A stretch of 64,000 nt of DNA from Paracoccus sp. S1E-3. GTDB lineage: Bacteria > Pseudomonadota > Alphaproteobacteria > Rhodobacterales > Rhodobacteraceae. Of the stretch, positions 1 through 64,000 are shown one piece after another. A model generated the notes under the pieces. The model had not been told where the DNA came from. It was given only the letters and a program-made list of their open reading frames with translations, and ran no database searches. The stretch is from the NCBI RefSeq assembly GCF_013868135.1, contig NZ_JACEMU010000016.1, forward strand, positions 124,001 through 188,000, given 5' to 3'. Numbering within the stretch: position 1 is the first letter of the stretch; each line of letters starts with the position of its first letter. A program made the position numbers and the translations under genes.

Positions 1-57
1 CCGCCGGACACGCGGAGGAGAGCGAATCACCACATCCACACCGGTCGATTGCGCGGA

Positions 58-1275
58 TCAGTCGATCATGAAATTCAGCGGGGGCGCCGGGGCCGCATTG
101 TCCGATCCGTCTGCGCTGTCCAGGAAGGCGGTGCGGAACGGATCGGGCTGGTCGACATCGGCGAGCGGCGGATCGGCCAAGAGCGACATTTCATCCGATG
201 TCGCCCCCTTGGTCCGATCGGCTGGGCAGGCGGTCCCGGACGCTGCCCCCTCCATCCCGACATCGAGAAGCCGGCCCGCATCGCCCTTCGCACCTGCCCG
301 CGCGGCGATGCGGATCGCACGATTGCCATGCAGCGCGCCCAGCTTGCCACGGGCTACCTCAAGCCCCGAGGGTGTTTCCAGCCGCACGGTCGCCATCGCG
401 TCATGGGGCAATCCCAGCACGGAACCGGCTTGCAAGGCGCGCAATTCCCGCAGCGTGATCTTGCGCCGGCACAAGACGGCATTCACCGATACCGGGGCGG
501 CCCGCACGGCCTCGGCCAGGCTGCGCCCGGCGGCGGGGACGGATGCCACATGGCCCGGCACCGCCGCTCCCGGCGCCGCCTGGCCCGGCGTGCATTCGCC
601 CGGTCTGGCGACGGCCGCATCGGTATCGGGAAGGAAGATCAGCATCGCGGCATCGCGCATCCCGCCCTGTCCGACCTTCATGTCCAGCCGCAGGCAGCGA
701 TAGGCAATATCGTCCAACATCAGTTCCAACGGCCTCGGATCTTCGACGAAGCTGGCGAAGCGAAATACCGGATGCGCCGCGCCCGGCGTCAGCGCACTCA
801 GCTCTGCCGCCAGTTCCGCCAGCGACAGATTCACGAAATCCGCGCAGATCGAGGCATCTGTCCGCGTCGCCCGCCGCTCGCGCGGCGGCTGGCGGGTCAG
901 TCGTCCCAGAGACTGCATTTCGATCACCGATGCCAGCATTGCCGGGCACAGCGTCACGACACCCAGCGCCCCCAGCGGGCCTTCGACCACGAGGATCAAT
1001 CCGCGCTCCGGCAGGATTTCGCCGAGTTCGGCCAGAGTGGCATGGGTCATCTGCGCCTGCGCCGGATAGACGGGCATTTGGCAGGACGCTTGCGCCGCAC
1101 GTCCGATGGCGGTGGCCAGCGCACGTTCCGGCGTGGCCTTGGGCACCGCCACGCGCGGCTGCGTCGCCGGCAGACCGACGCGGAACCGCGCAAGGTGCTG
1201 CCCCAACACCGCCGCGGTGCCGCGCGACGGGGCCGTTTCCGTCTTTGGCGCCTGTGCGCTCGCAGCCCTTGCCAT
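58..1275 (-). CDS. FliM/FliN-family (SpoA domain) protein
   Basis: 405 aa. The C-terminal third (about residues 245-320, from VNAVLCRRKITLRELRAL through GALHGNRAIRI) has the pattern of a SpoA/FliN C-terminal domain, which in FliM/FliN builds the flagellar C-ring. The first 240 residues are Ala/Pro-rich and only loosely FliM-middle-domain-like. No flagellar gene lies nearby, and the next gene downstream is beyond the window. Isolated FliM-like genes occur in Rhodobacteraceae that lack flagella, so a role in motility cannot be assumed. The start is the ATG at 1275; no strong Shine-Dalgarno is seen, so the N-terminus is uncertain. Confidence 0.75.
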   Translation of the reverse strand: MARAASAQAPKTETAPSRGTAAVLGQHLARFRVGLPATQPRVAVPKATPERALATAIGRAAQASCQMPVYPAQAQMTHATLAELGEILPERGLILVVEGPLGALGVVTLCPAMLASVIEMQSLGRLTRQPPRERRATRTDASICADFVNLSLAELAAELSALTPGAAHPVFRFASFVEDPRPLELMLDDIAYRCLRLDMKVGQGGMRDAAMLIFLPDTDAAVARPGECTPGQAAPGAAVPGHVASVPAAGRSLAEAVRAAPVSVNAVLCRRKITLRELRALQAGSVLGLPHDAMATVRLETPSGLEVARGKLGALHGNRAIRIAARAGAKGDAGRLLDVGMEGAASGTACPADRTKGATSDEMSLLADPPLADVDQPDPFRTAFLDSADGSDNAAPAPPLNFMID

Positions 1276-1335
1276 GCCCTGCCCGAATCAGATGTGCCTT
1301 CGCGCAGACTGCCACGCGACAGGTTGATAATCCGT

Positions 1336-3978
1336 TTACGCCTCCGCGCTTTTCGCCCCCAGCCCCGGCGGCCGCACCGGCAACTGCAGCCGGAAGGCCG
1401 CGCCCTCATGCCCCGGCAGATAGGTGATGGAGCCTCCCAGCGCCGTCATGACCTCGCGCGAGATGGCCAGCCCCAGCCCAGCGCCGCCGGCCCGTGCAGG
1501 GTCGTTCAGGCGCGAGAACTTCTCGAACACCAGATCCTGCTTGTCGGGCGGAATCCCGGTCCCGTTATCCATGATGTCGATCTGCGTGGCCGCCGCCAGC
1601 CTGCGCACGCGGATGGTCAGCACCGGCCGTGCGGCGTCGCAATATTTGCGGGCATTGCCGATCAGGTTGATCAGCACCTGCAGCAACCGGTCGCCGTCGG
1701 TCAGCACCATCAGATGTTCGGCCGGGATATCGCGGTCGATCACCAGCGCCGCGCCGCCGAGGGCCGAACTGGCCTCGATCGCGCGCGAGATCAGGTCGTG
1801 CAGATTGACCACGCGGGGCGACAGCCGCGCCCGTCCGCCTTCCAGCACCGACAGGTCCAGCAAGTCATCCAGAAGCCGGGTCAGCCGCGAGGCTTCCTCA
1901 TGGATGATTCCGGCAAAGCGGGTGCGATCATCGGGTGCCAGATCGGGCAGTTTCAGCAGTTCCGAAAACGCCCGGACCGAGGTCATCGGCGTGCGCAATT
2001 CATGGCTGATCTGGCCCAGAAAGGCGTCCTTCTGCACAGATAGCGCGGTCAGGCGGTCATTGGCCTCCTGCAGGCGGCGGGCGGTGCGGGCCAACTCGTC
2101 GGAATCGTCCTTCAGCTGGCGCGCGCGTTCCTGCGCACGCTGCGCCTCGCCGGCGACTGCCATCAGTTCGGCCATCGAGGTCGGGCGCTGCCCGGCGAAT
2201 TGCGCCAGCATCGCATGGGCGGTGGCCGCCCCCACGGCGCCGGCCAGCCGGCGTTCCAGCCGCGACAGAAAGCCCGCACTGACATCGGGCAGAAAACCGG
2301 ACTTGCCCTGCCGTTCGGCCTCGGCGCGAAAGAAATGCAGCGCCTCGTCGCCCCCCCAGATCCGGCGCGCCAGCGTCAGCAGCGCCTCGGCCCGGATGGC
2401 GCCGTCCGGGCGCTGGGGCGTGGATACGGCGGCGGTGTCGGGGGTGACGGCATGAACGAAGGACAGGCCCTGCAAACGCTCCTGCGGGTCGGGCAGAGTC
2501 ACCAGCGACAGGATGATGAACAGCCCCATATTCACCCCGAGCGAGACCAGAACGGCGCCCGCCAGCGGATCCACCGGCCCCCAGTCCAGTCCGGGCGCCC
2601 AGCCGAGCGAGGGCAGAAACACCAGCCCCATCCAGATCAGCGCCCCCGCGATGATGCCCGCATAGGCGCCGACGCGCGTGGCGCCGCGCCAAAGCAGCCC
2701 CCCCAGCATCGCCGGCAGCAGCTGCGCCATCCCCACGAAGGCCACCGTCCCCATCGCCGCCAGTTCCTGCCCGCCCCCGACTGCCTGATAGATCGCCCCC
2801 GCCGCGATCACCGCCAGAATGGCGATCCGGCGAGAGATCAGCAGCGGCTGGCGCAGGCTGGCATGGGCAGCGTCCTCGCCCTCGGCGCGCCGCAGAGCGA
2901 GATATAACGGCACCAGCCAATGGTTCGAAATCATCGTCGCCAGCGCGATGGCGCTGATGATGACCATCGACGTGGCCGAACTGAGCCCGCCCAGAAAGAC
3001 CAGCAGCGCCAGCCCGTCCGCGCCCTGCGACAGGGGCAGGTGCAGGACATAAAGGTCGGGCGAGGCATCCGGCGGCAGCATCTCGCGCCCGATCACGGCG
3101 ATGGGCAGGACGAACAGCGACATCGCCATCAGATAGGCCGGAAACGCCCAGGCGGCCGAGTTCAGCGGCGTCTCATCCGCCGGTTCGACCACCAGCACCT
3201 GGAACATGCGCGGCAGGGTGACGACCGCCGCCGCCGATATCGCGATCAGCGCCGTCCAGCGGTCGGCGCGCAGGACCCAGCCGGCGGCCTCATGGTCGGC
3301 GGCGCGGGCAGCGATGCGGGCGATCACATCACCGGGGCCGTTGGCCAGACCCCAGATCACCCAGATGCCAAGCGCCACGAAGGCCACCAGCTTCACCACC
3401 GCCTCGACCGCGATGGCCATGACGACGCCATGGTGACGCTCATCCGCGGCCAGGTTGCGGGTGCCGAACAGGATGGAGAACACGGCCAGCCCGCCCGCAA
3501 CCCACAGCTCCAGCGGGCCGGGCAGCACATCACCGGGGCCGAAGGCGGCGAAGGACAGGCTGATCGACTGCAACTGCAGTGCCAGATAGGGCGTGGCCGC
3601 AGTCAGCGAAATCAGCGTGATCAGCGCTGCAAGCGTGTTCGATTTGCCGAACCGGGCCGAGATCAGGTCCGCGACCGACGTAACCCGATGCATCTTCGCC
3701 ACCCGCACCAGACGGCGCAGGCCCCACCAACTGCCCGCCAGCACCACCGTCGGGCCAAGATAGATGGTGGCGAATTCCAGACCGGTGCGGCTGGCATTGC
3801 CGACAGCGCCATAGAAGGTCCAGGCGGTGCAATAGACCGACAGCGACAGGGTGTAGACGATGGGCCGATCGCTCCACCCCGTGCGGCCACGTGCGGCGGC
3901 GCGATCGGCGGCCCATGCCACGACGAACAGCGACCCCACATAAATCAGCGCGGCAATGACGAGCGCGTCAAAAGGCAT
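1336..3978 (-). CDS. Sodium:solute symporter-type sensor histidine kinase
   Basis: 880 aa inner-membrane sensor kinase of the SSF-HK type (CbrA-like architecture). Residues 1 to about 480 are a hydrophobic multi-span sodium/solute-symporter domain that may sense or transport a solute. A linker with a coiled coil (about 600-655) leads to a complete kinase: H-box QISHELRTP with the phospho-accepting His near residue 660, N-box LINLIGNARKYCD, G1 DNGTGIP and G2 GGAGLGLAIS. The start overlaps the end of the small membrane-protein gene by 11 nt, and a response regulator is encoded just upstream, so the three genes probably form one signalling operon. The ligand is unknown. Confidence 0.9.
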   Translation of the reverse strand: MPFDALVIAALIYVGSLFVVAWAADRAAARGRTGWSDRPIVYTLSLSVYCTAWTFYGAVGNASRTGLEFATIYLGPTVVLAGSWWGLRRLVRVAKMHRVTSVADLISARFGKSNTLAALITLISLTAATPYLALQLQSISLSFAAFGPGDVLPGPLELWVAGGLAVFSILFGTRNLAADERHHGVVMAIAVEAVVKLVAFVALGIWVIWGLANGPGDVIARIAARAADHEAAGWVLRADRWTALIAISAAAVVTLPRMFQVLVVEPADETPLNSAAWAFPAYLMAMSLFVLPIAVIGREMLPPDASPDLYVLHLPLSQGADGLALLVFLGGLSSATSMVIISAIALATMISNHWLVPLYLALRRAEGEDAAHASLRQPLLISRRIAILAVIAAGAIYQAVGGGQELAAMGTVAFVGMAQLLPAMLGGLLWRGATRVGAYAGIIAGALIWMGLVFLPSLGWAPGLDWGPVDPLAGAVLVSLGVNMGLFIILSLVTLPDPQERLQGLSFVHAVTPDTAAVSTPQRPDGAIRAEALLTLARRIWGGDEALHFFRAEAERQGKSGFLPDVSAGFLSRLERRLAGAVGAATAHAMLAQFAGQRPTSMAELMAVAGEAQRAQERARQLKDDSDELARTARRLQEANDRLTALSVQKDAFLGQISHELRTPMTSVRAFSELLKLPDLAPDDRTRFAGIIHEEASRLTRLLDDLLDLSVLEGGRARLSPRVVNLHDLISRAIEASSALGGAALVIDRDIPAEHLMVLTDGDRLLQVLINLIGNARKYCDAARPVLTIRVRRLAAATQIDIMDNGTGIPPDKQDLVFEKFSRLNDPARAGGAGLGLAISREVMTALGGSITYLPGHEGAAFRLQLPVRPPGLGAKSAEA

Positions 3979-4231
3979 CCGGCGGATCCCCCGCGCGCGG
4001 CCCTCGCCCCAGCCGCCAATGCAGCAGCGCCGAGGCCGCGATGACCACCAGCCACAGGCCGAACAGCCATATCATTCCGCCCGCCCCCGACATCGTCGCC
4101 GGCATCAGCCAGACCGGCAGCAGCAGCGCCGCCAGCGTCACCATGGGCAACAGGCGCGCCGCGTCCCGCAGGCGCCGGCGCCGATAGGCGGCGCGTTCCA
4201 GGAAGATCGGCTGATCCGGTGGCAGGCTCAT
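3968..4231 (-). CDS. Small two-span membrane protein upstream of SSF kinase
   Basis: 87 aa, beginning MSLPPDQPIFLERAAYRRRR. A basic N-terminus is followed by two hydrophobic segments (about residues 28-47 and 52-70), consistent with an inner-membrane hairpin. The ATG at 4231 overlaps the TGA of the preceding 64-codon frame (ATGA), and the 3' end overlaps the kinase start by 11 nt, which indicates translational coupling. Small membrane proteins often precede SSF-type transporters and kinases; a partner role is inferred from position only. Its first 27 codons are repeated, diverged, 191 bp upstream. Confidence 0.8.
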   Translation of the reverse strand: MSLPPDQPIFLERAAYRRRRLRDAARLLPMVTLAALLLPVWLMPATMSGAGGMIWLFGLWLVVIAASALLHWRLGRGPRAGDPPDAF

Positions 4232-4516
4232 CGCGGCGCCCTCGCCATGCCGGACACCCCTCGGCGCAGGGCATCGTGGTGAAAGGGTTTGGCCATGAGA
4301 CGGTCGGAACCGCCGGGCGCGGTCAGCACCACCATCGGGGGCAAGCGCGCCGCGTCCCGCAGGCACCGGCGGCAAGCAGCGGCGCGCGCCCGGAAGATCG
4401 GCTGACCGTCGCGCAGACTCATCCCGAGCGGCCCAGCATTTCGGACACCACACGGCGCAGGTCGTCATTGTCGAAGGGCTTGGCCACGACCCGGTCGGCA
4501 CCGCCGGGCGCCATGG
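4150..4516. repeat. Degenerate 191-bp tandem duplication
   Basis: Segments at about 4150-4325 and 4341-4516 align with a 191-bp offset. Both contain the blocks cgccgcgtcccgcaggc, cggaagatcggctga and ggtcgg(c/a)accgccgggcgc. By eye they are roughly three-quarters identical. The copies span the end of the response regulator and the start of the membrane-protein gene. Confidence 0.75.
4228..4422 (-). pseudogene. Chimeric 64-aa frame from a tandem duplication
   Basis: 64 codons. The first half (MSLRDGQPIFRARAAACRR...) matches the N-terminus of the downstream membrane protein, and the second half (APGGSDRLMAKPFHHDALRR) matches the C-terminal end of the upstream response regulator (APGGADRVVAKPFDNDDLRR). 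It therefore arose by tandem duplication, with a 191-bp period, of the regulator/membrane-protein junction. It keeps ATGA stop-start overlaps at both ends, so it may still be translated as a coupling link. I call it a degenerate duplicate; no function is evident. Confidence 0.65.
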
Positions 4517-4793
4517 CGCCGCGCCCGGCGGTGCCGCGCGCGGTGAGCATCAACACCGGCGTTGCCGCCAGCATCGGGTCGGCACGCAGCGCGGCCAGCA
4601 CCTCCAGCCCGGACTGCGCGGGCAGCATCACGTCCAGGATCACCAGCCGGGGCTGCAGCGCGGCGATGCGCGCCAGGGCCTGACTGCCCTCAGACCAGTG
4701 GTCCAGCCGCCAGCCGTCGCGGGTCAGGATGAATCGCACCGCCTCGGCGATGTTGGGTTCGTCCTCGATCAACAGGATGTCCGTCGCTGACAC
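4419..4793 (-). CDS. CheY-type single-domain response regulator
   Basis: 124 aa, a single receiver domain with no output domain. Acidic pocket ED at residues 10-11, phospho-acceptor D54 in VILDVMLP, conserved Thr in LMLTARG and Lys in VAKPF. The start is GTG at 4793, preceded by a purine-rich Shine-Dalgarno (AGGGGGAG). Its stop overlaps the next start (ATGA). As the first gene of the cluster with the SSF histidine kinase it is the likely cognate partner. The end of its coding sequence is one component of the 191-bp tandem duplication. Confidence 0.9.
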   Translation of the reverse strand: MSATDILLIEDEPNIAEAVRFILTRDGWRLDHWSEGSQALARIAALQPRLVILDVMLPAQSGLEVLAALRADPMLAATPVLMLTARGTAGRGAMAPGGADRVVAKPFDNDDLRRVVSEMLGRSG

Positions 4794-4839
4794 CGTGGTC
4801 CCTCTCCCCCTTCAGGGATACGAAGGCCATGGCCACTTG

Positions 4840-6093
4840 TCAAAGCGGTCGCGAGCCCGCTTTCGGCGGATGCAGGATCGAGGCCACCCGCCGCGCGGGA
4901 CAAGCCGGGCGCGAGCAGATCCGGCAGGTGGGGCCGACGGCCACGGCGGGCGCATCCTGATCCTCGGGCGCCGGGCGCAGCAACATGACCGCCCGGCTGA
5001 GGACAGGGCCGCCCAGCCCCGCCGCCGGGTGGCGGGCGGCCAGTGCGATCGCGCGAAGGCGCAGGCCGGTTTCGGTCTCGATCAGACGCAGGACGGGGGT
5101 GCCGGGCTGGCCCAGAGCCTCGAAGATGGGCAGCATGGCGCAGGGATCGCCGGGCCGTGCCGGGGCCATGCCGCGCGCCGGACGGCGAAAGATCACACCC
5201 CCCGCCCCGTCGCAGATCATCAGCCCCGAATGCGTCTCGGTCAGGCCAAGGCGACGCAGCACCAGATCCAGCGGCAGCCCCAGCCCGGCGGCCAGCCGCG
5301 CCGGATCGACGCCGTCGGCCTCCGCCAGCGCCGCATCGGGCAGCGCCGCGCGGTCCGCGGCCTCCTGCCGCTGCCAGCCCCGCGCCAGATCGCGCGCCGC
5401 GTCCGAGGCCGGGCCTATTGCCGGCCGGCCCTCGACGACCCAGGCCTCGAACTCCTCCTGCGGGGTCATCAGGCCGGCATCCTCCTCGAACCCGTCCAGA
5501 TAGGCGACAAGCGCCTGCGCCGTCACCGAAAGGCGCTTGCTGTCCTGATCGAGATTGCCGTGGAAGCGCGCGCGCCAGTCCCGGTCCATGTCGGGTTCCT
5601 GCACCAGAATCGAGGCCGTCGACCGCAGCGAGGTCGTCGCCGACAGCACCTCGTGCAAGGTGTCCAGCAGATAGGGGTTCTGGGTCATCCGATCCGAAAG
5701 ATCGGCGAGACGGCGCATCTGCGCCTCGGCCCGCTGCGACAGATCGACCACCAGCCCCGCCCAACCCGGCAGGCGGGCGGCAAATTCGGCCATGCGGTCT
5801 GTTTCGACCGGGACACCGCCTGCGGCTTCGGCCGCCGCAGCGATCCGCAACCCGGCCAGCAGCGCCTGTTCGCGCCCGGCCTCCAGCTCGGTCTCGGAGA
5901 TCTCCAGCGCCGCGGCCAGACGGGCGCGGACGGCATCGGTCAGGTTGCGGCGGTCATGTTCGATCAGGTTCAGATAGGCGGGCGATATCCCCGCCGCCCG
6001 CGCCACATCCGATTGCGCCCGCCCCAGCGACAGCCGTCGCTCGCGGATGCGGGTCCCGGCCGAGACGCGGGAAGGGGGCGGGGGCTGGCTCAT
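4840..6093 (-). CDS. XRE-family regulator, short-chain fatty acyl regulator type
   Basis: 417 aa. An N-terminal XRE helix-turn-helix (about residues 12-66, RIRERRLSLGRAQSDVARAAG, then ISPAYLNLIEHDRRNL) precedes a long effector region ending in a Cys-rich stretch (CRICSRPACPAR). This layout matches the RamB/ScfR-MccR group of regulators of short-chain acyl-CoA metabolism; that assignment comes from family resemblance. The final Cys cluster (C-x2-C-x3-C) could bind a metal. It lies 46 bp upstream of the response regulator on the same strand. Target genes are not identifiable in the window. Confidence 0.75.
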   Translation of the reverse strand: MSQPPPPSRVSAGTRIRERRLSLGRAQSDVARAAGISPAYLNLIEHDRRNLTDAVRARLAAALEISETELEAGREQALLAGLRIAAAAEAAGGVPVETDRMAEFAARLPGWAGLVVDLSQRAEAQMRRLADLSDRMTQNPYLLDTLHEVLSATTSLRSTASILVQEPDMDRDWRARFHGNLDQDSKRLSVTAQALVAYLDGFEEDAGLMTPQEEFEAWVVEGRPAIGPASDAARDLARGWQRQEAADRAALPDAALAEADGVDPARLAAGLGLPLDLVLRRLGLTETHSGLMICDGAGGVIFRRPARGMAPARPGDPCAMLPIFEALGQPGTPVLRLIETETGLRLRAIALAARHPAAGLGGPVLSRAVMLLRPAPEDQDAPAVAVGPTCRICSRPACPARRVASILHPPKAGSRPL

Positions 6094-6168
6094 TTTTACA
6101 ATGATGGCACAGTGTGGCGCCCAGTCAAACCATTGCCTGCACGTCAGATTTACAAATCATCGCGAAAT

Positions 6169-7011
6169 TTACAGCGCCAGCCCGTTGCGCCCGGCAAGAT
6201 CGGTGAAGAATTGCCACGCCACCCGGCCCGAGCGCGCGCCACGCGTGGCCTGCCACTCGATCGCCTCGGCGCGCAGCTGTTCGGGGTCGATCCGCAGGTC
6301 GTAAGCGTCGCAATAGCCGCGAATCATCTGCAGGTATTCGTCCTGCGCGCAGGGATGGAAGCCCAGCCACAGCCCAAAGCGATCCGAGAGCGAGACCTTT
6401 TCCTCGACCGCCTCGCCGGGATGGATGGCGGTCGCGCGTTCATTGTCGATCATGTCACGCGGCATCAGATGCCGGCGGTTCGAAGTCGCATACAGGATCA
6501 CGTTGTCGGGCCGCCCCGCCAGGCCGCCATCCAGCACCGCCTTCAGCGACTTATACTGGGTGTCGTCATGGCTGAAGGACAGATCGTCCGCGAACAACAC
6601 GAAGCGCCTCGTTGGCGCGTTGCCCAACAGCGCCAGCAGGCGCCCGACACTGTCCAGATCCTCGCGGGCGATTTCGACCAGCACCAGCGGCAGACCCTGC
6701 GCCACCGCCTCGGCATGCACGGCCTTGACCAGCGAGGATTTCCCCATGCCGCGCGCCCCCCAGAGCAGCGCGTTATTCGCCGCATAGCCGCGCGCGAATT
6801 GCAGCGTATTGGCCAACAGCGTGTCGCGGGCGCGGTCGATGCCGACCAGTCGGGCAAGATCGACGCGGTTGACATGGGCCACCGGCTCCAGCCGGTCGGG
6901 ATCGGTGGACCAGATATAGGCCCCGGCCTCGGCGAAACTGGGCGCGGGCGCGGGCGCGGGGGCCAGACGCTCCAACGCCTCGGCGATGCGGGTCAGGGTG
7001 GCGTCAGTCAT
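6169..7011 (-). CDS. DUF815-family ATP-binding protein
   Basis: 280 aa AAA-type ATPase of the DUF815 family. Walker A is [13 protein letters not shown] (about residues 86-98) and a Walker-B-like stretch is VLFADDLSF. The family is widespread in proteobacteria with no settled function. I prefer the ATG at 7011 over the GTG one codon earlier; either overlaps the end of tatC by 8-11 nt, placing it in the tat operon by position. There is no sign of truncation. Confidence 0.85.
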
Positions 7012-7858
7012 CACCGGTGGAAAGGCCCTGGGCGCGCAACTCCTGGTCGCGCTTTTTCTCTATGCGGCGCACCAGCTGGATCGAGATCTCGTAAAGACCG
7101 TAGACCACGGTGAACAGCACGATCTGGCTGACCACGTCGGGTGGCGTCACGATGGCCGAGAGGATCAGGATCAGCACGATGGCGTATTTGCGCACGCTGC
7201 CCAGCCCCTCGGACGACACCAGCCCGGCCTTGCCCAGCAGCGTCAGTGCCACCGGCAGCTGGAAGGACAGCCCGAAGGCGAGGATGAATTTCGTCGTCAG
7301 CGACAGATATTCACTGACCGAGCCCTGAAACACGATCCCGGCCAGCGGGCTTTTCGCGGCCGCCTCGGCAGCCGCGGGATCATCGGGCAACGCCATCGGC
7401 CCCTGCTGGAAGCCAAGGAAGAAGTCATAGGCCATCGGCAGGATGACGTAATAGGCGAAGGCCGCGCCGATGAAGAACATGACGGGCGAGGCGATCAGGA
7501 AGGGCAGAAACGCCTGTTTTTCGCTGCGATACAGCCCCGGCGCCACGAAGCGCCACAGCTGATAGGCGATGACCGGGAAGGCCAGAATGAAGCCGCCGAA
7601 GAAACTGATCTGGATGGCGACGAAGAAGCCCTCCTGCAGCTTAAGCAGGATCAGCCCGCATTCCTGCCCGCGCCCTTCCAGCGCCTGACAGATCGGACGG
7701 GTCAGGAAGTTATAGACCGGATTCCACACCGCATAGCAGATGACCATCGCCACGACGAAGGCCAGAACCGACCAGATCAGCCGCGTCCGCAGCTCGGCCA
7801 GGTGTTCGATCAGCGGGGCGGAGCTGTCGTCGATATCGTTCGGGGACTTCGCGGCCAA
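7004..7858 (-). CDS. tatC: Sec-independent protein translocase TatC
   Basis: 284 aa multi-span inner-membrane receptor of the twin-arginine translocase, which binds the RR signal peptide and recruits TatA to export folded proteins. The N-terminal signature [15 protein letters not shown] (about residues 16-30) is typical of TatC, and six hydrophobic segments follow. It lies 3 nt downstream of tatB in the order tatA-tatB-tatC. A loop with [24 protein letters not shown] is slightly extended, as in other Rhodobacteraceae. Confidence 0.97.
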
Positions 7859-7861
7859 AAC

Positions 7862-8347
7862 TCAAGCGTCCTTCGATTCGCTGCGTCGCACGGCATGCAG
7901 GCGCCGTTGACCGGTGGCGGCCGCGCCGTCCGCAGAGGCGGCGGGGGCTGCTGCGGCGGGGGTGGACGCGGGCGCCGGTGCGGAGGCAGGCGTCGCCCCG
8001 TCCTGTGCCACCGGCGCGCTGGCGGCCGGGTCGGGCGTGGGCCCGGCGCGGGAGGACGGGATTTTCGGGTCCCATTTCTCGAACCGGTCGGCGGCGCGAT
8101 CCAGCGCCTCGATCCCCATCGAGCGCTTCGAGGTCACGTCGCGCAGATCGTTCAGCGAATTGGCGGCGTCGTTCAGCCCGGTGTCGCGGGCGGCGTCTTC
8201 CATGGCAGAGGAAAATTCGCGCGCCATCGCCCGCGCCTTGGCGGTAATCCGGCCCAAGGCACGGAACATATGTGGAAGGTCGCGCGGACCGATCACGATC
8301 AGCGCCACCACCCCGATGAGCAGAAGCTCACTCCAGCCGATGTCCAT
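7862..8347 (-). CDS. tatB: Sec-independent protein translocase TatB
   Basis: 161 aa. One N-terminal membrane segment (MDIGWSELLLIGVVALIVIGP) is followed by an amphipathic helix (RDLPHMFRALGRITAKARAMAREF), the diagnostic TatB pattern. The C-terminal 70 residues are Ala/Pro-rich and presumably disordered. It works with TatC in signal-peptide recognition. It sits between tatA and tatC, with the next start only 3 nt downstream. Confidence 0.95.
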   Translation of the reverse strand: MDIGWSELLLIGVVALIVIGPRDLPHMFRALGRITAKARAMAREFSSAMEDAARDTGLNDAANSLNDLRDVTSKRSMGIEALDRAADRFEKWDPKIPSSRAGPTPDPAASAPVAQDGATPASAPAPASTPAAAAPAASADGAAATGQRRLHAVRRSESKDA

Positions 8348-8378
8348 TTTCCGGCGTCCCTGGGCTAACGGGCCGGGA

Positions 8379-8648
8379 TCAGACCCGGTTGTGGTCTTCC
8401 GGCGTCACGTCGCGCAGGGCCGCGTCACGCCGGGCTTCCTCGCGCTTGGCTTCCTCGCGCTTGGTCTCGTCGGTCAGCTCGCGGCCAGCGTCCTTGACCT
8501 CCTCGCTGCCTTCCTTGACGCCCTGCTTGAAGGCGTTGATGCCCTTGCCGACCTCGCCCATCAGGGACGAGACCTTGCCACGCCCAAACAGCACCAGCAC
8601 CACAACCGCAATCAACAGAAGGCCGGGAAGGCCGATATTGTTCAGCAT
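8379..8648 (-). CDS. tatA: Sec-independent protein translocase TatA
   Basis: 89 aa from the ATG at 8648 ([20 protein letters not shown]), with the FGRGK hinge and an amphipathic helix ([22 protein letters not shown]), as expected for the pore-forming TatA. The frame stays open 14 codons further upstream, but the N-terminal membrane segment must start at this Met for normal TatA topology, and GAGGA lies upstream of it. The C-terminus has two near-identical [11 protein letters not shown] repeats. First gene of tatABC. Confidence 0.95.
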
Positions 8649-8827
8649 ATTTCCATCCTCGTCGGGCGGGATCGCCCGTTGACCCATCATGTCTAAGCGC
8701 TTCGAGGCCGTTTTGCAAAGCTTCGTTGCAGCGCAGAAAGCATGTCACGAGGGCGTGATGCCCGACGCCCGTTTCCGCACCGGATCGAGCGGCTTGGCAG
8801 GACGCCCCGGCTGGGCCATAAGGCGGC

Positions 8828-9442
8828 ATGGAACTGTCCGCCATCATCACCGCCTTCGTCACGCTGTTCGTGGTCATCGACCCGCCGGGCCTGGCGCCTT
8901 TGTTCATCGCCCTGACCAATGGGATGAGCGATGCGCGCCGCCGCCGCATCGGCTGGCGCGCCACCGTCATCGCTGCCATCCTGCTGACCCTGTTCGGGCT
9001 GGCTGGCGAAAAGATCCTGTCGGGCATCGGCATCTCGCTGCCGGCCTTCCGCATCGCCGGCGGGATCCTGCTGTTCCTGACCGCGCTCGACATGCTGTTC
9101 GAGCGCCGGACCGAGCGGCGCGAGGGTCAGCACGCCGACGAAGATCACGATCCTTCCGTCTTTCCGCTGGCCACGCCGCTTCTGGCCGGTCCCGGCGCGC
9201 TGGCGACGATGATCCTGCTGGTGGGTCAGGACCCCTCGCCCGTCCACACCCTTATCATTCATCTGGTGATGCTGTCGGTGCTGGCGCTGAACATGGTGCT
9301 GTTCATGCTGGCCGGTCCGCTATCGCGGGCGCTTGGCCGAACCGGAACCATGGTGGTGACCCGGCTGCTGGGGATGCTTCTGGCGGCACTGTCGGTGCAG
9401 TTCATCATCGACGGGCTGCGCGGGACGGGTCTTTATTCGTGA
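8828..9442 (+). CDS. MarC-family integral membrane protein
   Basis: 204 aa with six hydrophobic segments and family hallmarks (FVVIDPPGLAPLF near the N-terminus, PLLAGPGALATMI in the middle). MarC/YchE proteins are inner-membrane proteins of unresolved transport function; the older link to multidrug resistance was not upheld. The gene diverges from tatA, and its stop overlaps the start of the next gene (TGATG), so the two are probably co-translated. Confidence 0.88.
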   Translation: MELSAIITAFVTLFVVIDPPGLAPLFIALTNGMSDARRRRIGWRATVIAAILLTLFGLAGEKILSGIGISLPAFRIAGGILLFLTALDMLFERRTERREGQHADEDHDPSVFPLATPLLAGPGALATMILLVGQDPSPVHTLIIHLVMLSVLALNMVLFMLAGPLSRALGRTGTMVVTRLLGMLLAALSVQFIIDGLRGTGLYS

Positions 9443-10011
9443 TGGAGGACTGGCCGCGCTTTGCCTATCTGGCTTTGCTTCTGCTGGCACTCGGCGGCTA
9501 TCTGATTACCGAGTTGCGCCGCGATTTCAGCAAATCGCTGCGCCAGATGCTCGCCTGGGGGCTGATCGTGCTGGGCCTGCTGGCCGGCTATGGGCTGTGG
9601 AACGACGTCCGCCACCAGATCGCGCCGCCGCAGATCGTTCAGGGAGATCGGATCGAGCTGCCGATGGCCAGCGACGGCCATTTCTACGTGGACCTCAAAC
9701 TGAATGGCGAGACGGTCAATTTCATGGTCGACACGGGCGCCTCCGACATTGCGCTGCGCCGCCGCGATGCCGAACGCATCGGGTTGCAGCTGGACGCGCT
9801 GTCCTATACCGGCTTCGCCGCGACCGCGAATGGCACCGTGTCGACTGCTCCGGTGCGCATCAGCCTGATCCAGATCGGCGATATTACTGACGAGAACGTC
9901 CGCGCCGACGTGGTCGAGGGTGATCTGGAAATCTCGCTTCTGGGCATGTCCTACCTGCGCCGCTTCGCCCGCGTCGGCTTTGAAGGCGAGACAATGGTGC
10001 TGGAGCGCTAG
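9442..10011 (+). CDS. TIGR02281-type membrane-anchored aspartic protease
   Basis: 189 aa. Two N-terminal hydrophobic helices (about residues 7-22 and 36-52) anchor a retropepsin-like domain with the catalytic motif FMVDTGASDIAL (Asp97) and downstream LLGMSYLRRF, the usual signature of clan AA single-domain aspartic proteases in alphaproteobacteria. It would act as a dimer on the periplasmic face. The ATG at 9442 overlaps the stop of the MarC gene. No substrate is indicated. Confidence 0.85.
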   Translation: MEDWPRFAYLALLLLALGGYLITELRRDFSKSLRQMLAWGLIVLGLLAGYGLWNDVRHQIAPPQIVQGDRIELPMASDGHFYVDLKLNGETVNFMVDTGASDIALRRRDAERIGLQLDALSYTGFAATANGTVSTAPVRISLIQIGDITDENVRADVVEGDLEISLLGMSYLRRFARVGFEGETMVLER

Positions 10012-10177
10012 GTCTCGGCCCCGTTGCCCCATCCGCCCCGGCTGATAGAGGGTTGGTGCCTCTCCTCTCATATTGATGTCAAGGCGCTCGGGCATCACCG
10101 AGGGACGGCAAGCTGCTGACGGCGGGGGTTGGCGACGACGTGGGCGGGGACAGTGGCACACGCTAGCCCGACCGCGC

Positions 10178-10663
10178 CTAGGCCAATTTTTTCCCCGACC
10201 CTGTCCACCGGTAATGAGTGACCGGGTGACCCCAGCGCGGATGCGGCCCCTCGTGGTCCAGGATCAGCCCCTCGCGTTCATAGAACCGCCGTGCACGGGC
10301 GTTCCGGGAAGTGGTGAACAGCGTGAAGCCATCCGCCATGGCGCGCTTGGCTTCGTCCAGCAGGGCCTTGCCGATGCCCGACTGCAAATGCTTCGGGCAG
10401 ACGAACAACTCAGCCAGATAGCGCGCCTCGGGCTTGATCGCGACAAAACCGATCAGCCCGTCTTCGCCCTCCGCCACCGTGACCACGCAGCCAGTCGCCA
10501 GTTCGTCGTCGACACGCGCCCGAAGAAAGTCATGGCTGGGCATCTCGACCGGGCCGACATCCGGCAAGCTTCCGCTGGAATGCCAGATTTCCGCGATCCG
10601 GTCGTGATCGCTGTCATTCGCCATGCGCAGATGGAACCGCGTCAAAACCAACCTCCGCAGCAT
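10178..10663 (-). CDS. GNAT-family N-acetyltransferase
   Basis: About 161 aa from the chosen start MLRRLVLTRFHLRMANDSD. Acetyl-CoA-binding motif A is LAELFVCPKHLQSGIGKALLDEA (Q/R-x2-G-x-G/A version), and motif B is LFTTSRNARARRFYEREG followed by the C-terminal strand. The substrate is unknown. Starts at 10711, 10663 and 10624 are all possible, and none has a convincing Shine-Dalgarno. It lies downstream of holC on the same strand and is probably a separate or loosely coupled unit. Confidence 0.82.
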   Translation of the reverse strand: MLRRLVLTRFHLRMANDSDHDRIAEIWHSSGSLPDVGPVEMPSHDFLRARVDDELATGCVVTVAEGEDGLIGFVAIKPEARYLAELFVCPKHLQSGIGKALLDEAKRAMADGFTLFTTSRNARARRFYEREGLILDHEGPHPRWGHPVTHYRWTGSGKKLA

Positions 10664-10727
10664 CCGCCCATGTCGCCGCAATTCCCGGCAGACAGCTTTG
10701 CCCCCAAGCATCGCGAATACAAGCGTA

Positions 10728-11180
10728 TCAGCGCTTCTTTTCCCAACGCCCCCCGGCCTCAGACCAGTATTCCGCCGCGATGCCGCCCCCTGTCAACGCG
10801 CGCCACTGGTCGCGGGCGCGGTCGACCGCCATGGAATCATTGCCATCGAAAATGATGCACACCCGCGTCAGCGCCAAGGCCTCGGCGGGCGCCACGTCGG
10901 TGCCGTCCAGCGCCATCAGGCATTCCGGCGCATTGGCGGCGGGGGGCGCATCGGCCGCGCGCAAAAGCACCGGCTGGCGCGCATCATGGGGGCCACCTGC
11001 CAGACCGTGCGGCAGGAAGCCCTCGCTTTGCCACAGACCCGCATCCAATGCCTCAAGTCGGGCGGCATTGGCGCCGCGCAATTCCACCCTCCAACCCGCC
11101 GCCAGCGCCTTGCCCAACAGTTGCGGGACAAGGGTTTCGGCGTTTGACCGCGTCAGATGATAGAACAGCGCATTGCCCAC
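10728..11180 (-). CDS. holC: DNA polymerase III subunit chi
   Basis: 150 aa. The N-terminus FYHLTRSNAETLVPQLLGKALAAGW and the later WRVELRG and LRAADAPPAANAPECLMALDG fit the HolC family, the clamp-loader accessory subunit that contacts SSB. It lies 7 nt downstream of pepA, the common pepA-holC pairing in proteobacteria. Normal length for the alphaproteobacterial form. Confidence 0.9.
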   Translation of the reverse strand: MGNALFYHLTRSNAETLVPQLLGKALAAGWRVELRGANAARLEALDAGLWQSEGFLPHGLAGGPHDARQPVLLRAADAPPAANAPECLMALDGTDVAPAEALALTRVCIIFDGNDSMAVDRARDQWRALTGGGIAAEYWSEAGGRWEKKR

Positions 11181-11187
11181 GGGCGGA

Positions 11188-12801
11188 TCAGCCTTCGAAA
11201 TTGTCCCGGATCATCCGGTTCAGCGTCATCACCCCCCAGCCGGTCGCGCCCTTCGGGGCCAGATCGGTCGCACCGGGCGGCAGCGCCACCCCTGCGATGT
11301 CGATATGAACCCAGGGCTGACCGTCGCGGATGAAGCGCTGCAGGAACTGCGCCGCGGTGATCGACCCCGCCGGGCGCCCGCCGGTGTTCTTCACATCCGC
11401 CAGCCGGCTGTCGATCAGCCCGTCATAGGCGGGCGACAGCGGCAGACGCCAGGCGCCTTCGCCTTCGGCCCGCGCCGCTTTCAGCACCCGGTCGGCCAGC
11501 TTGTCGTCATTGGAAAAGACCCCGGCGTTTTCATGGCCGAGCGCGATGATCACCGCCCCGGTCAGCGTCGCCAGATCAATGACCGCCGCTGGCTTGAACC
11601 GCTCCTGCGCGTACCAGAGCACGTCGGCCAGCACCAGGCGACCCTCGGCATCGGTGTTGATGACTTCGATCGTGTCGCCCTTCATCGAGCGCACGATGTC
11701 GCCCGGACGCTGGGCGCGGCCGTCAGGCATGTTCTCGACCAGGCCCACCAGACCGACGACATTGGCCTTGGCCCGGCGCAGCGCCAGCGTGCGCATCACC
11801 CCCGCCACGACGCCCGCGCCGCCCATGTCCATGGTCATTTCCTCCATCCCGGCGGCGGGCTTGATGGAAATCCCCCCCGAATCGAAGACCACGCCCTTGC
11901 CGACCAGGGCCAGCGGCGCATCCTTCTTCTTGCCGCCGTTCCAGCGCATCACCACCACCTTGGACGGCGATTCAGAGCCTTGGCCGACGCCCAGAAGCGC
12001 GCGCATGCCCAGCTTTTCCAGCTCATCCTCCTCCAGCACCTCGACCTCGAGGCCAAGCGCCTCCATCGCTTTCAGGCGGTCGGCGAAATCGCTGGTGGTC
12101 AGGATATTGGCGGGCTCGTTCACCAGATCGCGGGTGAAGAAGACGCCCTCGGCCAGGGCGGCCTGATCGGCGGCGGCGCGCGCCAGCGCCTCGGGCTTGG
12201 CGGCCATGAAGGTGACGCTGGCGCGGGCCGGATCGGGTACCTCGCCCGACTTGGCCTTGCCGCGCTTGCCCTTGCCGCCGCCCGTGGCGTCGTCCAGCAT
12301 CGCATCATCCAGCACGGCGTCGTCCTGGCTGCCGGCGAGCGACTGCGCCGGCGCCCCGCTTTCCGTCGCGCCGCCCTCGCCCCCGTCCTTGCGCGTCTTG
12401 TAGACCGAGAAATCATAGCTGCGCAGCGCCAGCCCCAGCGCCACGTCGCCCGCCATCGCGTGACTGTTGGCCAGCACCAGCGTCTTGCCCTTGCCCAGAC
12501 CCGCGCCGATGGTGGCGCCGGCCTTGCGCGCCTCGGCCACGCTGGCCTTGCGCGGCAGCTTGACCAGCAGCACCGATTCGGCGGCCCAGCCGGCGGGCCA
12601 GGCGAGCGTCAGCGCCTGCCCCGGCTTCAGCTTCTGAAAATCGCGTGATCCAAGCGCCCGCGCCAGCCCCTCGCGTGCGACCTTCGGCAGTTTCGGGGGC
12701 AGCTTGGCCGCCTCGTCCATAAGCAGCGCGATGCGCCCTTCCTGCCTGGTCAGGCCTTCGGTAGCTGTGTCGATGAAACGGATCTCGACCGGGTGGGTCA
12801 T
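11188..12801 (-). CDS. pepA: Leucyl aminopeptidase (M17)
   Basis: 537 aa from the ATG at 12801, which has AGGAG about 9 nt upstream; an upstream Met at 12846 is in frame but unsupported. M17 signature NTDAEGRLVLADVL, with metal/active-site stretches VGKGVVFDSGGISIKPAAGM and MDMGGAG. The enzyme is a hexameric dinuclear-metal aminopeptidase of the cytoplasm. Unusual feature: between the N-terminal domain and the catalytic domain there is a Gly/Asp/Lys-rich insertion (from KDGGEGGATESG to GKGKRGKAKSGE, about 45 residues) that looks unstructured. Confidence 0.95.
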   Translation of the reverse strand: MTHPVEIRFIDTATEGLTRQEGRIALLMDEAAKLPPKLPKVAREGLARALGSRDFQKLKPGQALTLAWPAGWAAESVLLVKLPRKASVAEARKAGATIGAGLGKGKTLVLANSHAMAGDVALGLALRSYDFSVYKTRKDGGEGGATESGAPAQSLAGSQDDAVLDDAMLDDATGGGKGKRGKAKSGEVPDPARASVTFMAAKPEALARAAADQAALAEGVFFTRDLVNEPANILTTSDFADRLKAMEALGLEVEVLEEDELEKLGMRALLGVGQGSESPSKVVVMRWNGGKKKDAPLALVGKGVVFDSGGISIKPAAGMEEMTMDMGGAGVVAGVMRTLALRRAKANVVGLVGLVENMPDGRAQRPGDIVRSMKGDTIEVINTDAEGRLVLADVLWYAQERFKPAAVIDLATLTGAVIIALGHENAGVFSNDDKLADRVLKAARAEGEGAWRLPLSPAYDGLIDSRLADVKNTGGRPAGSITAAQFLQRFIRDGQPWVHIDIAGVALPPGATDLAPKGATGWGVMTLNRMIRDNFEG

Positions 12802-12932
12802 GCCAGAACTCCTGCTTGCGTCGGCGCGAAGCCTAGACCTCGCCAATGGCCTTTACCAGACCATGGCGCGCGCGGGCTTTCCCCAAGCCGCAGCAAAGGT
12901 TAATCAGGGCGCATTCCGAGGAAGCGACCGAG

Positions 12933-14090
12933 ATGAAACGCATCGACCGTTATATCCTGAAGACGATGCTGATTCTGTTCGGCTTCTTCGCCCTGGTGCT
13001 GGTGGCCGTCTATTGGGTCAACCGCGCGGTGTCCCTGTTCGAGCGCCTGATCGGCGACGGCCAGACCGCCATGGTGGTGCTGGAATTCACCCTGCTGACG
13101 CTGCCGGTGGTGATTTCGGTGGTGCTACCGGTGGCGGCCTTCGCGGCGACCGCCTATGGCACCAACCGGCTGTCGGGCGAATCCGAACTGGTGGCGATGC
13201 AGGCGGGCGGCCTGTCGCCCTGGCGGCTGGCGCGCCCGGTGCTGGTCTTCGGCTTCATCATCGCGATGATGGTGGCGGTGCTGGTCAACGCGCTGGTGCC
13301 GATGTCGCGCGCCCGTCTGGCCGAGCGGCAGGCCCAGATCGCCGAGAACGTGACCGCGCAATTCCTCAATGCCGGGGTCTTCCAGTATCCCGCCGCCGGC
13401 ATCACCCTGTTCATCCGCGACGTCACCCCGCTGGGCGAACTTGAAGGGCTGTTCCTGGAGGACGCCCGCGACCCCGCCGATGTCAGCAGTTACAGCGCCG
13501 AGCGCGCGCTGCTGGTCAAATCCGACACCGGCCCGAAACTGGTCATGGTCAACGGGGTCATCCAGTCGCTGCGGCAGACCGGGACCGCGCCGCGCCTGTC
13601 GGTCACCCGCTTCGCCGACATGACCTATGACCTGGGGGCGTTGATGGGGGCCCGCTCGACGCGCGGGCGCGACCTGCGCGATTATTCCACGGCGGCGCTG
13701 TTGCGCCCCGATCAGGCGCTGCTGAACGCCACCGGCGCCAGCCCGGAACGCGCCCGGCTGGAGGCCCATTCCCGCATCGCCCAGCCGCTGCTGTCCCCCG
13801 TCGCGGCCATGCTGGGCTTTGCCACGCTGCTGGTCGGCGGCTTTTCACGCTTCGGCGTGTGGCGGCAGGTGGGCTGGGCCGTAGTGGCGCTGATCTTCGT
13901 GCAGTTGCTGACCAACTGGGCCGCCAACCGCGCCGGCGAGAACCCGGCGCAATGGCCGCTCGTCTATCTGCCGGCGGCGGTCGGCGCGGCGATCTGCGTG
14001 CTGTTGCTGCGGATCGCCGCCGGGCCGTCCCGGCCGCTCCTGTCGCGGTTGCGCGGCAGGGCGCAGGACGCATCCGGGGGCGCGCGATGA
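12933..14090 (+). CDS. lptF: LPS export ABC transporter permease LptF
   Basis: 385 aa from the ATG at 12933 (MKRIDRYILKTMLILFGFFA). It has the YjgP/YjgQ topology: three N-terminal membrane segments, a periplasmic jellyroll of about 150 residues, and three C-terminal segments. With LptG and LptB it extracts LPS from the inner membrane. The gene diverges from pepA. Its stop overlaps the lptG start (ATGA), and lptD follows, so the whole transport limb is clustered. Confidence 0.95.
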   Translation: MKRIDRYILKTMLILFGFFALVLVAVYWVNRAVSLFERLIGDGQTAMVVLEFTLLTLPVVISVVLPVAAFAATAYGTNRLSGESELVAMQAGGLSPWRLARPVLVFGFIIAMMVAVLVNALVPMSRARLAERQAQIAENVTAQFLNAGVFQYPAAGITLFIRDVTPLGELEGLFLEDARDPADVSSYSAERALLVKSDTGPKLVMVNGVIQSLRQTGTAPRLSVTRFADMTYDLGALMGARSTRGRDLRDYSTAALLRPDQALLNATGASPERARLEAHSRIAQPLLSPVAAMLGFATLLVGGFSRFGVWRQVGWAVVALIFVQLLTNWAANRAGENPAQWPLVYLPAAVGAAICVLLLRIAAGPSRPLLSRLRGRAQDASGGAR

Positions 14091-15184
14091 TCCTTGCCCG
14101 CTATGTCGCCAATCGCTATCTGCGCGCCTTCCTGTTGCTGGCCGGGGTGTTTCTGGCGATCCTGCTGCTGATCGACATGGTCGAGCAGATCCGTCGCTTC
14201 GCCGACAAGGGCATCACCATCGGCGCGGCCGCGCGGCTGTCGGCGCTGGCGGTGGCGGGCAGTTTCTACAATATCCTGCCGCTGATCGCGCTGCTGGCCG
14301 GGATCATGCTGTTTCTGAACCTCTCGCGGTCGTCGGAAATGGTGGCGATCCGCGCCTCGGGCCGGTCGGGGCTGCGCATGGTGATGGCGCCGGCGGTGAT
14401 GGCGGCGCTGATCGGCATTGCCGCCGTCGCCATCCTCAACCCCATCGTGGCGGCCACACAGACGCATTACTCGGCGGCGGTGGCGCGCATCGAATCGGGG
14501 GCCTCGACCGTCAGTCTGGGCAAGGACGCGGTCTGGCTGCGTCAGGGCATGGGCGACAATGGCGGCCAGATGATGATCCGCGCCGCCCGCACCAGCCCCG
14601 ACGCGACCACCCTTTATGACGCCAGCTTCATCATCTACGACCCCGCAACCGGCCCCAAGACCCGGATCGAGGCGCGCGAGGCCGCGCTGTCGGATGGGGA
14701 ATGGCGGCTGACCGGGGTGAAGGAATGGTCTCTGGACGCCCCCAACCCCGAGGCCGAAGCCCATCTGCTGGACCAACTGCAATTGCCGACCGAACTGACC
14801 GCCGCCCGCATCCGCGACGGTTTCGGCAGCCCGCAGGCGATCCCGATCTGGGAATTGCCGACCTATATCGCCGGGCTGAAGCGCGCGGGCTTTTCTGCCC
14901 TGCGCCATCAGGTCTGGCTGCAGATGGAACTGGCCCTGCCGCTGATGCTGGCGGCGATGGTGATGGTCGCTTCGGTGTTCACCATGCGCCACATGCGTGG
15001 CCGCAAGACCGGTGGCCTCGTGCTGGGGGCCTTCGCCGCCGGGCTGGCACTGTTCTTCCTGCGCAACATGGCGCAGGTCCTTGGCGACAACGCGGGGGTT
15101 CCCCCTTCCCTTGCGGGCTGGGCCCCCCCCATAGTCGGAATACTGTTCGCCATCGGCATTCTGCTGCAACTCGAGGACGGATGA
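14087..15184 (+). CDS. lptG: LPS export ABC transporter permease LptG
   Basis: 365 aa from the ATG at 14087 (MILARYVANRYLRAFLLLAGVF), overlapping the lptF stop. Same YjgP/YjgQ fold: membrane segments at about 12-35, 55-80 and 95-120, a periplasmic domain with ESGASTVSLGKDAVWLRQG, then three C-terminal segments. Its stop overlaps the ATG of lptD. Confidence 0.95.
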   Translation: MILARYVANRYLRAFLLLAGVFLAILLLIDMVEQIRRFADKGITIGAAARLSALAVAGSFYNILPLIALLAGIMLFLNLSRSSEMVAIRASGRSGLRMVMAPAVMAALIGIAAVAILNPIVAATQTHYSAAVARIESGASTVSLGKDAVWLRQGMGDNGGQMMIRAARTSPDATTLYDASFIIYDPATGPKTRIEAREAALSDGEWRLTGVKEWSLDAPNPEAEAHLLDQLQLPTELTAARIRDGFGSPQAIPIWELPTYIAGLKRAGFSALRHQVWLQMELALPLMLAAMVMVASVFTMRHMRGRKTGGLVLGAFAAGLALFFLRNMAQVLGDNAGVPPSLAGWAPPIVGILFAIGILLQLEDG

Positions 15185-17532
15185 TGAGCCGCCTGACTAT
15201 CGCATCCCTCTGCCTGGCGGCAGCGCCGGCCTTTGGCCAGGATTTCGGGCTGGGCACCGCCACGCAGCCCTTCTGGAAGACCGATCCGGCCTATCAGGGC
15301 AGCCATGGTCCGGCGCTGGCGCCGACCGAGGGCGTCGGCAGCAATGCGCCGCTGAATGACGGCACCGAACTCAGCCGGTTGACCGGATCGGTCCGCACCC
15401 GGCCCGATACCGTGACCGTCCGGGGCGCCGATGTGCCGGACGACGGCGGCGCGGCCACGTTGCTGGCTGATTACGTCACCCTCGAAAGCGACCGCACGCT
15501 GACTGCCTCGGGCGGGGTGGTGGTCTGGTATCAGGGCGCGCGGCTGGTGGCGGACAGCGTCCGCTATGACGGCCAGACCGGCGACATGACCATAACCGGG
15601 CCGATCCACCTGACCCGCCCCGGCCTTGCCGGGACCAGGGACGACATGACCGTCATTGCCGATTCCGGCCAGCTGAGCCAGGACATGCGCGAGGGCATGT
15701 TGCGCGGCGCCCGTCTGGTGCTGGCGCGCGAAATGCAGCTGGCCGCGCGCGAGGTCACCCTGACCGGCGGCGGCCGCTATACCACCCTCAATCAGGTGGT
15801 GGCGTCGTCCTGCCGGATCTGCGCCGAGGACCCCACCCCCCTGTGGGAGATCCGTGCCCGCAGCATCGTGCATGACGACGAGGCCAACCAGCTGATCTTC
15901 CAGTATCCGCAGCTGCGCGCTTTCGGGCTGCCGATCGCCGGCTGGCCCGGCCGGGTCACCGCGCCCGATCCCTCGGTCGAGCGTATGTCGGGCTTTCTGC
16001 AGCCGCGCTTCCGCACCACCTCCCGGCTCGGCTTCGGGGTGATGCTGCCCTATTTCCAGATGCTCGGCGACCATGCCGACCTGACGGTGACGCCCTATGT
16101 CTCTGCCAGCTATACCAATACGCTGAAGCTGCGCTATCGCCAGGCCTTCGAGAACGGCGCGACCGAATGGAACGGCGCCATCACCCGCGACGACATCCGC
16201 GAGGGCGAGACGCGGGGCTATCTGTTCGGCGCGGCGGCCTGGGAACTGCCGCGCGGCTATACGCTGGGGCTGCAGGTGCAGGTGGCCTCGGACGATGGTT
16301 ATCTGCTGGATTACGACATCACCGATGCCGACCGACTGTGGAGCGGGCTGACTCTGGAACGCGTCACCACCGAGCGGCTGGTCTGGGCGCGGGTCGGCAA
16401 CTATCACTCGCTGCGCGAGGACGAGGACAACTCGACCTCGCCGGCGCAGGTGGCCGACATGATGTGGGTCCGCCGCTGGCGGCTGGGCGGGGGCGAGGCG
16501 GGACTGGAATGGTCCGCCCATGCCCATCGCCGCCCCTCGGGCGACGACATCATCGGGCGCGACATGGCGCGCGCTTCGCTGGCACTCGACTGGCAGCGCA
16601 GCGAGATCCTGCCCGGCGGCATCGTCGGCACCGTGGCCACCGGGGTTGGAACCGATATCTATTCGATCCGCGACGACAGCCGCTATGACAGCACGGTGAC
16701 CCGCACCACGCCCTGGCTGTCGGGCACATTGCGCTATCCCCTGACCGGCAGCGACGGCCATGCCTCCTATGTGCTGGAACCGGTGGCACAGCTGGTCTGG
16801 TCGCCCCGCTACAACGACGACGACGACGCCATCCCGAACGAAGACAGCCGCCAGGTTGAATTCGACGAAGGCAACCTGTTCGCCCTGTCGCGTTATCCGG
16901 GATGGGACGCGCGCGAGGCCGGTCTGCGGGCCAATCTGGGCGTGACCTGGACCCGCTTTGACCCGACCGGCTGGCAGCTGTCGCTGGCGGCCGGCCGGAT
17001 CTGGCGCGAAAACACCGATGATTCGGTGACCGATACCCCGATGCTGCTGGATGGCGCACAGTCCGACTGGCTGATCGCGGGGCATTATTCGGATGTCTCG
17101 GGCCTCAGCCTGGCGAACCGGGCGCTGCTGGATGACAATATGGACATCACCCGCGACGAGCTGCGCATCGGCTGGGCACGCTCGGATGTGCAACTGAGCC
17201 TCGGCTACCTGTGGATGAAGGCCGACCGGTTCGAGGATCGCCGCCAGGACCTGTCCGAATTGACGGCCGAGGTCGGCTGGCAGGTCGCGCAGGGGTGGTG
17301 GGCCACCGCCCATGCCCGCCATGACATCGACGAGAATAAGGCTCAGAAGGCGGGCTTCGGGATGACCTATCAGAACGAATGCATCGCGGTCGAAATGGGC
17401 GCCTCGCGGCGCTTCACCGATACTGCCGCCGTCGACCCGGAAACCGATTTCGACCTGTCGATCCGGCTGGGCGGGTTCGGACAGAAAACCGGCGGCAAGG
17501 GCACGGTGGCGCGGCGCGCCTGCATGCGCTAG
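15184..17532 (+). CDS. lptD: LPS-assembly protein LptD
   Basis: 782 aa outer-membrane beta-barrel. Signal peptide MSRLTIASLCLAAAPAFGQ. The OstA/LptA-like N-domain (about residues 80-200: LLADYVTLESDRTLTASGGV) is followed by the LptD barrel domain (from about residue 265 to the end), which contains many aromatic-rich alternating strands. It receives LPS from LptA and, with LptE, inserts it into the outer leaflet. Two in-frame ATGs (15181 and 15184) overlap the lptG stop; either may be used. Cys residues VASSCRICAED near the plug and one near the C-terminus could form the disulfides needed for maturation. Confidence 0.95.
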   Translation: MSRLTIASLCLAAAPAFGQDFGLGTATQPFWKTDPAYQGSHGPALAPTEGVGSNAPLNDGTELSRLTGSVRTRPDTVTVRGADVPDDGGAATLLADYVTLESDRTLTASGGVVVWYQGARLVADSVRYDGQTGDMTITGPIHLTRPGLAGTRDDMTVIADSGQLSQDMREGMLRGARLVLAREMQLAAREVTLTGGGRYTTLNQVVASSCRICAEDPTPLWEIRARSIVHDDEANQLIFQYPQLRAFGLPIAGWPGRVTAPDPSVERMSGFLQPRFRTTSRLGFGVMLPYFQMLGDHADLTVTPYVSASYTNTLKLRYRQAFENGATEWNGAITRDDIREGETRGYLFGAAAWELPRGYTLGLQVQVASDDGYLLDYDITDADRLWSGLTLERVTTERLVWARVGNYHSLREDEDNSTSPAQVADMMWVRRWRLGGGEAGLEWSAHAHRRPSGDDIIGRDMARASLALDWQRSEILPGGIVGTVATGVGTDIYSIRDDSRYDSTVTRTTPWLSGTLRYPLTGSDGHASYVLEPVAQLVWSPRYNDDDDAIPNEDSRQVEFDEGNLFALSRYPGWDAREAGLRANLGVTWTRFDPTGWQLSLAAGRIWRENTDDSVTDTPMLLDGAQSDWLIAGHYSDVSGLSLANRALLDDNMDITRDELRIGWARSDVQLSLGYLWMKADRFEDRRQDLSELTAEVGWQVAQGWWATAHARHDIDENKAQKAGFGMTYQNECIAVEMGASRRFTDTAAVDPETDFDLSIRLGGFGQKTGGKGTVARRACMR

Positions 17533-17564
17533 ATTGACGCAAAATCATAAGGGGGCATGGGAAC

Positions 17565-18833
17565 ATGCGGCAGCTTCTTCTTTCCGCGGCACTGGCGGCC
17601 GTCTTGTCCGGGTCCGTCGCGGCGCCGCTGCTGGCGCAGGATTTTTCACCCGTGGTCTATGTCAACAACGCCGTGGTGACGCGCTATGAAGTCCAGCAGC
17701 GCGCCCGCTTCATGCAGGTGCTGAACGCCCCCGAACAAGGCGAAGCCATGGCCGAAAAGATGCTGATCGAGGACCGGCTGCGGCTGGAGGCCGCCCGCCA
17801 GATCGGGGTGGAGGTCAGCGACGAGGGGCTGGAGGAAGGTCTGGCCGAGTTCGCCGGTCGCGCCGGAATGTCCACCGGCCAGTTCATTCAGGCCCTCGAA
17901 AAGAGCGGCGTCGAACGGCAGGCCTATCGCGATTTCGTGAAGGCCGGCGTGGCCTGGCGCGAGGTCGTGCGCCAGCGGATCGCGCCCGCGGTCTCGGTCT
18001 CGGATGCCGAGGTCGATCAGGCGATGAAGCGCATCATCGAGACCCCGATCGTCAATCAGGTTCTGCTGTCGGAACTGATCATCCCCGCCCCGCCCGGCCA
18101 GGAACGCGCCGCGATGGACCGGGCCGAAAACATCGCCGACACCGCCCGCAGCGAAGCTGCCTTTGCCGAGGCCGCGCGCCGCTATTCGGCGACGCCCAGT
18201 GCCCCGCGCGGCGGCCAGCTGGACTGGATGGCGGTGGAAAACATGCCGCCCAGCCTGCGCGGCATCGTGCTGGGGCTGAAACCGGGGCAGATGACGTCGC
18301 CGCTGACCGTGCCCGGCGCCGTGGTGCTGTTCTACCTGCGCGACACCAAGGGCCAGATGCGCCCCGGCGCGGCCGAGCAGACGCTCGACTATCTCGCCGT
18401 GACCTATGCCACCCTGCCCGAGGCGCAGAACGTCGCCGCCCAGGCCCGCAGCTGCGCCGATCTCTATACCTTCGCCAAGGGCCTGCCCGATGCGCAGGTG
18501 CGCCAGCAGACCGCCCGCCAGGGGGCGATTCCGGGCGATGTCGGGATGCTGCTGGCCAGTCTGGATGAAAACGAGGCCACCGTCATCAACCGCGGCAATG
18601 CCGCCGAGGTGGTCATGCTGTGCGACCGGACCCCGGCATTGCTGACCGGGCTGGATGGCGGCCCGGTGGCCACCGCGACCGCCAATGCCGATGGCGGCAC
18701 CACCGCCCCCAACCCGGACGCCCTGCCCAAGCGGTCGGCGGTGCGCGACCAGATTTTCAACCGCAAGATCACACAGGCTGCCGATGCCTATCTGGCCGAG
18801 CAGCGCGCCAATGCCGTGATCCGCAGGCCATAA
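17565..18833 (+). CDS. surA: SurA-like periplasmic peptidyl-prolyl isomerase
   Basis: 422 aa. Signal peptide MRQLLLSAALAAVLSGSVAAPLLAQ. A SurA N-domain with VVYVNNAVVTRYEVQQRARF (about 30-130) is followed by one parvulin-like domain (about 165-265: QVLLSELIIPAP, AARRYSATPSAPRGGQLDW). It chaperones outer-membrane proteins such as LptD, whose gene lies 32 bp upstream; lptD-surA-pdxA-rsmA is a conserved proteobacterial order. The C-terminal third is variable and may lack the second parvulin repeat. Confidence 0.9.
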   Translation: MRQLLLSAALAAVLSGSVAAPLLAQDFSPVVYVNNAVVTRYEVQQRARFMQVLNAPEQGEAMAEKMLIEDRLRLEAARQIGVEVSDEGLEEGLAEFAGRAGMSTGQFIQALEKSGVERQAYRDFVKAGVAWREVVRQRIAPAVSVSDAEVDQAMKRIIETPIVNQVLLSELIIPAPPGQERAAMDRAENIADTARSEAAFAEAARRYSATPSAPRGGQLDWMAVENMPPSLRGIVLGLKPGQMTSPLTVPGAVVLFYLRDTKGQMRPGAAEQTLDYLAVTYATLPEAQNVAAQARSCADLYTFAKGLPDAQVRQQTARQGAIPGDVGMLLASLDENEATVINRGNAAEVVMLCDRTPALLTGLDGGPVATATANADGGTTAPNPDALPKRSAVRDQIFNRKITQAADAYLAEQRANAVIRRP

Positions 18834-18837
18834 CCGG

Positions 18838-19803
18838 ATGCGTCCGATCATCGTCACCTGTGGCGAACCCGCCGGCATCGGCCCCGAACTGGCGCCGAAG
18901 CTGCTGGCCGCCGGTGTGCCTTTCGTCTGGCTGGGCGATCCCCGCCATTTGCCACGGGGGACCGACTGGGCCGAGGTGACGGATCTCGCCGATCTGCCGC
19001 AAGGGGCGCTGTCGGTCCTGCGCCACGACTTCGCCGCGCCCGCCACTCCCGGACAGGCAACCGCCGCCAACGCGCGCGGCGTGATCGAGGTGATCGAGCG
19101 CGCCGTCGCCCTGACCATGGCCGGTGAGGCCGCCGGCATCTGCACCCTGCCAATTCACAAGAAGGCGCTGAAGGATGGGGCGGGCTTTCCCTTCCCCGGC
19201 CATACCGAATTCCTCGCCCATCTGGCGGGCGATGTCCCGGTGGCGATGATGCTCGCCTCGACCACGGTGCAGCCGCCCTGCCGCGTCGTTCCCGCGACCA
19301 TTCATATCGCCCTGGCCGAGGTGCCCGCCGCGCTGACCCCCGCCGCACTGGAAAGCGCGATCCGCATCACCCATGCGGCGATGATCCGCGATTTCGGCCT
19401 TGCTGCGCCCCGTCTGGCCGTGGCGGGGCTGAACCCCCATGCCGGCGAAGGCGGCGCCATGGGGCACGAGGAACGCGACTGGCTCGCCCCGCTGATCCAG
19501 CGCCTGCGCGGCGAAGGCATGGATCTGGTCGGACCGCTGCCCGCCGATACCATGTTCCACGCGCCGGCCCGCGCCCGGTGGGACGCGGCCATCTGCGCCT
19601 ATCACGATCAGGCGCTGATCCCGATCAAGACGCTGGATTTCGCCGGCGGGGTGAATGTGACGCTGGGCCTGCCCTTCGTGCGCACCTCGCCCGACCACGG
19701 CACCGCCTTCGACATTGCTGGTCAGGGCCGCGCCGATGCGGCAAGCGCAATCGCCGCGCTGCGCATGGCTGGGGACATGGCGCGGAGCCGGGGCACCGCA
19801 TGA
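18838..19803 (+). CDS. pdxA: 4-hydroxythreonine-4-phosphate dehydrogenase
   Basis: 321 aa. Family motifs: [15 protein letters not shown] at the N-terminus, FPGHTEFLA (about residue 120), [11 protein letters not shown] (about 197) and [12 protein letters not shown] (about 258). The His residues in the last three motifs bind the divalent metal. It performs the NAD-dependent step of deoxyxylulose-5-phosphate-dependent pyridoxal phosphate synthesis. It starts 4 nt after surA, and its stop overlaps the rsmA start. Confidence 0.95.
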
Positions 19804-20648
19804 GCACGATCGACGGCCTGCCGCCGCTGCGCGAGGTGATCGCCGCCCATGATCTGCGGGCGAAGAAGCAGCTGGGCCAGAACTTTCTGCTGGACCTGAA
19901 CCTGACCACAAAGATCGCCCGACAGGCGGGCGATCTGTCCGGCACCGATGTGCTGGAAATCGGCCCCGGCCCCGGTGGCCTGACCCGTGGCCTGCTGGCC
20001 GAGGGCGCGCGCCATGTCCTCGCCATCGAAAAGGACGAACGCGCGCTGCCGGCCCTCGCCGAAATCGCCGCCGCCTATCCGGGGCGGCTGACGGTGATCC
20101 ATGGCGATGCCTTGCAGGTCGACCCGCTGGCGCATCTGACGCCGCCGATTCGCATCGCCGCCAACCTGCCCTATAATGTCGGGACCGAGTTGCTGGTCCG
20201 CTGGCTGACGCCACCCGAATGGCCGCCCTTCTGGCAGTCGCTGACGCTGATGTTCCAGAAGGAAGTGGCCGAACGCATCGTCGCCAGGCCCGGCAGCAAG
20301 GCCTATGGCCGGCTGGCGTTGCTGGCGCAATGGCGCACCGACGCGCGTGTGGTCATGCAGCTGCCGCCCGAGGCCTTCGTGCCGCCGCCGAAGATCCATT
20401 CCGCCGTGGTCCACCTGACCGCCCTGCCCAAGCCGCGCTTTCCCGCCGATCCGGCCATGCTGTCGCGCGTGACCGCCGCCGCCTTCAACCAGCGCCGCAA
20501 GATGCTGCGCAGCTCGCTGAAGGGTCTGTATCCGCAGATCGAGGCGATGCTGGAGCAGGTCGGCATCCCCCCGACCGCCCGCGCCGAGGAGATCGGGCTG
20601 GAACAGTTCTGCGCCCTTGCTCGCGCCCTGGCGGCCAGCGAACGCTGA
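19800..20648 (+). CDS. rsmA: 16S rRNA (adenine1518-N6/adenine1519-N6)-dimethyltransferase
   Basis: 282 aa KsgA-family enzyme. N-terminal [17 protein letters not shown]-binding motif [17 protein letters not shown] and catalytic NLPYNV are all present, and the C-terminal helical domain contains [17 protein letters not shown]. It dimethylates two adjacent adenines of helix 45 during 30S maturation. The ATG at 19800 overlaps the pdxA stop. Last gene of the lpt-surA-pdxA cluster. Confidence 0.96.
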
Positions 20649-21362
20649 AACCGCGCCGCGCGGGCGCAATTTTCGCGAGATATGGGCGTTTTCGTGGCCG
20701 CTCCGCGCGGGCCACTTGGGAAACCCCATGCCCGATGGAAGATTGTCAGGCCCGGCAGCGGCTCACGCCAGGACCGTGCCCGCGCAACCCGCAAGCGCAG
20801 GCCGAACTGTCCGCCGGCTCTGCTTGGCGACTGTCCCGCCGCCGCAACCCCCGTGACTACAGTCGCGCGGTGCGGCCGCCCGCAGTCGCGTTACGCGCCG
20901 CATCTTGACCGTCCCGCCGGATCGATCCGCCTGCCCGGAACAGGTCCGCCTTCCCGGCGCTTCTTTGCGGCCACGATGGCAGCGCCCCGCGCCATGCGCG
21001 ATCACAGGCCCCGACGCGGCATCACCGTCCTGCCCGTCTGCGCCAAGAAATCAACCACTTGACGGTCAATGCGCGTGAAAGGAAGCGCTGCATGGCAGCA
21101 ATCGTCGCGGACAAGTTTGGCAGCCCGGCGGCCCCGTGCGATCCGGCTCCGAAACCGGTCTGGACCGCGAACCTGATCCGGCGCGCGCGTGGCCAAGGTT
21201 GCACGGACCGACTTCGGCCACTGGGGACGCCCGCGCCTCGTGCCCCTCCTGCCTTGCTGCCTAGAGCCGTTGACCCGAAACAGGACGCCGCTGGTGTTAA
21301 TAAACGCCCCTTGGGGCGGCGGCGCATCGATACAGGCTCGCAAGTGCTTTTTCCGGCCGAAT
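20649..21362. other. Gene-poor interval between rsmA and DUF4167 gene
   Basis: About 700 bp with no frame that I can support on either strand. Open frames here (up to 126 codons) have compositions typical of GC-rich non-coding DNA and no ribosome-binding site. A short perfect hairpin (gcccc-tt-ggggc) lies near 21308. No tRNA was found. Confidence 0.55.
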
Positions 21363-21364
21363 GA

Positions 21365-21392
21365 AAAAGGGCCGCAGAAGCGGCCCTTTCCT
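21365..21392 (-). terminator. Intrinsic terminator of the DUF4167 gene
   Basis: On the minus strand AAAGGGCCGC-TTCT-GCGGCCCTTT is followed by a T-run (TTTTT) 16-43 bp after the stop of the DUF4167 gene. The stem is perfect; the plus strand gives a weaker tail (TTTCC). Confidence 0.85.
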
Positions 21393-21407
21393 ATACAGTC
21401 CCTGAGT

Positions 21408-22175
21408 TCAGGCCTGACCGCCCGGATCGGCAGCGGGGGTGCCACCCTCGGCGGTTTCGGTCGCGACGCCGGTACGGCGGCGCGGGGCGCGCGGGGTGGC
21501 GTTGGCACGCGGCGCGCCTTCGCCACGCGGCGCGCGGGGCGCGCGCTTGGGCCGCTGCTGGTTCTCCGGCGTCTCGACCGGGCCATCATTGTCGCCAATC
21601 GCGTCGGGCAGACCGCCTGCGGCCGCCGGGGCGGACACCGAGTCGAAACTCGCGTCAGGCGCAGGCGCAACGTCGTTGCGCGGCTCGGGGCGGGTATCGA
21701 CACGCGGTTCGCGGCGGCGGTCGCGCGCGTCGCTCTCGTCACGGTCGGGGCGCTCGGCACGGTCGGGACGCTCGGCACGGTCGTCGCGGCGCTGATTGCG
21801 GTCTTCGCGCAGCTCGCGCGGCTGCTGCTCGCGGGTCGGCTCCTCACCCTCGTCCCGGTCGTCGCGGTCATCATCGCCGCGATTGCCGAAGCCCTGCTGG
21901 TTGTTCTGCTGCTGTTGGCGTTCGGCCTGTTCGCGCTGCGCCTCGCCCAGCATGCGGGTGTAATGTTCCGCATGCTGCAGGAAGGCCTGCTCGGCCACGC
22001 GGTCATTCGACAGCTGGGCGTCGCGCGCCAGCGCCAGATATTTCTCGATGATCTGCTGAGGGGTGCCGCGCACCTTGCCCTCAGGACCCGAAGAATCAAA
22101 CACACGATTGACGATATTGCCGAGCGAACGCTGACGGTTCGACTTCGAACGCGAACGGGATTTCGATGATCTCAT
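21408..22175 (-). CDS. DUF4167 domain protein
   Basis: 255 aa from the ATG at 22175 (MRSSKSRSRSKSNRQRS). The N-terminal 85 residues carry the DUF4167 domain (LGNIVNRVFDSSGPEGKVRG, LARDAQLSNDRVAEQ, HYTRML). The rest is low-complexity, rich in Arg/Asp/Glu (repeated ERPDR units) and Pro/Ala, likely disordered and possibly RNA-binding. The family sits downstream of prfA-prmC in many alphaproteobacteria, a link to translation known only from gene order. The frame is open upstream to 22349, but the conserved domain starts here. Function unknown. Confidence 0.85.
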   Translation of the reverse strand: MRSSKSRSRSKSNRQRSLGNIVNRVFDSSGPEGKVRGTPQQIIEKYLALARDAQLSNDRVAEQAFLQHAEHYTRMLGEAQREQAERQQQQNNQQGFGNRGDDDRDDRDEGEEPTREQQPRELREDRNQRRDDRAERPDRAERPDRDESDARDRRREPRVDTRPEPRNDVAPAPDASFDSVSAPAAAGGLPDAIGDNDGPVETPENQQRPKRAPRAPRGEGAPRANATPRAPRRRTGVATETAEGGTPAADPGGQA

Positions 22176-22406
22176 TTGCCTGACTTTATCCAGTCGTCTG
22201 GAATTGCATCCCGCCACCGACGATTTGCGCGAAGCCCCTTCAGCGCGGTTCCCCGCATCCAGAGTTTGGCGATGTCGTGGCTGGTTCATGCGGTGGACCT
22301 TGTCCCCCGTCACTTGCTTTGAATAACCACGGCTACTCGTCATATACAAGGGAAAAATTGCGAATCCGTTGACGGAACCGACGCCTTCGGCGGATTTTCG
22401 TCGTTT

Positions 22407-23237
22407 TCAGGCCAAGCTGGCCGGGAAAAGCGCCCGCACCACCCGGTCGCGCCCGTCCAGATCGGGCAGCACCGCGACCTCGGCCCCTGCATCGGCGAAA
22501 ATTGCCGCCACGTCGCGACCCTGTTGCCAGCCGATTTCGACCAGCACATGCCCGCCCGGCACCAGATGCGTGCGCGCCCCCGCAGCGATGGCACGGTAAG
22601 CCGACAGTCCGTCGCCGAAATCGGTCAGCGCCGAATGCGGCTCCCATTCGCGGACCTCGGGCGACAGGTCGGGCATTTCCGACTGCGCGATATAGGGCGG
22701 GTTCGAGACGATCAGATCGAAGCGCCCGGCGACGCCCTGAAACCAGTCGGCGCGCTGAAATGCCGCATCCACGCCGATCCGCGCCGCATTGTCGCGGGCC
22801 ACATCCAGCGCCGATTCCGACAGATCGGTGCCGAGGCCGCGCGCCCCCGACCGCTCGGCCAGAAGCGAGATCAGGATCGCCCCGGTTCCGGTGCCCAGGT
22901 CCAGCACGCTGCGCCAGGGCAGCTTCAGCGCCGCCTCGATCAGGGACTCGGTTTCGGGGCGCGGGTCCAGCGTGTCGCGGGTGACGCGGAAATCATGCTT
23001 CCAGAACGCCCGGCGGCCGATGATCTGGCTGAGCGGCTGACGCGCCGCCCGCGCCGCCAGCATCCCGTCCAGCCGGGCCAGTTGATCTGCCGGCACCGGC
23101 GCCGACAGCATGATATGGTGGCGGGCATTGCTGCCCAGCAGCGCCGAAATCAGCGCCCATGCCTCGCGGCGCGGATCGTCCAGCCCGGCCCCGGCCAGCC
23201 GGGTCGAGGCACCCGCCAGCCAATCGCCCCATGTCAT
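22407..23237 (-). CDS. prmC: Peptide chain release factor glutamine methyltransferase
   Basis: 276 aa HemK/PrmC enzyme. SAM motif [16 protein letters not shown] (about 115-130) and the hallmark catalytic NPPY ([19 protein letters not shown], about 183) are present, with an N-terminal helical domain before them. It methylates the Gln of the GGQ motif of RF1/RF2. The ATG at 23237 overlaps the prfA stop (ATGA), so enzyme and substrate are coupled. Confidence 0.96.
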
Positions 23238-24286
23238 TCCTGCGCCGCCAGCTTCTCGGCCTGATCATGGGCGATCAGCGCGTCGATGATCTCGGTCAGT
23301 TCACCGGCCATGATCCGGTCGAGCGCGTAAAGCGTCAGGTTGATGCGGTGGTCGGTCATGCGCCCCTGCGGGAAATTATAGGTGCGGATGCGCTCGGACC
23401 GGTCGCCGCTGCCAACCTGGCTTTTGCGGTCGGCCGCGCGTTCCGAGGCCGCGCGCTCGCGCTCCATGTCGTAGAGCCGGGCGCGCAGGACGGCCATGGC
23501 GTTGGCGCGGTTCTGGTGCTGCGACTTTTCCGAACTGGTGACGATGATCCCGGTCGGCAGGTGGGTGATGCGCACCGCCGAGTCGGTGGTGTTGACATGC
23601 TGCCCGCCCGCGCCCGAGGAGCGGTAGGTATCAATGCGGATATCGCCGGCAGGGATGTCGATATCAACCTCCTCGGCTTCGGGCAGCACCGCCACGGTCG
23701 CAGCCGAGGTATGGATGCGGCCGCCCGATTCGGTTTCCGGCACCCGCTGCACGCGGTGGACGCCGGATTCGTATTTCAGCCGGGCGAAAACGCCTTCGCC
23801 CTCGATCCGGACCGAGGCTTCCTTGATCCCGCCGAGTTCGGTTTCCGCCAGTTCCAGCATCTGGAAATTCCAGCCCTGCGCTTCGGCATAGCGGCGATAC
23901 ATCGACAGAAGGTCGCCTGCGAACAGCGCCGCTTCCTCGCCGCCGGTGCCGGGACGGATCTCGATGATGGCGGGGCGGCCATCGGCAGCGTCCTTGGGCA
24001 GCAGCGCGATGCGCAGCGCCTGCTCCAGCTCGGGCAACGCGTTTTTCAACCGCTGGACCTCGTCCTCGGCCAATTCGCGCATGTCGGGATCGGCGAGCAT
24101 CAGTTGCGCCTCGGCCAGACCCTCGCGGGCGGCGCGCCACGCCGCGATTTCGGCGACGATGGGGCGCAGTTCGGCATATTCTCGGCTGATTGCCGCGATT
24201 TCATCTGCCGAAGGGCCGGCATTCAGCTTGGCTTCGAGAAACTCGAAACGCTGGGTGATCTGGGCAAGGCGGTCTTCTGGAAGCAT
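23234..24286 (-). CDS. prfA: Peptide chain release factor 1
   Basis: 350 aa. GGQ catalytic loop in [20 protein letters not shown] (about 220-240), and the stop-recognition region has the RF1-type P-x-T-like segment ([15 protein letters not shown], where RF2 would have SPF). It recognises UAA/UAG and triggers hydrolysis of peptidyl-tRNA. Cotranscribed with prmC. Expected length for RF1. Confidence 0.96.
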
Positions 24287-24295
24287 GGGTCGGGA

Positions 24296-25258
24296 TTAGC
24301 GCCGCCGGGTCCAGCCGTAAAGGCAGATCAGTTCAGTCGCCACATGGGCGCCGGCGATCGCGGTGGCCCCGGTGGTGTCGTAGGGGGGCGAGACCTCGAC
24401 CACGTCGCCGCCCAGCAGGTTGACACCCGCAAGCCCCCGCAGCAGCGCCGCCGCCTGCCAGCTGGCCAGTCCGCCCCAGACGGGTGTGCCGGTGCCGGGT
24501 GCGAAGGCCGGGTCCAGCGCATCGATATCGAAGGTGATATAGACCGGGCGGTCGCCGACCACGGCGCGGATGCGGGCCAGCGTTGCCTCGGTCCCGTCCT
24601 GATGGACCGAGGGCGCGTCGAGGATGGTGACGCCCTGGCTGTCGGGGTTTTCGGTGCGGATGCCGACGCTGACCGAGGCCGAGGCGTCCACCACTCCCTC
24701 ACGAATGGCCTTGTACAGGAAGGTGCCGTGGTCGATGCGGTCGGGATCGTCATCGATCCAGGTATCGGAATGGGCATCGAACTGGATCAGCGCCACCGGC
24801 CCGTGGCGTTTCGCATAGGCGCGCAGGATCGGCAGGGTGATGAAGTGATCGCCCCCCAGTGTGACCGTGCCCACCCCCTGATCCAGAAGGCCGCCGATAT
24901 GGGCCTCGATCCGGCCGGGCACCTCGCGGGTGTTGGCATAATCGAAGGCCATGTCGCCGGCATCCGCGATGGCCAACTCGGCCAGCGGATCATAGCCCCA
25001 GCCGTAAGGCGGATCGTAAGGTTGCAGGGTCGAGGCCTCGCGGATCGCACGCGGCCCGAAGCGGGTGCCGGGGCGATGCGTCACTGCCTGATCGAAAGGG
25101 ATGCCGGTGACGGCCAGATCGAACCCCGCGAGATCCTTGGTATAGCGCCTGCGCAGGAACGAGGTCGCGCCGCCAAAGGCGTTCTCAAAGCTGAGGCCGC
25201 GTGGATCGGCCCGCGTAAAAGCCTGATCGACCTGAGTCTTCGCGTCCTCCAGTGCCAT
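24296..25258 (-). CDS. speB: Agmatinase-family ureohydrolase
   Basis: 320 aa. The dinuclear-Mn ligands of the arginase/agmatinase fold are all visible: GGDHFIT, DAHSDTW and DIDALDPAFAPGTGTP. The N-terminus (SFLRRRYTKDLAGFDLAVTGIPFD) and RPGTRFGPRAIREAS are typical of the SpeB group, which splits agmatine to putrescine and urea. Relatives acting on guanidinobutyrate or other guanidino compounds share these motifs, so the substrate is probable, not proven. The ATG at 25258 has GGGAG 7 nt upstream; an alternative ATG lies at 25264. Confidence 0.85.
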   Translation of the reverse strand: MALEDAKTQVDQAFTRADPRGLSFENAFGGATSFLRRRYTKDLAGFDLAVTGIPFDQAVTHRPGTRFGPRAIREASTLQPYDPPYGWGYDPLAELAIADAGDMAFDYANTREVPGRIEAHIGGLLDQGVGTVTLGGDHFITLPILRAYAKRHGPVALIQFDAHSDTWIDDDPDRIDHGTFLYKAIREGVVDASASVSVGIRTENPDSQGVTILDAPSVHQDGTEATLARIRAVVGDRPVYITFDIDALDPAFAPGTGTPVWGGLASWQAAALLRGLAGVNLLGGDVVEVSPPYDTTGATAIAGAHVATELICLYGWTRRR

Positions 25259-25264
25259 CGCCAT

Positions 25265-25976
25265 CTCCCATCCCTCGGGCCGTGACCATCCGACAAGTCG
25301 GGGGTTGGCACAATCCTGCGTGATCGCCGTTGGACCCTGCGGGCGCCCGGCCTGCGTCAATATATTCGCGCGATCATACTTCAGGAAAGCCCACACCGAG
25401 ACCCGTCATCGTGCCTCCCCCAATATTGCGCCGCAATCCGGCCTGTCGGTCCGCAATTCCGGCAGCCCGCGCAAGGGGCGCGCAATCCCCCTACGGGATC
25501 GTGCGCGGGAAAGTGCCGTATTTGCCCCCAATGGCTTCTGTCCCAGATGACCTTCTGGGCCAGCCGTCACGATTCTCCCATCGGGGCGCGGCCGACCGCG
25601 ATCAGGCATGGCCGGCGGATGGGACCGAGCGAGGCGCCCGGCGGGCGGAAGCCAGCCATCAATCTCGTGCCGTTCCGGCATGGTCGCGCGTAGATCAGGT
25701 CAGGCAGGCCACGGATCCCATTCAGGGCGCGGTCGGGCGAAAAACCGTGCCCGAACAGCCGCCAGCAATGCTGAAATTGATGCCGGCCCATGGCTACCCT
25801 CCGGGCCGCCTGCCCCAACCGGCCCGATCGCCTCCGGCGGCTTCGCCCATGCGATTGCGCCGATCAGGGCGAGGCAGATCCCCCCGGATGCACTCTCGGA
25901 TCCGCGCCGTGGCGGGCGACCACGCCGGATGTGGCCCCTTCGGCGTGGCGGAAAAGCCGAGCAACCGCCCAGCGAG
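25265..25976. other. Gene-free interval upstream of agmatinase gene
   Basis: About 710 bp separating the YceI gene from the agmatinase gene. Short open frames on both strands look like GC-rich noise, without ribosome-binding sites or recognisable motifs. The promoter of the agmatinase gene presumably lies at its left end, but I cannot place it. Confidence 0.5.
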
Positions 25977-26705
25977 TCAGGACTGCTTTTTCGCCTCGAT
26001 TTCGATGTCGATCTCGACCTCGTCCTCGACTGCCGGGGAGAAGCCGCCCAGATTGAAGTCCGAGCGCTTCAGCTCGGCCTCGATGCTGAAGCCGATGGTC
26101 GGGACCTGCGTGATCGGGTCCAGACCGGCGCCGTTGAACTCCACCTCCAGCACCACCGGCCTGGTGATGCCGTTCAGCGTCAGGTCTCCGGTCACGCGGG
26201 CCTCGTCATCTCCATCGGGCTCAACGCTGGTGGACTTGAAGGTGACCAGAGGCGCGTCCCCGGTCACGTTGAAGAAATCCGGGCCCATCACAAGCTTGTC
26301 CAATCCGGCATCGAGGGTCTGCAGCGCCGATAACGGAAAGGACGCCTCGACGCTGGATTTCGCGGGATCGGCCGGGTCCAGCGTGATCGTGCCCTCGATC
26401 CCGTTCACGAAGCCGCGCGAGGTCGAAAATCCCATATGATCATAGGTGAAAACCGCCTGACTGTGGGCGGGATCAAAGGCATAGGCGCCGGCATCGGGCG
26501 TGGTGGTCTTCGATGCGGGGATGGGCATCGGGGCAGGGGTTTGGGCGGACGCCGCTGAAGGCGCCGCATCGGCAGCGGCAGGAGCCTGGGCGGGCGCCTC
26601 GGCGACCGGAGCCGGGGCGGCGTCCTGGGCAGCCAGCGGTGGGGCCATGACCAGTGCCAGCAGCGAGGCGGCGCCGAGCATGGTCTTGTCAAACGGCTGG
26701 AACAT
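25977..26705 (-). CDS. YceI-family periplasmic protein with Pro/Ala linker
   Basis: 242 aa. Signal peptide (MFQPFDKTMLGAASLLALVMAPPLAAQ), an Ala/Pro-rich linker (about 28-65), then a YceI lipocalin-like barrel (AYAFDPAHSQAVFTYDHMGFSTSRG; LTLNGITRPVVLEVEFNG). YceI proteins bind isoprenoid-type lipids in the periplasm; the ligand here is unknown. The ATG at 26705 is the only start giving a signal peptide. The C-terminus is very acidic (EDEVEIDIEIEAKKQS). Divergent from rpsF. Confidence 0.85.
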   Translation of the reverse strand: MFQPFDKTMLGAASLLALVMAPPLAAQDAAPAPVAEAPAQAPAAADAAPSAASAQTPAPMPIPASKTTTPDAGAYAFDPAHSQAVFTYDHMGFSTSRGFVNGIEGTITLDPADPAKSSVEASFPLSALQTLDAGLDKLVMGPDFFNVTGDAPLVTFKSTSVEPDGDDEARVTGDLTLNGITRPVVLEVEFNGAGLDPITQVPTIGFSIEAELKRSDFNLGGFSPAVEDEVEIDIEIEAKKQS

Positions 26706-26805
26706 CAGATCCCTCCTGCAATATCGCCGAGGCAACGTTGGCGCGGTGGCGCGGTTCCGGCCCTGACGCGGCTGTGATGGCCCCGTGTAAAGACGCCGAA
26801 TCGCC

Positions 26806-26833
26806 TTGCATTGCCGGATTTCGCCGCTATAAA
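26806..26833 (+). promoter_or_regulatory. Candidate sigma-70-type promoter for rpsF operon
   Basis: TTGCAT (26806-26811) and TATAAA (26828-26833) are separated by 16 nt and lie about 100 bp upstream of rpsF, in the intergenic region divergent from the YceI gene. Supported by sequence match only. Confidence 0.6.
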
Positions 26834-26933
26834 GCCGCATCCTTCCGCAATTTGCGAAACTGGCGCAGCCTCTCGTGGCGGGGCGCGGAGGGCTATCCCG
26901 CCGTTGAAGCCGCCTGAAACTGAAAGGTCTGAC

Positions 26934-27371
26934 ATGCCGCTTTACGAGCATGTGCTGATCGCCCGCCAGGACCTGTCGAACACGCAGGCCGAAGGGCTGA
27001 TCGAACATTTCTCCACCGTGCTGGCCGATAATGGCGGCAAGGTGATCGACAGCGAATACTGGGGTGTCCGCACCCTCGCCTACAAGATCAACAAGAACCG
27101 CAAGGGCCATTACGCCTATCTGCGCACCGACGCGCCTTCGGCCGCCGTGCAGGAAATGGAGCGTCTGGCCCGTCTGCATGACGATGTCATGCGCGTGATG
27201 TCGATCAAGGTCGACGGCCACGAGGAAGGCCCCTCGGTCCAGATGCAGAAGCGCGAAGAGCGTGGTGAACGCGGCGAACGTGGTGAGCGTGGTGACCGCG
27301 CCGAACGTGGCGATCGCGGTGATCGTGCCGACCGTGGCGAGCGCCGTGAGCGCCGCGACCGCGACAACTGA
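26934..27371 (+). CDS. rpsF: 30S ribosomal protein S6 with RGE/RGD-repeat tail
   Basis: 145 aa. Residues 1-100 are a normal S6 (MPLYEHVLIARQDLSNTQAEG ... WGVRTLAYKINKNRKGHYAYL), the partner of S18 in the 30S platform. The tail (about 105-145) is built from Arg-Gly-Glu/Asp repeats (EERGERGERGERGDRAERG and onward), longer and more regular than the typical S6 extension. The start is the ATG at 26934. First gene of rpsF-rpsR-rplI. Confidence 0.96.
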   Translation: MPLYEHVLIARQDLSNTQAEGLIEHFSTVLADNGGKVIDSEYWGVRTLAYKINKNRKGHYAYLRTDAPSAAVQEMERLARLHDDVMRVMSIKVDGHEEGPSVQMQKREERGERGERGERGDRAERGDRGDRADRGERRERRDRDN

Positions 27372-27383
27372 GGAGCTTGAGAC

Positions 27384-27611
27384 ATGGCGAACAAACCGTT
27401 TTTCCGCCGTCGCAAGGTCGATCCGTTCGGTGGCGACAACGCCCCCAAGATCGACTATAAGGACACCCGCCTGCTGCAGCGCTATATCAGCGAACGCGGC
27501 AAGATCGTGCCGTCGCGGATCACCGCCGTTTCGGCCAAGAACCAGCGCAAGCTGGCACAGGCCATCAAGCGTGCGCGCTTCCTGGCACTGCTGCCCTATG
27601 TCGTGAAGTAA
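27384..27611 (+). CDS. rpsR: 30S ribosomal protein S18
   Basis: 75 aa, [22 protein letters not shown] followed by the conserved [25 protein letters not shown] and [16 protein letters not shown]. It binds 16S rRNA as a heterodimer with S6. It starts 12 nt after rpsF with GGAG upstream. Confidence 0.98.
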
Positions 27612-27622
27612 GGGGAAGACCG

Positions 27623-28198
27623 ATGCAAGTCATCCTGCTGGAACGCGTCGCCAAACTGGGCGCCATGGGCGAAGTCGTGAAGGTCAAGGAAGGTTACGCC
27701 CGTAACTTCCTGCTGCCCCAAGGCAAGGCCCTGCGCGCCTCGGACGCGAACATCAAGGCATTCGAAGCGCAGAAGGCCGCGCTGGTTGCCCGCAACGACG
27801 AATCGAAAGCCGAAGCCGCGAAGCTGGCCGAAACGATCGATGGCGAAGTATTCGTCATCATCCGTTCGGCCTCCGACGCCGGCGCGCTCTATGGCTCGGT
27901 CACCCCGCGTGACGCCGCCGAAGCCGCCGAAGCCGCTGGCCACAAGATCGACCGCAAGCAGATCGTTCTGGGCGCCCCGATCAAGGATCTGGGCATGCAC
28001 ACCGTCGTGGTCGTGCTGCACCCGGAAGTGCAGGCGGAAATCGTGCTGAACATCGCGCGTTCGGCCGAAGAAGCCGCGCTGCAGGCCTCGGGCAAGTCGA
28101 TCCAGGATCTGGCCGCGGAAGAAGATGCCGCCGCCGAATTCGAGATCGCCGAACTGTTCGACGACCTGGGTTCCGCTGCGGGCGACGACGACGAGTAA
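27623..28198 (+). CDS. rplI: 50S ribosomal protein L9
   Basis: 191 aa. Conserved N-domain [32 protein letters not shown], a central helix, and a C-domain ending in an acidic tail ([23 protein letters not shown]) longer than in E. coli L9 (149 aa) but usual for Rhodobacteraceae. Last gene of its operon, followed by a strong terminator. Confidence 0.98.
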
Positions 28199-28222
28199 TC
28201 CGCGTCCCGCCGATCCGATCGA

Positions 28223-28258
28223 AGGCCGCGCCGGGCAACTGGCGCGGCCTTTCCTTTT
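28223..28258 (+). terminator. Intrinsic terminator of the rpsF-rpsR-rplI operon
   Basis: Perfect 10-bp stem AGGCCGCGCC / GGCGCGGCCT with an 8-nt loop, followed by TTCCTTTTG, 25 bp after the rplI stop. Confidence 0.9.
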
Positions 28259-28340
28259 GCCGCCGCCAGCGGAAGGATGGCCGGAACGAATCCGCCCCGC
28301 GCCTCGTTTTGTTGTCGAACCGGATGCGAAAGGAACGGCC

Positions 28341-29015
28341 ATGTCGCAATATGATGACGCCCCCCTAGATATGCCCCAGAGCCGCCGCCCGCCCGAGGCC
28401 CAGGCGGCCCCGAGGACGCGCGGCCATTCGAAGCTGGTCCTGTGGGGCGGCATCGGCCTTGCCGCAGGGGTCAGCCTGCTGGCCGCCCGTACCCTTGCCG
28501 AGGCACTGGCGGGCGATGCCGAGGACCGGCCACGCCCCAAGGGCGGACGGCGCGGAAGCCTCGCCCCCCGCTTTGCCGACATGGATGAGGACGACCGCCG
28601 CGCCCTGCGCGCCCGCGCCCGCGCCGAGGTTCTGGACTTCGAGGAACGCGCCGCAGATCTGCGCGAAGCCGCCCTGCGCGAGCGCCGCGAGAAAGAGCGC
28701 GCGGCCCGCGCCCGCCACCGTAAGCGGGCGCGGCGCAGCATGATGAGCGACATCGGCTCCAGCGCGGTAAAGCTGGCGACCGGCATCACCACGCTGATCG
28801 CGGCGGCCAATGCGGCGATGGACGGGCTTCAGCAGGTTTCGGGCCGCACCGGCGGGATCATGCAGGACCTCTCGGACACCGCCGACAAGCTGCGCGGCTT
28901 CTTCGATGGCGGCAGACCCGCGCCAGCCACCCCGCCCGCACCGCCCGCGCAGCAAGCCACGGCCGATGCAGCGCCCGCACCCGAGCCGGGCCGCGACCGC
29001 ACCCATCGCCTGTGA
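28341..29015 (+). CDS. Hypothetical membrane-anchored protein with charged helix
   Basis: 224 aa, not recognised. One hydrophobic segment (about residues 32-50, LVLWGGIGLAAGVSLLAA) is followed by an Arg/Glu-rich stretch likely to form a long helix or coiled coil (about 78-135), a moderately hydrophobic segment (SSAVKLATGITTLIAAANAAM) and a Pro/Ala C-terminus. AAAGGAA lies 6 nt upstream of the ATG. Its stop overlaps the GTG of the NAD(P)H-hydrate dehydratase gene, so the two are probably co-translated. Confidence 0.75.
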   Translation: MSQYDDAPLDMPQSRRPPEAQAAPRTRGHSKLVLWGGIGLAAGVSLLAARTLAEALAGDAEDRPRPKGGRRGSLAPRFADMDEDDRRALRARARAEVLDFEERAADLREAALRERREKERAARARHRKRARRSMMSDIGSSAVKLATGITTLIAAANAAMDGLQQVSGRTGGIMQDLSDTADKLRGFFDGGRPAPATPPAPPAQQATADAAPAPEPGRDRTHRL

Positions 29016-29809
29016 CGCTGGACGCAGCCCTGCGCCTGGACCTGCAGAAGCGGGGCGGCCATAAATACGACCACGGCCATCTGCTGGTGATTGCGGGCGC
29101 CCCCGGACAGGGCGGCGCGGCCCGTCTGGCCGCGCGTGCGGGGTTGCGGATCGGCGCAGGGCTGGTAACGCTCGCGCCCCCCGCCAGCGCGATGGCGGAA
29201 CATGCAGGCAGGCCCGATGCGTTGATGCGCAGCCCGGTGGACGGCGCCCCGGATCTGCGCGCCGCCCTGTCTGCGCGCCGCATCGCGGCCATCGCCATCG
29301 GCCCCGGCTGCGGCGTGGATCGCGCAACGGCGCTGCTGCCGGCTGTGCTGGACAGCGCCTTGCCCTGCCTGCTGGATGCCGACGCGCTGACCGCGCTGGC
29401 GGCCGCCCGGCTGCCCCTGCGGGCCAATATCGTCCTGACCCCGCACCGGGGCGAATTCGCTCGGCTGTTTCCCGACTTCGCCGCGCTGCCGGACCGGCAG
29501 GCCGCAGTTCAGGCCGCCCGCCGCATGGGCGCGGTGGTGCTGCTGAAGGGGCCAGAGACCGCGATTGCCGACCCGGATGGCACATTGCGGATTCATGACG
29601 GGCGCGACGCGCCCTGGCTCGCGACAGCCGGGTCGGGTGACGTGCTGTCGGGGCTGATCGCGGGGCTGCTGGCGCGGGGAATCGCACCTCTTGATGCGGC
29701 ATGGGCGGCCGCCCATATCCACGCGGCGGCGGCGCGCCGCTTCGGGCCGGGCCTGATTGCCGATGATCTGGTCGAGCAGATCCCGGCGATTCTGCGCGAA
29801 ACGGCTTGA
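29012..29809 (+). CDS. nnrD: Stand-alone ADP/ATP-dependent NAD(P)H-hydrate dehydratase
   Basis: 265 aa, the YjeF C-terminal (ribokinase-like) domain only: HKYDHGHLLVIAGAPGQGGAARLAARA at the N-terminus, ANIVLTPHRGEFARL (about 145) and the nucleotide-binding TAGSGDVLSGLIAGLLARG (about 208). It repairs hydrated NAD(P)H. In many bacteria this domain is fused behind an NnrE epimerase domain; here the epimerase part is absent and the upstream gene does not encode it. The GTG start at 29012 overlaps the preceding stop. Confidence 0.88.
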   Translation: MTLDAALRLDLQKRGGHKYDHGHLLVIAGAPGQGGAARLAARAGLRIGAGLVTLAPPASAMAEHAGRPDALMRSPVDGAPDLRAALSARRIAAIAIGPGCGVDRATALLPAVLDSALPCLLDADALTALAAARLPLRANIVLTPHRGEFARLFPDFAALPDRQAAVQAARRMGAVVLLKGPETAIADPDGTLRIHDGRDAPWLATAGSGDVLSGLIAGLLARGIAPLDAAWAAAHIHAAAARRFGPGLIADDLVEQIPAILRETA

Positions 29810-29892
29810 TTTTTCCCCTCGCGCCTTGCCCCGCGCTTTGCTAAGACGGCGCGGATTTCTGTGGCGGGCCATTGTGTCCGCCGTGTGACATT

Positions 29893-29977
29893 GCGGGTGT
29901 GGCGAAATTGGTAGACGCACCAGATTTAGGTTCTGGCGCCGCAAGGCGTGGGGGTTCAAGTCCCTCCACCCGCACCA
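29893..29977 (+). tRNA. tRNA-Leu (anticodon UAG)
   Basis: 85 nt including the encoded CCA. Acceptor GCGGGTG pairs with CACCCGC, discriminator A, anticodon stem CCAGA/TCTGG with loop TTTAGGT (anticodon TAG), class II long variable arm (CGCCGCAAGGCGT), T-arm GGGGGTTCAAGTCCCTC. It lies between nnrD and tig. Confidence 0.97.
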
Positions 29978-29998
29978 TGACGACGTGAAGGATAGGAC

Positions 29999-31333
29999 AT
30001 GCAGGTCAAAGAGACCCAGAACGAAGGCCTCAAGCGCGGCTACCAGATGACGCTCCCCGCCGCCGACCTGGCGGCGATGGTCGATCAGAAGCTGAAAGAA
30101 GCTCAGCCCGAAGTCGAAATGAAGGGCTTCCGCAAGGGCAAAGTCCCGATGGCGATGCTGAAAAAGCAGTTCGGCCCGCGTGTTCTGGGCGATGCCATGC
30201 AGGATTCGGTCGACGGCGCGCTGCGCAAGCATCTGGACGAATCCGGCGACCGCCCGGCCGTCCAGCCCAAGGTCGAAATGCAGGATGGCGAGAACTGGAA
30301 GGAAGGCGATGACGTGGTCGTCAACGTCACCTACGAAGTCCTGCCCGCGATCCCGGAAGTCGACCTGTCCAAGCTGAAGCTGGAGCGTCTGGTTGTGAAG
30401 GCCGAGGATGCCGCCGTGACCGAGGCGCTGGAGAACCTGGCCAAGAACGCCAAGTCCTACGAGGACAAGAAGAAGGGCTCGAAAGCCGCGAAGGACGATC
30501 AGATCGTGATCGACTTCAAGGGTTCGGTCGATGGCGAGCTGTTCGAAGGCGGCTCGGCCGAGGATTACCCGCTGGTGCTCGGCTCGGGCAGCTTCATCCC
30601 CGGCTTCGAGGATCAGCTGACCGGCGCCAAGGCTGGCGACGAGGTCGAGGTGAAGGTGCAGTTCCCGGCCGATTACGGCCATGCCGCGCTGGCGGGCAAG
30701 GACGCCGTCTTCGCCACCACCGTGAAGGCGGTGAAGAAGCCCGTCGATGCCAAGCTGGATGACGAGCTGGCCAAGCGTTTCGGCGCCGAATCGCTGGACA
30801 AGCTGAAGGAAAACATCGCCGAGCGTCTGGAGGCCGAATACAAGGGCGCCAGCCGCGCGGTGATGAAGCGCGCCGTGCTGGACCAGCTGGACGGTCAGGT
30901 CAATTTCGACCTGCCGGAAGTGCTGGTCGAGGCCGAGGCCGCCCAGATCGCCCACCAGCTGTATCACGAGGAGCACCCGGACGATCACGGCCACCACCAT
31001 GGCGAGATCGAGCCGACCGAGGAGCACAAGAAGTTGGCCGAGCGCCGCGTGCGTCTGGGTCTGCTGCTGGCCGAAATCGGCCAGAAGGCCGACGTGAAGG
31101 TCTCGGATCAGGAATTCACCCAGGCGGTGATGATGCAGGCCCGTCAATATCCGGGCCAGGAACGCGCCTTCTTCGAGTTCATCCAGCAGAACCCGCAGGC
31201 CCAGCAGCAGCTGCGCGCGCCGATCTTCGAAGACAAGGTCATCGACCACATCGCCGAGCAGGCGAAGGTCGCCGACAAGACCGTCTCCAAGGAAGACCTG
31301 GAAAAGGCCGTCGAAGCCCTGGACGAGTTGTGA
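29999..31333 (+). CDS. tig: Trigger factor
   Basis: 444 aa ribosome-associated chaperone with PPIase domain. The N-terminal ribosome-binding domain carries the signature [17 protein letters not shown] (about 43-59). The FKBP-like domain (about 160-245) includes [20 protein letters not shown] and [20 protein letters not shown]. The helical C-domain is complete. A His-rich stretch ([17 protein letters not shown], about 325) may bind metal, as in some relatives. Translation starts 21 nt after tRNA-Leu. Confidence 0.97.
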
Positions 31334-31358
31334 TTTCGGATCACTTGCCAAGATGATG

Positions 31359-31390
31359 AAAAGCCGCGACCCTCCGGGCGCGGCTTTTTT
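31359..31390 (+). terminator. Intrinsic terminator of tig
   Basis: AAGCCGCG / CGCGGCTT stem, 10-nt loop, then a run of six T, 26 bp after the tig stop. Confidence 0.9.
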
Positions 31391-31405
31391 CATCGGAGAT
31401 CCCGT

Positions 31406-31807
31406 ATGACCCCCACCGAAATCGTGCGCGGCTTCTGGGATGCCATGCGCGAGAACGACTTCACCGCCGCCGCCGACCGCTGGCTGGCACCGGATTATCT
31501 GGGCCTGTGGCCACAAACTGGCGAAGTCATGCGCGGCCCTGATGCCTTTGCCCGCGTCAACAATGCCTTTCCCGGCCAGGGCGACTGGCGGTTCGAGGAG
31601 ATATCCTTGCTGGCGGATGGCGCCCGTGTGGTGACCGACATGCGCATCACCAATGCGCCGCTGGAAATCGCTGTTCGCTGCCTGAGCTTCCACGAGATCG
31701 ACGGGCGCCACATCCTGCGCCAGACCGAGTTCTGGCCCGATTCCTATCCGGTGCCGGACTGGCGGCGGGGTCTGCTGGAGGTGGACCCGGCGATCTCCAA
31801 ATGGTAG
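31406..31807 (+). CDS. NTF2-like/SnoaL-type protein
   Basis: 133 aa with the layout of the nuclear-transport-factor-2 cone fold (EIVRGFWDAMRENDFTAAADRWLAPDYLGLWPQTGEVMRG; LSFHEIDGRHILRQTEFW). Family members include small isomerases, dehydratases and binding proteins; the substrate is not predictable. It starts right after the tig terminator and is not obviously linked to glnB, 150 bp downstream. Confidence 0.78.
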   Translation: MTPTEIVRGFWDAMRENDFTAAADRWLAPDYLGLWPQTGEVMRGPDAFARVNNAFPGQGDWRFEEISLLADGARVVTDMRITNAPLEIAVRCLSFHEIDGRHILRQTEFWPDSYPVPDWRRGLLEVDPAISKW

Positions 31808-31843
31808 TTCTGCATAATTTTTAAGCGTTATGACTACATTTAA

Positions 31844-32296
<453 letters not shown>

Positions 32297-32377
32297 TCCG
32301 CCGCCCGCGCATAATCATTACACTCTTGCCTGGGACCGGCCGCGGCCGGTTCCGTTGTGAAGAAGGAAAAGGCCCCC

Positions 32378-33784
32378 ATGAAAGTCAAAGACGTCCTTGA
32401 GCTGATGAAGGATGAGGAAGTCGAATATGTCGACATTCGCTTCACCGATCCTAAGGGCAAGCTGCAGCACGTGACCCTCGTTGCCGATCTGGTCGACGAA
32501 GACCTGTTCGAGGAGGGCTTCATGTTCGATGGTTCTTCCATCGCCGGCTGGAAGTCGATCGATCAGTCGGACATGAAACTGATCTTCGACCCGGCCTCGG
32601 TCTATATCGACCCCTTCTATGCCGAAAAGACCCTGTGCGTGCATTGCAACGTGGCCGAGCCCGACACCGGCGAGCCCTATAGCCGCGACCCGCGCGGCAC
32701 CGCCGTGAAGGCCGAGGCCTACCTGAAATCCTCGGGCATCGGCGACGCCGCCTATTTCGGCCCCGAGGCCGAGTTCTTCCTGTTCGACGACGTGCGCTAT
32801 GCGGTCACCCCGCAGAAGGTGGCGTTCGAAATCGACGCCGACGCGGCGGCCTGGAACACCGATACGCAATATGAAATGGGCAACCTTGCCCATCGCGCGC
32901 CCCATAAGGGCGGCTATTTCCCGGTCAACCCGGTCGACGAAGCGCAGGACATCCGCGGCGAGATGCTGTCGACGATGAAACGCATGGGCATCAAGGTCGA
33001 CAAGCATCACCACGAGGTCGCCACCTGCCAGCACGAACTGGGGATGATCTTTGGCGGTCTGGTCGAGCAGGCCGACAATATCCAGAAATACAAATACGTC
33101 ATCCACAACGTGGCCCATGCCTATGGCAAGACCGCGACCTTCATGCCCAAGCCGATGAAGGGCGACAACGGGTCCGGGATGCACGTCAACATGTCGATCT
33201 GGAAGGACGGCAAGCCGCTGTTCGCCGGGGACAAATATGCCGACCTGTCGCAGGAGGCGCTGTATTTCATCGGCGGTATCCTGAAACATGCCAAGGCGCT
33301 GAACGCGCTGACCAACCCGTCGACCAACAGCTACAAGCGTCTGATCCCCGGTTTCGAAGCCCCGGTTCTGCGCGCCTATTCGGCCCGCAACCGCTCGGGC
33401 TGCGTGCGCATCCCGTGGACCGAAAGCCCGAAGGCCAAGCGTGTTGAAGCCCGCTTCCCTGATCCGTCGGCCAACCCATACCTGGCCTTTGCCGCTCTGC
33501 TGATGGCGGGCCTCGACGGGATCAAGAACAAGATCGACCCCGGCCCGGCTTCGGACAAGGACCTCTACGACCTGCCGCCGGAGGAACTGGCCGAAATCCC
33601 CACCGTCTGCGGCAGCCTCCGCGAGGCGCTGGAGGAGCTGGAGAAGGATATGGACTTCCTGTTGGCCGGCGATGTCTTCACCCGCGACCAGCTGGAAGCC
33701 TTCATCAAGCTGAAATGGGAGGAGGTCTACGCCTACGAGCATACCCCCCACCCGATCGAATACGCGATGTATTACAGCTGCTGA
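32378..33784 (+). CDS. glnA: Glutamine synthetase type I
   Basis: 468 aa from the ATG at 32378 ([19 protein letters not shown]), which follows a purine-rich GAAGGAAAAGG. Active-site segments: [54 protein letters not shown]. The adenylylation motif is [11 protein letters not shown] (Tyr near residue 397), so the enzyme is the GlnE-regulated GSI-beta form. It assimilates ammonium under control of P-II, encoded just upstream. Confidence 0.98.
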
Positions 33785-33803
33785 GCGGCGACAGATGGAA
33801 CAG

Positions 33804-33832
33804 ACAGGCGCCCCTCGCGGGCGCCTGTTTCA
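33804..33832 (+). terminator. Intrinsic terminator of glnBA
   Basis: Perfect 10-bp stem ACAGGCGCCC / GGGCGCCTGT, loop of 5 nt, followed by TTCATT, 19 bp after the glnA stop. Confidence 0.85.
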
Positions 33833-34036
33833 TTTCTGCCACGCCCGAAGCGCCACCGCCTGCGGCCCTTGAAGGCGCAGGCGGGCCGCCCCATATCGCG
33901 GGCTCGGGTTCAGACCCCGGCCGTCCGCGGGCGCAAGCCATGGTGAAGTCTGAAACATCTACCGATCTTGGCATCCTGCCAGTCGGCGGCAATGCGGACC
34001 CCGTCTTTTACGGCATGATGTGAAAAGGGTAATGAC

Positions 34037-34459
34037 ATGGCACAGACCCATGACCTGAACGAATTGAAGACCCAAGCGAAAAACCTGCGCAAGGCGCTGT
34101 CCCATTCCGGGACCGCGATCACCCATGCCGAGGCGCTGGAACTGATCGCGCAAAGCCACGGCGCGCGCGACTGGAACACCGCCCATGCCTCTGCCGCCGC
34201 CACGCCGCTGTGGCAGTTCGGCGGCGCGGTGAAGGGCCGTTATCTTGGCAAGCCCTTCACCGGCCGCGTCATCGCGGCCAGCGAGCGCGGTCCCAAGCAT
34301 CACGCGCTGACCATCGCCTTCGACAAGCCGGTGAACGTGTCGGAATCGGCCCTGATGGAGGTGCCGCGCAAGCGCATCAACGCCACCGTCAATACCGAGG
34401 GGCGCAGCATCAGTCGCACCTCGAACGGTCAGCCCCATCTGGTGCTGGAAGCGGCCTGA
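34037..34459 (+). CDS. Glyoxalase-related N-terminal-domain protein
   Basis: 140 aa. The first 60 residues (LNELKTQAKNLRKALSHSGT, ITHAEALELIAQSHGARDWNT) match the helical domain found at the N-terminus of some glyoxalase-superfamily proteins (Glyoxalase_8 type). The rest forms a small beta domain. Biochemical role unknown. GGGTAA lies before the ATG. Monocistronic, with its own terminator-like hairpin downstream. Confidence 0.72.
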   Translation: MAQTHDLNELKTQAKNLRKALSHSGTAITHAEALELIAQSHGARDWNTAHASAAATPLWQFGGAVKGRYLGKPFTGRVIAASERGPKHHALTIAFDKPVNVSESALMEVPRKRINATVNTEGRSISRTSNGQPHLVLEAA

Positions 34460-34476
34460 GCGCCGGAACTGAAACC

Positions 34477-34505
34477 AAGGGGGGCCTGCGCGGCCCCCTT
34501 TCCTT
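34477..34505 (+). terminator. Probable intrinsic terminator
   Basis: GGGGGCC / GGCCCCC stem with a short loop and TTTCCTT tail, about 20 bp after the stop of the glyoxalase-related gene. Confidence 0.75.
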
Positions 34506-34563
34506 ATCCCTGCCGTGGACAGCAGGCGCCGCGCGCTGCTAGCCTGCCGATGGGGAGTCATCC

Positions 34564-34953
34564 ATGGATCATGTCACCGGCGGCTGCCTGTGCGGCGATG
34601 TCAGGCTGAAAGCGGTGGGGATGCCCTACCGCGTCGGGCTGTGCCATTGTCTTGATTGCCGCAATCATCACGGCGCATTGTTTCACGCCTCGGCCATCTT
34701 CCCCGAGACCGCAGTGACCGTCACCGGTGCGACCCGCGACTATCAGGGCCGCTTCTTCTGTCCGCGCTGCGGATCGCCGGTCTTCGGACGCTCGGGCGAT
34801 GAGATCGAAATCAATCTGGGCACGCTGGACGCGCCCGACCAGTTCACCCCGACCTATGAGTTATGGACCATCCGGCGAGAGGGTTGGTTGCCGCCCTTCC
34901 CCGTCCGGTCCTATCCCCGCGACCGTGACAGCCACGGGCGGCGCGAAGACTAG
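34564..34953 (+). CDS. GFA-family zinc protein
   Basis: 129 aa. Two zinc-binding clusters of the GFA (glutathione-dependent formaldehyde-activating) family are visible: GGCLCGDVR and CHCLDCRNHHG, with the third pair in FFCPRCGSPVF. The family is named for a formaldehyde-glutathione condensing activity whose enzymatic status is doubtful; most members have unknown function. Its stop overlaps the end of the convergent phosphatase gene by 4 nt. Confidence 0.85.
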   Translation: MDHVTGGCLCGDVRLKAVGMPYRVGLCHCLDCRNHHGALFHASAIFPETAVTVTGATRDYQGRFFCPRCGSPVFGRSGDEIEINLGTLDAPDQFTPTYELWTIRREGWLPPFPVRSYPRDRDSHGRRED

Positions 34954-35519
34954 ATCAGCATCTGGTGCTGGCCGTCCCGCATCAGGTGGACGGCGCCCTG
35001 ACGGACTTCCATCTCCTCCAGCCGGGTATCCGGCCAGCCCAGCACGATGAGGCGGATCATGCGCAGGGTGATGCCGTGGCAGACAATGGCGGCGGGGCCT
35101 TGCAAGGCCAGCAGCGCCTCGGTCACGCGGGCGCGCAGATCGGGCAGCCGCTCGCCCCCCGGCGCGTGGTCATACCATCCCAGCCAGCTGAGGCCGAACA
35201 GCGCCGGATAGGCAGCCTCCAGATCAGTGCGGGTGCGGCCCTCGAACGCGCCCACCGAGATCTCGCGGAAGCGGGCGTCCTGCGTGAAGGGGCGCGGGCC
35301 AAAGACGATTCCGGCGGTTTCGACAGCCCGGCCGAGCGGGCTGGCGACAAGCGAAAGGCCCGGGGTCCGGTCCAGAATGCCGGCCATGATCGCGGCCTGG
35401 CGTGCCGCCTGCTGCCGGCCAAGTGCGGTCAGCGGGCTGTCCATATGGCCCTGCATCCGCCCGGCCGCGTTCCATTCGGTCTGGCCGTGGCGCATCAGAT
35501 ACAGGTCGGGAAAGGCCAA
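34950..35519 (-). CDS. Histidine phosphatase family protein
   Basis: 189 aa. Catalytic LYLMRHGQTEWN near the N-terminus, second His in AIVCHGITLRM, and the phosphate-pocket LVASPLGRAVETA between them. It belongs to the phosphoglycerate mutase-like/broad phosphatase branch; the substrate is undetermined. It starts 3 nt downstream of the end of the PiT gene on the same strand, so it is probably cotranscribed with the phosphate transporter. Confidence 0.88.
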   Translation of the reverse strand: MAFPDLYLMRHGQTEWNAAGRMQGHMDSPLTALGRQQAARQAAIMAGILDRTPGLSLVASPLGRAVETAGIVFGPRPFTQDARFREISVGAFEGRTRTDLEAAYPALFGLSWLGWYDHAPGGERLPDLRARVTEALLALQGPAAIVCHGITLRMIRLIVLGWPDTRLEEMEVRQGAVHLMRDGQHQMLI

Positions 35520-35522
35520 GTA

Positions 35523-36989
35523 TCAGCCCCAGATCGAGGTGAACATCCAGAACAGCCCCGCCGACAGCAGCGCCGCCGCAGGCACCGTGACGACCCATGC
35601 GGCAAGGATGGTGGTGAAATGCGACCGCCGCACGACCTTGCGCCGGCGCCGCTGTTCGGGGGTGGAATCGGTGTCCACGCGCAATTCGCCCAGCATCCGC
35701 TCGTGATACCATTCGCGGAAGAAGCCCACGCCGAAAATGCCGCCGATGGCGATATGGGTCGAACTGACCGGCAAACCCAGCCAGGAGGCGATGATGACGG
35801 TCACCGCCGCCGACAGCGCCACGCAATAGGCGCGCATGGCGTTCAGGCGGGTGATCTCGTTGCCGACGATATTGATGAGTTTCGGCCCGAACAGCAACAG
35901 CCCGACCGACAGGCCCACGCCGCCGATCAGCATCACCCACAGCGGAATCCCCACGCTGTCCGAAGCACCGCCGTCCTGCACCGCATGAACGATGGCGGCC
36001 AGTGGCCCCACGGCATTGGCCACGTCATTGGCGCCATGCGCGAAGGACAGCAGCGCCGCCGACAGCACCAGCGGAATGGCGAACAGCTCTTTCAGGGCCT
36101 TCTTGCGGTTTTCCAGCCCGGCGCTTTGGCGCGCGATCACCGGACGCATCGCGAAGGTCGTGACGATGCCGGTCGCGAGGCCCAGCAGGACCGCCGTGCC
36201 CAGTTCGATCCTGATCAGCTTGCTGAAGCCCTTCAGCGCCAGATAGGCCACGAAGGTGCCCGCCATGATCCCGATCAGCACCGGCACCCATTTCCGTGCC
36301 GAGGCCATCATATCGGGCGTATAGATGATGCGGGTCTTGATGAAGGCCAGAAACAGCGCCGCCGTCACCCCGCCCATCAGGGGCGAGATCACCCAGCTGG
36401 CGACGATCGCACCCATGGTGGACCAGTTCACCGCCGAAAATCCGGCCGCGACGATCCCCGCCCCCATCACGCCCCCGACGATGGAATGCGTGGTCGAGAC
36501 CGGCGCGCCAAGCCAGGTCGCGAGGTTGATCCACAGCGCCCCGGCGAGAAGCGCGGAAAACATCGCCCAGATGAAGGTCTCGGGGTCGGCCACCGCCTCG
36601 GGCGAGACGATGCCGCGCGACACCGTGCTGACCACGTCCCCGCCCGCCAGCAGCGCGCCCGCGGTTTCGCAGATCGCGGCAACGACAAGGGCTGTCCCGA
36701 TGGTCATGGCGCGCGCGCCGACCGCCGGCCCCATATTGTTGGCCACGTCATTGGCACCGATATTCAGCGCCATATAGGCCCCGACGACCGCCGCCGCGAT
36801 CACGATGGCGGTGGCCGCGCTGATGCCGGTGAACGAGGCCACCACCAGCCCGACCAGCACCATGAAGGCAATGCCGATCCCCGGTGCGACCAGCGGACGC
36901 GAGACATAGGCCACGGCCTGCTCAAGGGTCGAGATTCGCTCGAGGTCCTTGTTCAGTGTCTTCCAGGATTTCGGGTCAGATTCGGCCAT
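35523..36989 (-). CDS. pit: PiT-family inorganic phosphate transporter
   Basis: 488 aa from the ATG at 36989 (MAESDPKSWKTLNKDLERI); an in-frame ATG at 37031 with a good GGAG would add 14 residues. Two PHO-4 signature repeats, GANDVANNMGPAVGARAM near the N-terminus and GANDVANAVGPLAAIV in the middle, plus about ten membrane spans, define the low-affinity metal-phosphate:H+ symporters. The N-terminal cytoplasmic extension of about 40 residues is longer than in E. coli PitA. Confidence 0.93.
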   Translation of the reverse strand: MAESDPKSWKTLNKDLERISTLEQAVAYVSRPLVAPGIGIAFMVLVGLVVASFTGISAATAIVIAAAVVGAYMALNIGANDVANNMGPAVGARAMTIGTALVVAAICETAGALLAGGDVVSTVSRGIVSPEAVADPETFIWAMFSALLAGALWINLATWLGAPVSTTHSIVGGVMGAGIVAAGFSAVNWSTMGAIVASWVISPLMGGVTAALFLAFIKTRIIYTPDMMASARKWVPVLIGIMAGTFVAYLALKGFSKLIRIELGTAVLLGLATGIVTTFAMRPVIARQSAGLENRKKALKELFAIPLVLSAALLSFAHGANDVANAVGPLAAIVHAVQDGGASDSVGIPLWVMLIGGVGLSVGLLLFGPKLINIVGNEITRLNAMRAYCVALSAAVTVIIASWLGLPVSSTHIAIGGIFGVGFFREWYHERMLGELRVDTDSTPEQRRRRKVVRRSHFTTILAAWVVTVPAAALLSAGLFWMFTSIWG

Positions 36990-37142
36990 GGCGCCCTCGG
37001 TCAGATGTGCGAGCGCTGGTAACAGTTTCATGACACTCCGACAATCGCGGCCGCAGCCGCCGTTCACGTCATTGTTTGCCGGTCGCACTTGCCCTCGGGT
37101 CGCGGCGCAGCCACGCTGGCGCCCAATCGACAGGAGAGCATG

Positions 37143-37790
37143 ATGACAGAGCGGCACGGACCGACGCGCAGAATGATGATCGGGACGGCTGGCGCTGTGG
37201 CCGGAATGGCGCTGGCGCCGCTGCCGCTGTTGGCCAAGACCGAGCATCCCAACCCGATGCCCGCCGAGCTGCGTAAGGCGCTGGAACGCAATCCGGCCAC
37301 GCCTGTGCTGGGCAATCCCGATGGCGATGTCACCCTGACCGAATTCTTCGACTATAACTGCCCTTATTGCCGCACCAATATGGCCGATGTGCAGCGCCTG
37401 ATCGCCAGCGATCCCAAGCTGCGCGTGGTCTTTCGCGAATGGCCGGTCTTCGGCGACGGCTCGATGTTCGCGGCCAAGGCGTCGCTGGCCTCGCTTCAGC
37501 AGGGCAAATACTGGCCCTTCCACGAGGCGCTGATGAACATGAAGGGCCGCGCCGAGGAGGCGACCGTGCTGCGCGCCGCCCGGCAGGTGGGTCTCGATGT
37601 CGACCGGCTGCGGGTGGATATGGAAAAGCGCGCAATCCTCGATCAGATTTATGAAACCATGGATCTCGCCGACACCATGATGCTGACCGGAACGCCCACT
37701 TTCATCGCCGGCCACGAGGCGTCTTTCGGCAAGCTGACCCTCGCCGATCTGAAGCAGCTGGTCGCAACCGCCCGGAAAGACATGCTTTAA
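37143..37790 (+). CDS. Periplasmic DsbA-family thioredoxin-fold oxidoreductase
   Basis: 215 aa. The N-terminus PTRRMMIGTAGAVAGMALAP has a twin-arginine-like signal (RR followed by a hydrophobic core), so export through the Tat system is possible. The thioredoxin fold has active site DYNCPYCRTNM (CPYC) and cis-Pro loop GTPTFIAG, as in DsbA/BdbD/ScsC-type proteins. AGGAG lies 6 nt before the ATG at 37143; an ATG at 37140 is the alternative. Divergent from the PiT gene. Confidence 0.9.
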   Translation: MTERHGPTRRMMIGTAGAVAGMALAPLPLLAKTEHPNPMPAELRKALERNPATPVLGNPDGDVTLTEFFDYNCPYCRTNMADVQRLIASDPKLRVVFREWPVFGDGSMFAAKASLASLQQGKYWPFHEALMNMKGRAEEATVLRAARQVGLDVDRLRVDMEKRAILDQIYETMDLADTMMLTGTPTFIAGHEASFGKLTLADLKQLVATARKDML

Positions 37791-37858
37791 CCTTCAGCGC
37801 CATTGACGCATCCTCTCGCGCCGCCCAATCTGTGGCTGCAAAACGGGAGGAAACAACA

Positions 37859-38830
37859 ATGACCAGACATTTCGCGCTGGCAGCGGTGCTGCTGGCCTCG
37901 ACCGCCGCGATGGCGGCGGCGGCGGATCTGAAGCTGGGCTATGCCCTGGCCGAGGACAGCCATTACGGCGCCGGCGCCCGCGCCTTCGACGAGACGCTGA
38001 AGGCCGAACTGGGGGATGCCTTCACGGTCAGGCACTTCCCGTCCTCGGGTCTGGGCGGCGAGCGCGAGGTAATCGAGGGGCTGCAGATCGGCACCGTCGA
38101 TGCGACCATCGCCTCCTCGGGAACGCTGTCGAATTTCGTGCCCGAGGTCGGCGTCTTCGACGTGCCTTTCCTGTTTCGCGACCTGAGCCATGCGCGTGGC
38201 GTGCTGGACGGTCCCATCGGGCAGGAGATGCTGACGAAATTCGACGCCGTGGGCACCCATGCGCTGGCATGGGGCGAGCAGGGCTTCCGCCACATCACCA
38301 ACAATCGCGGCGCGGTGGCCACGCCGGCCGATCTGGCCGGGCTGAAGATCCGCACCATGGAAAACCCCGTTCACCTGAAAGCCTTCACCGCGCTTGGCGC
38401 CGCCCCCACCCCGATGGCCTGGCCCGAGGTGATCCCGGCGCTGGAACAGGGCGCCATCGATGGGCAGGAAAATCCGCTCTCGGTGATTGTCTCGGCCAAG
38501 CTGGGCGAGGTTCAGAAATACCTTTCGCTGGACGGCCACGTCTATTCCCCCGCCATCGTGATGGTCTCGCAGAAGCTGTGGGACAGTCTGGATGACACGC
38601 AGAAAGCCGCCTTCGAGAAGGCCGGCGATGCGGCGGTGGTCGCCATGCGCGACTATGTCGACAATGTCGAAGCGCAGGGCGTCGAGACGCTGAAAGCCCA
38701 GGGGATGCAGGTCAACACCCTGACGCCCGAGGACAGACAGGCGTTTCAGGACAAGCTGGCCGATGTCTATGCCGAATACGAGGCCCAGTTCGGCAAGGAG
38801 CTGATGGACAGCATCATCGCCAGCAAATGA
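37859..38830 (+). CDS. dctP: TRAP transporter substrate-binding protein DctP
   Basis: 323 aa. Signal peptide MTRHFALAAVLLASTAAMAAAA. DctP-type features: DVPFLFRDLSHARGVLDG, GLKIRTMENPVHLKAFTALGAAPTPMAW (the Arg of KIRTM normally pairs with the substrate carboxylate) and ALEQGAIDGQENPLSVI. It delivers an organic acid to the DctQM permease. AGGA is placed well before the ATG. The substrate cannot be deduced. Confidence 0.93.
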   Translation: MTRHFALAAVLLASTAAMAAAADLKLGYALAEDSHYGAGARAFDETLKAELGDAFTVRHFPSSGLGGEREVIEGLQIGTVDATIASSGTLSNFVPEVGVFDVPFLFRDLSHARGVLDGPIGQEMLTKFDAVGTHALAWGEQGFRHITNNRGAVATPADLAGLKIRTMENPVHLKAFTALGAAPTPMAWPEVIPALEQGAIDGQENPLSVIVSAKLGEVQKYLSLDGHVYSPAIVMVSQKLWDSLDDTQKAAFEKAGDAAVVAMRDYVDNVEAQGVETLKAQGMQVNTLTPEDRQAFQDKLADVYAEYEAQFGKELMDSIIASK

Positions 38831-39357
38831 GCGATCGGGGCATGAAGGCGGGGGCAGGTTTGCCCTCGCGCGCCGAACGCTGGTTCGTCACCGCCAATGC
38901 GGCCGTCGTGGTGGCCCTGCTGGCGGTGATGGCGGTGGTGGTCGGCTGGAACGTCAGCCTGCGCTTTCTGACCAACAATTCGCTGCCCTGGGCCGACGAG
39001 GTCGCGCGCTACACGATGATCTGGATGGTCTTTCTGGGCGCCGGGCTGGCCCTGCGCGAAGGCGCGCATGTGGCGCTCGGCAGTCTGCAATCCGCGCTGC
39101 CGCCACGCATGGCCTGGGTCCTGCGGGTGGCGGTGCTGGCGCTGCTGCTGGTCTTCTTTCTGGTGATGATCGGAATGGGCTGGGATTACATGCAGCGCGC
39201 CCGGTTTCAGATGTCGGCGGCGCTGCGGCTGAAGATGTCCTGGGTCTATGCGGCGATGCCGGTGGGCTTTGCGCTGCTGACCGTCCATCTGCTGCTGATC
39301 GCCCCGCGCTATCTGCGCGCCGGTTTCGACACCGACCCGACGGAGACCCAACCATGA
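38827..39357 (+). CDS. dctQ: TRAP transporter small permease DctQ
   Basis: 176 aa with four membrane helices and the DctQ-type WADEVARYTMIWMVFLGAGLALREGAHV segment. Its start overlaps the dctP stop (ATGA), and its end overlaps dctM (ATGA). Confidence 0.92.
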   Translation: MSDRGMKAGAGLPSRAERWFVTANAAVVVALLAVMAVVVGWNVSLRFLTNNSLPWADEVARYTMIWMVFLGAGLALREGAHVALGSLQSALPPRMAWVLRVAVLALLLVFFLVMIGMGWDYMQRARFQMSAALRLKMSWVYAAMPVGFALLTVHLLLIAPRYLRAGFDTDPTETQP

Positions 39358-40646
39358 TCGCGCTGATGCTGGGGGCCTTCCTGCTCTTTCTGGTCATCGG
39401 CGTGCCGGTCGCCTTCGCGCTTGGCCTCGCCGCCTTCACCGCGCTGGGACTGACCGGAGCCTATCCGCTGATCGTCATCCCGAAAGAGATGTTTTCCGGC
39501 CTCGACAGTTTTCCCCTGCTGGCGGTGCCCTTCTTCATCCTCGCCGCCGAGATCATGTCGGTCGGCGCGATTTCGATGTCGCTTCTGCGCTTCGCCACCC
39601 AGTTCGTCGGCCATCTGCGCGGCGGTCTGGGCTATGCCAATGTGATCAGCCAGACGCTGTTCGCGGGCATCTCCGGCTCGGCCCTCGCGGATGCGGCGGG
39701 GCCGGGCGCGATGATGACGCGGATGATGGAAAAGGGCGGCTATGATCGCGCCTATGCCGGCGCGCTGACGATTTCCAGCGCGGTGGTCGGGCCGATTATC
39801 CCGCCCTCGATCACCATGATCATCTATGCGCTTCAGGATCAGAACGTCTCGGTCGGGTCACTGTTCATGGCCGGGATCCTTCCGGGCCTGCTGATTTCCT
39901 GCGCCATGGCCGGGGTAAACTGGTGGATCAGCCGCAAGCGCAACTATATCGGCCGCGACCCGCGCCCCGACCGCGCGACCATGCTGCGCAACACCGTCCA
40001 CGCCATCCCCTCGCTGTTGCTGATCGTGCTGATCGTCGGCGGCATCCGCAGCGGCATCACCACGCCCACCGAGGCATCGGTCATGGCGGTCTTCTATGCG
40101 CTGCTGGTCAGCACGCTGGTCTATCGCAGCATGGGCTGGCGCGATCTGTGGATCGCGGCGCGCCGCGCGGCGGTGATGTCGGTGGCGGTGCTGCTGATCC
40201 TCGCCTCGGCCCGCGCCTTCGCCTGGGTGCTGATCATCGAGGGCGTGCCGCAGGCGCTCGCCGATTATGTCATCGCCCTGAACCTGCCGCCCGTCGCTTT
40301 CCTGCTGGCGGTGAACCTGCTGCTGCTGGTCTTCGGGATGTTCATGGACCCGCTGCCGGGGGTGATGATCCTGGTCCCGATCCTCGCCCCCATCGCCTAC
40401 GCGCTTGGCATCGCGCCCAACCATTTCGCCATGGTGGTGATCGTGAACCTGACCTTCGGGCTGCTGACGCCGCCGGTGGGTGGGCTGATCTTCGTGATCG
40501 CTGCGGCGACGAACCAGAAACCCGCCGCCCTGATCCGCCAGTTGCCGCCGTTCTTTCTGGCGGCGCTTCTGGTGCTGCTGGTGCTGACATTCGTGCCCGC
40601 CCTGTCGACCTGGCTGCCCGCCGCCAGCGGCTATGGCGGCGGCTAG
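39354..40646 (+). CDS. dctM: TRAP transporter large permease DctM
   Basis: 430 aa, about twelve membrane helices. Characteristic AGISGSALADAAGPGAMM and PPSITMIIYAL motifs near the helical hairpins, and TPPVGGLIFV near the C-terminus. It is the Na+-coupled carrier of the TRAP transporter. Its TAG stop shares the palindrome CTAG with the stop of the convergent MFS gene. Confidence 0.93.
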   Translation: MIALMLGAFLLFLVIGVPVAFALGLAAFTALGLTGAYPLIVIPKEMFSGLDSFPLLAVPFFILAAEIMSVGAISMSLLRFATQFVGHLRGGLGYANVISQTLFAGISGSALADAAGPGAMMTRMMEKGGYDRAYAGALTISSAVVGPIIPPSITMIIYALQDQNVSVGSLFMAGILPGLLISCAMAGVNWWISRKRNYIGRDPRPDRATMLRNTVHAIPSLLLIVLIVGGIRSGITTPTEASVMAVFYALLVSTLVYRSMGWRDLWIAARRAAVMSVAVLLILASARAFAWVLIIEGVPQALADYVIALNLPPVAFLLAVNLLLLVFGMFMDPLPGVMILVPILAPIAYALGIAPNHFAMVVIVNLTFGLLTPPVGGLIFVIAAATNQKPAALIRQLPPFFLAALLVLLVLTFVPALSTWLPAASGYGGG

Positions 40647-41899
40647 ATCTCGGGCTGGTCGCCGGTGGTGAGGGTGGCGCGGGCCTCGGCCTCGGGGACC
40701 GCGACCATCGCCGCCTCGCGCGGCAGGAAGATCGTCAGCACGCCCATCAGCGGCATCCACGCGCAGAGCCGATAGACAAATTCCACCCCCTGATGGTCGG
40801 CGATCACACCCAGAACGGCGGCGGCGATCCCGCCCATGCCGAAGGCGAAGCCGAAGAATATCCCGGCGATCAGCCCGACGCGGCCCGGCACCAGTTCCTG
40901 CGCGAAAACCACGATAGCCGGGAAGGCCGATGCGAGGATCACCCCGATGATGACCGTCAGCACCCCCGTCGCCGCCAGCCCGGCATAGGGCAGCGCCAGC
41001 GTGAAGGGCAGTACGCCCAGGATGGAGATCCAGATCACCGTCAGCGGCCGGAAGCGATCCCCAAGGGGACCGCCAAGGATCACCCCCACGGCCATCGCGG
41101 CCAGAAACAGGAACAGCATGATCTGCGACTGCTGCTGGGTCAGGCCGAATTTCTCGATCAGGAAGAAGGTGTAATAGCTGGTGATCGAGGCGGTGTAGAT
41201 GTTCTTGGAAAAGGTCAGCAGCGCCAGAATGACGATCGCCTGCCGCACCCGCGCTCGCGACAGGCCATGCGGGCGCATGGCCTTCCGCCGCCCCGCCGAC
41301 GCGCGCATATAGGCGGCATACCACGCCCCCACCCGCGACAGGATCACGATGCCAAGCGCCGCCAGCGCCGTGAACCAAAGGATCGATCCGCGCCCCTGCG
41401 GCACCACAATGAACGCTGCCAGCAGTGGCCCCAGCGCCGTGCCCGCATTGCCGCCGACCTGAAAGAAGGACTGCGCCGTCCCGTAACGCCCGCCCGAGGC
41501 CATGCGCGCCACCCGGCTCGCCTCGGGGTGGAAAATGGCCGAGCCGATGCCGATCAGCATCGCCCCAGTGACCAGCATCGCATAGCCGGGCGCCGTCGCC
41601 AGCGCCACCAGCCCCAGCAGCGACGAGGCCATGCCGAGCGGCAACGACATCGGCATCGGGCGGCGGTCGGTGATCGCGCCCACGGCGGGCTGCAACAGCG
41701 AGGCCGTGCCCTGAAAGGCAAAAGTCAGAAAGCCGATCTGCCAGAACTGCAACGAGAACTCGGATTTGAGCAGCGGATAGATCGCAGCCAGCAGCGACTG
41801 CATGACGTCGTTCAGCATGTGGCACAGACTGATGGCGACAAGGATCAGCCAAGTGGTGCGTTCCGGCCGGTCGGCGGGAAGGGAAGCGGAATGGGACAT
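40643..41899 (-). CDS. MFS transporter, fosmidomycin-resistance (Fsr) type
   Basis: 418 aa with twelve predicted membrane spans. MFS A-motif-like QPAVGAITDRRP and GGPLGDRFRP lie in loops 2-3 and 8-9. The N-terminus LVAISLCHMLNDVMQSLLAAIYPLLK is characteristic of the Fsr family of drug exporters. The start is the ATG at 41899 with AGAGG upstream. The true substrate is unknown. Confidence 0.86.
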   Translation of the reverse strand: MSHSASLPADRPERTTWLILVAISLCHMLNDVMQSLLAAIYPLLKSEFSLQFWQIGFLTFAFQGTASLLQPAVGAITDRRPMPMSLPLGMASSLLGLVALATAPGYAMLVTGAMLIGIGSAIFHPEASRVARMASGGRYGTAQSFFQVGGNAGTALGPLLAAFIVVPQGRGSILWFTALAALGIVILSRVGAWYAAYMRASAGRRKAMRPHGLSRARVRQAIVILALLTFSKNIYTASITSYYTFFLIEKFGLTQQQSQIMLFLFLAAMAVGVILGGPLGDRFRPLTVIWISILGVLPFTLALPYAGLAATGVLTVIIGVILASAFPAIVVFAQELVPGRVGLIAGIFFGFAFGMGGIAAAVLGVIADHQGVEFVYRLCAWMPLMGVLTIFLPREAAMVAVPEAEARATLTTGDQPEI

Positions 41900-42039
41900 G
41901 GGGAAACCTCTCGGGCGCTGTTGTTCCGCCACGGGCGCCCTGCGTCAAGATGGCGCACGCCCCGATGCGCCAAAAGAACGGCGGCGCGGCAGGAATGTCC
42001 CGCCGCGCCGCGCCCGTTTTGTCGGTCTGTTGAGCCTGG

Positions 42040-42474
42040 TCAGTTGAAGGCGTTGATCAGGTTGATGACCGCGAGAATTTTCTGCGTGTTCCGGTCGACA
42101 CGATAGGCCCGGTCGCCGTCGCGATAGTAATCCCAGTTGTCGCGGTCATCCCAGCCATAGCGATCGATATCGCGGATGATGGTATAATCGCCCACGCGGA
42201 TCACATCGCCCACGCGGCGATAGACGCGGTCGTAGTCGCGATCATGCTTGCGCGCCTGACCGGGGGGCACGCAGGGCGGGTCTTTCTTGGCCAGTCCGGG
42301 CGGGCAATTGCCGACAACGATCACGTTGCGATGGCGGTCGACGTCACCCCGGCGCTGTTCGCCGCCTTTGTTGCCGCGGCCATTCCCCTTGCCATTGCCG
42401 GGATCGGCCAGCACCGGCGTCGCCGCGACCGATGCCAGCACGATCATCGCCGTCATATAGGATCCGAGCTTCAT
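42040..42474 (-). CDS. Small secreted protein, RcnB-like
   Basis: 144 aa. Signal peptide MKLGSYMTAMIVLASVAATPVLA, a Gly/Asn/Arg-rich stretch, then VVGNCPPGLAKKDPPCVPPGQARK, a motif common in small periplasmic proteins of Rhodobacteraceae, and a C-terminal segment with VYRRVGDVIRVGDY reminiscent of RcnB. Two Cys could form a disulfide. AGGAGCGCAAG precedes the ATG. Function not established. Confidence 0.75.
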   Translation of the reverse strand: MKLGSYMTAMIVLASVAATPVLADPGNGKGNGRGNKGGEQRRGDVDRHRNVIVVGNCPPGLAKKDPPCVPPGQARKHDRDYDRVYRRVGDVIRVGDYTIIRDIDRYGWDDRDNWDYYRDGDRAYRVDRNTQKILAVINLINAFN

Positions 42475-42836
42475 CTTGCGCTCCTGAATAGTTGTTTCAG
42501 CGCTATAACGCCGACCGGGTTGATTCCGAACCGAGCGGTCCTCGCATCGGCGGGAATTTGCCGGCAGGCCAAAGCCACGCCGCGCGCCGGATCGACCTCG
42601 GGCAGACCAAGCGCGAATGTCGGATCATGGGGCCGCGCCGCCGCTCAACACCTGTCTGTGGGCATCCCGATGCGGCAGCAAGGGGCTGTTTCCCGCGGAT
42701 CGGCATTCGGCAATCCGGGCGCCAGCAGATCAGACGGATATTCTTTCGCCAGATCCGCGTCAGGTCAGCGATCCGGCCGCATGGACGACAGCAGCCCGCA
42801 ATCAGCCCGCTTATGCGCCCACGGAAAATGGAAATC
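42475..42836. other. Chromosomal spacer left of the island
   Basis: About 360 bp between the RcnB-like gene and the left attachment repeat. A TTATAG -10-like box on the minus strand near 42504 may serve the RcnB-like gene. No coding frame on either strand is convincing. Confidence 0.5.
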
Positions 42837-42850
42837 TGGTGGAGCCGAGG
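42837..42850. repeat. Left attachment repeat (tRNA-Ala 3' end copy)
   Basis: TGGTGGAGCCGAGG, identical to the 14 bp that encode the 3' end (including CCA) of the tRNA-Ala gene at 62492-62505. It lies in direct orientation 120 bp upstream of the integrase, as expected for the displaced tRNA end after integration. Confidence 0.85.
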
Positions 42851-42970
42851 TCCACGGATCGAGTGTCCGAGGTCGTCCGTCGAAGTCTCGCAAACTGCTG
42901 AAATTGTGTTACTAATCGCAAGTCCATCGTCCAGAGATTTCCACTTGCGTCCGCCACTATCCATGTCAAG

Positions 42971-44185
42971 GTGGGGGAAGAGATGGTGGACAGACTAGGT
43001 ATGGTTACCCAAAACGCGCGTAGGCCGCAGAAGGCGCTCACGGCCATGATGGTGAAGAACGCCAGTACGCCGGGCAAGTACTTCGACGGCAACGGCCTCT
43101 ACCTTCGCGTCGAGCCGAACGGCACCAAATTCTGGGTGCAGAGGATCGTGATACTCGGCAAGCGGCGCGAGCTCGGCCTGGGCAGCGTTACGCTCGTCTC
43201 ACTGGCCGAGGCCCGCGAGAAGGCGCTGGCGAATCGCAAGATGGCCCGGGAGGGTGGCGACCCACTCGCAGCTCGGCGCGAGCAGCAGGCCGTCATGACA
43301 TTCGAGCAGGCCAGCCGACATGTACACGAATTGCACGCGCCGACGTGGCGCAATGCCAAGCATCGCCGCGACTTCATCTCGTCCCTGGAACGCTATGCCT
43401 TCCCGTTCATCGGCAAGCTGCCAGCTTCGAAGGTGGCGGCGGCCGACGTGCTGCGCGTCTTGACGCCGATCTGGACCGAAAAGCCCGAGACGGCGCGCCG
43501 CGTGCGCCAGCGTATTGGCACTGTGCTGAAATGGGCCGTGGCGCAGGGGTGGCGGCAGGACAATCCTGCCGACAGCATCACACAAGCGCTGCCGAAAGTC
43601 GGCAAGTCTCAAGTCCACCGGAAGTCGCTGCCCTACACTGACATCGCCGACTGCGTGGCGGCGATCCGGCAGTCTCGCGCCATGACGTCGACGAAGCTGG
43701 CGCTGGAATTCCTCGTTCTGACCGCAGCGCGATCTGGCGAGGTCCGGGATGCCGTATGGGACGAGATAGACCTGGACAACAGGCTTTGGGTCATTCCGGC
43801 GGCGCGCATGAAGGCCAAGCGCGCCCATCGCGTGCCGCTGTCGGCGCCAGCCCTCACCATCCTGAACGACGCCCGTGCGTTCGGCGACGGCTCCAAAGTC
43901 GTCTTCCCCGGCACCCGATACGGCGTGCCCCTGTCGGACATGACACTTTCGAAATTGGTGAAAGAGCTTGGCTTCGACGCTGACGTGCACGGCTTCCGGA
44001 CCTCCTTCCGGACATGGGTTCAGGAGCAAACTGACTATCCGCGCGAAGTGGCTGAGGCGGCGCTGGCGCACGCCGTCGGCGATGCTGTCGAGCAGGCCTA
44101 CGCGCGGTCCGATATGCTTGATCGGCGGCGGCAGATGATGGACGCATGGGCGGAGTATCTCAGTCATGGGCGTCGAGATGGCTAA
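42971..44185 (+). CDS. int: Tyrosine-type site-specific integrase (DUF4102 arm domain)
   Basis: 404 aa. The N-terminal arm-binding DUF4102-type domain (KNASTPGKYFDGNGLYLRVEPNGTK...) is followed by a core-binding SAM-like domain (about 110-200) and a catalytic domain with Arg (LTAARSGEVRDAVW, about 254), HGFR (about 340-343), LAHAVGD and the nucleophile Tyr in QAYARSD (about 376). All catalytic positions appear intact. Such integrases recombine at tRNA 3' ends, matching the 14-bp tRNA-Ala repeat just upstream. Confidence 0.93.
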   Translation: MGEEMVDRLGMVTQNARRPQKALTAMMVKNASTPGKYFDGNGLYLRVEPNGTKFWVQRIVILGKRRELGLGSVTLVSLAEAREKALANRKMAREGGDPLAARREQQAVMTFEQASRHVHELHAPTWRNAKHRRDFISSLERYAFPFIGKLPASKVAAADVLRVLTPIWTEKPETARRVRQRIGTVLKWAVAQGWRQDNPADSITQALPKVGKSQVHRKSLPYTDIADCVAAIRQSRAMTSTKLALEFLVLTAARSGEVRDAVWDEIDLDNRLWVIPAARMKAKRAHRVPLSAPALTILNDARAFGDGSKVVFPGTRYGVPLSDMTLSKLVKELGFDADVHGFRTSFRTWVQEQTDYPREVAEAALAHAVGDAVEQAYARSDMLDRRRQMMDAWAEYLSHGRRDG

Positions 44186-45215
44186 ACAGTCCAAAGCCCG
44201 GAGCCGACGGGCAACGGCCCAAAGAAAGTCGTCTCGAGAACCAGCGCACGCTGCGCCCAGCTTCGCCGACATCGCATGGCGCGTGTTTGATCCCGCGACT
44301 GTCGCCGCCATTCTCACCGAGGGCGGCAGCGAGGCATTCCCACACCAACACGAGCTCCTGCTCAGAGCATTTGGCGGCTGGGTCATAGCGCCTGCCAATG
44401 ACAAGATGAGAAAATTGGCTATTCGCATCGGAGTTCGCCATTGGCTGGCCGATGCCGAAAAAGCGGTCCTGCGGAAACCGCCAGAAGGATGGGCAAAGGC
44501 CGATGTCGAAGCGCGACAGACCTTAGGCGACGACTTTTTGCGCGAGGCCTATTACGGCCTCGGTGGTGCGGCAGTGCTCGGCTCCAGTTCATCGAGTACC
44601 TATAGGAGCAGGGTGAAACGCTCACAGCTCGATGCGCTCGAAACCTTTATTGAGGTACTTGAATCAGCCCACCGCGTCTACCTGTCGGATGACAGCAAAA
44701 AGTCGCTCAAGCCGTCGACGATCAATTCCTATTTTAATAGGCTCAAGCCGAATTGCGAACAGCCAAACCTTACGTTGCGATCTTCGAAGAAGGATGAGGA
44801 TGGAACAAAGGGTGTATTGCTTAAATACGATTCGCTGCGACGAAAAAAATATTTGGACGTTCCGCGCGCGGTTTTGACATACGCTGCTTTCTTAACTCAC
44901 CTGGGCAATAAACCGGTTGAAAGCGACCGGCCGATTTCCGGCACATTGCTTGAGAAATTTATGGATCCCGACTGGAAGTTAGACTTTGATGGCCAGTCCG
45001 CTACTCAAGCGTGGCTCTCATCCGCAGTTTTCATTCGCGACAAGATACTGCCCATATTCGATGGTGACAGGTTTGAGCTGACGGGCGGCCCATTCGACGA
45101 CAGCGATGCCGCTGCCCGCTTCGTTCAGGGATTGCGCCAGAGCCGACGGAAGCCGCCGGCGCCACGACCCTCGCCGAGCCGCGAAAAGGCGTTGGCTAAA
45201 TCCACCCGCCGCTGA
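44178..45215 (+). CDS. Unknown island protein
   Basis: About 345 aa, not recognised. Basic N-terminus (MAKQSKARSRRATAQRKSS), then mostly helical and soluble; a Ser-rich patch (GSSSSSTYRSRVKRSQLDAL, about 142) and a Lys/Arg-rich, Pro-rich C-terminus that could bind nucleic acid. It overlaps the end of int by 8 nt (start 44178) or 20 nt (ATG at 44166), so it is probably coexpressed with the integrase. GC content falls noticeably within the gene. No catalytic motif was identified. Confidence 0.65.
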   Translation: MAKQSKARSRRATAQRKSSREPAHAAPSFADIAWRVFDPATVAAILTEGGSEAFPHQHELLLRAFGGWVIAPANDKMRKLAIRIGVRHWLADAEKAVLRKPPEGWAKADVEARQTLGDDFLREAYYGLGGAAVLGSSSSSTYRSRVKRSQLDALETFIEVLESAHRVYLSDDSKKSLKPSTINSYFNRLKPNCEQPNLTLRSSKKDEDGTKGVLLKYDSLRRKKYLDVPRAVLTYAAFLTHLGNKPVESDRPISGTLLEKFMDPDWKLDFDGQSATQAWLSSAVFIRDKILPIFDGDRFELTGGPFDDSDAAARFVQGLRQSRRKPPAPRPSPSREKALAKSTRR

Positions 45216-45337
45216 TCGCCAGGCGAGCCTTGACGCTGGATCAGGCTCGCCAATGGCAAACGTTCCGAGCGCGCTACGCTTCAGCGCCCACGTCGACCGC
45301 CTATCGACGGGGCGAGATGCTACAAGACGCGCTAGTC

Positions 45338-45352
45338 GGATTCCTTGAATCC
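45338..45352. repeat. GGATTC-N3-GAATCC palindrome, copy 1
   Basis: GGATTCCTTGAATCC. Together with the next 6 bases it pairs as a long inverted repeat with 45468-45488 (19 of 21 positions). Confidence 0.8.
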
Positions 45353-45361
45353 AATAGTTGC

Positions 45362-45376
45362 GGATTCCGGTAATCC
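45362..45376. repeat. GGATTC-N3-TAATCC palindrome, copy 2 (degenerate)
   Basis: GGATTCCGGTAATCC, one base off the perfect palindrome, 24 bp from copy 1 start to start. Confidence 0.65.
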
Positions 45377-45473
45377 GCTGAAGCACAAGGTCTACAGCAG
45401 CAAGTTCAGCACAGAAACGCGGCAGACCGTTGTCGGATGCGACGAAACCCCGCAAAGTACTGAATTAACTATT

Positions 45474-45488
45474 GGATTCATTGAATCC
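45474..45488. repeat. GGATTC-N3-GAATCC palindrome, copy 3
   Basis: GGATTCATTGAATCC, about 80 bp upstream of the alpA-type gene. Confidence 0.8.
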
Positions 45489-45571
45489 GCATTAGTAATT
45501 TGAAAGGCGGAAAAGGCGGGGAGGGCAGGAATGTAAAGGATCTTCGGTAACAAAGCATGAAAGGCTTACCG

Positions 45572-45799
45572 ATGACCAACACTCCTACTGAACCAAAAAC
45601 ACACGACCCGCTGCTTCGACTCAGAAACATCATCGGGCCCTACGGCATACTGCCGGTCTCGCGCAGCACGTTTTACGCGCTCGTCGCTGCCGGAAAGATC
45701 CCCAAGGCCTGTAAGCTCTCCGCCCGCATCTCTGCATGGCGAGAAAGTGACATCCTCGCCTACATCGCAAGCGCGGAGGCGGATGATGCCGGACGATAA
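45572..45799 (+). CDS. AlpA-family HTH protein (excisionase/regulator type)
   Basis: 75 aa from the ATG at 45572 (AAAGG upstream); 80 aa if the ATG at 45557 is used. A MerR-like winged helix typical of AlpA proteins: ILPVSRSTFYALVAAGKIPK, then ISAWRESDILAYI. AlpA proteins regulate excision genes of prophages, satellites and islands, often binding palindromes near their own gene. It overlaps the following HUH-like gene by 17 nt, forming a two-gene unit. Confidence 0.85.
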   Translation: MTNTPTEPKTHDPLLRLRNIIGPYGILPVSRSTFYALVAAGKIPKACKLSARISAWRESDILAYIASAEADDAGR

Positions 45800-46595
45800 G
45801 GGTTACATGACGCCGGAGGAGCACGCAGACCGCCTGCTGAAGTCTCTCAAGGGCATCAAGGCAGCCGTCCCGCTCCGCCGCGACTTGAAGCACTGCCGCG
45901 ACGGACAATGGCCCTGCGGGCTGCAGTCCTGCCGTCTTTGCCGAGAAACCTACCAGGGCGCGTTCGCGCGCGCCCTGCGTCGGGCTTTGAAGGACGATGG
46001 TGAAGCCCTGCTTATCACCATCATACCTGAAGACGGATGGTGCCCGCTGGGCAGGCTTGGCGACTTCGACTTCAACGCGTTCGTCAAACGCCACCTGCAA
46101 AAGATCGGGCGGGTGCTTCCAGACGATGTCGTCTACGCGGGTGGCGTAGACGTGGCCTACCTGTCGTTTCGCGGCGATCCGGTCAACTGGCAGGTGCACA
46201 TTCATCTGGTGGCGAAGACGACCACTACCTCTCGAGATGAGGTCGCAGCGGCTCTGAGGGCAGTGTACCCGAACGTCGAGGACAAGGACATCTATCAGGC
46301 CGTCGACGTCCGGTTTATAAAAAAAGGAAAGTTGAAGAAAACTGGGCGGTACTGCTCGAAGTCGTTTTTCTGTCAGAGGCTTACCTACACCGCCACGAGT
46401 CTGGGCAGGGCAGACTTCCGTCAATCGGTCAAGCCCCCTCCGATCCTTACTGCCCAGCAGGACCTGGAGCTTCAGCTAGCGTGGTCCGATCTAAAGGTCG
46501 GTAGCCTGCTGATGTTCAGGGGGTTGCGGCGGAAGAGGAGTGCCGACATCGGCAAGATGCGTTTGGAGTTCATGTCGCGTCGAAAACGTGTGTGA
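45783..46595 (+). CDS. HUH-endonuclease-like (Rep/relaxase-type) protein
   Basis: 270 aa. An N-terminal Cys cluster (CRDGQWPCGLQSCRLC, about 38-53) may bind zinc. The centre has hydrophobic residues around a His-x-His pair (WQVHIHLVAK, His about 139 and 141), the layout of motif 2 of rolling-circle Rep and mobilisation HUH nucleases, and a later Tyr (GRYCSKSF, about 189) placed like the nucleophile. The C-terminus is basic (SRRKRV). This would nick DNA for element replication or mobilisation. The assignment rests on motif layout; the family is not recognised with certainty. Confidence 0.6.
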   Translation: MMPDDKGYMTPEEHADRLLKSLKGIKAAVPLRRDLKHCRDGQWPCGLQSCRLCRETYQGAFARALRRALKDDGEALLITIIPEDGWCPLGRLGDFDFNAFVKRHLQKIGRVLPDDVVYAGGVDVAYLSFRGDPVNWQVHIHLVAKTTTTSRDEVAAALRAVYPNVEDKDIYQAVDVRFIKKGKLKKTGRYCSKSFFCQRLTYTATSLGRADFRQSVKPPPILTAQQDLELQLAWSDLKVGSLLMFRGLRRKRSADIGKMRLEFMSRRKRV

Positions 46596-46605
46596 GAGAT
46601 CGGCT

Positions 46606-46620
46606 GGATTCTGTGAATCC
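46606..46620. repeat. GGATTC-N3-GAATCC palindrome, copy 4
   Basis: GGATTCTGTGAATCC, 11 bp after the stop of the HUH-like gene, matching the copies upstream of the alpA-type gene. Confidence 0.8.
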
Positions 46621-46939
46621 TTGAAGTTATGTTTTTTGGCCAATTTGCCAGTTGATGGCGTCTGGAGGTGTGAATAGCATGGAGGATGGGCTGGTTGGTG
46701 GTATCTGTCTGGTAAACTGCATGCCACCGGCCAGCACGTCGTCTGAACGACTGCTTAAGCAGACCTTTTGAGCGTGGCCGGTCCTGCCCACAGGCAGGTG
46801 CGGGCGCAAGTGTAGCGTTCGAAGTCGGCTTGGCTTCACTTCCCTCTCGCATGACGGACGGCATCGTCGTCGGGAAGGTTCGCGATGCGAATGGCTCTCG
46901 ATTGAAGCCGCCACAACCTCTTGACCGCATCTTTGCGGG

Positions 46940-46975
46940 CGCCCGGATTGTCATGGTCCGGGCGTTTGCTTTTTT
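46940..46975 (+). terminator. Strong intrinsic terminator in non-coding DNA
   Basis: CGCCCGGA / TCCGGGCG 8-bp stem with a 9-nt loop, followed by TTTGCTTTTTT. No coding gene ends within 340 bp upstream on this strand except the HUH-like gene. Confidence 0.8.
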
Positions 46976-47252
46976 CCAGCCGGGCGACAGGGGTCTCATC
47001 TCCCCGCGGCAGTTAGGCAACTCACCGCGACGATCGCCAGGGCCACGGAGAAGGCCGTACAGCGGCATTCTGCCTCCGCCCCACCCCCCCTTCTGCTCCG
47101 CCTTCCGGTGCCTTGTGGGCGCCGCTACGCCCGTGCGAACGGGCATGGCTCCAGTCGCCGGCCTTGCGTCCAATGCTTTCGCCGCAGGGTCGGTCGGCGG
47201 AGCAGAAAGTCGCCGGTTGCTAATCGTCGATGTTCCCGTATTGTTCTAGCCC

Positions 47253-47582
47253 ATGGCCAGACGCACGACACCCCAGGCAAAGACCGACGATGCCGCCTTT
47301 CCGGTGCGCGTGCGTTTTCATGTCGGGCCGCACGGGCTCGGGCGGACCACCTCCGCGCTGCATGACTGGCTGGACGATCAGATCGGCCGAGGGAACTATG
47401 CCGTGCACGGCGGCGGCAGGGCGGTCGGCGGCGACTGTGTGTCCCTCTATTTCCGCACCCCGACGGACGCCGATGCCTGGCACGCGGCCTTTCCCCAGTT
47501 GGAGCTGGCAGACGGCACCCGGCTTCCCGGCTACTATTCCCCGTGCTTGCCGTTCGGCCGGCCGCCCGTCGAGGATGAACCC
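47253..47582 (+). CDS. Domain of unknown function continuous with SRAP frame
   Basis: 110 codons (MARRTTPQAKTDDAAFPVRV ... LPGYYSPCLPFGRPPVEDEP) that run in frame into the SRAP gene with no intervening stop. Not recognised; the segment GPHGLGRTTSALHDWLDDQI and SLYFRTPTDADAWHAAF suggest a small folded domain. It may be a fusion partner, or a separate product if translation also starts at the internal GTG at 47583. No strong Shine-Dalgarno precedes the ATG at 47253. Confidence 0.55.
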
Positions 47583-48215
47583 GTGTGTAATCTCTATAAT
47601 CAGACCCGCGCCGTCGATGCGATGCGCCAGCTCTTCGCGCCGCTGCCATTTGCGAACCGCGCAGGCAACCTGGAGCCCGGCGAGGTCTATCCCGGCAGAC
47701 TCGCGCCCATTATCCGGCATGCCGAGGGTGGGGGATTTGAGCTGGTCCGCGCCCTGTGGGGGATGCCTTCCCCACCGTCTGTGCTGAAGACCGCCCGCGA
47801 CCCAGGCGTAACCAATGTCCGCAACACGGCCTCCCCACATTGGCGACGGTGGCTAGGCCCGGCGCACCGCTGCCTTGTGCCGCTGACGTCATTTGCCGAG
47901 CCCCTGGGGGCTGGGCGCGGCAATCAGTGGTTCGCGACTACTGGCGACGCGCCGATGTTCTTTGCCGGCATCGAGGTCCGGGCGTGGTCGTCGGTGCGGA
48001 AGGTCAAGGACGGGAAAACGACCGACGACCTGTTTGCCTTCTTGACCACCACGCCGAACGAGGAGGTCGGCAGGATCCACCCAAAGGCCATGCCCGTGAT
48101 CCTGACCCGGCCCGACGAGTGGGAGCGCTGGCTGTCGGCGCCTTGGGAGATCGCTGCGAAGCTGCAGCGCCCACTGCCTGACGGGGCGCTAAGGCTCGTT
48201 GCAGAGGCCGTCTAG
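47583..48215 (+). CDS. SOS response-associated peptidase (SRAP/YedK-HMCES family)
   Basis: 210 aa from the GTG at 47583, giving M-C-N-L-Y-N, the SRAP N-terminus whose Cys2 (exposed after Met removal) crosslinks to abasic sites in single-stranded DNA. GAGGA lies 7 nt upstream, so this internal start is well supported. Other conserved positions: WGMPSP, TNVRNTASPHWRRWLG (Asn and Arg of the DNA-binding site), CLVPLTSFAEP, the Glu in AGIEVRAWSS region and the catalytic His of GRIHPKAMPVIL. The family shields abasic sites in ssDNA; here it is carried by a mobile island. Confidence 0.88.
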   Translation: MCNLYNQTRAVDAMRQLFAPLPFANRAGNLEPGEVYPGRLAPIIRHAEGGGFELVRALWGMPSPPSVLKTARDPGVTNVRNTASPHWRRWLGPAHRCLVPLTSFAEPLGAGRGNQWFATTGDAPMFFAGIEVRAWSSVRKVKDGKTTDDLFAFLTTTPNEEVGRIHPKAMPVILTRPDEWERWLSAPWEIAAKLQRPLPDGALRLVAEAV

Positions 48216-48481
48216 CTCGTGCTGCCGGCGACACTTGGGACGGCTACCTGAGATGAGAGCGGAAGGCAGCTTCCGGCCCATAGCGGACACTCGAGCAGCT
48301 CGTGCACAACGTCCGCTTCTGTGCTAACTGCCGTTTCGCAAACCTTAGCATGCGTCACCTCGTTGTGCCGCCGAGCACCAAACGATCGACGTTTTGCCTT
48401 CTTTTTCATTGCGCTGACGAATTCACCGTGCTTGGCTCGTACTGGTTTCAACACAATCAATTGAGCTAACGCTGACCCGCC

Positions 48482-49672
48482 ATGCAAACACATGATCCCG
48501 CAAGACAGATAAGCTTCATCCAACAAGCTTTATCGCAGAACCGCAAACCGGTCGGCTTCTTCATCGGTGCAGGGTGTCCGCTCTCAGTACGGGTTGAGAC
48601 GCAAGTAGACGGAAAGGCGGTTAATAACGCACTGATCCCAGACGTCAGCGGGCTCACGACAATCATCGCAGAGCAAATGACCAAAGATCCCGTGCTCGCC
48701 GACTCGTGGCTCCTTCTGACTAACGCGGTAAAAGACGACGGTCAGGACAATGAGAACATCGAGCTGCTTTTGAGCAGAATACGCCAGTTGCACGGTGTCG
48801 CAGGTAGGGGAAAGGTCAGGGATTTGTCTGCCGATGAGCTGATCACACTGGACGAGAAAATATGCAGCGTGATTTCCGATCAGGTCAACCGCGAGCTCCC
48901 GACAAGGAACACGGCGTATCACGACCTTGCCGTCTGGACCCGATCAGTGAATCGCGCCCAACCCGTCCACCTGTTCACCACGAACTACGACCTGTTGCTT
49001 GAACAGGCGATGGAGGAGAGCTCTGCGCCGTACTTCGACGGCTTCATAGGGTCCCGGCGTGCCTTCTTCGATCTTGGCGCCGTAGAGGACGAGGGACTGC
49101 TCCCCGCCCGGTGGACACGCCTCTGGAAGGTCCATGGGTCATTGAACTGGCGGCTCGACAAAGGCTCTGTGGTCAGAACTACCGACAAACTCGGGGGCTC
49201 CTACCTGATCTATCCATCGCACCTCAAGTACGATCAGAGCCGCAAGATGCCCTACCTGGCGATGCTCGATCGCCTGAAGTCTTTCCTCCTCAAGCCTTCT
49301 GCGGTGCTCTTCATCTGCGGGTACTCATTCGCCGACGACCACATCAACGACGTCATCATGAGGAGCCTCGAGACGAATGCGACGGCCCATGTCTTCGCGT
49401 TCATGCACGGCGAACTCGGCGACGACAAATATGCGAAGGCCCGCGAATGCGCCTTTGCCACCCCGAACCTGAGCATGATCGGTTTCGACAGCGCGATCGT
49501 GGGTCGTATCTCCGGCGTCTGGCGACCTGAGCCAATTGAGGGCATGGTGCTGCCGCAGAACGTTTTCGTCACCGACAACACCACCGCGTCAGTCAAACTT
49601 GGCGATTTTGCCGTCGTCGGTAGTCTGTTGCGCAGCCTTGCGGGCACTCAGGAGCAGACCGATGACGCGTAG
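48482..49672 (+). CDS. SIR2-family protein (defence NADase type)
   Basis: 396 aa. The NAD-binding SIR2 fold is indicated by FFIGAGCPLS (about 26-35), FTTNYDLLLE (about 164-173), KVHGSLNW with the catalytic His (about 217) and ICGYSFADDHINDVI (about 280). These are the features of SIR2 domains in anti-phage systems, which deplete NAD+ on infection. It overlaps the HerA-type ATPase gene by 11 nt, matching the known SIR2-HerA defence pairing. No clear Shine-Dalgarno before the ATG. Confidence 0.88.
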   Translation: MQTHDPARQISFIQQALSQNRKPVGFFIGAGCPLSVRVETQVDGKAVNNALIPDVSGLTTIIAEQMTKDPVLADSWLLLTNAVKDDGQDNENIELLLSRIRQLHGVAGRGKVRDLSADELITLDEKICSVISDQVNRELPTRNTAYHDLAVWTRSVNRAQPVHLFTTNYDLLLEQAMEESSAPYFDGFIGSRRAFFDLGAVEDEGLLPARWTRLWKVHGSLNWRLDKGSVVRTTDKLGGSYLIYPSHLKYDQSRKMPYLAMLDRLKSFLLKPSAVLFICGYSFADDHINDVIMRSLETNATAHVFAFMHGELGDDKYAKARECAFATPNLSMIGFDSAIVGRISGVWRPEPIEGMVLPQNVFVTDNTTASVKLGDFAVVGSLLRSLAGTQEQTDDA

Positions 49673-51566
49673 CGGACCTGGCGACGCCACGGTCATCGGG
49701 GCCGTTCAGGACGTGAGCGGCACGTCCGTTAGCGTCACTTTGCGTGCGGACCGGTTCTCAGGGCTGAGCTTCGTCGACGGCCAAGGTTATCGAATTGGCC
49801 AGATAGGCAGCTTCGTAAAGATTCCTGTCGGCTACGTCGACCTGTTCGGGATCGTTTCGCAAGTCGGTGCCAGCGCAGTCCCGGAAAATCAGGTCAAGGC
49901 AATGCCCAATGGACAGCGCTGGATGACGGTGCAGCTCATCGGCGAAGGATATCGTACAGGGCGTTTCCAGCGCGGCATTTCGCAGTACCCGACCATCGAC
50001 GATGAGGTGCACTTGGTCTCTGAGATGGACCTGCAGGCCATCTATGGACGTTCAGGTGCTCAGAACCACTTCGTGCGCGTTGGCCACGTCGCTGGCAGCG
50101 AGTCGATCGATGCTTTGGTCGACATCAACAAGCTCATCACGCGGCATTCGGCTATCGTCGGAACCACTGGATCGGGCAAGTCGACCACCGTGGCAGGCTT
50201 GCTCAACATACTCTCAGATGGAGCTCGCTTTCCTTCCGCCCGCATCGTCGTGCTAGATTTGCATGGCGAGTATTCACGCGCCCTAGGGGATCGGGCGGCC
50301 GTGTACAAGGTCAACCCTGACCCTCACCGCATCACCGAGAGCAGACTTTGCATCCCATTCTGGGCGTTGAGCTTTGATGAGATGCTGCGCGTCACTTTCG
50401 GCCCCCTTCCGGCGGACGGGAAAGCGCGTAACATGATCCTCGAAAAAGTCATCGAGGCGAAGGCTCAGACGCTGACGGCCAATCCCGTACAGGGCGTCAC
50501 CCCGGACACGGTTGGGGCGGACAGCCCGGTGCCGTTCTCACTGAACAAGCTCTGGCACGAGCTTTATTGCACAGAGTTCGGCACCTATTATTCGAACCAA
50601 GGGAGCCATGTGGATCGCGCGAACTGGGCATATGAGCTCGACGCAGCGGGCAACCCACTTTTAGGGGACGCTGACGCGGGCATTCCACCGAGGTTCAAGA
50701 AGGTGAAGAACGCCGCAAAAGATACGGAGAAGATCCAGTACATCCCTGACGGCCTGAACCTCAGGAGCCAACTTGAATCTCTCGGCTCCAAGCTCAGGGT
50801 CTCACGCTATGACTTCCTGCTGCGCGCAGGAGATTGGCACCCAAATCAGGACGGCGCAGTCGCACAGGATCTGGCGGCGTTGATGCTGAGCTGGCTTGGC
50901 AGCGATAAGCCAGTCACGATCCTCGACCTCTCGGGCGTACCGTCTACCATGACGAACGACATCATCGGCGTCGTGCTGCGCGTCCTGTACGATGGTCTCT
51001 TTTGGGCGCGCAACCAATCGGAGGGCGGTAGGGAGAGGCCCCTGCTGGTCGTGATGGAGGAGGCCCACACCTACCTCAACGACAACTTCGATAGTGCCGC
51101 CTCCATCGTGACCCAGCGGATCGTGAAGGAAGGCCGGAAATATGGCATTGGCGCGATGATCGTTAGCCAGCGCCCATCAGAGATCAACCCTACCATCCTG
51201 TCTCAATGTGGAACGTTCTTCGCAATGCGATTGAGCAATGCCTCCGACCGTTCTCATGTGACTGGCGCACTGTCTGATAATCTGGACGGATTGACCAACA
51301 TGCTCCCAATTCTTCGGACGGGAGAAGCCATCGTGTTGGGGGAAGCTGTGGGGCTGCCCATGAGGACGATGATCCAGGCGCCGCCGAAGGACCGCAGGCC
51401 GGACAGTCAGGACCCTATCGTGTGCGACGAACTCGCGCCCGAGGAATCCCTCACACCTGGAGGCTGGAACATCGCTCGGCCGGAAAATCCAGATTACTCG
51501 CCCTTTGTGGAGACCTGGCTCTCCCAGAATCCCGTTCTTGCCAAAAGACCCAAACAAGGAGAATAG
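49662..51566 (+). CDS. HerA-type hexameric ATPase (DUF87)
   Basis: 634 aa from the ATG at 49662 with GGAG 8 nt upstream. N-terminal HAS-barrel-like domain (GQIGSFVKIPVGYVDLFGIV), Walker A GTTGSGKST (about 167-175), VVLDLHGEYSR, Walker B LLVVMEEAH (about 460) and the arginine-finger region IVKEGRKYGIGAMIVSQRPSEI. HerA ATPases form DNA-translocating hexamers; those partnered with SIR2 or nuclease proteins act in phage defence. KTSC and nuclease genes follow within 3 nt and 4 nt. Confidence 0.9.
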   Translation: MTRSGPGDATVIGAVQDVSGTSVSVTLRADRFSGLSFVDGQGYRIGQIGSFVKIPVGYVDLFGIVSQVGASAVPENQVKAMPNGQRWMTVQLIGEGYRTGRFQRGISQYPTIDDEVHLVSEMDLQAIYGRSGAQNHFVRVGHVAGSESIDALVDINKLITRHSAIVGTTGSGKSTTVAGLLNILSDGARFPSARIVVLDLHGEYSRALGDRAAVYKVNPDPHRITESRLCIPFWALSFDEMLRVTFGPLPADGKARNMILEKVIEAKAQTLTANPVQGVTPDTVGADSPVPFSLNKLWHELYCTEFGTYYSNQGSHVDRANWAYELDAAGNPLLGDADAGIPPRFKKVKNAAKDTEKIQYIPDGLNLRSQLESLGSKLRVSRYDFLLRAGDWHPNQDGAVAQDLAALMLSWLGSDKPVTILDLSGVPSTMTNDIIGVVLRVLYDGLFWARNQSEGGRERPLLVVMEEAHTYLNDNFDSAASIVTQRIVKEGRKYGIGAMIVSQRPSEINPTILSQCGTFFAMRLSNASDRSHVTGALSDNLDGLTNMLPILRTGEAIVLGEAVGLPMRTMIQAPPKDRRPDSQDPIVCDELAPEESLTPGGWNIARPENPDYSPFVETWLSQNPVLAKRPKQGE

Positions 51567-51568
51567 AC

Positions 51569-51787
51569 ATGGCTTGGGAAGAGTTTCCTCAATTCGACTC
51601 GTCCAACATACAGGCGATCCGTTACGATCCCGACCAGATGCTGCTTGAGGTCACCTTCAAGAATGGTGGAATCTACGAGTACTTTGACGTCGATGCGCGA
51701 GTGATCGAGGAATTCAAGGCGTCCGACACCATGGGCGGCTTCCTAGCAAAGCGCATCAAGGGCCACTACCGCTACAGCAAAGTTTGA
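51569..51787 (+). CDS. KTSC-domain protein
   Basis: 72 aa consisting almost wholly of a KTSC domain: SSNIQAIRYDPDQMLLEV, then FKNGGIYEYFDVDARVIEEF and GGFLAKRIKGHYRY. The domain is small, with unknown function. AAGGAG precedes the ATG, which lies 2 nt after the HerA stop, and its own stop overlaps the next start (TTGA). The tight packing implies a stoichiometric role within the SIR2-HerA operon. Confidence 0.85.
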   Translation: MAWEEFPQFDSSNIQAIRYDPDQMLLEVTFKNGGIYEYFDVDARVIEEFKASDTMGGFLAKRIKGHYRYSKV

Positions 51788-52827
51788 GCATGGGCATAGT
51801 CAGCTTGGATCAGAAGGCAGGAAGGGTTCAAATCTCGTCCTTCGAGGTCGAGAACAAGATACTCTTCGAATTCTTCAATCGGGTTGGCACCGCCGACCGC
51901 GACGACCAGCTCCATCGGGCTCTCTACATCGGTGTGCTCGCGCTGATGGAGGATCGGCTATCTACCTTCCTGGCTCGAACCAGCAACGAACTCGGTACCG
52001 AGCTCGAGAGCCTCAAGATGATCTTCGACATGAAGAAGGAGCTCTTCTATCGCTCATCGGTAAAAGGCGTTCTCGCCGAGGAGGACATCGCCGAATTCTT
52101 GGTGGAGTTCCTCGAAAAGCAACGACTGCCAGATCGCGTTGAGCTGACCGGCGATACCGCCGGAAAGCTGCATCGCAACAAGACCGGTGACATCGTCTGT
52201 CATTTGAACGGCGTTGGCGGCAAACGCATCGCCATCGAATGTAAGTTCGACAAGGGCATTCGGCTCGGTGATATCCAGACCAAGGACGTGTTCACGAGAA
52301 AATCCGACACCGCATGGAGCCAGCTCCTCGAGGCTCAGGCCAATCGGGATGGCAGCGCCGGCATTATCGTGTTTGATCTTTCTCTGGTAGACAACTCCAT
52401 CCTGAACGCGATCCAGGACGTGCGGTTTCTTCCCGCGGTTGGATTCGTGGCCATCATCGACTCGCAAAAGGGCGACTACAAGAACCTTGCGATCGCCTAC
52501 ACGCTGGCTCGGGACCTCGCGCTGAACACCAAGGAAGTTTCACTCGATTCCGATGTGTTGAACGTGATCGTCAACCGGATCATCAAGGATCTGGTGGACA
52601 TCGCATCGATCAAGGCATTGGTCCATGCCAACATCGAAAATAGCAAGAAGATCCTCGCCCAGATCGAGAAGAGCATGATGCTGATGGAATTCAGTCAGCG
52701 CTATCTGGCGAAATTCCTATCGGACGGAACGCTGTCTAAGCAGGATCTGCTCGACTTTTATGCGGGGGAGGAACTGAAGGACCGCTTCCGTTTGATCGAG
52801 CGGGAGATAAGTGATCTGGCGCAGTAG
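51784..52827 (+). CDS. Putative PD-(D/E)XK nuclease in the SIR2-HerA operon
   Basis: 347 aa. The segment KTGDIVCHLNGVGGKRIAIECKFDK (Asp about 136, Glu-x-Lys about 152-154) fits the D-(x)n-ExK core of restriction-endonuclease-like folds, followed by a helix with QLLEAQANRDG. The first 110 residues are helical and the C-terminal 110 residues look like a coiled coil (ANIENSKKILAQIEKSMMLM). The start may be the TTG at 51784 (overlapping the KTSC stop) or the ATG at 51790. A nuclease role is inferred from the motif and operon; no named family is assigned. Confidence 0.7.
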   Translation: MSMGIVSLDQKAGRVQISSFEVENKILFEFFNRVGTADRDDQLHRALYIGVLALMEDRLSTFLARTSNELGTELESLKMIFDMKKELFYRSSVKGVLAEEDIAEFLVEFLEKQRLPDRVELTGDTAGKLHRNKTGDIVCHLNGVGGKRIAIECKFDKGIRLGDIQTKDVFTRKSDTAWSQLLEAQANRDGSAGIIVFDLSLVDNSILNAIQDVRFLPAVGFVAIIDSQKGDYKNLAIAYTLARDLALNTKEVSLDSDVLNVIVNRIIKDLVDIASIKALVHANIENSKKILAQIEKSMMLMEFSQRYLAKFLSDGTLSKQDLLDFYAGEELKDRFRLIEREISDLAQ

Positions 52828-53294
52828 ACCGGAAGCCAAGCCACAGGAGATCCCACCGACCAAGCGGTCGCAAATTGCCGTAAATCGGTGGCCTTTTCGG
52901 GTTAGACGCGCTCTTAGTCGTATTTGCAGGTTTTATCGAAAGCTTCACCAGTAGTGGAAACGCGGTCGACGCCACGAACCAGCCCTTCGAACCTATTGTC
53001 GCGACCGTCCGCTTTCCGCCCATTGTGGCCCTTCGCCGCATCTATTCCTATGTGGGAAAAGCAAGGTCTGGATTCCAGACGATGCGGTAAATTTGACAAG
53101 CATTTGATTTCGTTATATTATTATGTTGTGATGCGCTGAAGCGTCGCCATCCCCCACATTGAGGACCTCATGACCCGACACCCTGCAAAGGTGACCGCGA
53201 CATTCAGCGCAAGCTGGTCGGCCTCTTGTAGGCCGCGTCGGCCCTCTTTCCCCTTTTTCCCCTATCCCCCTCCCAAATCGAAGGAGACGTTGTG
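52828..53294. other. Intergenic region between nuclease and DUF3768 genes
   Basis: About 465 bp. The left part has a CCACCGA / TCGGTGG stem (52854-52895) with a long loop followed by CCTTTT, a possible terminator of the SIR2-HerA operon. The right part is AT-rich and holds a near-consensus promoter at 53093-53121. No convincing gene. Confidence 0.55.
53093..53121 (+). promoter_or_regulatory. Near-consensus promoter for the DUF3768 cassette
   Basis: TTGACA (53093-53098) and TATTAT (53116-53121) with a 17-nt spacer, in an AT-rich block unlike the surroundings. It leaves a leader of about 170 nt before the DUF3768 gene. Confidence 0.7.
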
Positions 53295-53663
53295 ATGACT
53301 CACAGCGATGACACCTGGCATGCCGAATGCCAGCCCGATCCCCGTATCCCGAAGGTCCGTGCCCTCAACGATCGGCTGCGCGGCGAGCTGGTCGGGGGAC
53401 AGATCTTTTTGACCCCCGGCGTCCAAGGTCTGGGCGAAGCCACGGTACAGCTGATGCTCCATGAGATCATGGCGTTCGACGATTTCACGCCAGACAACGA
53501 TCCGTATGGCGAGCACGACTTCGGGCGCCTGAAGATCGCCGGACAGACCATCCTGTGGAAGATCGACTATTACGACCGGTCGCTCTGCTATGGCTCGCCC
53601 GACCCGGCCGATGAAGCTGTCACCACGCGCGTGCTGACCATCATGCTGTCGAGCGAGTACTGA
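53295..53663 (+). CDS. DUF3768 protein
   Basis: 122 aa from the ATG at 53295 with AAGGAG 8 nt upstream. Nearly the whole protein matches the DUF3768 pattern: RALNDRLRGELVGGQIFLT, MAFDDFTPDNDPYGEHDFG and KIDYYDRSLCYGSPDPAD. The family is common on alphaproteobacterial plasmids and integrative elements and has no known function. A papain-fold-like gene follows 5 nt downstream. Confidence 0.88.
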   Translation: MTHSDDTWHAECQPDPRIPKVRALNDRLRGELVGGQIFLTPGVQGLGEATVQLMLHEIMAFDDFTPDNDPYGEHDFGRLKIAGQTILWKIDYYDRSLCYGSPDPADEAVTTRVLTIMLSSEY

Positions 53664-53668
53664 CGAAC

Positions 53669-54262
53669 GTGGCATCGAAGCGCGAACGGGGAGCGCAGCG
53701 CGCTGCGCCCTACCGCCAGGGCGACCTGGATGGGCTCTGCGGCCTCTATGCCGTCATCAACGCCTTCGCCGCCGTATTGGCCCATACGGCCCCTCTGAGC
53801 CGCCCTGAAGCTCGTCTGCTGTTCGGTGCGGGCATCGCCTGGCTGGAGGGCCGCAAGCAGCTGCGTGCCGTCGCTATCGGCGGCATGGAGGACGAGTTGG
53901 TGTTCGCGCTGGCTCGGCACATGGCCGAGAGCCTGCAGAAATGGCTGGGCAGGACTGTGGACGTGAGCCGGCCTCGGCCCGGAGCATGGCGACGGAAGGC
54001 CCTGCTGGCGATCATCGACGCTGCGCTGGACGACGGCCACGTCGTCATCGCCGGGCTCGGCCACACGCATGAGCATGTCAGCGTCATCGTTGGCCGCACG
54101 CCGTCGCGCTATATGCTCAACGACAGCGACGGGCTGCGCTGGATCGCGCGGCGGTCGATCGGCACCAAACACTCGAAACGGCGGCACCGGCTGGGGCCGC
54201 GCGACATCATCATCGTGAAACGACTGACGGGCACCTGTCCCGACCGAAACCCTGACTCATGA
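53669..54262 (+). CDS. Papain-fold-like (cysteine peptidase-like) protein
   Basis: 197 aa, GTG start at 53669. QGDLDGLCGLYAVINAF (Cys about 24) looks like a clan CA nucleophile helix, HTHEHVSVIVG (about 132) supplies a His, and YMLNDSDGL a possible Asn/Asp. No secretion signal. The gene directly follows the DUF3768 gene, so the pair is probably cotranscribed. Whether it is a peptidase is inferred from the motif order only. Confidence 0.65.
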   Translation: MASKRERGAQRAAPYRQGDLDGLCGLYAVINAFAAVLAHTAPLSRPEARLLFGAGIAWLEGRKQLRAVAIGGMEDELVFALARHMAESLQKWLGRTVDVSRPRPGAWRRKALLAIIDAALDDGHVVIAGLGHTHEHVSVIVGRTPSRYMLNDSDGLRWIARRSIGTKHSKRRHRLGPRDIIIVKRLTGTCPDRNPDS

Positions 54263-54287
54263 CAGTTTGTCACTTTTGTCACGAGTC
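54254..54287. repeat. Inverted repeat between papain-like and phosphoesterase genes
   Basis: GACTCATGAC (54254-54263) faces GTCACGAGTC (54278-54287) with one mismatch; the loop contains additional TTGTCAC motifs. It may be an operator or a weak terminator. Confidence 0.45.
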
Positions 54288-54338
54288 AAGGGCTGCGGCG
54301 CAAGACGGCTAAGACGAAACCATCAGACAGAGGAAACT

Positions 54339-54881
54339 ATGGCGCATTACTTCACGGCCGACACGCATTTCGGCGACGACAACATCCGGCAGTTTTTCGG
54401 ACGGCCGTTCCTCAGCGCCGCCGACATGGACGCGGACATGCTGGCCAATACGGCCCGCATCGGCGCTGACGACGACTACTGGCATCTGGGCGACTTCGCC
54501 GCGTGCGACAGCGACGCCGAGCGCGCTAACGCCAAACGCATGTTCGACGCCATCCCCGGCCGCAAGCACCTCATCCGCGGCAACCACGACGGCGACTGGA
54601 CTGCCGACCTGCCCTGGGCGTCAGTGCACGAACTGTTCGAGCTCGACATCGGCGCGCGTCGTTTCGTGCTGTGCCATTATCCGCTGCTGTCATGGAACGG
54701 CGCCCGCGCCGGTGCCCTGCACCTCTTCGGCCACGTGCACACGCGCTGGCGCGGGGCGGAGGGCATGGTCAATGTCGGCGTCGACCTGTGGCAGTTTGGC
54801 GTCGTGTCGGCGGAGGCTGCGGAAGTGGCGGCGCTGACGTTGCCGCCGTCGAAGCTGCGGCAGCGGGTCGAGCGGCTGTGA
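54339..54881 (+). CDS. Metallophosphoesterase
   Basis: 180 aa from the ATG at 54339 with AGAGGAA upstream. Calcineurin-like motifs in order: FTADTHFGD (D-x-H), DDYWHLGDFA (G-D), IRGNHDGDW (G-N-H-D), FVLCHYPLLSW and HLFGHVHTRW (G-H-x-H). All metal ligands are present, so an active di-metal hydrolase is expected; the substrate (nucleotide, 2',3'-cyclic phosphate or phosphoprotein) is unknown. Such genes are frequent on plasmids and phages. Confidence 0.87.
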   Translation: MAHYFTADTHFGDDNIRQFFGRPFLSAADMDADMLANTARIGADDDYWHLGDFAACDSDAERANAKRMFDAIPGRKHLIRGNHDGDWTADLPWASVHELFELDIGARRFVLCHYPLLSWNGARAGALHLFGHVHTRWRGAEGMVNVGVDLWQFGVVSAEAAEVAALTLPPSKLRQRVERL

Positions 54882-55192
54882 GCAAGCCTGTTGCCCCACG
54901 GTTCGAATCCCGTCCCGTCCGCCACTTGCCCTCGCGAAAGCGTTCTCCCGATCCGGCTGCGGCCGGATTTATCCGTTGTTTTCGAGGGTTATGCGACGCG
55001 GGCTTTTAACCGGCACCGGCACCAGGAGGCCCGGAAGTGTTCTCTCCGGGCCGATATTCTCCGGACCTGTTAACCGCGCCATTCCGGTTAGTTTCCGTAT
55101 CTACCTGTAAACCAAGGGAAAATCAGACCATGCGGCTGGAAACCGTTGGCAGGGGCAAATCCCTTGCGCCCGCGACTGAAATCGAAACCGGA
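54882..55192. other. Interval with tRNA fragment and hairpins
   Basis: About 310 bp between the phosphoesterase gene and the convergent res gene. It holds a class II tRNA-like 3' fragment (54890-54924), a terminator-like hairpin ATCCGGC-TGCG-GCCGGAT-TT (54951-54970) and a second hairpin GGCCCGGA / TCCGGGCC (55028-55052). No gene was seen. Confidence 0.6.
54890..54924 (+). repeat. Fragment resembling a tRNA-Ser 3' end
   Basis: The sequence ends TTCGAAT-CCCGT-CCCGTCC-G-CCA, that is T-loop, T-stem 3' strand, acceptor 3' strand, discriminator and CCA in the right spacing. The 5' T-stem strand is one base short and the rest of the tRNA is missing. It is most like a serine tRNA and may be a relic attachment site. 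Confidence 0.6.
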
Positions 55193-57781
55193 TCAGCCCA
55201 GATAGTCCGTTCCGGCCTCACCTTCATATAGTGCCCTGATCGATGTCGCTGCCGCGACCGCGGCGCGCGTCGAAGCCTCGGTCAGGTCCAAAGCGCGGAA
55301 CTTGTCGCCGATCTTGGCTACAGCCTCGATCCGTCGATACTGGCTTCCAAAGGCTTCCGCATAGTCGGCCAGCCCCTTGAGCTTCGGAATCGCATCGCCG
55401 AACTGGATGCCGTGCGGGTCGATGATGTCGGCGGCGACCGACCCGTCGGGCAGCCGCGCAAAGAACACGAAGTCGGGCCGGACGATCTTCGGGCTGCCGC
55501 CTTCCTCGTAGATGACGCCAAGCGAGTCCTGACTGGCGCGCGACGGATTGCGATACCAGCCGACCGTGCCTGCCCGCGCCAGCTCGGCTTTCACCACCTC
55601 GCCTTCCCAGGAGTTGAAGTCCTCGGGGAAGTTGCCGTCGTCGTCGGACAGCAGGTGCTGGGTATAGTGCGGCAGCGGCGTCTCGGTTCCATTCGCTTCG
55701 CGGAGCGTCGTCGGCTGCATCCAGGATGTCGGCCGTGCCAGATCGACCGGCATCGGCTCGGAGCTCATCTCGCGGATCTGGCGATAGACGTCCTGTCGCT
55801 CGTCGGAGAGGCTCTTGATCTCGACCCGGAACCGGCTGAGCCATTGCGCCGCCAGCTTCTCGGCCTCGGCCTCAAGCGTCTCTTTCACCTCGGGAACCAA
55901 ACCCAACGCTGCGATCATGACATGGGCGTCGATCAGGGCGCCTTCCAGGTCGTCCGGATCGCCTTCGTTCCGCGCGAGATAATCGCTGTAGGACGTCGCA
56001 AGATCGGGGCTGATCCCACGCCCGGCGCGGCGATACGCATCCTCGATCACGGCGTAGTCCGCTTCCTCGAGGAAGTCGTCGAATGACATGCCCCCGCCCT
56101 TCAGGTCGGCCTTCAGGCTCTTGCCTTCGACGGTCAGGACCGACTTTCGGGCAGTTTCGATTTCCGCCTTGAACCGCGCCCGGAGGCCGTCGAGCACCTT
56201 GTGCATCTCGGCGTGGGCTGCCTTGCCTGCATCCGCCAGCAGGCCATCCATGGCAAGTTCATGCGCCAGCGACGTCAGTCGCTTCACAGGCCGGGAATGC
56301 CGCTTCGGCAAGGTCTGAGAGGGGAGTGAGAGCAGCTTGTCCCACACGTCCTCCGGGATGGACGGGTTCGGCTTCAACTCCACCGGGTTAATCAGCACGC
56401 GACGGCCGGGCAGATCCTCGCCTCCGTCCCCGCCCGACATCAGCGCCTTGGCGATATCCGTCACCGAGGCTTCGTCGAAGAAGGGCAGCAGACAGTCGAC
56501 CGAGTTCAGCCGATCGTTGCCGGGAATCCGCCGCGCCAGTGGCGTGCGCACCATCCGGCCCAGAAGCTGGGTGATATGCGTCCTGTCCCGTGCGGGCCGG
56601 AACGAGACCATGACCTCGGCGCGCGGGCAGTCCCAGCCGGTGCTGATCGCATCCTTTGCGATCAGTACCCTGATCCAGGTCGATTCCTGCACACGTTCCG
56701 GCGAGATGTAGGGCACGGTATGGGCCCCGAAGGTCTGGGCGGTATGCTCCCCGAACACATGCGCCACCGCATCTTCGGGCAGGTCCGGCCATTGCGCATA
56801 GATGGTGTCGAGCGCCGCGCCGATATCGTTGTGATCGGGTGCGTTCGGCACCTGCAGCACCATCAGCGGCAGAACGGTGTCGGCATCGTCCTGCTGCTGG
56901 CCATAGGCTTCCCAGGCGGAGGAAATCTCCTTCAGCTTGTCTGTGCCGCGACGGACGAGCACGGTATCGAACGCGCCCGCATCCGTGGGGACATCGAGAA
57001 TGATCGTGTCCTTCAGCAGGCCGGACGCCTGAACCTTGGCGGAATCCACCACCACATTGGGCAGGGTCGCGCGGCCCTGCATGTCGGACACCGCGGCGTT
57101 GAAACGCTCGACCGTGGCCGAGATGCCCCAGACGACGGGGATGCCGGGTACCGGCCCCGAGCCGTTGATCAGCCGCTTGACGATGGTGGTCTTCTCGCCC
57201 GCGCCGGTCGCCGCGCGCATCCCGCGATGCGCCTCGTCCAGCACCAGATAGAGCGTCAGCGCCGGGTCGTCGATCGTGTTCTGGATCGTGTCCCAGATGG
57301 TGAAGGACCGGCTGTCGGGCATCAGCCGGATCTGGCCGTCCTTCTCGATCCCCTCGTCGTCGGGATCGTGCCCGCGCACCAGCAGGCTCGATTTGCCGAG
57401 CTTCTGGGTGTTCAGGAAATAGATCTTCCCCGGCTCCAGCACCTCGCGCTGAAAGGTGTTCTGCACCACCACAAGGTCCGAAAGCGTCAGCCGGTCCGAC
57501 GCTTCGAGCAGTCGAAACCGCGACTGTTCGTTCAGAGAGGGGTCGTCGCTGAACCAGATCACCACAGCGCCGGGATCGGGTTCGATGTCATAATTGTCGT
57601 CGCCGTGAAACAGCGCCTCGAACACCGCCGCTGCCATGACGGTCTTGCCGGCTCCCGTGGTGGCCGTCAGCGAGAACGCATGTTTATCACCGTCTTCGCG
57701 CCAGCGTCGCGATGCCTTCTTGATGTTCACCAGCACGTTCTCGACGGCTTCTTCCTGATAATCCTTCAGCGTGAACTTCAT
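55193..57781 (-). CDS. res: Type III restriction enzyme, Res (helicase/nuclease) subunit
   Basis: 862 aa. SF2 helicase core: LKDYQEEAVENVL, Walker A TATTGAGKT (about 39-47), DEAH box LVLDEAHRGM (about 182), motif III GISAT and motif VI QLLGRMVRTP. The C-terminal region has a VAKIGDKFRALDL-like tail and an upstream segment (PDFVFFARLPDGSVAADIIDP) that could be the PD-(D/E)XK nuclease core. It requires Mod for DNA binding and cuts after ATP-dependent communication between two sites. It starts 3 nt after mod. Confidence 0.9.
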   Translation of the reverse strand: MKFTLKDYQEEAVENVLVNIKKASRRWREDGDKHAFSLTATTGAGKTVMAAAVFEALFHGDDNYDIEPDPGAVVIWFSDDPSLNEQSRFRLLEASDRLTLSDLVVVQNTFQREVLEPGKIYFLNTQKLGKSSLLVRGHDPDDEGIEKDGQIRLMPDSRSFTIWDTIQNTIDDPALTLYLVLDEAHRGMRAATGAGEKTTIVKRLINGSGPVPGIPVVWGISATVERFNAAVSDMQGRATLPNVVVDSAKVQASGLLKDTIILDVPTDAGAFDTVLVRRGTDKLKEISSAWEAYGQQQDDADTVLPLMVLQVPNAPDHNDIGAALDTIYAQWPDLPEDAVAHVFGEHTAQTFGAHTVPYISPERVQESTWIRVLIAKDAISTGWDCPRAEVMVSFRPARDRTHITQLLGRMVRTPLARRIPGNDRLNSVDCLLPFFDEASVTDIAKALMSGGDGGEDLPGRRVLINPVELKPNPSIPEDVWDKLLSLPSQTLPKRHSRPVKRLTSLAHELAMDGLLADAGKAAHAEMHKVLDGLRARFKAEIETARKSVLTVEGKSLKADLKGGGMSFDDFLEEADYAVIEDAYRRAGRGISPDLATSYSDYLARNEGDPDDLEGALIDAHVMIAALGLVPEVKETLEAEAEKLAAQWLSRFRVEIKSLSDERQDVYRQIREMSSEPMPVDLARPTSWMQPTTLREANGTETPLPHYTQHLLSDDDGNFPEDFNSWEGEVVKAELARAGTVGWYRNPSRASQDSLGVIYEEGGSPKIVRPDFVFFARLPDGSVAADIIDPHGIQFGDAIPKLKGLADYAEAFGSQYRRIEAVAKIGDKFRALDLTEASTRAAVAAATSIRALYEGEAGTDYLG

Positions 57782-57784
57782 GTC

Positions 57785-59914
57785 TCATCGGCCCATCGAA
57801 AAGCGAAAATTGGAGAGGTAGGACTCATAAAGTCGTACCGGTTGGATGCTGTCGGGTAGCGCACGCGCCACCGCCTGAAACCGGCGGTCGTCATCCGTCA
57901 CGATGTAGGCGATGCGCAGGGTCGGTTGCGCGGAGGCCGCATCACAAAATGCCGCAGAGCGGTCCAGGTCCACGAGCAGGCCGTAGGTATCTGCAACGTC
58001 CCATCCAGCGGTCGGAACATGGTCGATGCGACGGCCTTCCGATCCGGCGCGCATCCACAACAGTGGGCTGATTCGTTTGAATGCAAGGTTGTGGCTGACG
58101 GCGACAGGAGCTTCGTAGGTTAGGGTGAAGAACTCGGCGTTTTCCTCGAATCCCTCAGCCATCGGGAATTCATCAGTGAACTTGTAGTCCCCCTTGATAT
58201 CCTCTCCGTCCGGCGTCTTGCCTGTGATGGCGGCAGCGATCCGGGGTTTCGTAATATAGTCGCAAATGCCCCACTTCTCCCAATCTGGATCACCAGGACG
58301 CAAGCCAGCCTTACGCAATGCTGCTTGCTCTTCGGCGGCCACCTCGTTGTTCGTGACCGAGATGCACTGTCGACTCCCGCCGTCCTGACGGTTGAGCCGC
58401 ATAACGGCATGGGCGGTGGTGCCTGATCCGGAGAAGAAGTCGAGGATGATGGCGTGAGGATTGCTTACGACAAAGAAACGTAGCACATCTTCGACGGCAT
58501 AAAGGCTTTTAGGAAAAGGAAACTTTCGCCCCGGCATCAGGAGTTTCTGTAAGTTTGTTCCTCCTTGCTCCGCATTGTGTGAAGCAATTCTCCACTGAGT
58601 GCCAGGAACGAACGTCGGCTGATAAGCCGCATCATCGACGATAATCGAGTGGTCTGGCCGCCTTCCCGTGATAGGAAACAAGCCAGCTTCAACCTTCTTC
58701 TGCTCTCCTCGAAACAAATAAGTGATAGAGGTAGAACTACCGCGCCATCGGCCGAGTTTAGCATAGCCTTTTTCGATAAGGCTGCGTAGGCCGTTCGCGC
58801 TGTTTTGCCATCTGCCTTCAGTGCCGTCTGACCTAATCGGCCAAACAGCTACACAGCCCTCGGGCGGCTCAATATCTTGCCAGTTTTCTCCGAAGAAGGC
58901 CTCTCCAACAGAATGAAATACAGGGCTGCCTTCGTTATTCTTGATGAACACCGGGTAGAATTGATTGGGGCTATCTGTGCGGAGGGGGTCAGAACCAGAA
59001 CGAAGCGCCTCAGCCCACCGAAGCTTGCCAGCTCTTTTGTCTTGGACAATCTTCCATTCATCTCCCAGTGGAATGGCTTCAGGAGCGGCACTGCCGATCC
59101 AGACAAAAAATAGATACTCGTCGGTCCTGCCAAATGCGGCACCTCGAGAAGCGCCTTTAGGATTAATGACACTTGATACCATTTGAAGCCGAGCATCTGG
59201 AAAAGTCTGCTCCAAAAGCAGGCCTAGCCTGAGGTACTCCTTTTCATCAATAGTAACGATCAGCGTAGACGCATTTGGATTCAGCAGTTCCCGAGCAACA
59301 AGAAGCCGCCGCTCCATCATCGCCAGCCATTTAGAGTGGCGATAGAGGTCATCCCCTTCGACGTAATCGTTGTTGTACTTCCAGTCCCGCGCCCCGGTAT
59401 TATAGGGCGGGTCGATATAGATGGCGTCGATCTTGCCCCGATGGGTGTAAGTCAGCGCCTCCAGCACATGGAAGTTCTCGCCGTTGATCACCGTGTGGAA
59501 CGGCTTGTCACCGCCGCGCTCCACCCGTCCGGTGCTGACCAACCCAGGGTAGATGTAATCGCGGAACTCCGCCACCACGACCAGATCGGCAACCGTGACC
59601 TCGGCCGTCTCGGCGGCATCCGTGTCGATCAGCGCCAGATGCGCCACCTTTGCCGCACCCCTTCCAGCCATTCGCGCCACGCGCCACAGCCGCTGATCGC
59701 CACGCTCGGTGCTACCCCGCGGAGACAGAATGCGCACCTTGTCGCCCCGCCGCACGGGACGGCTGGGCAGCTCCACGCTCTCGGGTCGGTGCCGTTCGAA
59801 GTTCAGCCCGAAGGCGCGGCGCGACGCCAGCGCCTTGAACTCCCGCTCGAGCTCGTCCCCCAGCGCGCTGTCCCTGGCCTTGGCGCGCGCGATCAGATCC
59901 GTCAGACGCGACAT
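57785..59914 (-). CDS. mod: Type III DNA methyltransferase, Mod subunit
   Basis: 709 aa. DPPY motif in IYIDPPYNTGARDWKYNNDYV (about 167) comes before the SAM motif FFSGSGTTAHAV (about 492), the beta-class order usual in Mod subunits, which make N6-methyladenine. The region between them (about 200-480) is the target-recognition domain; its DNA is clearly AT-richer than the rest of the gene. Mod both methylates and provides sequence specificity to Res. First gene of the mod-res operon. Confidence 0.92.
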   Translation of the reverse strand: MSRLTDLIARAKARDSALGDELEREFKALASRRAFGLNFERHRPESVELPSRPVRRGDKVRILSPRGSTERGDQRLWRVARMAGRGAAKVAHLALIDTDAAETAEVTVADLVVVAEFRDYIYPGLVSTGRVERGGDKPFHTVINGENFHVLEALTYTHRGKIDAIYIDPPYNTGARDWKYNNDYVEGDDLYRHSKWLAMMERRLLVARELLNPNASTLIVTIDEKEYLRLGLLLEQTFPDARLQMVSSVINPKGASRGAAFGRTDEYLFFVWIGSAAPEAIPLGDEWKIVQDKRAGKLRWAEALRSGSDPLRTDSPNQFYPVFIKNNEGSPVFHSVGEAFFGENWQDIEPPEGCVAVWPIRSDGTEGRWQNSANGLRSLIEKGYAKLGRWRGSSTSITYLFRGEQKKVEAGLFPITGRRPDHSIIVDDAAYQPTFVPGTQWRIASHNAEQGGTNLQKLLMPGRKFPFPKSLYAVEDVLRFFVVSNPHAIILDFFSGSGTTAHAVMRLNRQDGGSRQCISVTNNEVAAEEQAALRKAGLRPGDPDWEKWGICDYITKPRIAAAITGKTPDGEDIKGDYKFTDEFPMAEGFEENAEFFTLTYEAPVAVSHNLAFKRISPLLWMRAGSEGRRIDHVPTAGWDVADTYGLLVDLDRSAAFCDAASAQPTLRIAYIVTDDDRRFQAVARALPDSIQPVRLYESYLSNFRFSMGR

Positions 59915-60236
59915 GGCCGACCCCAGCTCCCTTCACCCGCCGCTGCACCGCACCCGTGATGTCCCGCGCGCCAAGTGCCACGCAAGGCATGCGCGCGCCT
60001 CGCCGAAGACGACGGTTGGGTTGGCAAGGTGGTAGGATTTTCGGTCGCGGCTGTTTTCAATGCTTTCGTCCTGTCAGGCAGCGGGCTTGCTGAACGCCCT
60101 GCAAAATGAGCTGACAGAACCGCCGTTTACCCGCGCAGACTAAACCGGGGCGAGAGGTTGGCGCAAGCCGAATGGCCAACGCATTCCAATCCTCGGGCAG
60201 TTCCGCGCCAGAACCGATGGCTCCGTCCGCCGGTTT
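59915..60236. other. Spacer upstream of mod
   Basis: About 320 bp with no coding frame supported; it presumably contains the mod-res promoter reading leftward. A short GC-rich stretch near 60080-60150 shows no recognisable hairpin. Confidence 0.5.
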
Positions 60237-61001
60237 TCAGAAGAGCGCCGACTGTCCCGTGTCGTCCACCCGCAACACGCCAAGCAACTGCCATGTCTGG
60301 CGACGACTGGCCATGTTGCCGACACAGAACAGCATGCCCTTCCGGGGGTATGTTTCGTTGAACGTCTTGCTCATCCAGTCGAGCGTCGCCTGGTCGGTTC
60401 CCTCCCGTTGGCGGCCGTTGAAGAACATCGCATGGGCCTCCCAATCGCCATTCGCGTAGTCGTGTGGCCCCGTGGCATCCTCAAACTTGAAGCGAAACTC
60501 GTATGGGCTGGGTTCGAGCGCCTTCAGCTTCTCGTCGAAGAAGGAGTCCTGGCGCGCGGCCTCTGCATAGGTGCGCCGCTCCGCCTCAATCTCGTCCGGC
60601 TTCTTGGTCTTGTAAAAGAAGCGGGTGTTCCGGGGGCGGATCAGCGCGAGGGATTTCCCCGCGGCTTCGGCCTCCTTCACGGAAGCGGAGACAAGCGGGT
60701 TGAGAAATGAGGCGCGTTCCTTCTCGGGCATATGGCCGTCCCGGCGGAGCGAGTTTTCCCAGACGTGGCAGCTTTCGGCGCGGTTGTCGCTGGTCGGGCG
60801 CCGATAGGTGAACTTTACCCAGTCCCAGCGCTTGAACGCCGCATCTGCTCCGAGATGCCGGAAGCGGATCGGAAAAAGCCTCTTGAACTCGCCATGGGCG
60901 GTCACCCCGGCGCAGCAGACCGTTTCCCCATGGTTGGCGCTACGCTGCGGTAAGGCCTTCACCAGGATGGAAACGCGGGAGCTTTGATGCGTTTCGGACA
61001 T
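60237..61001 (-). CDS. Unknown protein overlapping the DUF488 gene
   Basis: 254 aa, not recognised. Soluble, mixed alpha/beta. Features: WVKFTYRRPTSDNRAESCHVW, LIRPRNTRFFYKTKKP, FEDATGPHDYANGDWEAHAMFF and MLFCVGNMASRRQTW near the end. The paired basic and aromatic residues suggest nucleic-acid or nucleotide contact, but no catalytic motif is evident. Its ATG lies inside the DUF488 gene, overlapping its last 62 nt, which implies obligatory co-expression. Confidence 0.7.
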   Translation of the reverse strand: MSETHQSSRVSILVKALPQRSANHGETVCCAGVTAHGEFKRLFPIRFRHLGADAAFKRWDWVKFTYRRPTSDNRAESCHVWENSLRRDGHMPEKERASFLNPLVSASVKEAEAAGKSLALIRPRNTRFFYKTKKPDEIEAERRTYAEAARQDSFFDEKLKALEPSPYEFRFKFEDATGPHDYANGDWEAHAMFFNGRQREGTDQATLDWMSKTFNETYPRKGMLFCVGNMASRRQTWQLLGVLRVDDTGQSALF

Positions 61002-61455
61002 AGCGATCAGGGTCGTCGGCGAACAGGTTGCAAATCTCGAAGCCCGTCTCTTCGATCACTTCCTGCGCGACGATGGTCCTGTGGCAGGTTTCCGGATCGC
61101 GCTCGAAACAGAGCAGGCATGTCGGCGCATCCTGAACGAAATCGACCAGTTCCCGCAGCGATTCCTGCGCGGCACCGGTTTCGATATGCGCGCCGTAGAT
61201 GGAACGAAACAGATCGAAATCCCCGGCCCGGGCAGCCTCCCGGCCAGGCTTGGGATCGCCGAGGGCGATGAAATGCGAATACTCGATGCCTTCTTCCGCA
61301 AGCCGCGCAGCGAGCTTGGTCTTGGAAAACCCGGCCTTGCGCGAGACAGCAACGGCACGAACATCGGCCAGTCTTTCGATGCCGGCCGCCTTCAGGGTCC
61401 GGACGAACCGATCAATATCGGTCCCTTCATAGCCAACGGTGAATACTACGCTCAT
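60940..61455 (-). CDS. DUF488 domain protein
   Basis: 171 aa. DUF488 hallmarks: MSVVFTVGYEGTDIDRFVRTLKAAGIERLADVRAVAVSRKAGFSK at the N-terminus, YSHFIALGDPKP in the middle and CLLCFERDPETCHRTIVAQEV near the C-terminus (Cys-x2-Cys and C-H). The family has a rhodanese-like or nucleotide-binding fold and is often found beside restriction or other DNA-processing genes; biochemical role unknown. It overlaps the next gene by 62 nt. Confidence 0.85.
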   Translation of the reverse strand: MSVVFTVGYEGTDIDRFVRTLKAAGIERLADVRAVAVSRKAGFSKTKLAARLAEEGIEYSHFIALGDPKPGREAARAGDFDLFRSIYGAHIETGAAQESLRELVDFVQDAPTCLLCFERDPETCHRTIVAQEVIEETGFEICNLFADDPDRYVRNASKLPRFHPGEGLTAA

Positions 61456-61511
61456 ACCTGCCCCTTTTTTTGGACCCTATCAGGACCGTATCCGAACGGG
61501 AATCCCCTGAA

Positions 61512-61922
61512 TCAGCCTAAATATACGGATTTGCAGATCGCGATCAGCGCGCGCCTCTGTTCGGCCCAACCCTCGGGCAAGGCTTCGCGCAATGATTCGA
61601 GCGTCAAGCCGCGCGGCTGCCGTCCATCGAGGATCGACTCGACCAGATCGGGCGCAAGCTGGGCAAGGCGTAAGACCCGGGTCAGGTACGGGGCCGCTAT
61701 CCCCTCGCGCGCGGCCAGCTCAGCGATGGTGGCGAACTCGCCAGAATCCAGCATTCGCTTCCAGCGGAAGGCACGGGCCAGTGCCTTGACGAGGGCATCA
61801 TCGGGGCGGCGCTGGGCAGACGCGCCCTCGGGCAGCAGCATCTCCCTCCTCCCGCCGCGCTTCACGAGGCGGAACGGGACGTGGACGGTGACCGTGTCGG
61901 GGATCGGCTTGGCGCGGGTCAT
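61512..61922 (-). CDS. Small HTH-like protein downstream of serine recombinase
   Basis: 136 aa. Centre DSGEFATIAELAAREGIAAPYLTRVLRLAQLAPDL resembles a KorB/ParB-type helix-turn-helix. The N-terminus (TVHVPFRLVKRGGRREMLLPEG) and C-terminus are conserved in small genes that directly follow large serine recombinases in alphaproteobacteria. Its start overlaps the stop of the recombinase remnant (4 nt). It was probably the recombinase's accessory gene and now may be orphaned. Confidence 0.7.
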   Translation of the reverse strand: MTRAKPIPDTVTVHVPFRLVKRGGRREMLLPEGASAQRRPDDALVKALARAFRWKRMLDSGEFATIAELAAREGIAAPYLTRVLRLAQLAPDLVESILDGRQPRGLTLESLREALPEGWAEQRRALIAICKSVYLG

Positions 61923-62314
61923 GCGGCTGCTCCAATGTCAGTAGTGATTTCGCGCGCCAATCCTGCCAGCCCGTCCACGCGCAGCCGGACGTTGAGTCCA
62001 TCCGTGCCGATGTCCACGCGCTCGACCAGCAGCGCCACGATGCGCGCCTGCTCGGCGGGGAAGAGTTCGTCCCACAGCGGATCGACTTGCTGCAGCGCCG
62101 CGCGGGCGTCGGATTCGGTGATGTCGCCGGTCTCCGCACGCGCCGTCTTCCAGGTCGCCGCAATGATCTCCGGCTGGCGGAATACGGCGCGAAGCTGGTC
62201 GATGACGGTGGCCTCGTTTTCGCCGGCGGGCACGCGGCCGACCGGGCAGGACCCCGCGCCGTGCTTCAGCACTGTCTTGCTGACGTAGTACACGGCCTTG
62301 GTCGCAGTGGGCAC
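61919..62314 (-). pseudogene. C-terminal remnant of a large serine recombinase
   Basis: 131 codons matching only the C-terminal tail of alphaproteobacterial large serine recombinases (VYYVSKTVLKHGAGSCPVGR, VPAGENEATVIDQLRAVF, LDPLWDELFPAEQARIVALLVERVDIG). The catalytic resolvase domain and the recombinase domain are missing, and no N-terminal coding continues toward the tRNA. The remnant ends about 180 bp from the island's right end, so the recombinase was truncated, probably when this island formed. Confidence 0.8.
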
Positions 62315-62415
62315 GGGAGGGGAGCTGTTCAGTCACAGCGTCGCAGCTGCTACGGCAGGATTCTTTCCCACAGCCCAGCGAAGTGCGCCAGTGTCCTAGG
62401 GCGTTCAGATCGAAG

Positions 62416-62469
62416 TGGGGGAAGAAGTGGAGGATAAAATTGGCGAGATGACAGTTAAGTCACTGTAAG
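62416..62469 (+). repeat. Short repeat of the integrase start region
   Basis: GTGGGGGAAGAAGTGGAGGA resembles GTGGGGGAAGAGATGGTGGA at the start of the integrase gene (42971). The following codons read VGEEVEDKIGEMT versus the integrase's VGEEMVDRLGMVT, then stop. It lies 76 bp inside the right attachment repeat. It is either a relic of a related integrase gene or a recombinase arm-binding repeat. Confidence 0.55.
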
Positions 62470-62491
62470 AGCATAACTTTATTGGATGATT

Positions 62492-62505
62492 TGGTGGAGC
62501 CGAGG
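62492..62505. repeat. Right attachment repeat inside tRNA-Ala
   Basis: TGGTGGAGCCGAGG, the 3' end of the tRNA-Ala gene in complement, identical to 42837-42850. Defines the right boundary of the island. Confidence 0.85.
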
Positions 62506-62567
62506 GGAATCGAACCCCTGGCCTCGTCATTGCGAACGACGCGCTCTACCAACTGAGCTACGGCCCC
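62492..62567 (-). tRNA. tRNA-Ala (anticodon CGC)
   Basis: 76 nt including CCA. Acceptor GGGGCCG pairs with CGGCTCC and contains the G3:U70 identity pair of alanine tRNAs. Anticodon stem CGTCG/TGACG with loop TTCGCAA gives anticodon CGC. T-arm CAGGGGTTCGATTCCCCTCG. It is the attachment site of the island lying on its 3' side and remains intact. Confidence 0.96.
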
Positions 62568-62673
62568 ATCGGCGTGAGTTCTGGCCTGCACCTGCAGCAA
62601 TGTCAAGCAACGAAATCGCAGGGGTTGCACCGTGGCGCCGGTCGCGCCATGACGGGGCAAAAGGGGACCCGCG

Positions 62674-63876
62674 ATGAATATCCTGATACTCGGCGCCGGG
62701 CAGGCGGCGGCCGCGATGGCGGCGAAACTGCGCGCGCAGGGCCATGACGGCGGCATCACCCTCATCGGCGAGGAGGCCGCCCCTCCCTATCAACGCCCGC
62801 CCCTGTCAAAGGCCTATCTGCTGGGTGAAATGCCGATTGAGCGGCTGACGCTGCGCGCCGATGACTGGTGGACAGACCAGGACATCCGCCTGCTGACCGA
62901 CACCCAAGCGACCCGGATCGACCGCGCGGCGAAGCGGGTCGAGACCTCGGCCGGACTCCTCCCCTACGATCAGCTGGCACTGACCCTTGGCGCAAGCCCG
63001 CGCCGCTTGCCGGCGGCGCTGGGAGGCGCGCTGCGCGGCGTCCACACTGTGCGCGGCATCGCCGATATCCAGCAGGTCCAGCCCGCACTGACGCCGGGCA
63101 AGCGGCTGGTGGTGATCGGCGGCGGCTATATCGGGCTGGAGGCCGCAGCCGTCGCCCGCAAGCTGGGGCTTGAGGTGACGGTGGTCGAGGCCGCGCCCCG
63201 CATCCTCGGCCGGGTCGCGGCGCCCGAAACCGCCGATCTGATCCGCGACCTGCATCAGGCCCATGGGGTGACGATCCTCGAAGGCACCGGCATCGACGGG
63301 CTGGAGGGCGACAGCCATGTCCGCACCGTACGGCTGGCCGACGGCCGCCGCCTTCCCGCCGATCTGGTGGTGCTGGGGATCGGCGTGGCGCCGGAAACCG
63401 CCCTCGCGGCGGAAGCGGGGCTGACCATCGACAACGGGATCGCCTGCGATGCCCAAGGGCGAACCTCGGATCCGACGATCTGGGCAGCCGGCGATTGCGC
63501 CTCGTTCCTGTGGCAAGGCCAGCGGTTGCGGCTGGAAAGCGTCGGCAACGCCATCGACATGGCCGAACTCGTCGCCGAGAACATGCTGGGCGCGGGCAAG
63601 GACTATGCACCGAAACCGTGGTTCTGGTCCGATCAGTACGACGCCAAACTGCAGATCGCCGGGCTGAACGCCGGCTATGACCGGATCCTCACCCGTCCGG
63701 GCGAGACCGCGCGGGCCAGTTCGGTCTGGTATTATCGTGACGGCCGGCTGATCGCGGTCGATGCGCTGAACGACGCCCGCGCCTATATGGTGGGCAAGCG
63801 CCTGATCGAGGGCGGCAGGACCGCCGACCCCGCACGCGTGGCCGATCCTGCCGTTCCACTGAAGGAACTGCTGTGA
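62674..63876 (+). CDS. FAD-dependent ferredoxin/rubredoxin reductase-like protein
   Basis: 400 aa. Two Rossmann motifs: FAD-binding ILGAGQAAAAMAAKL at the N-terminus and NAD(P)H-binding VVIGGGYIGLEAAAVARKLG (about 145). The second FAD site is TIWAAGDCASF (about 267) followed by RLESVGNAIDMAE. The layout is that of putidaredoxin reductase-type enzymes that pass electrons from NAD(P)H to a small iron-sulfur protein. The partner is not in the window. Its stop overlaps the GTG of rsmD. Confidence 0.9.
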   Translation: MNILILGAGQAAAAMAAKLRAQGHDGGITLIGEEAAPPYQRPPLSKAYLLGEMPIERLTLRADDWWTDQDIRLLTDTQATRIDRAAKRVETSAGLLPYDQLALTLGASPRRLPAALGGALRGVHTVRGIADIQQVQPALTPGKRLVVIGGGYIGLEAAAVARKLGLEVTVVEAAPRILGRVAAPETADLIRDLHQAHGVTILEGTGIDGLEGDSHVRTVRLADGRRLPADLVVLGIGVAPETALAAEAGLTIDNGIACDAQGRTSDPTIWAAGDCASFLWQGQRLRLESVGNAIDMAELVAENMLGAGKDYAPKPWFWSDQYDAKLQIAGLNAGYDRILTRPGETARASSVWYYRDGRLIAVDALNDARAYMVGKRLIEGGRTADPARVADPAVPLKELL

Positions 63877-64000
63877 GGATCATCGGCGGCCATCTGCGCG
63901 GGCTGAAACTGGCCGAGATCGGCGCCGGCGATCCCGCCGCCCATCTGCGCCCCACCACCGACCGCGTGCGCGAGACGATGTTCAACCTGCTGATCAACAG
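63873..64000 (+). CDS. rsmD: 16S rRNA (guanine966-N2)-methyltransferase, 5' part
   Basis: The first 42 codons are visible; the gene runs off the window. From the GTG at 63873: VRIIGGHLRGLKLAEIGAG, then RPTTDRVRETMFNLL, the typical RsmD N-terminus (substrate-binding R-P-T-x-D-R-V-R-E motif). It would methylate G966 of 16S rRNA. The start overlaps the preceding stop. Confidence 0.9.
   Translation, partial: MRIIGGHLRGLKLAEIGAGDPAAHLRPTTDRVRETMFNLLIN

Follow-up and report, generated by a model that had tools for sequence, protein, structure and literature searches.

Four packed genes lie on the forward strand of the window, the 64,000-nucleotide stretch of Paracoccus sp. S1E-3 DNA that was analysed, and the open reading frames for SIR2, HerA, KTSC and a fourth protein were all found where the initial annotation had placed them.

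48482..49672, + strand: SIR2-family gene, 396 aa (Pfam SIR2_2 3.6e-21; PADLOC SIR2 2.3e-131; PDB 8w9l 1.8e-95)
49662..51566, + strand: HerA-type ring ATPase gene, ATG at 49662, 634 aa (Pfam DUF87 8.2e-33; PADLOC HerA 9e-158; PDB 8wiv 2.4e-198)
51569..51787, + strand: KTSC gene, 72 aa (Pfam KTSC 6.6e-21), assigned as core third component
51790..52827, + strand: fourth gene, probable PD-(D/E)XK nuclease with helical ends, 345 aa from ATG 51790 (347 aa from TTG 51784), assigned from motif and predicted fold
52189..52323, + strand: predicted catalytic codons of the fourth gene (D134 52189-52191, E150 52237-52239, K152 52243-52245, Q178 52321-52323)
48278..53021, no strand: transfer block common to the window and plasmid pPZ02, 4,744 bp with 3 mismatches and 0 gaps

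The HerA start overlaps the SIR2 stop by 11 nt, and the gap between herA and the KTSC gene, earlier given as 2 nt, was again 2 nt when re-measured. The fourth gene had been described as 347 aa long and overlapping the KTSC stop. This holds for the TTG at 51784, but from the ATG at 51790 the protein has 345 aa and follows after a 2-nt gap, and the RefSeq start of the near-identical gene on pPZ02 is the ATG, not the TTG. In all ten loci that have the fourth gene (pPZ02 counted), its start falls within -4 to +3 nt of the KTSC stop, a regularity that goes beyond chance. Promoter and terminator scans gave no signal above the level of shuffled sequence. As had been noted, other defence genes occur nearby: PADLOC finds a type III RM pair and a PDC-M19A/B pair in the window.

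The roles of the NADase residues and of the Walker motif are well known in these families, as is the handling of DNA by the HerA motor. In the locus SIR2 stands directly upstream of HerA, whose Walker A motif GTTGSGKST spans residues 167-175, with K173 invariant in 20 HerA proteins. Residues N168 and H218 of SIR2, unchanged across the 18 subtype SIR2 proteins that were compared, correspond to the NADase pair to which an excerpt of PMC11559045 assigns its role in V. cholerae (N168, H227). With both sets of residues present and KTSC directly after HerA, the locus is best read as a SIR2-HerA anti-phage system of a KTSC-bearing subtype. The solved SIR2-HerA (Nezha) structures of this subtype (PDB 8wiv, 8wld, 8woc, 8wod, 8wof) match SIR2 at 1.8e-95 and HerA at 2.4e-198 and include a KTSC domain; they differ in that KTSC has its own gene here and the locus gains a nuclease-like fourth one. 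Pairs from outside the subtype (for example PDB 8j4u, 8su9) also place SIR2 beside a HerA-type ATPase (HerA 5.7e-29, SIR2 1.5e-15), but their sequences are distant and their chains contain no KTSC-profile match up to E 1.

For the counts, merging at 95% identity reduced 126 HerA loci to 103. The plasmid sample was 17 records, hand-picked for different organisms from 60 listed of 621 plasmid records with a HerA-type match, and the viral scan retained 80 of 93 relatives (79 loci). With the boundary between subtype and outside drawn after the scores were seen, SIR2 precedes HerA in 40/40 distinct HerA proteins of the subtype, and HerA is followed by KTSC, as a gene or as a fused domain, in 38/40 distinct loci; of the other two, one has a truncated HerA and one meets the end of its contig. 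Outside the subtype KTSC was found at 0/61 HerA-type genes, 27 of them with SIR2. Left uncounted were a weak KTSC-like match in L060 (E 0.39, 33 codons) and, in L080, a KTSC gene that runs on the other strand. The closest solved HerA, 8wiv, has KTSC fused at its C-terminus, and the KTSC profile of ten neighbours matches its residues 630-696 (2.1e-26). The entries 8wld, 8woc, 8wod and 8wof contain both the HerA and the SIR2-like chain, and a further HerA-KTSC fusion occurs in locus L054. Judged by sequence, the KTSC protein is a core third component of this HerA subtype, equivalent to the C-terminal domain of 8wiv HerA, which corrects the parts list of the subtype to include it as a standing member. 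The suggestion that a core of two genes had gained both KTSC and the nuclease is thus not supported. An optional adaptor or free inhibitor was also considered and set aside in view of the 38/40 count and the fusions in 8wiv and L054; the inhibitor role in particular is unlikely because KTSC belongs to the subtype core and forms part of HerA itself in the nearest solved structure. None of the PADLOC models matches the KTSC protein.

Searches of Pfam (up to E 1) and of NCBIfam and PHROGs (up to E 0.1) assign the fourth protein to no family. In PADLOC its sole match is CARF9, a hit that was taken as chance at E 0.056. Its central part carries the D ... E-x-K arrangement followed by a helix with Q that is typical of PD-(D/E)XK nucleases, and the residues D134, E150-x-K152 and Q178 do not vary among ten aligned cores, one of them that of locus L020 at 42% core identity. 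The models of the protein are of middling confidence. The predicted core (pTM 0.71) has, in core numbering, strands at 70-73 and 81-87 and a helix at 110-121; towards the C-terminus the prediction gives one long helix (254-312) and two shorter ones. Fold matches of the predicted core are McrBC chain M (Z 9.2), Can2 (8.9), BsaWI (8.9), Cdn1 (8.6) and Bax1 (8.2). McrC/McrBC, Can2, Cdn1, Bax1 and the type II restriction enzymes are PD-(D/E)XK nucleases, and such nucleases make up the leading VIA rows, with Z up to 9.2 and 9.4 in two comparisons for this middling-confidence model. Foldseek with the predicted structure returned no match reaching E 0.001 (best E 8.6e-3). McrC, Can2/Cdn1, Bax1 and the type II enzymes resemble the fourth protein in predicted core fold but are 9-16% identical to it, which indicates a fold in common and not family membership. 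Motif and predicted fold support the nuclease core that had been proposed, with modest scores for the best matches, and the protein is probably a PD-(D/E)XK nuclease.

It had further been proposed that the four genes form a conserved unit. Such a form does exist, with its genes inherited and transferred together, in 9/40 distinct loci of the subtype, all inside one ten-row clade supported 97/96 in a HerA tree that leaves out 7 of the 46 listed subtype loci (L016, L051, L053, L055, L058, L037, L047). The fourth gene is absent from the other 31/40, and among them is L015, an operon on a Sphingomonas plasmid whose HerA is 79% identical; the core therefore does not need the fourth gene. The initial annotation had asked whether related loci routinely lack the last two genes: those of the subtype keep KTSC, but most lack the fourth gene, and the SIR2-HerA loci outside lack both. 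With 0/61 loci outside the subtype having the fourth gene, a four-gene form throughout SIR2-HerA was rejected. As to whether the last two genes also occur in unrelated contexts, the nine close relatives of the fourth gene (at least 58% identity) all stand directly after KTSC, and a 37% identical relative stands alone, once, between integrase-like ORFs in L020. A scan of viral contigs for more remote relatives of the fourth gene gave one distinct locus with profile A1 and none with the L020 protein. By tblastn 1 of 72,556 plasmid records matched, pPZ02, with either query, and 0 of 50,697 phage records did; among 131 genomes from the order of G213, G213 alone had a relative.

Distances of HerA and the fourth gene are correlated at r 0.981 over nine loci, at which divergence in the fourth protein is 1.25 times that in HerA. 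The dN of the fourth gene is 0.09-0.10 as against 0.11-0.12 for HerA; dS was not used because several pairs had reached saturation (value given as -1). The fourth gene thus evolves about as slowly as HerA. The 4,744-bp block is also present on the Paracoccus zhejiangensis plasmid pPZ02 between unrelated flanks, and its GC content is 57% as against 65% for the window. The four genes have moved as one block between the window and this plasmid. Because they are inherited and moved together, one motor serving two killing enzymes is suggested.

The new part of the locus is the fourth gene, the SIR2-HerA core being already known. We favour, with about an even chance of being right, a KTSC-subtype SIR2-HerA system that has acquired a second, DNase effector. 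HerA is a ring ATPase working with SIR2. By homology to the fused form, its C-terminal KTSC domain is in this subtype often a separate small protein from the next gene, as here, and this protein would assemble with it. By analogy with studied homologues, the complex would upon infection activate SIR2, so that NAD+ is destroyed. The fourth protein would most likely dock on the HerA-KTSC ring and cut the DNA handled by the motor. That one HerA-KTSC translocase serves the SIR2 NADase and the PD-(D/E)XK DNase at once, and is thus shared by them, seems to us evenly balanced between right and wrong. All four proteins may then form one complex, as had been proposed, combining NAD+ loss with DNA cleavage, and the inherited, transferable four-gene version may let both activities share one motor.

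Nucleases are known to act with HerA rings. An excerpt of PMC11291478 describes DUF4297-HerA, in which a nuclease works with the HerA ring in phage defence. HerA-NurA, also in print, is a like case. In DUF4297-HerA the nuclease replaces SIR2, whereas the present locus retains SIR2 and its fourth protein matches nothing in Pfam up to E 1; any kinship of that protein with DUF4297 would be remote. A further system, in an excerpt of PMC9503650, groups a nuclease with HerA and KTSC in a single neighbourhood; that system is said there to be without a sirtuin, whereas here sirtuin and nuclease occur together, the nucleases being compared by description only. The same excerpt proposes that sirtuin and endoDNase are mutually exclusive, which a dual-effector system, if true, would contradict. 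This proposal counts against the favoured reading, as do the 31/40 loci without the fourth gene, the solitary relative in L020, Foldseek matches short of E 0.001, models of middling confidence and the greater divergence of the fourth protein over nine loci.

The nuclease could instead be a defence gene in its own right, tied to SIR2-HerA-KTSC by joint transcription and transfer alone and attacking foreign DNA by itself. The solitary relative in L020 and the 31/40 core loci lacking the gene fit this, but the position of all nine close relatives directly after KTSC, the distances that track HerA and the conservation at a HerA-like rate argue against it, and we regard it as rather unlikely. A nuclease acting upstream, whose cuts supply HerA with DNA ends or fragments to sense and in this way gate SIR2, would be a trigger or sensor and not a killing effector. 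The translational spacing with KTSC and the DNA-handling HerA motor suit this reading, and so does the anatomy; the 30 distinct SIR2-HerA-KTSC loci and truncated L037 that lack the gene speak against it, since SIR2 in loci without the fourth gene is presumably triggered otherwise, and we consider it quite improbable. A non-catalytic adaptor with a nuclease fold, altering assembly or the phage range sensed, would suit the large helical N- and C-terminal parts flanking the predicted core and the restriction to one clade, but is very improbable with D134, E150, K152 and Q178 invariant in 10/10 cores, even in that at 42% identity. Under the shared-motor reading the NAD+ and DNA outputs should be separable by point mutants, and natural operons with the nuclease (window, L001) can be compared directly with one that lacks it (L015).

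The flanks of seven loci contained no fifth conserved gene and had only integrase-like ORFs in common; those of the window and pPZ02 additionally share the edges of the transfer block. No common replacement for the fourth gene was found in 34 loci that have KTSC and lack it. Some ORFs do start near KTSC in such loci; they encode 196 aa in L032 (a SLATT gene), 246 aa in L027 and L041 and 951 aa in L059, and L127 has an open 374-aa frame.

Three of the four genes in the operon represent an already known subtype of SIR2-HerA systems, and the new part is the fourth gene, a lineage-specific, well-kept, nuclease-like addition to it. The initial annotation, which had both a KTSC gene and a nuclease gene added to a SIR2-HerA pair, is therefore half right: the fourth gene is a true addition, but KTSC is part of the known core. 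The operon itself was correctly described, with four head-to-tail ORFs at 48482-52827 on the + strand in the order and tight packing given there:

from 48482, + strand: SIR2, 396 aa (Pfam SIR2_2, 3.6e-21)
from ATG 49662, + strand: HerA, 634 aa (Pfam DUF87, 8.2e-33), overlapping the SIR2 stop by 11 nt
from 2 nt past HerA, + strand: KTSC protein, 72 aa (Pfam KTSC, 6.6e-21)
from TTG 51784 (overlapping the KTSC stop) or ATG 51790 (2-nt gap) to 52827, + strand: fourth gene, 347 or 345 aa

RefSeq uses the ATG for the near-identical copy on the Paracoccus zhejiangensis plasmid pPZ02. The KTSC protein matched no PADLOC model. For the fourth protein, Pfam, NCBIfam and PHROGs yielded no family, and PADLOC gave only CARF9 (E 0.056).

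The HerA loci compared came from GTDB contigs, further genomes, plasmids (hand-chosen, 17 among the 60 matches listed of 621 records) and viral contigs, with queries that were mainly HerA and partly the fourth gene. Scored with profiles, the 126 loci gave 103 distinct ones at 95% identity. The HerA-profile scores leave an empty gap from 395 to 542 bits between an upper set of 40 loci and a lower set of 63. Hosts of the upper set include Alpha-, Beta- and Gammaproteobacteria, a Bacteroidota genome and a haloarchaeal plasmid. SIR2 lies upstream of HerA in all 40 and KTSC downstream in 38, counts that are not independent events since the loci are related, and to which the ten KTSC proteins used to build the KTSC profile also contribute. 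One exception, L037, has a HerA cut to 414 aa, and its close relatives L051-L053 have KTSC; at the other, L058, the contig end is reached. Among the 61 lower-set loci with at least 250 nt downstream, SIR2 is found in 27 and a same-strand KTSC in none. KTSC thus belongs to the core of this subtype, and its presence in 38 of 40 subtype loci does not bear out the idea of an addition to a two-gene core.

Comparison with solved structures suggests how the core is built. The nearest solved HerA is PDB 8wiv with six more entries (2.4e-198), and a KTSC domain occupies residues 630-696 of 8wiv (profile match 2.1e-26). Entries 8wld, 8woc, 8wod and 8wof contain the 8wiv-type HerA and a SIR2-like chain, which the window SIR2 matches at 1.8e-95. 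Other solved HerA chains exist, with a weak match to the window HerA, and in a PDB search up to E 1 the KTSC profile found no HerA chain besides the 8wiv type. Because KTSC is fused to the solved HerA and the entries include a SIR2-like chain, the first three genes are placed in the solved subtype, as a member with HerA split in two pieces. KTSC is a HerA domain, fused in 8wiv but a separate gene in the window; in the viral contig L054 it is also fused to HerA in one frame. The entries of the 8wiv group are presumably from Paenibacillus. We assume that they are described in Liao et al. 2024, Nucleic Acids Res.

The fourth gene occurs in 9 of the 40 distinct subtype loci and in none of the 61 lower-set loci. 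Carriers are the window with pPZ02, Mesorhizobium sophorae, a Nitrobacter MAG, Zavarzinia marina, a Pseudomonadota MAG, genomes G856, G1126 and G738, and one IMG/VR contig. In every such locus (10 of 10, pPZ02 counted) it begins within -4 to +3 nt of the KTSC stop. Among sampled genomes, 3 of 385 in the class have it (the window's own, G042 and, as a solitary relative, G213), as do 3 of 398 in the phylum (the window's own, G042 and G738). The fourth gene was also what first led to G738, and the HerA search of that genome's order came afterwards, so the sample from that order is not independent. In a 43-row HerA tree (39 subtype, 4 outgroup) all nine loci fall inside one ten-row clade (support 97/96), whose sole non-carrier is the Sphingomonas plasmid L015. 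A single gain with loss in L015 accounts for this distribution. Two gains, one of them in the L004 line, would cost the same number of changes should L015 split off below the remaining eight; we prefer the single gain because the gene keeps the same place and spacing in all carriers. A solitary relative with 37% identity (L020, 8647-9690, - strand) has integrase-like ORFs on both sides, and SIR2, HerA and KTSC were not found in its neighbourhood.

The fourth gene is kept by the lineage and moves together with the operon. When the window is compared with L001 or L002, the fourth gene shows a dN of 0.09-0.10, HerA 0.11-0.12, SIR2 0.20-0.22 and KTSC 0.25-0.26; in the comparison with L003 the fourth gene and HerA each show 0.19. 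Across nine loci, divergence of the fourth protein is 1.25-fold that of HerA, and the two sets of distances correlate with r 0.981, equalled in 0 of 2000 permutations; the remaining five gene pairs are likewise correlated (r 0.78-0.95). In the flanks of seven fourth-gene loci, the only shared features are integrase-like ORFs and the block's own edges. Positions 48278-53021 have a 4,744-bp counterpart in pPZ02 that aligns without gaps and differs at 3 positions; similarity ends sharply on either side, 204 bp ahead of the SIR2 ATG and 194 bp past the last stop. GC content is 57% in this block versus 65% in the window. A short inverted pair, with AGCGGAC close to the left edge and GTCCGCT close to the right, may be chance, since these occur 3 and 8 times in the window. 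Just upstream of the block lies an SRAP-family gene (47253-48215, +) and farther upstream a phage-type integrase (42971-44185, +).

By identity the fourth protein is very probably a nuclease, its motif and predicted fold being in agreement; nuclease activity is a less secure prediction. Residues D134, E150, K152 and Q178 do not vary among six full-length proteins and ten cores, the most distant being L020 with 37% identity overall. The full-length AlphaFold2 model is weak (mean pLDDT 66.0, pTM 0.50) and that of core residues 66-250 better (73.1, 0.71). Foldseek by itself gave no significant hit: for the core the best was FokI at E 8.6e-3, with Ecl18kI at probability 0.77; for the full model it gave FokI at 3.3e-2 and EcoT38I at probability 0.82. 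VIA comparison ranked McrBC chain M (Z 9.2), Can2 (8.9), BsaWI (8.9), VC1899 (8.7), Cdn1 (8.6) and Bax1 (8.2) highest; PaqCI scored 7.7 and Ras-type folds about 6.5. The lead is modest, given that models lacking relatives often reach a best Z of 7 to 8. Of the first 23 rows, two (2czr, 9wuf) are not known to be nucleases and the others are PD-(D/E)XK proteins. The nuclease core initially proposed is also predicted here.

Beyond the observed gene order, spacing, homology, conservation and joint transfer, a mechanism can be considered in which SIR2 and HerA, like their homologues, would deplete NAD+ upon infection, while the fourth protein could be a DNase served by the same HerA motor. PMC11559045 describes lowering of NAD+ by SIR2 with HerA during infection in V. 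cholerae Nezha and cites nuclease activity for an E. coli pair. PMC11291478 has DUF4297-HerA cutting dsDNA in defence and PMC12977600 has archaeal HerA-NurA degrading dsDNA. PMC9503650 proposes that a sirtuin and an endoDNase exclude each other; in the window operon a sirtuin and a putative endoDNase occur together. The 31 loci without the fourth gene and L020, which stands alone, speak against a strict complex.

Titles and abstract openings among the literature matches listed mention no SIR2-HerA-KTSC-nuclease operon, many subscription papers being outside this coverage. In the Pseudoalteromonas plasmid L032 a SLATT-domain gene (5256-5810, +) starts 10 nt past KTSC and may be a further addition to this core. 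The haloarchaeal plasmid L036 has an ADP-ribosylglycohydrolase, annotated as two pieces, after KTSC (6359-7336, +), and the Klebsiella plasmid L038 (1-10665, +) has a non-subtype SIR2-HerA pair amid DUF499, DUF1156 and SNF2 genes. The window also holds a type III restriction-modification pair (55193-59914, -), made up of a helicase-like restriction gene (55193-57781, -; PADLOC 3.3e-08) and a methyltransferase (57785-59914, -; PADLOC E 0). Two overlapping genes at 60237-61455 (-) match the PADLOC candidate pair PDC-M19B (7.9e-33) and PDC-M19A (1.5e-29), the latter gene with a DUF488 domain.
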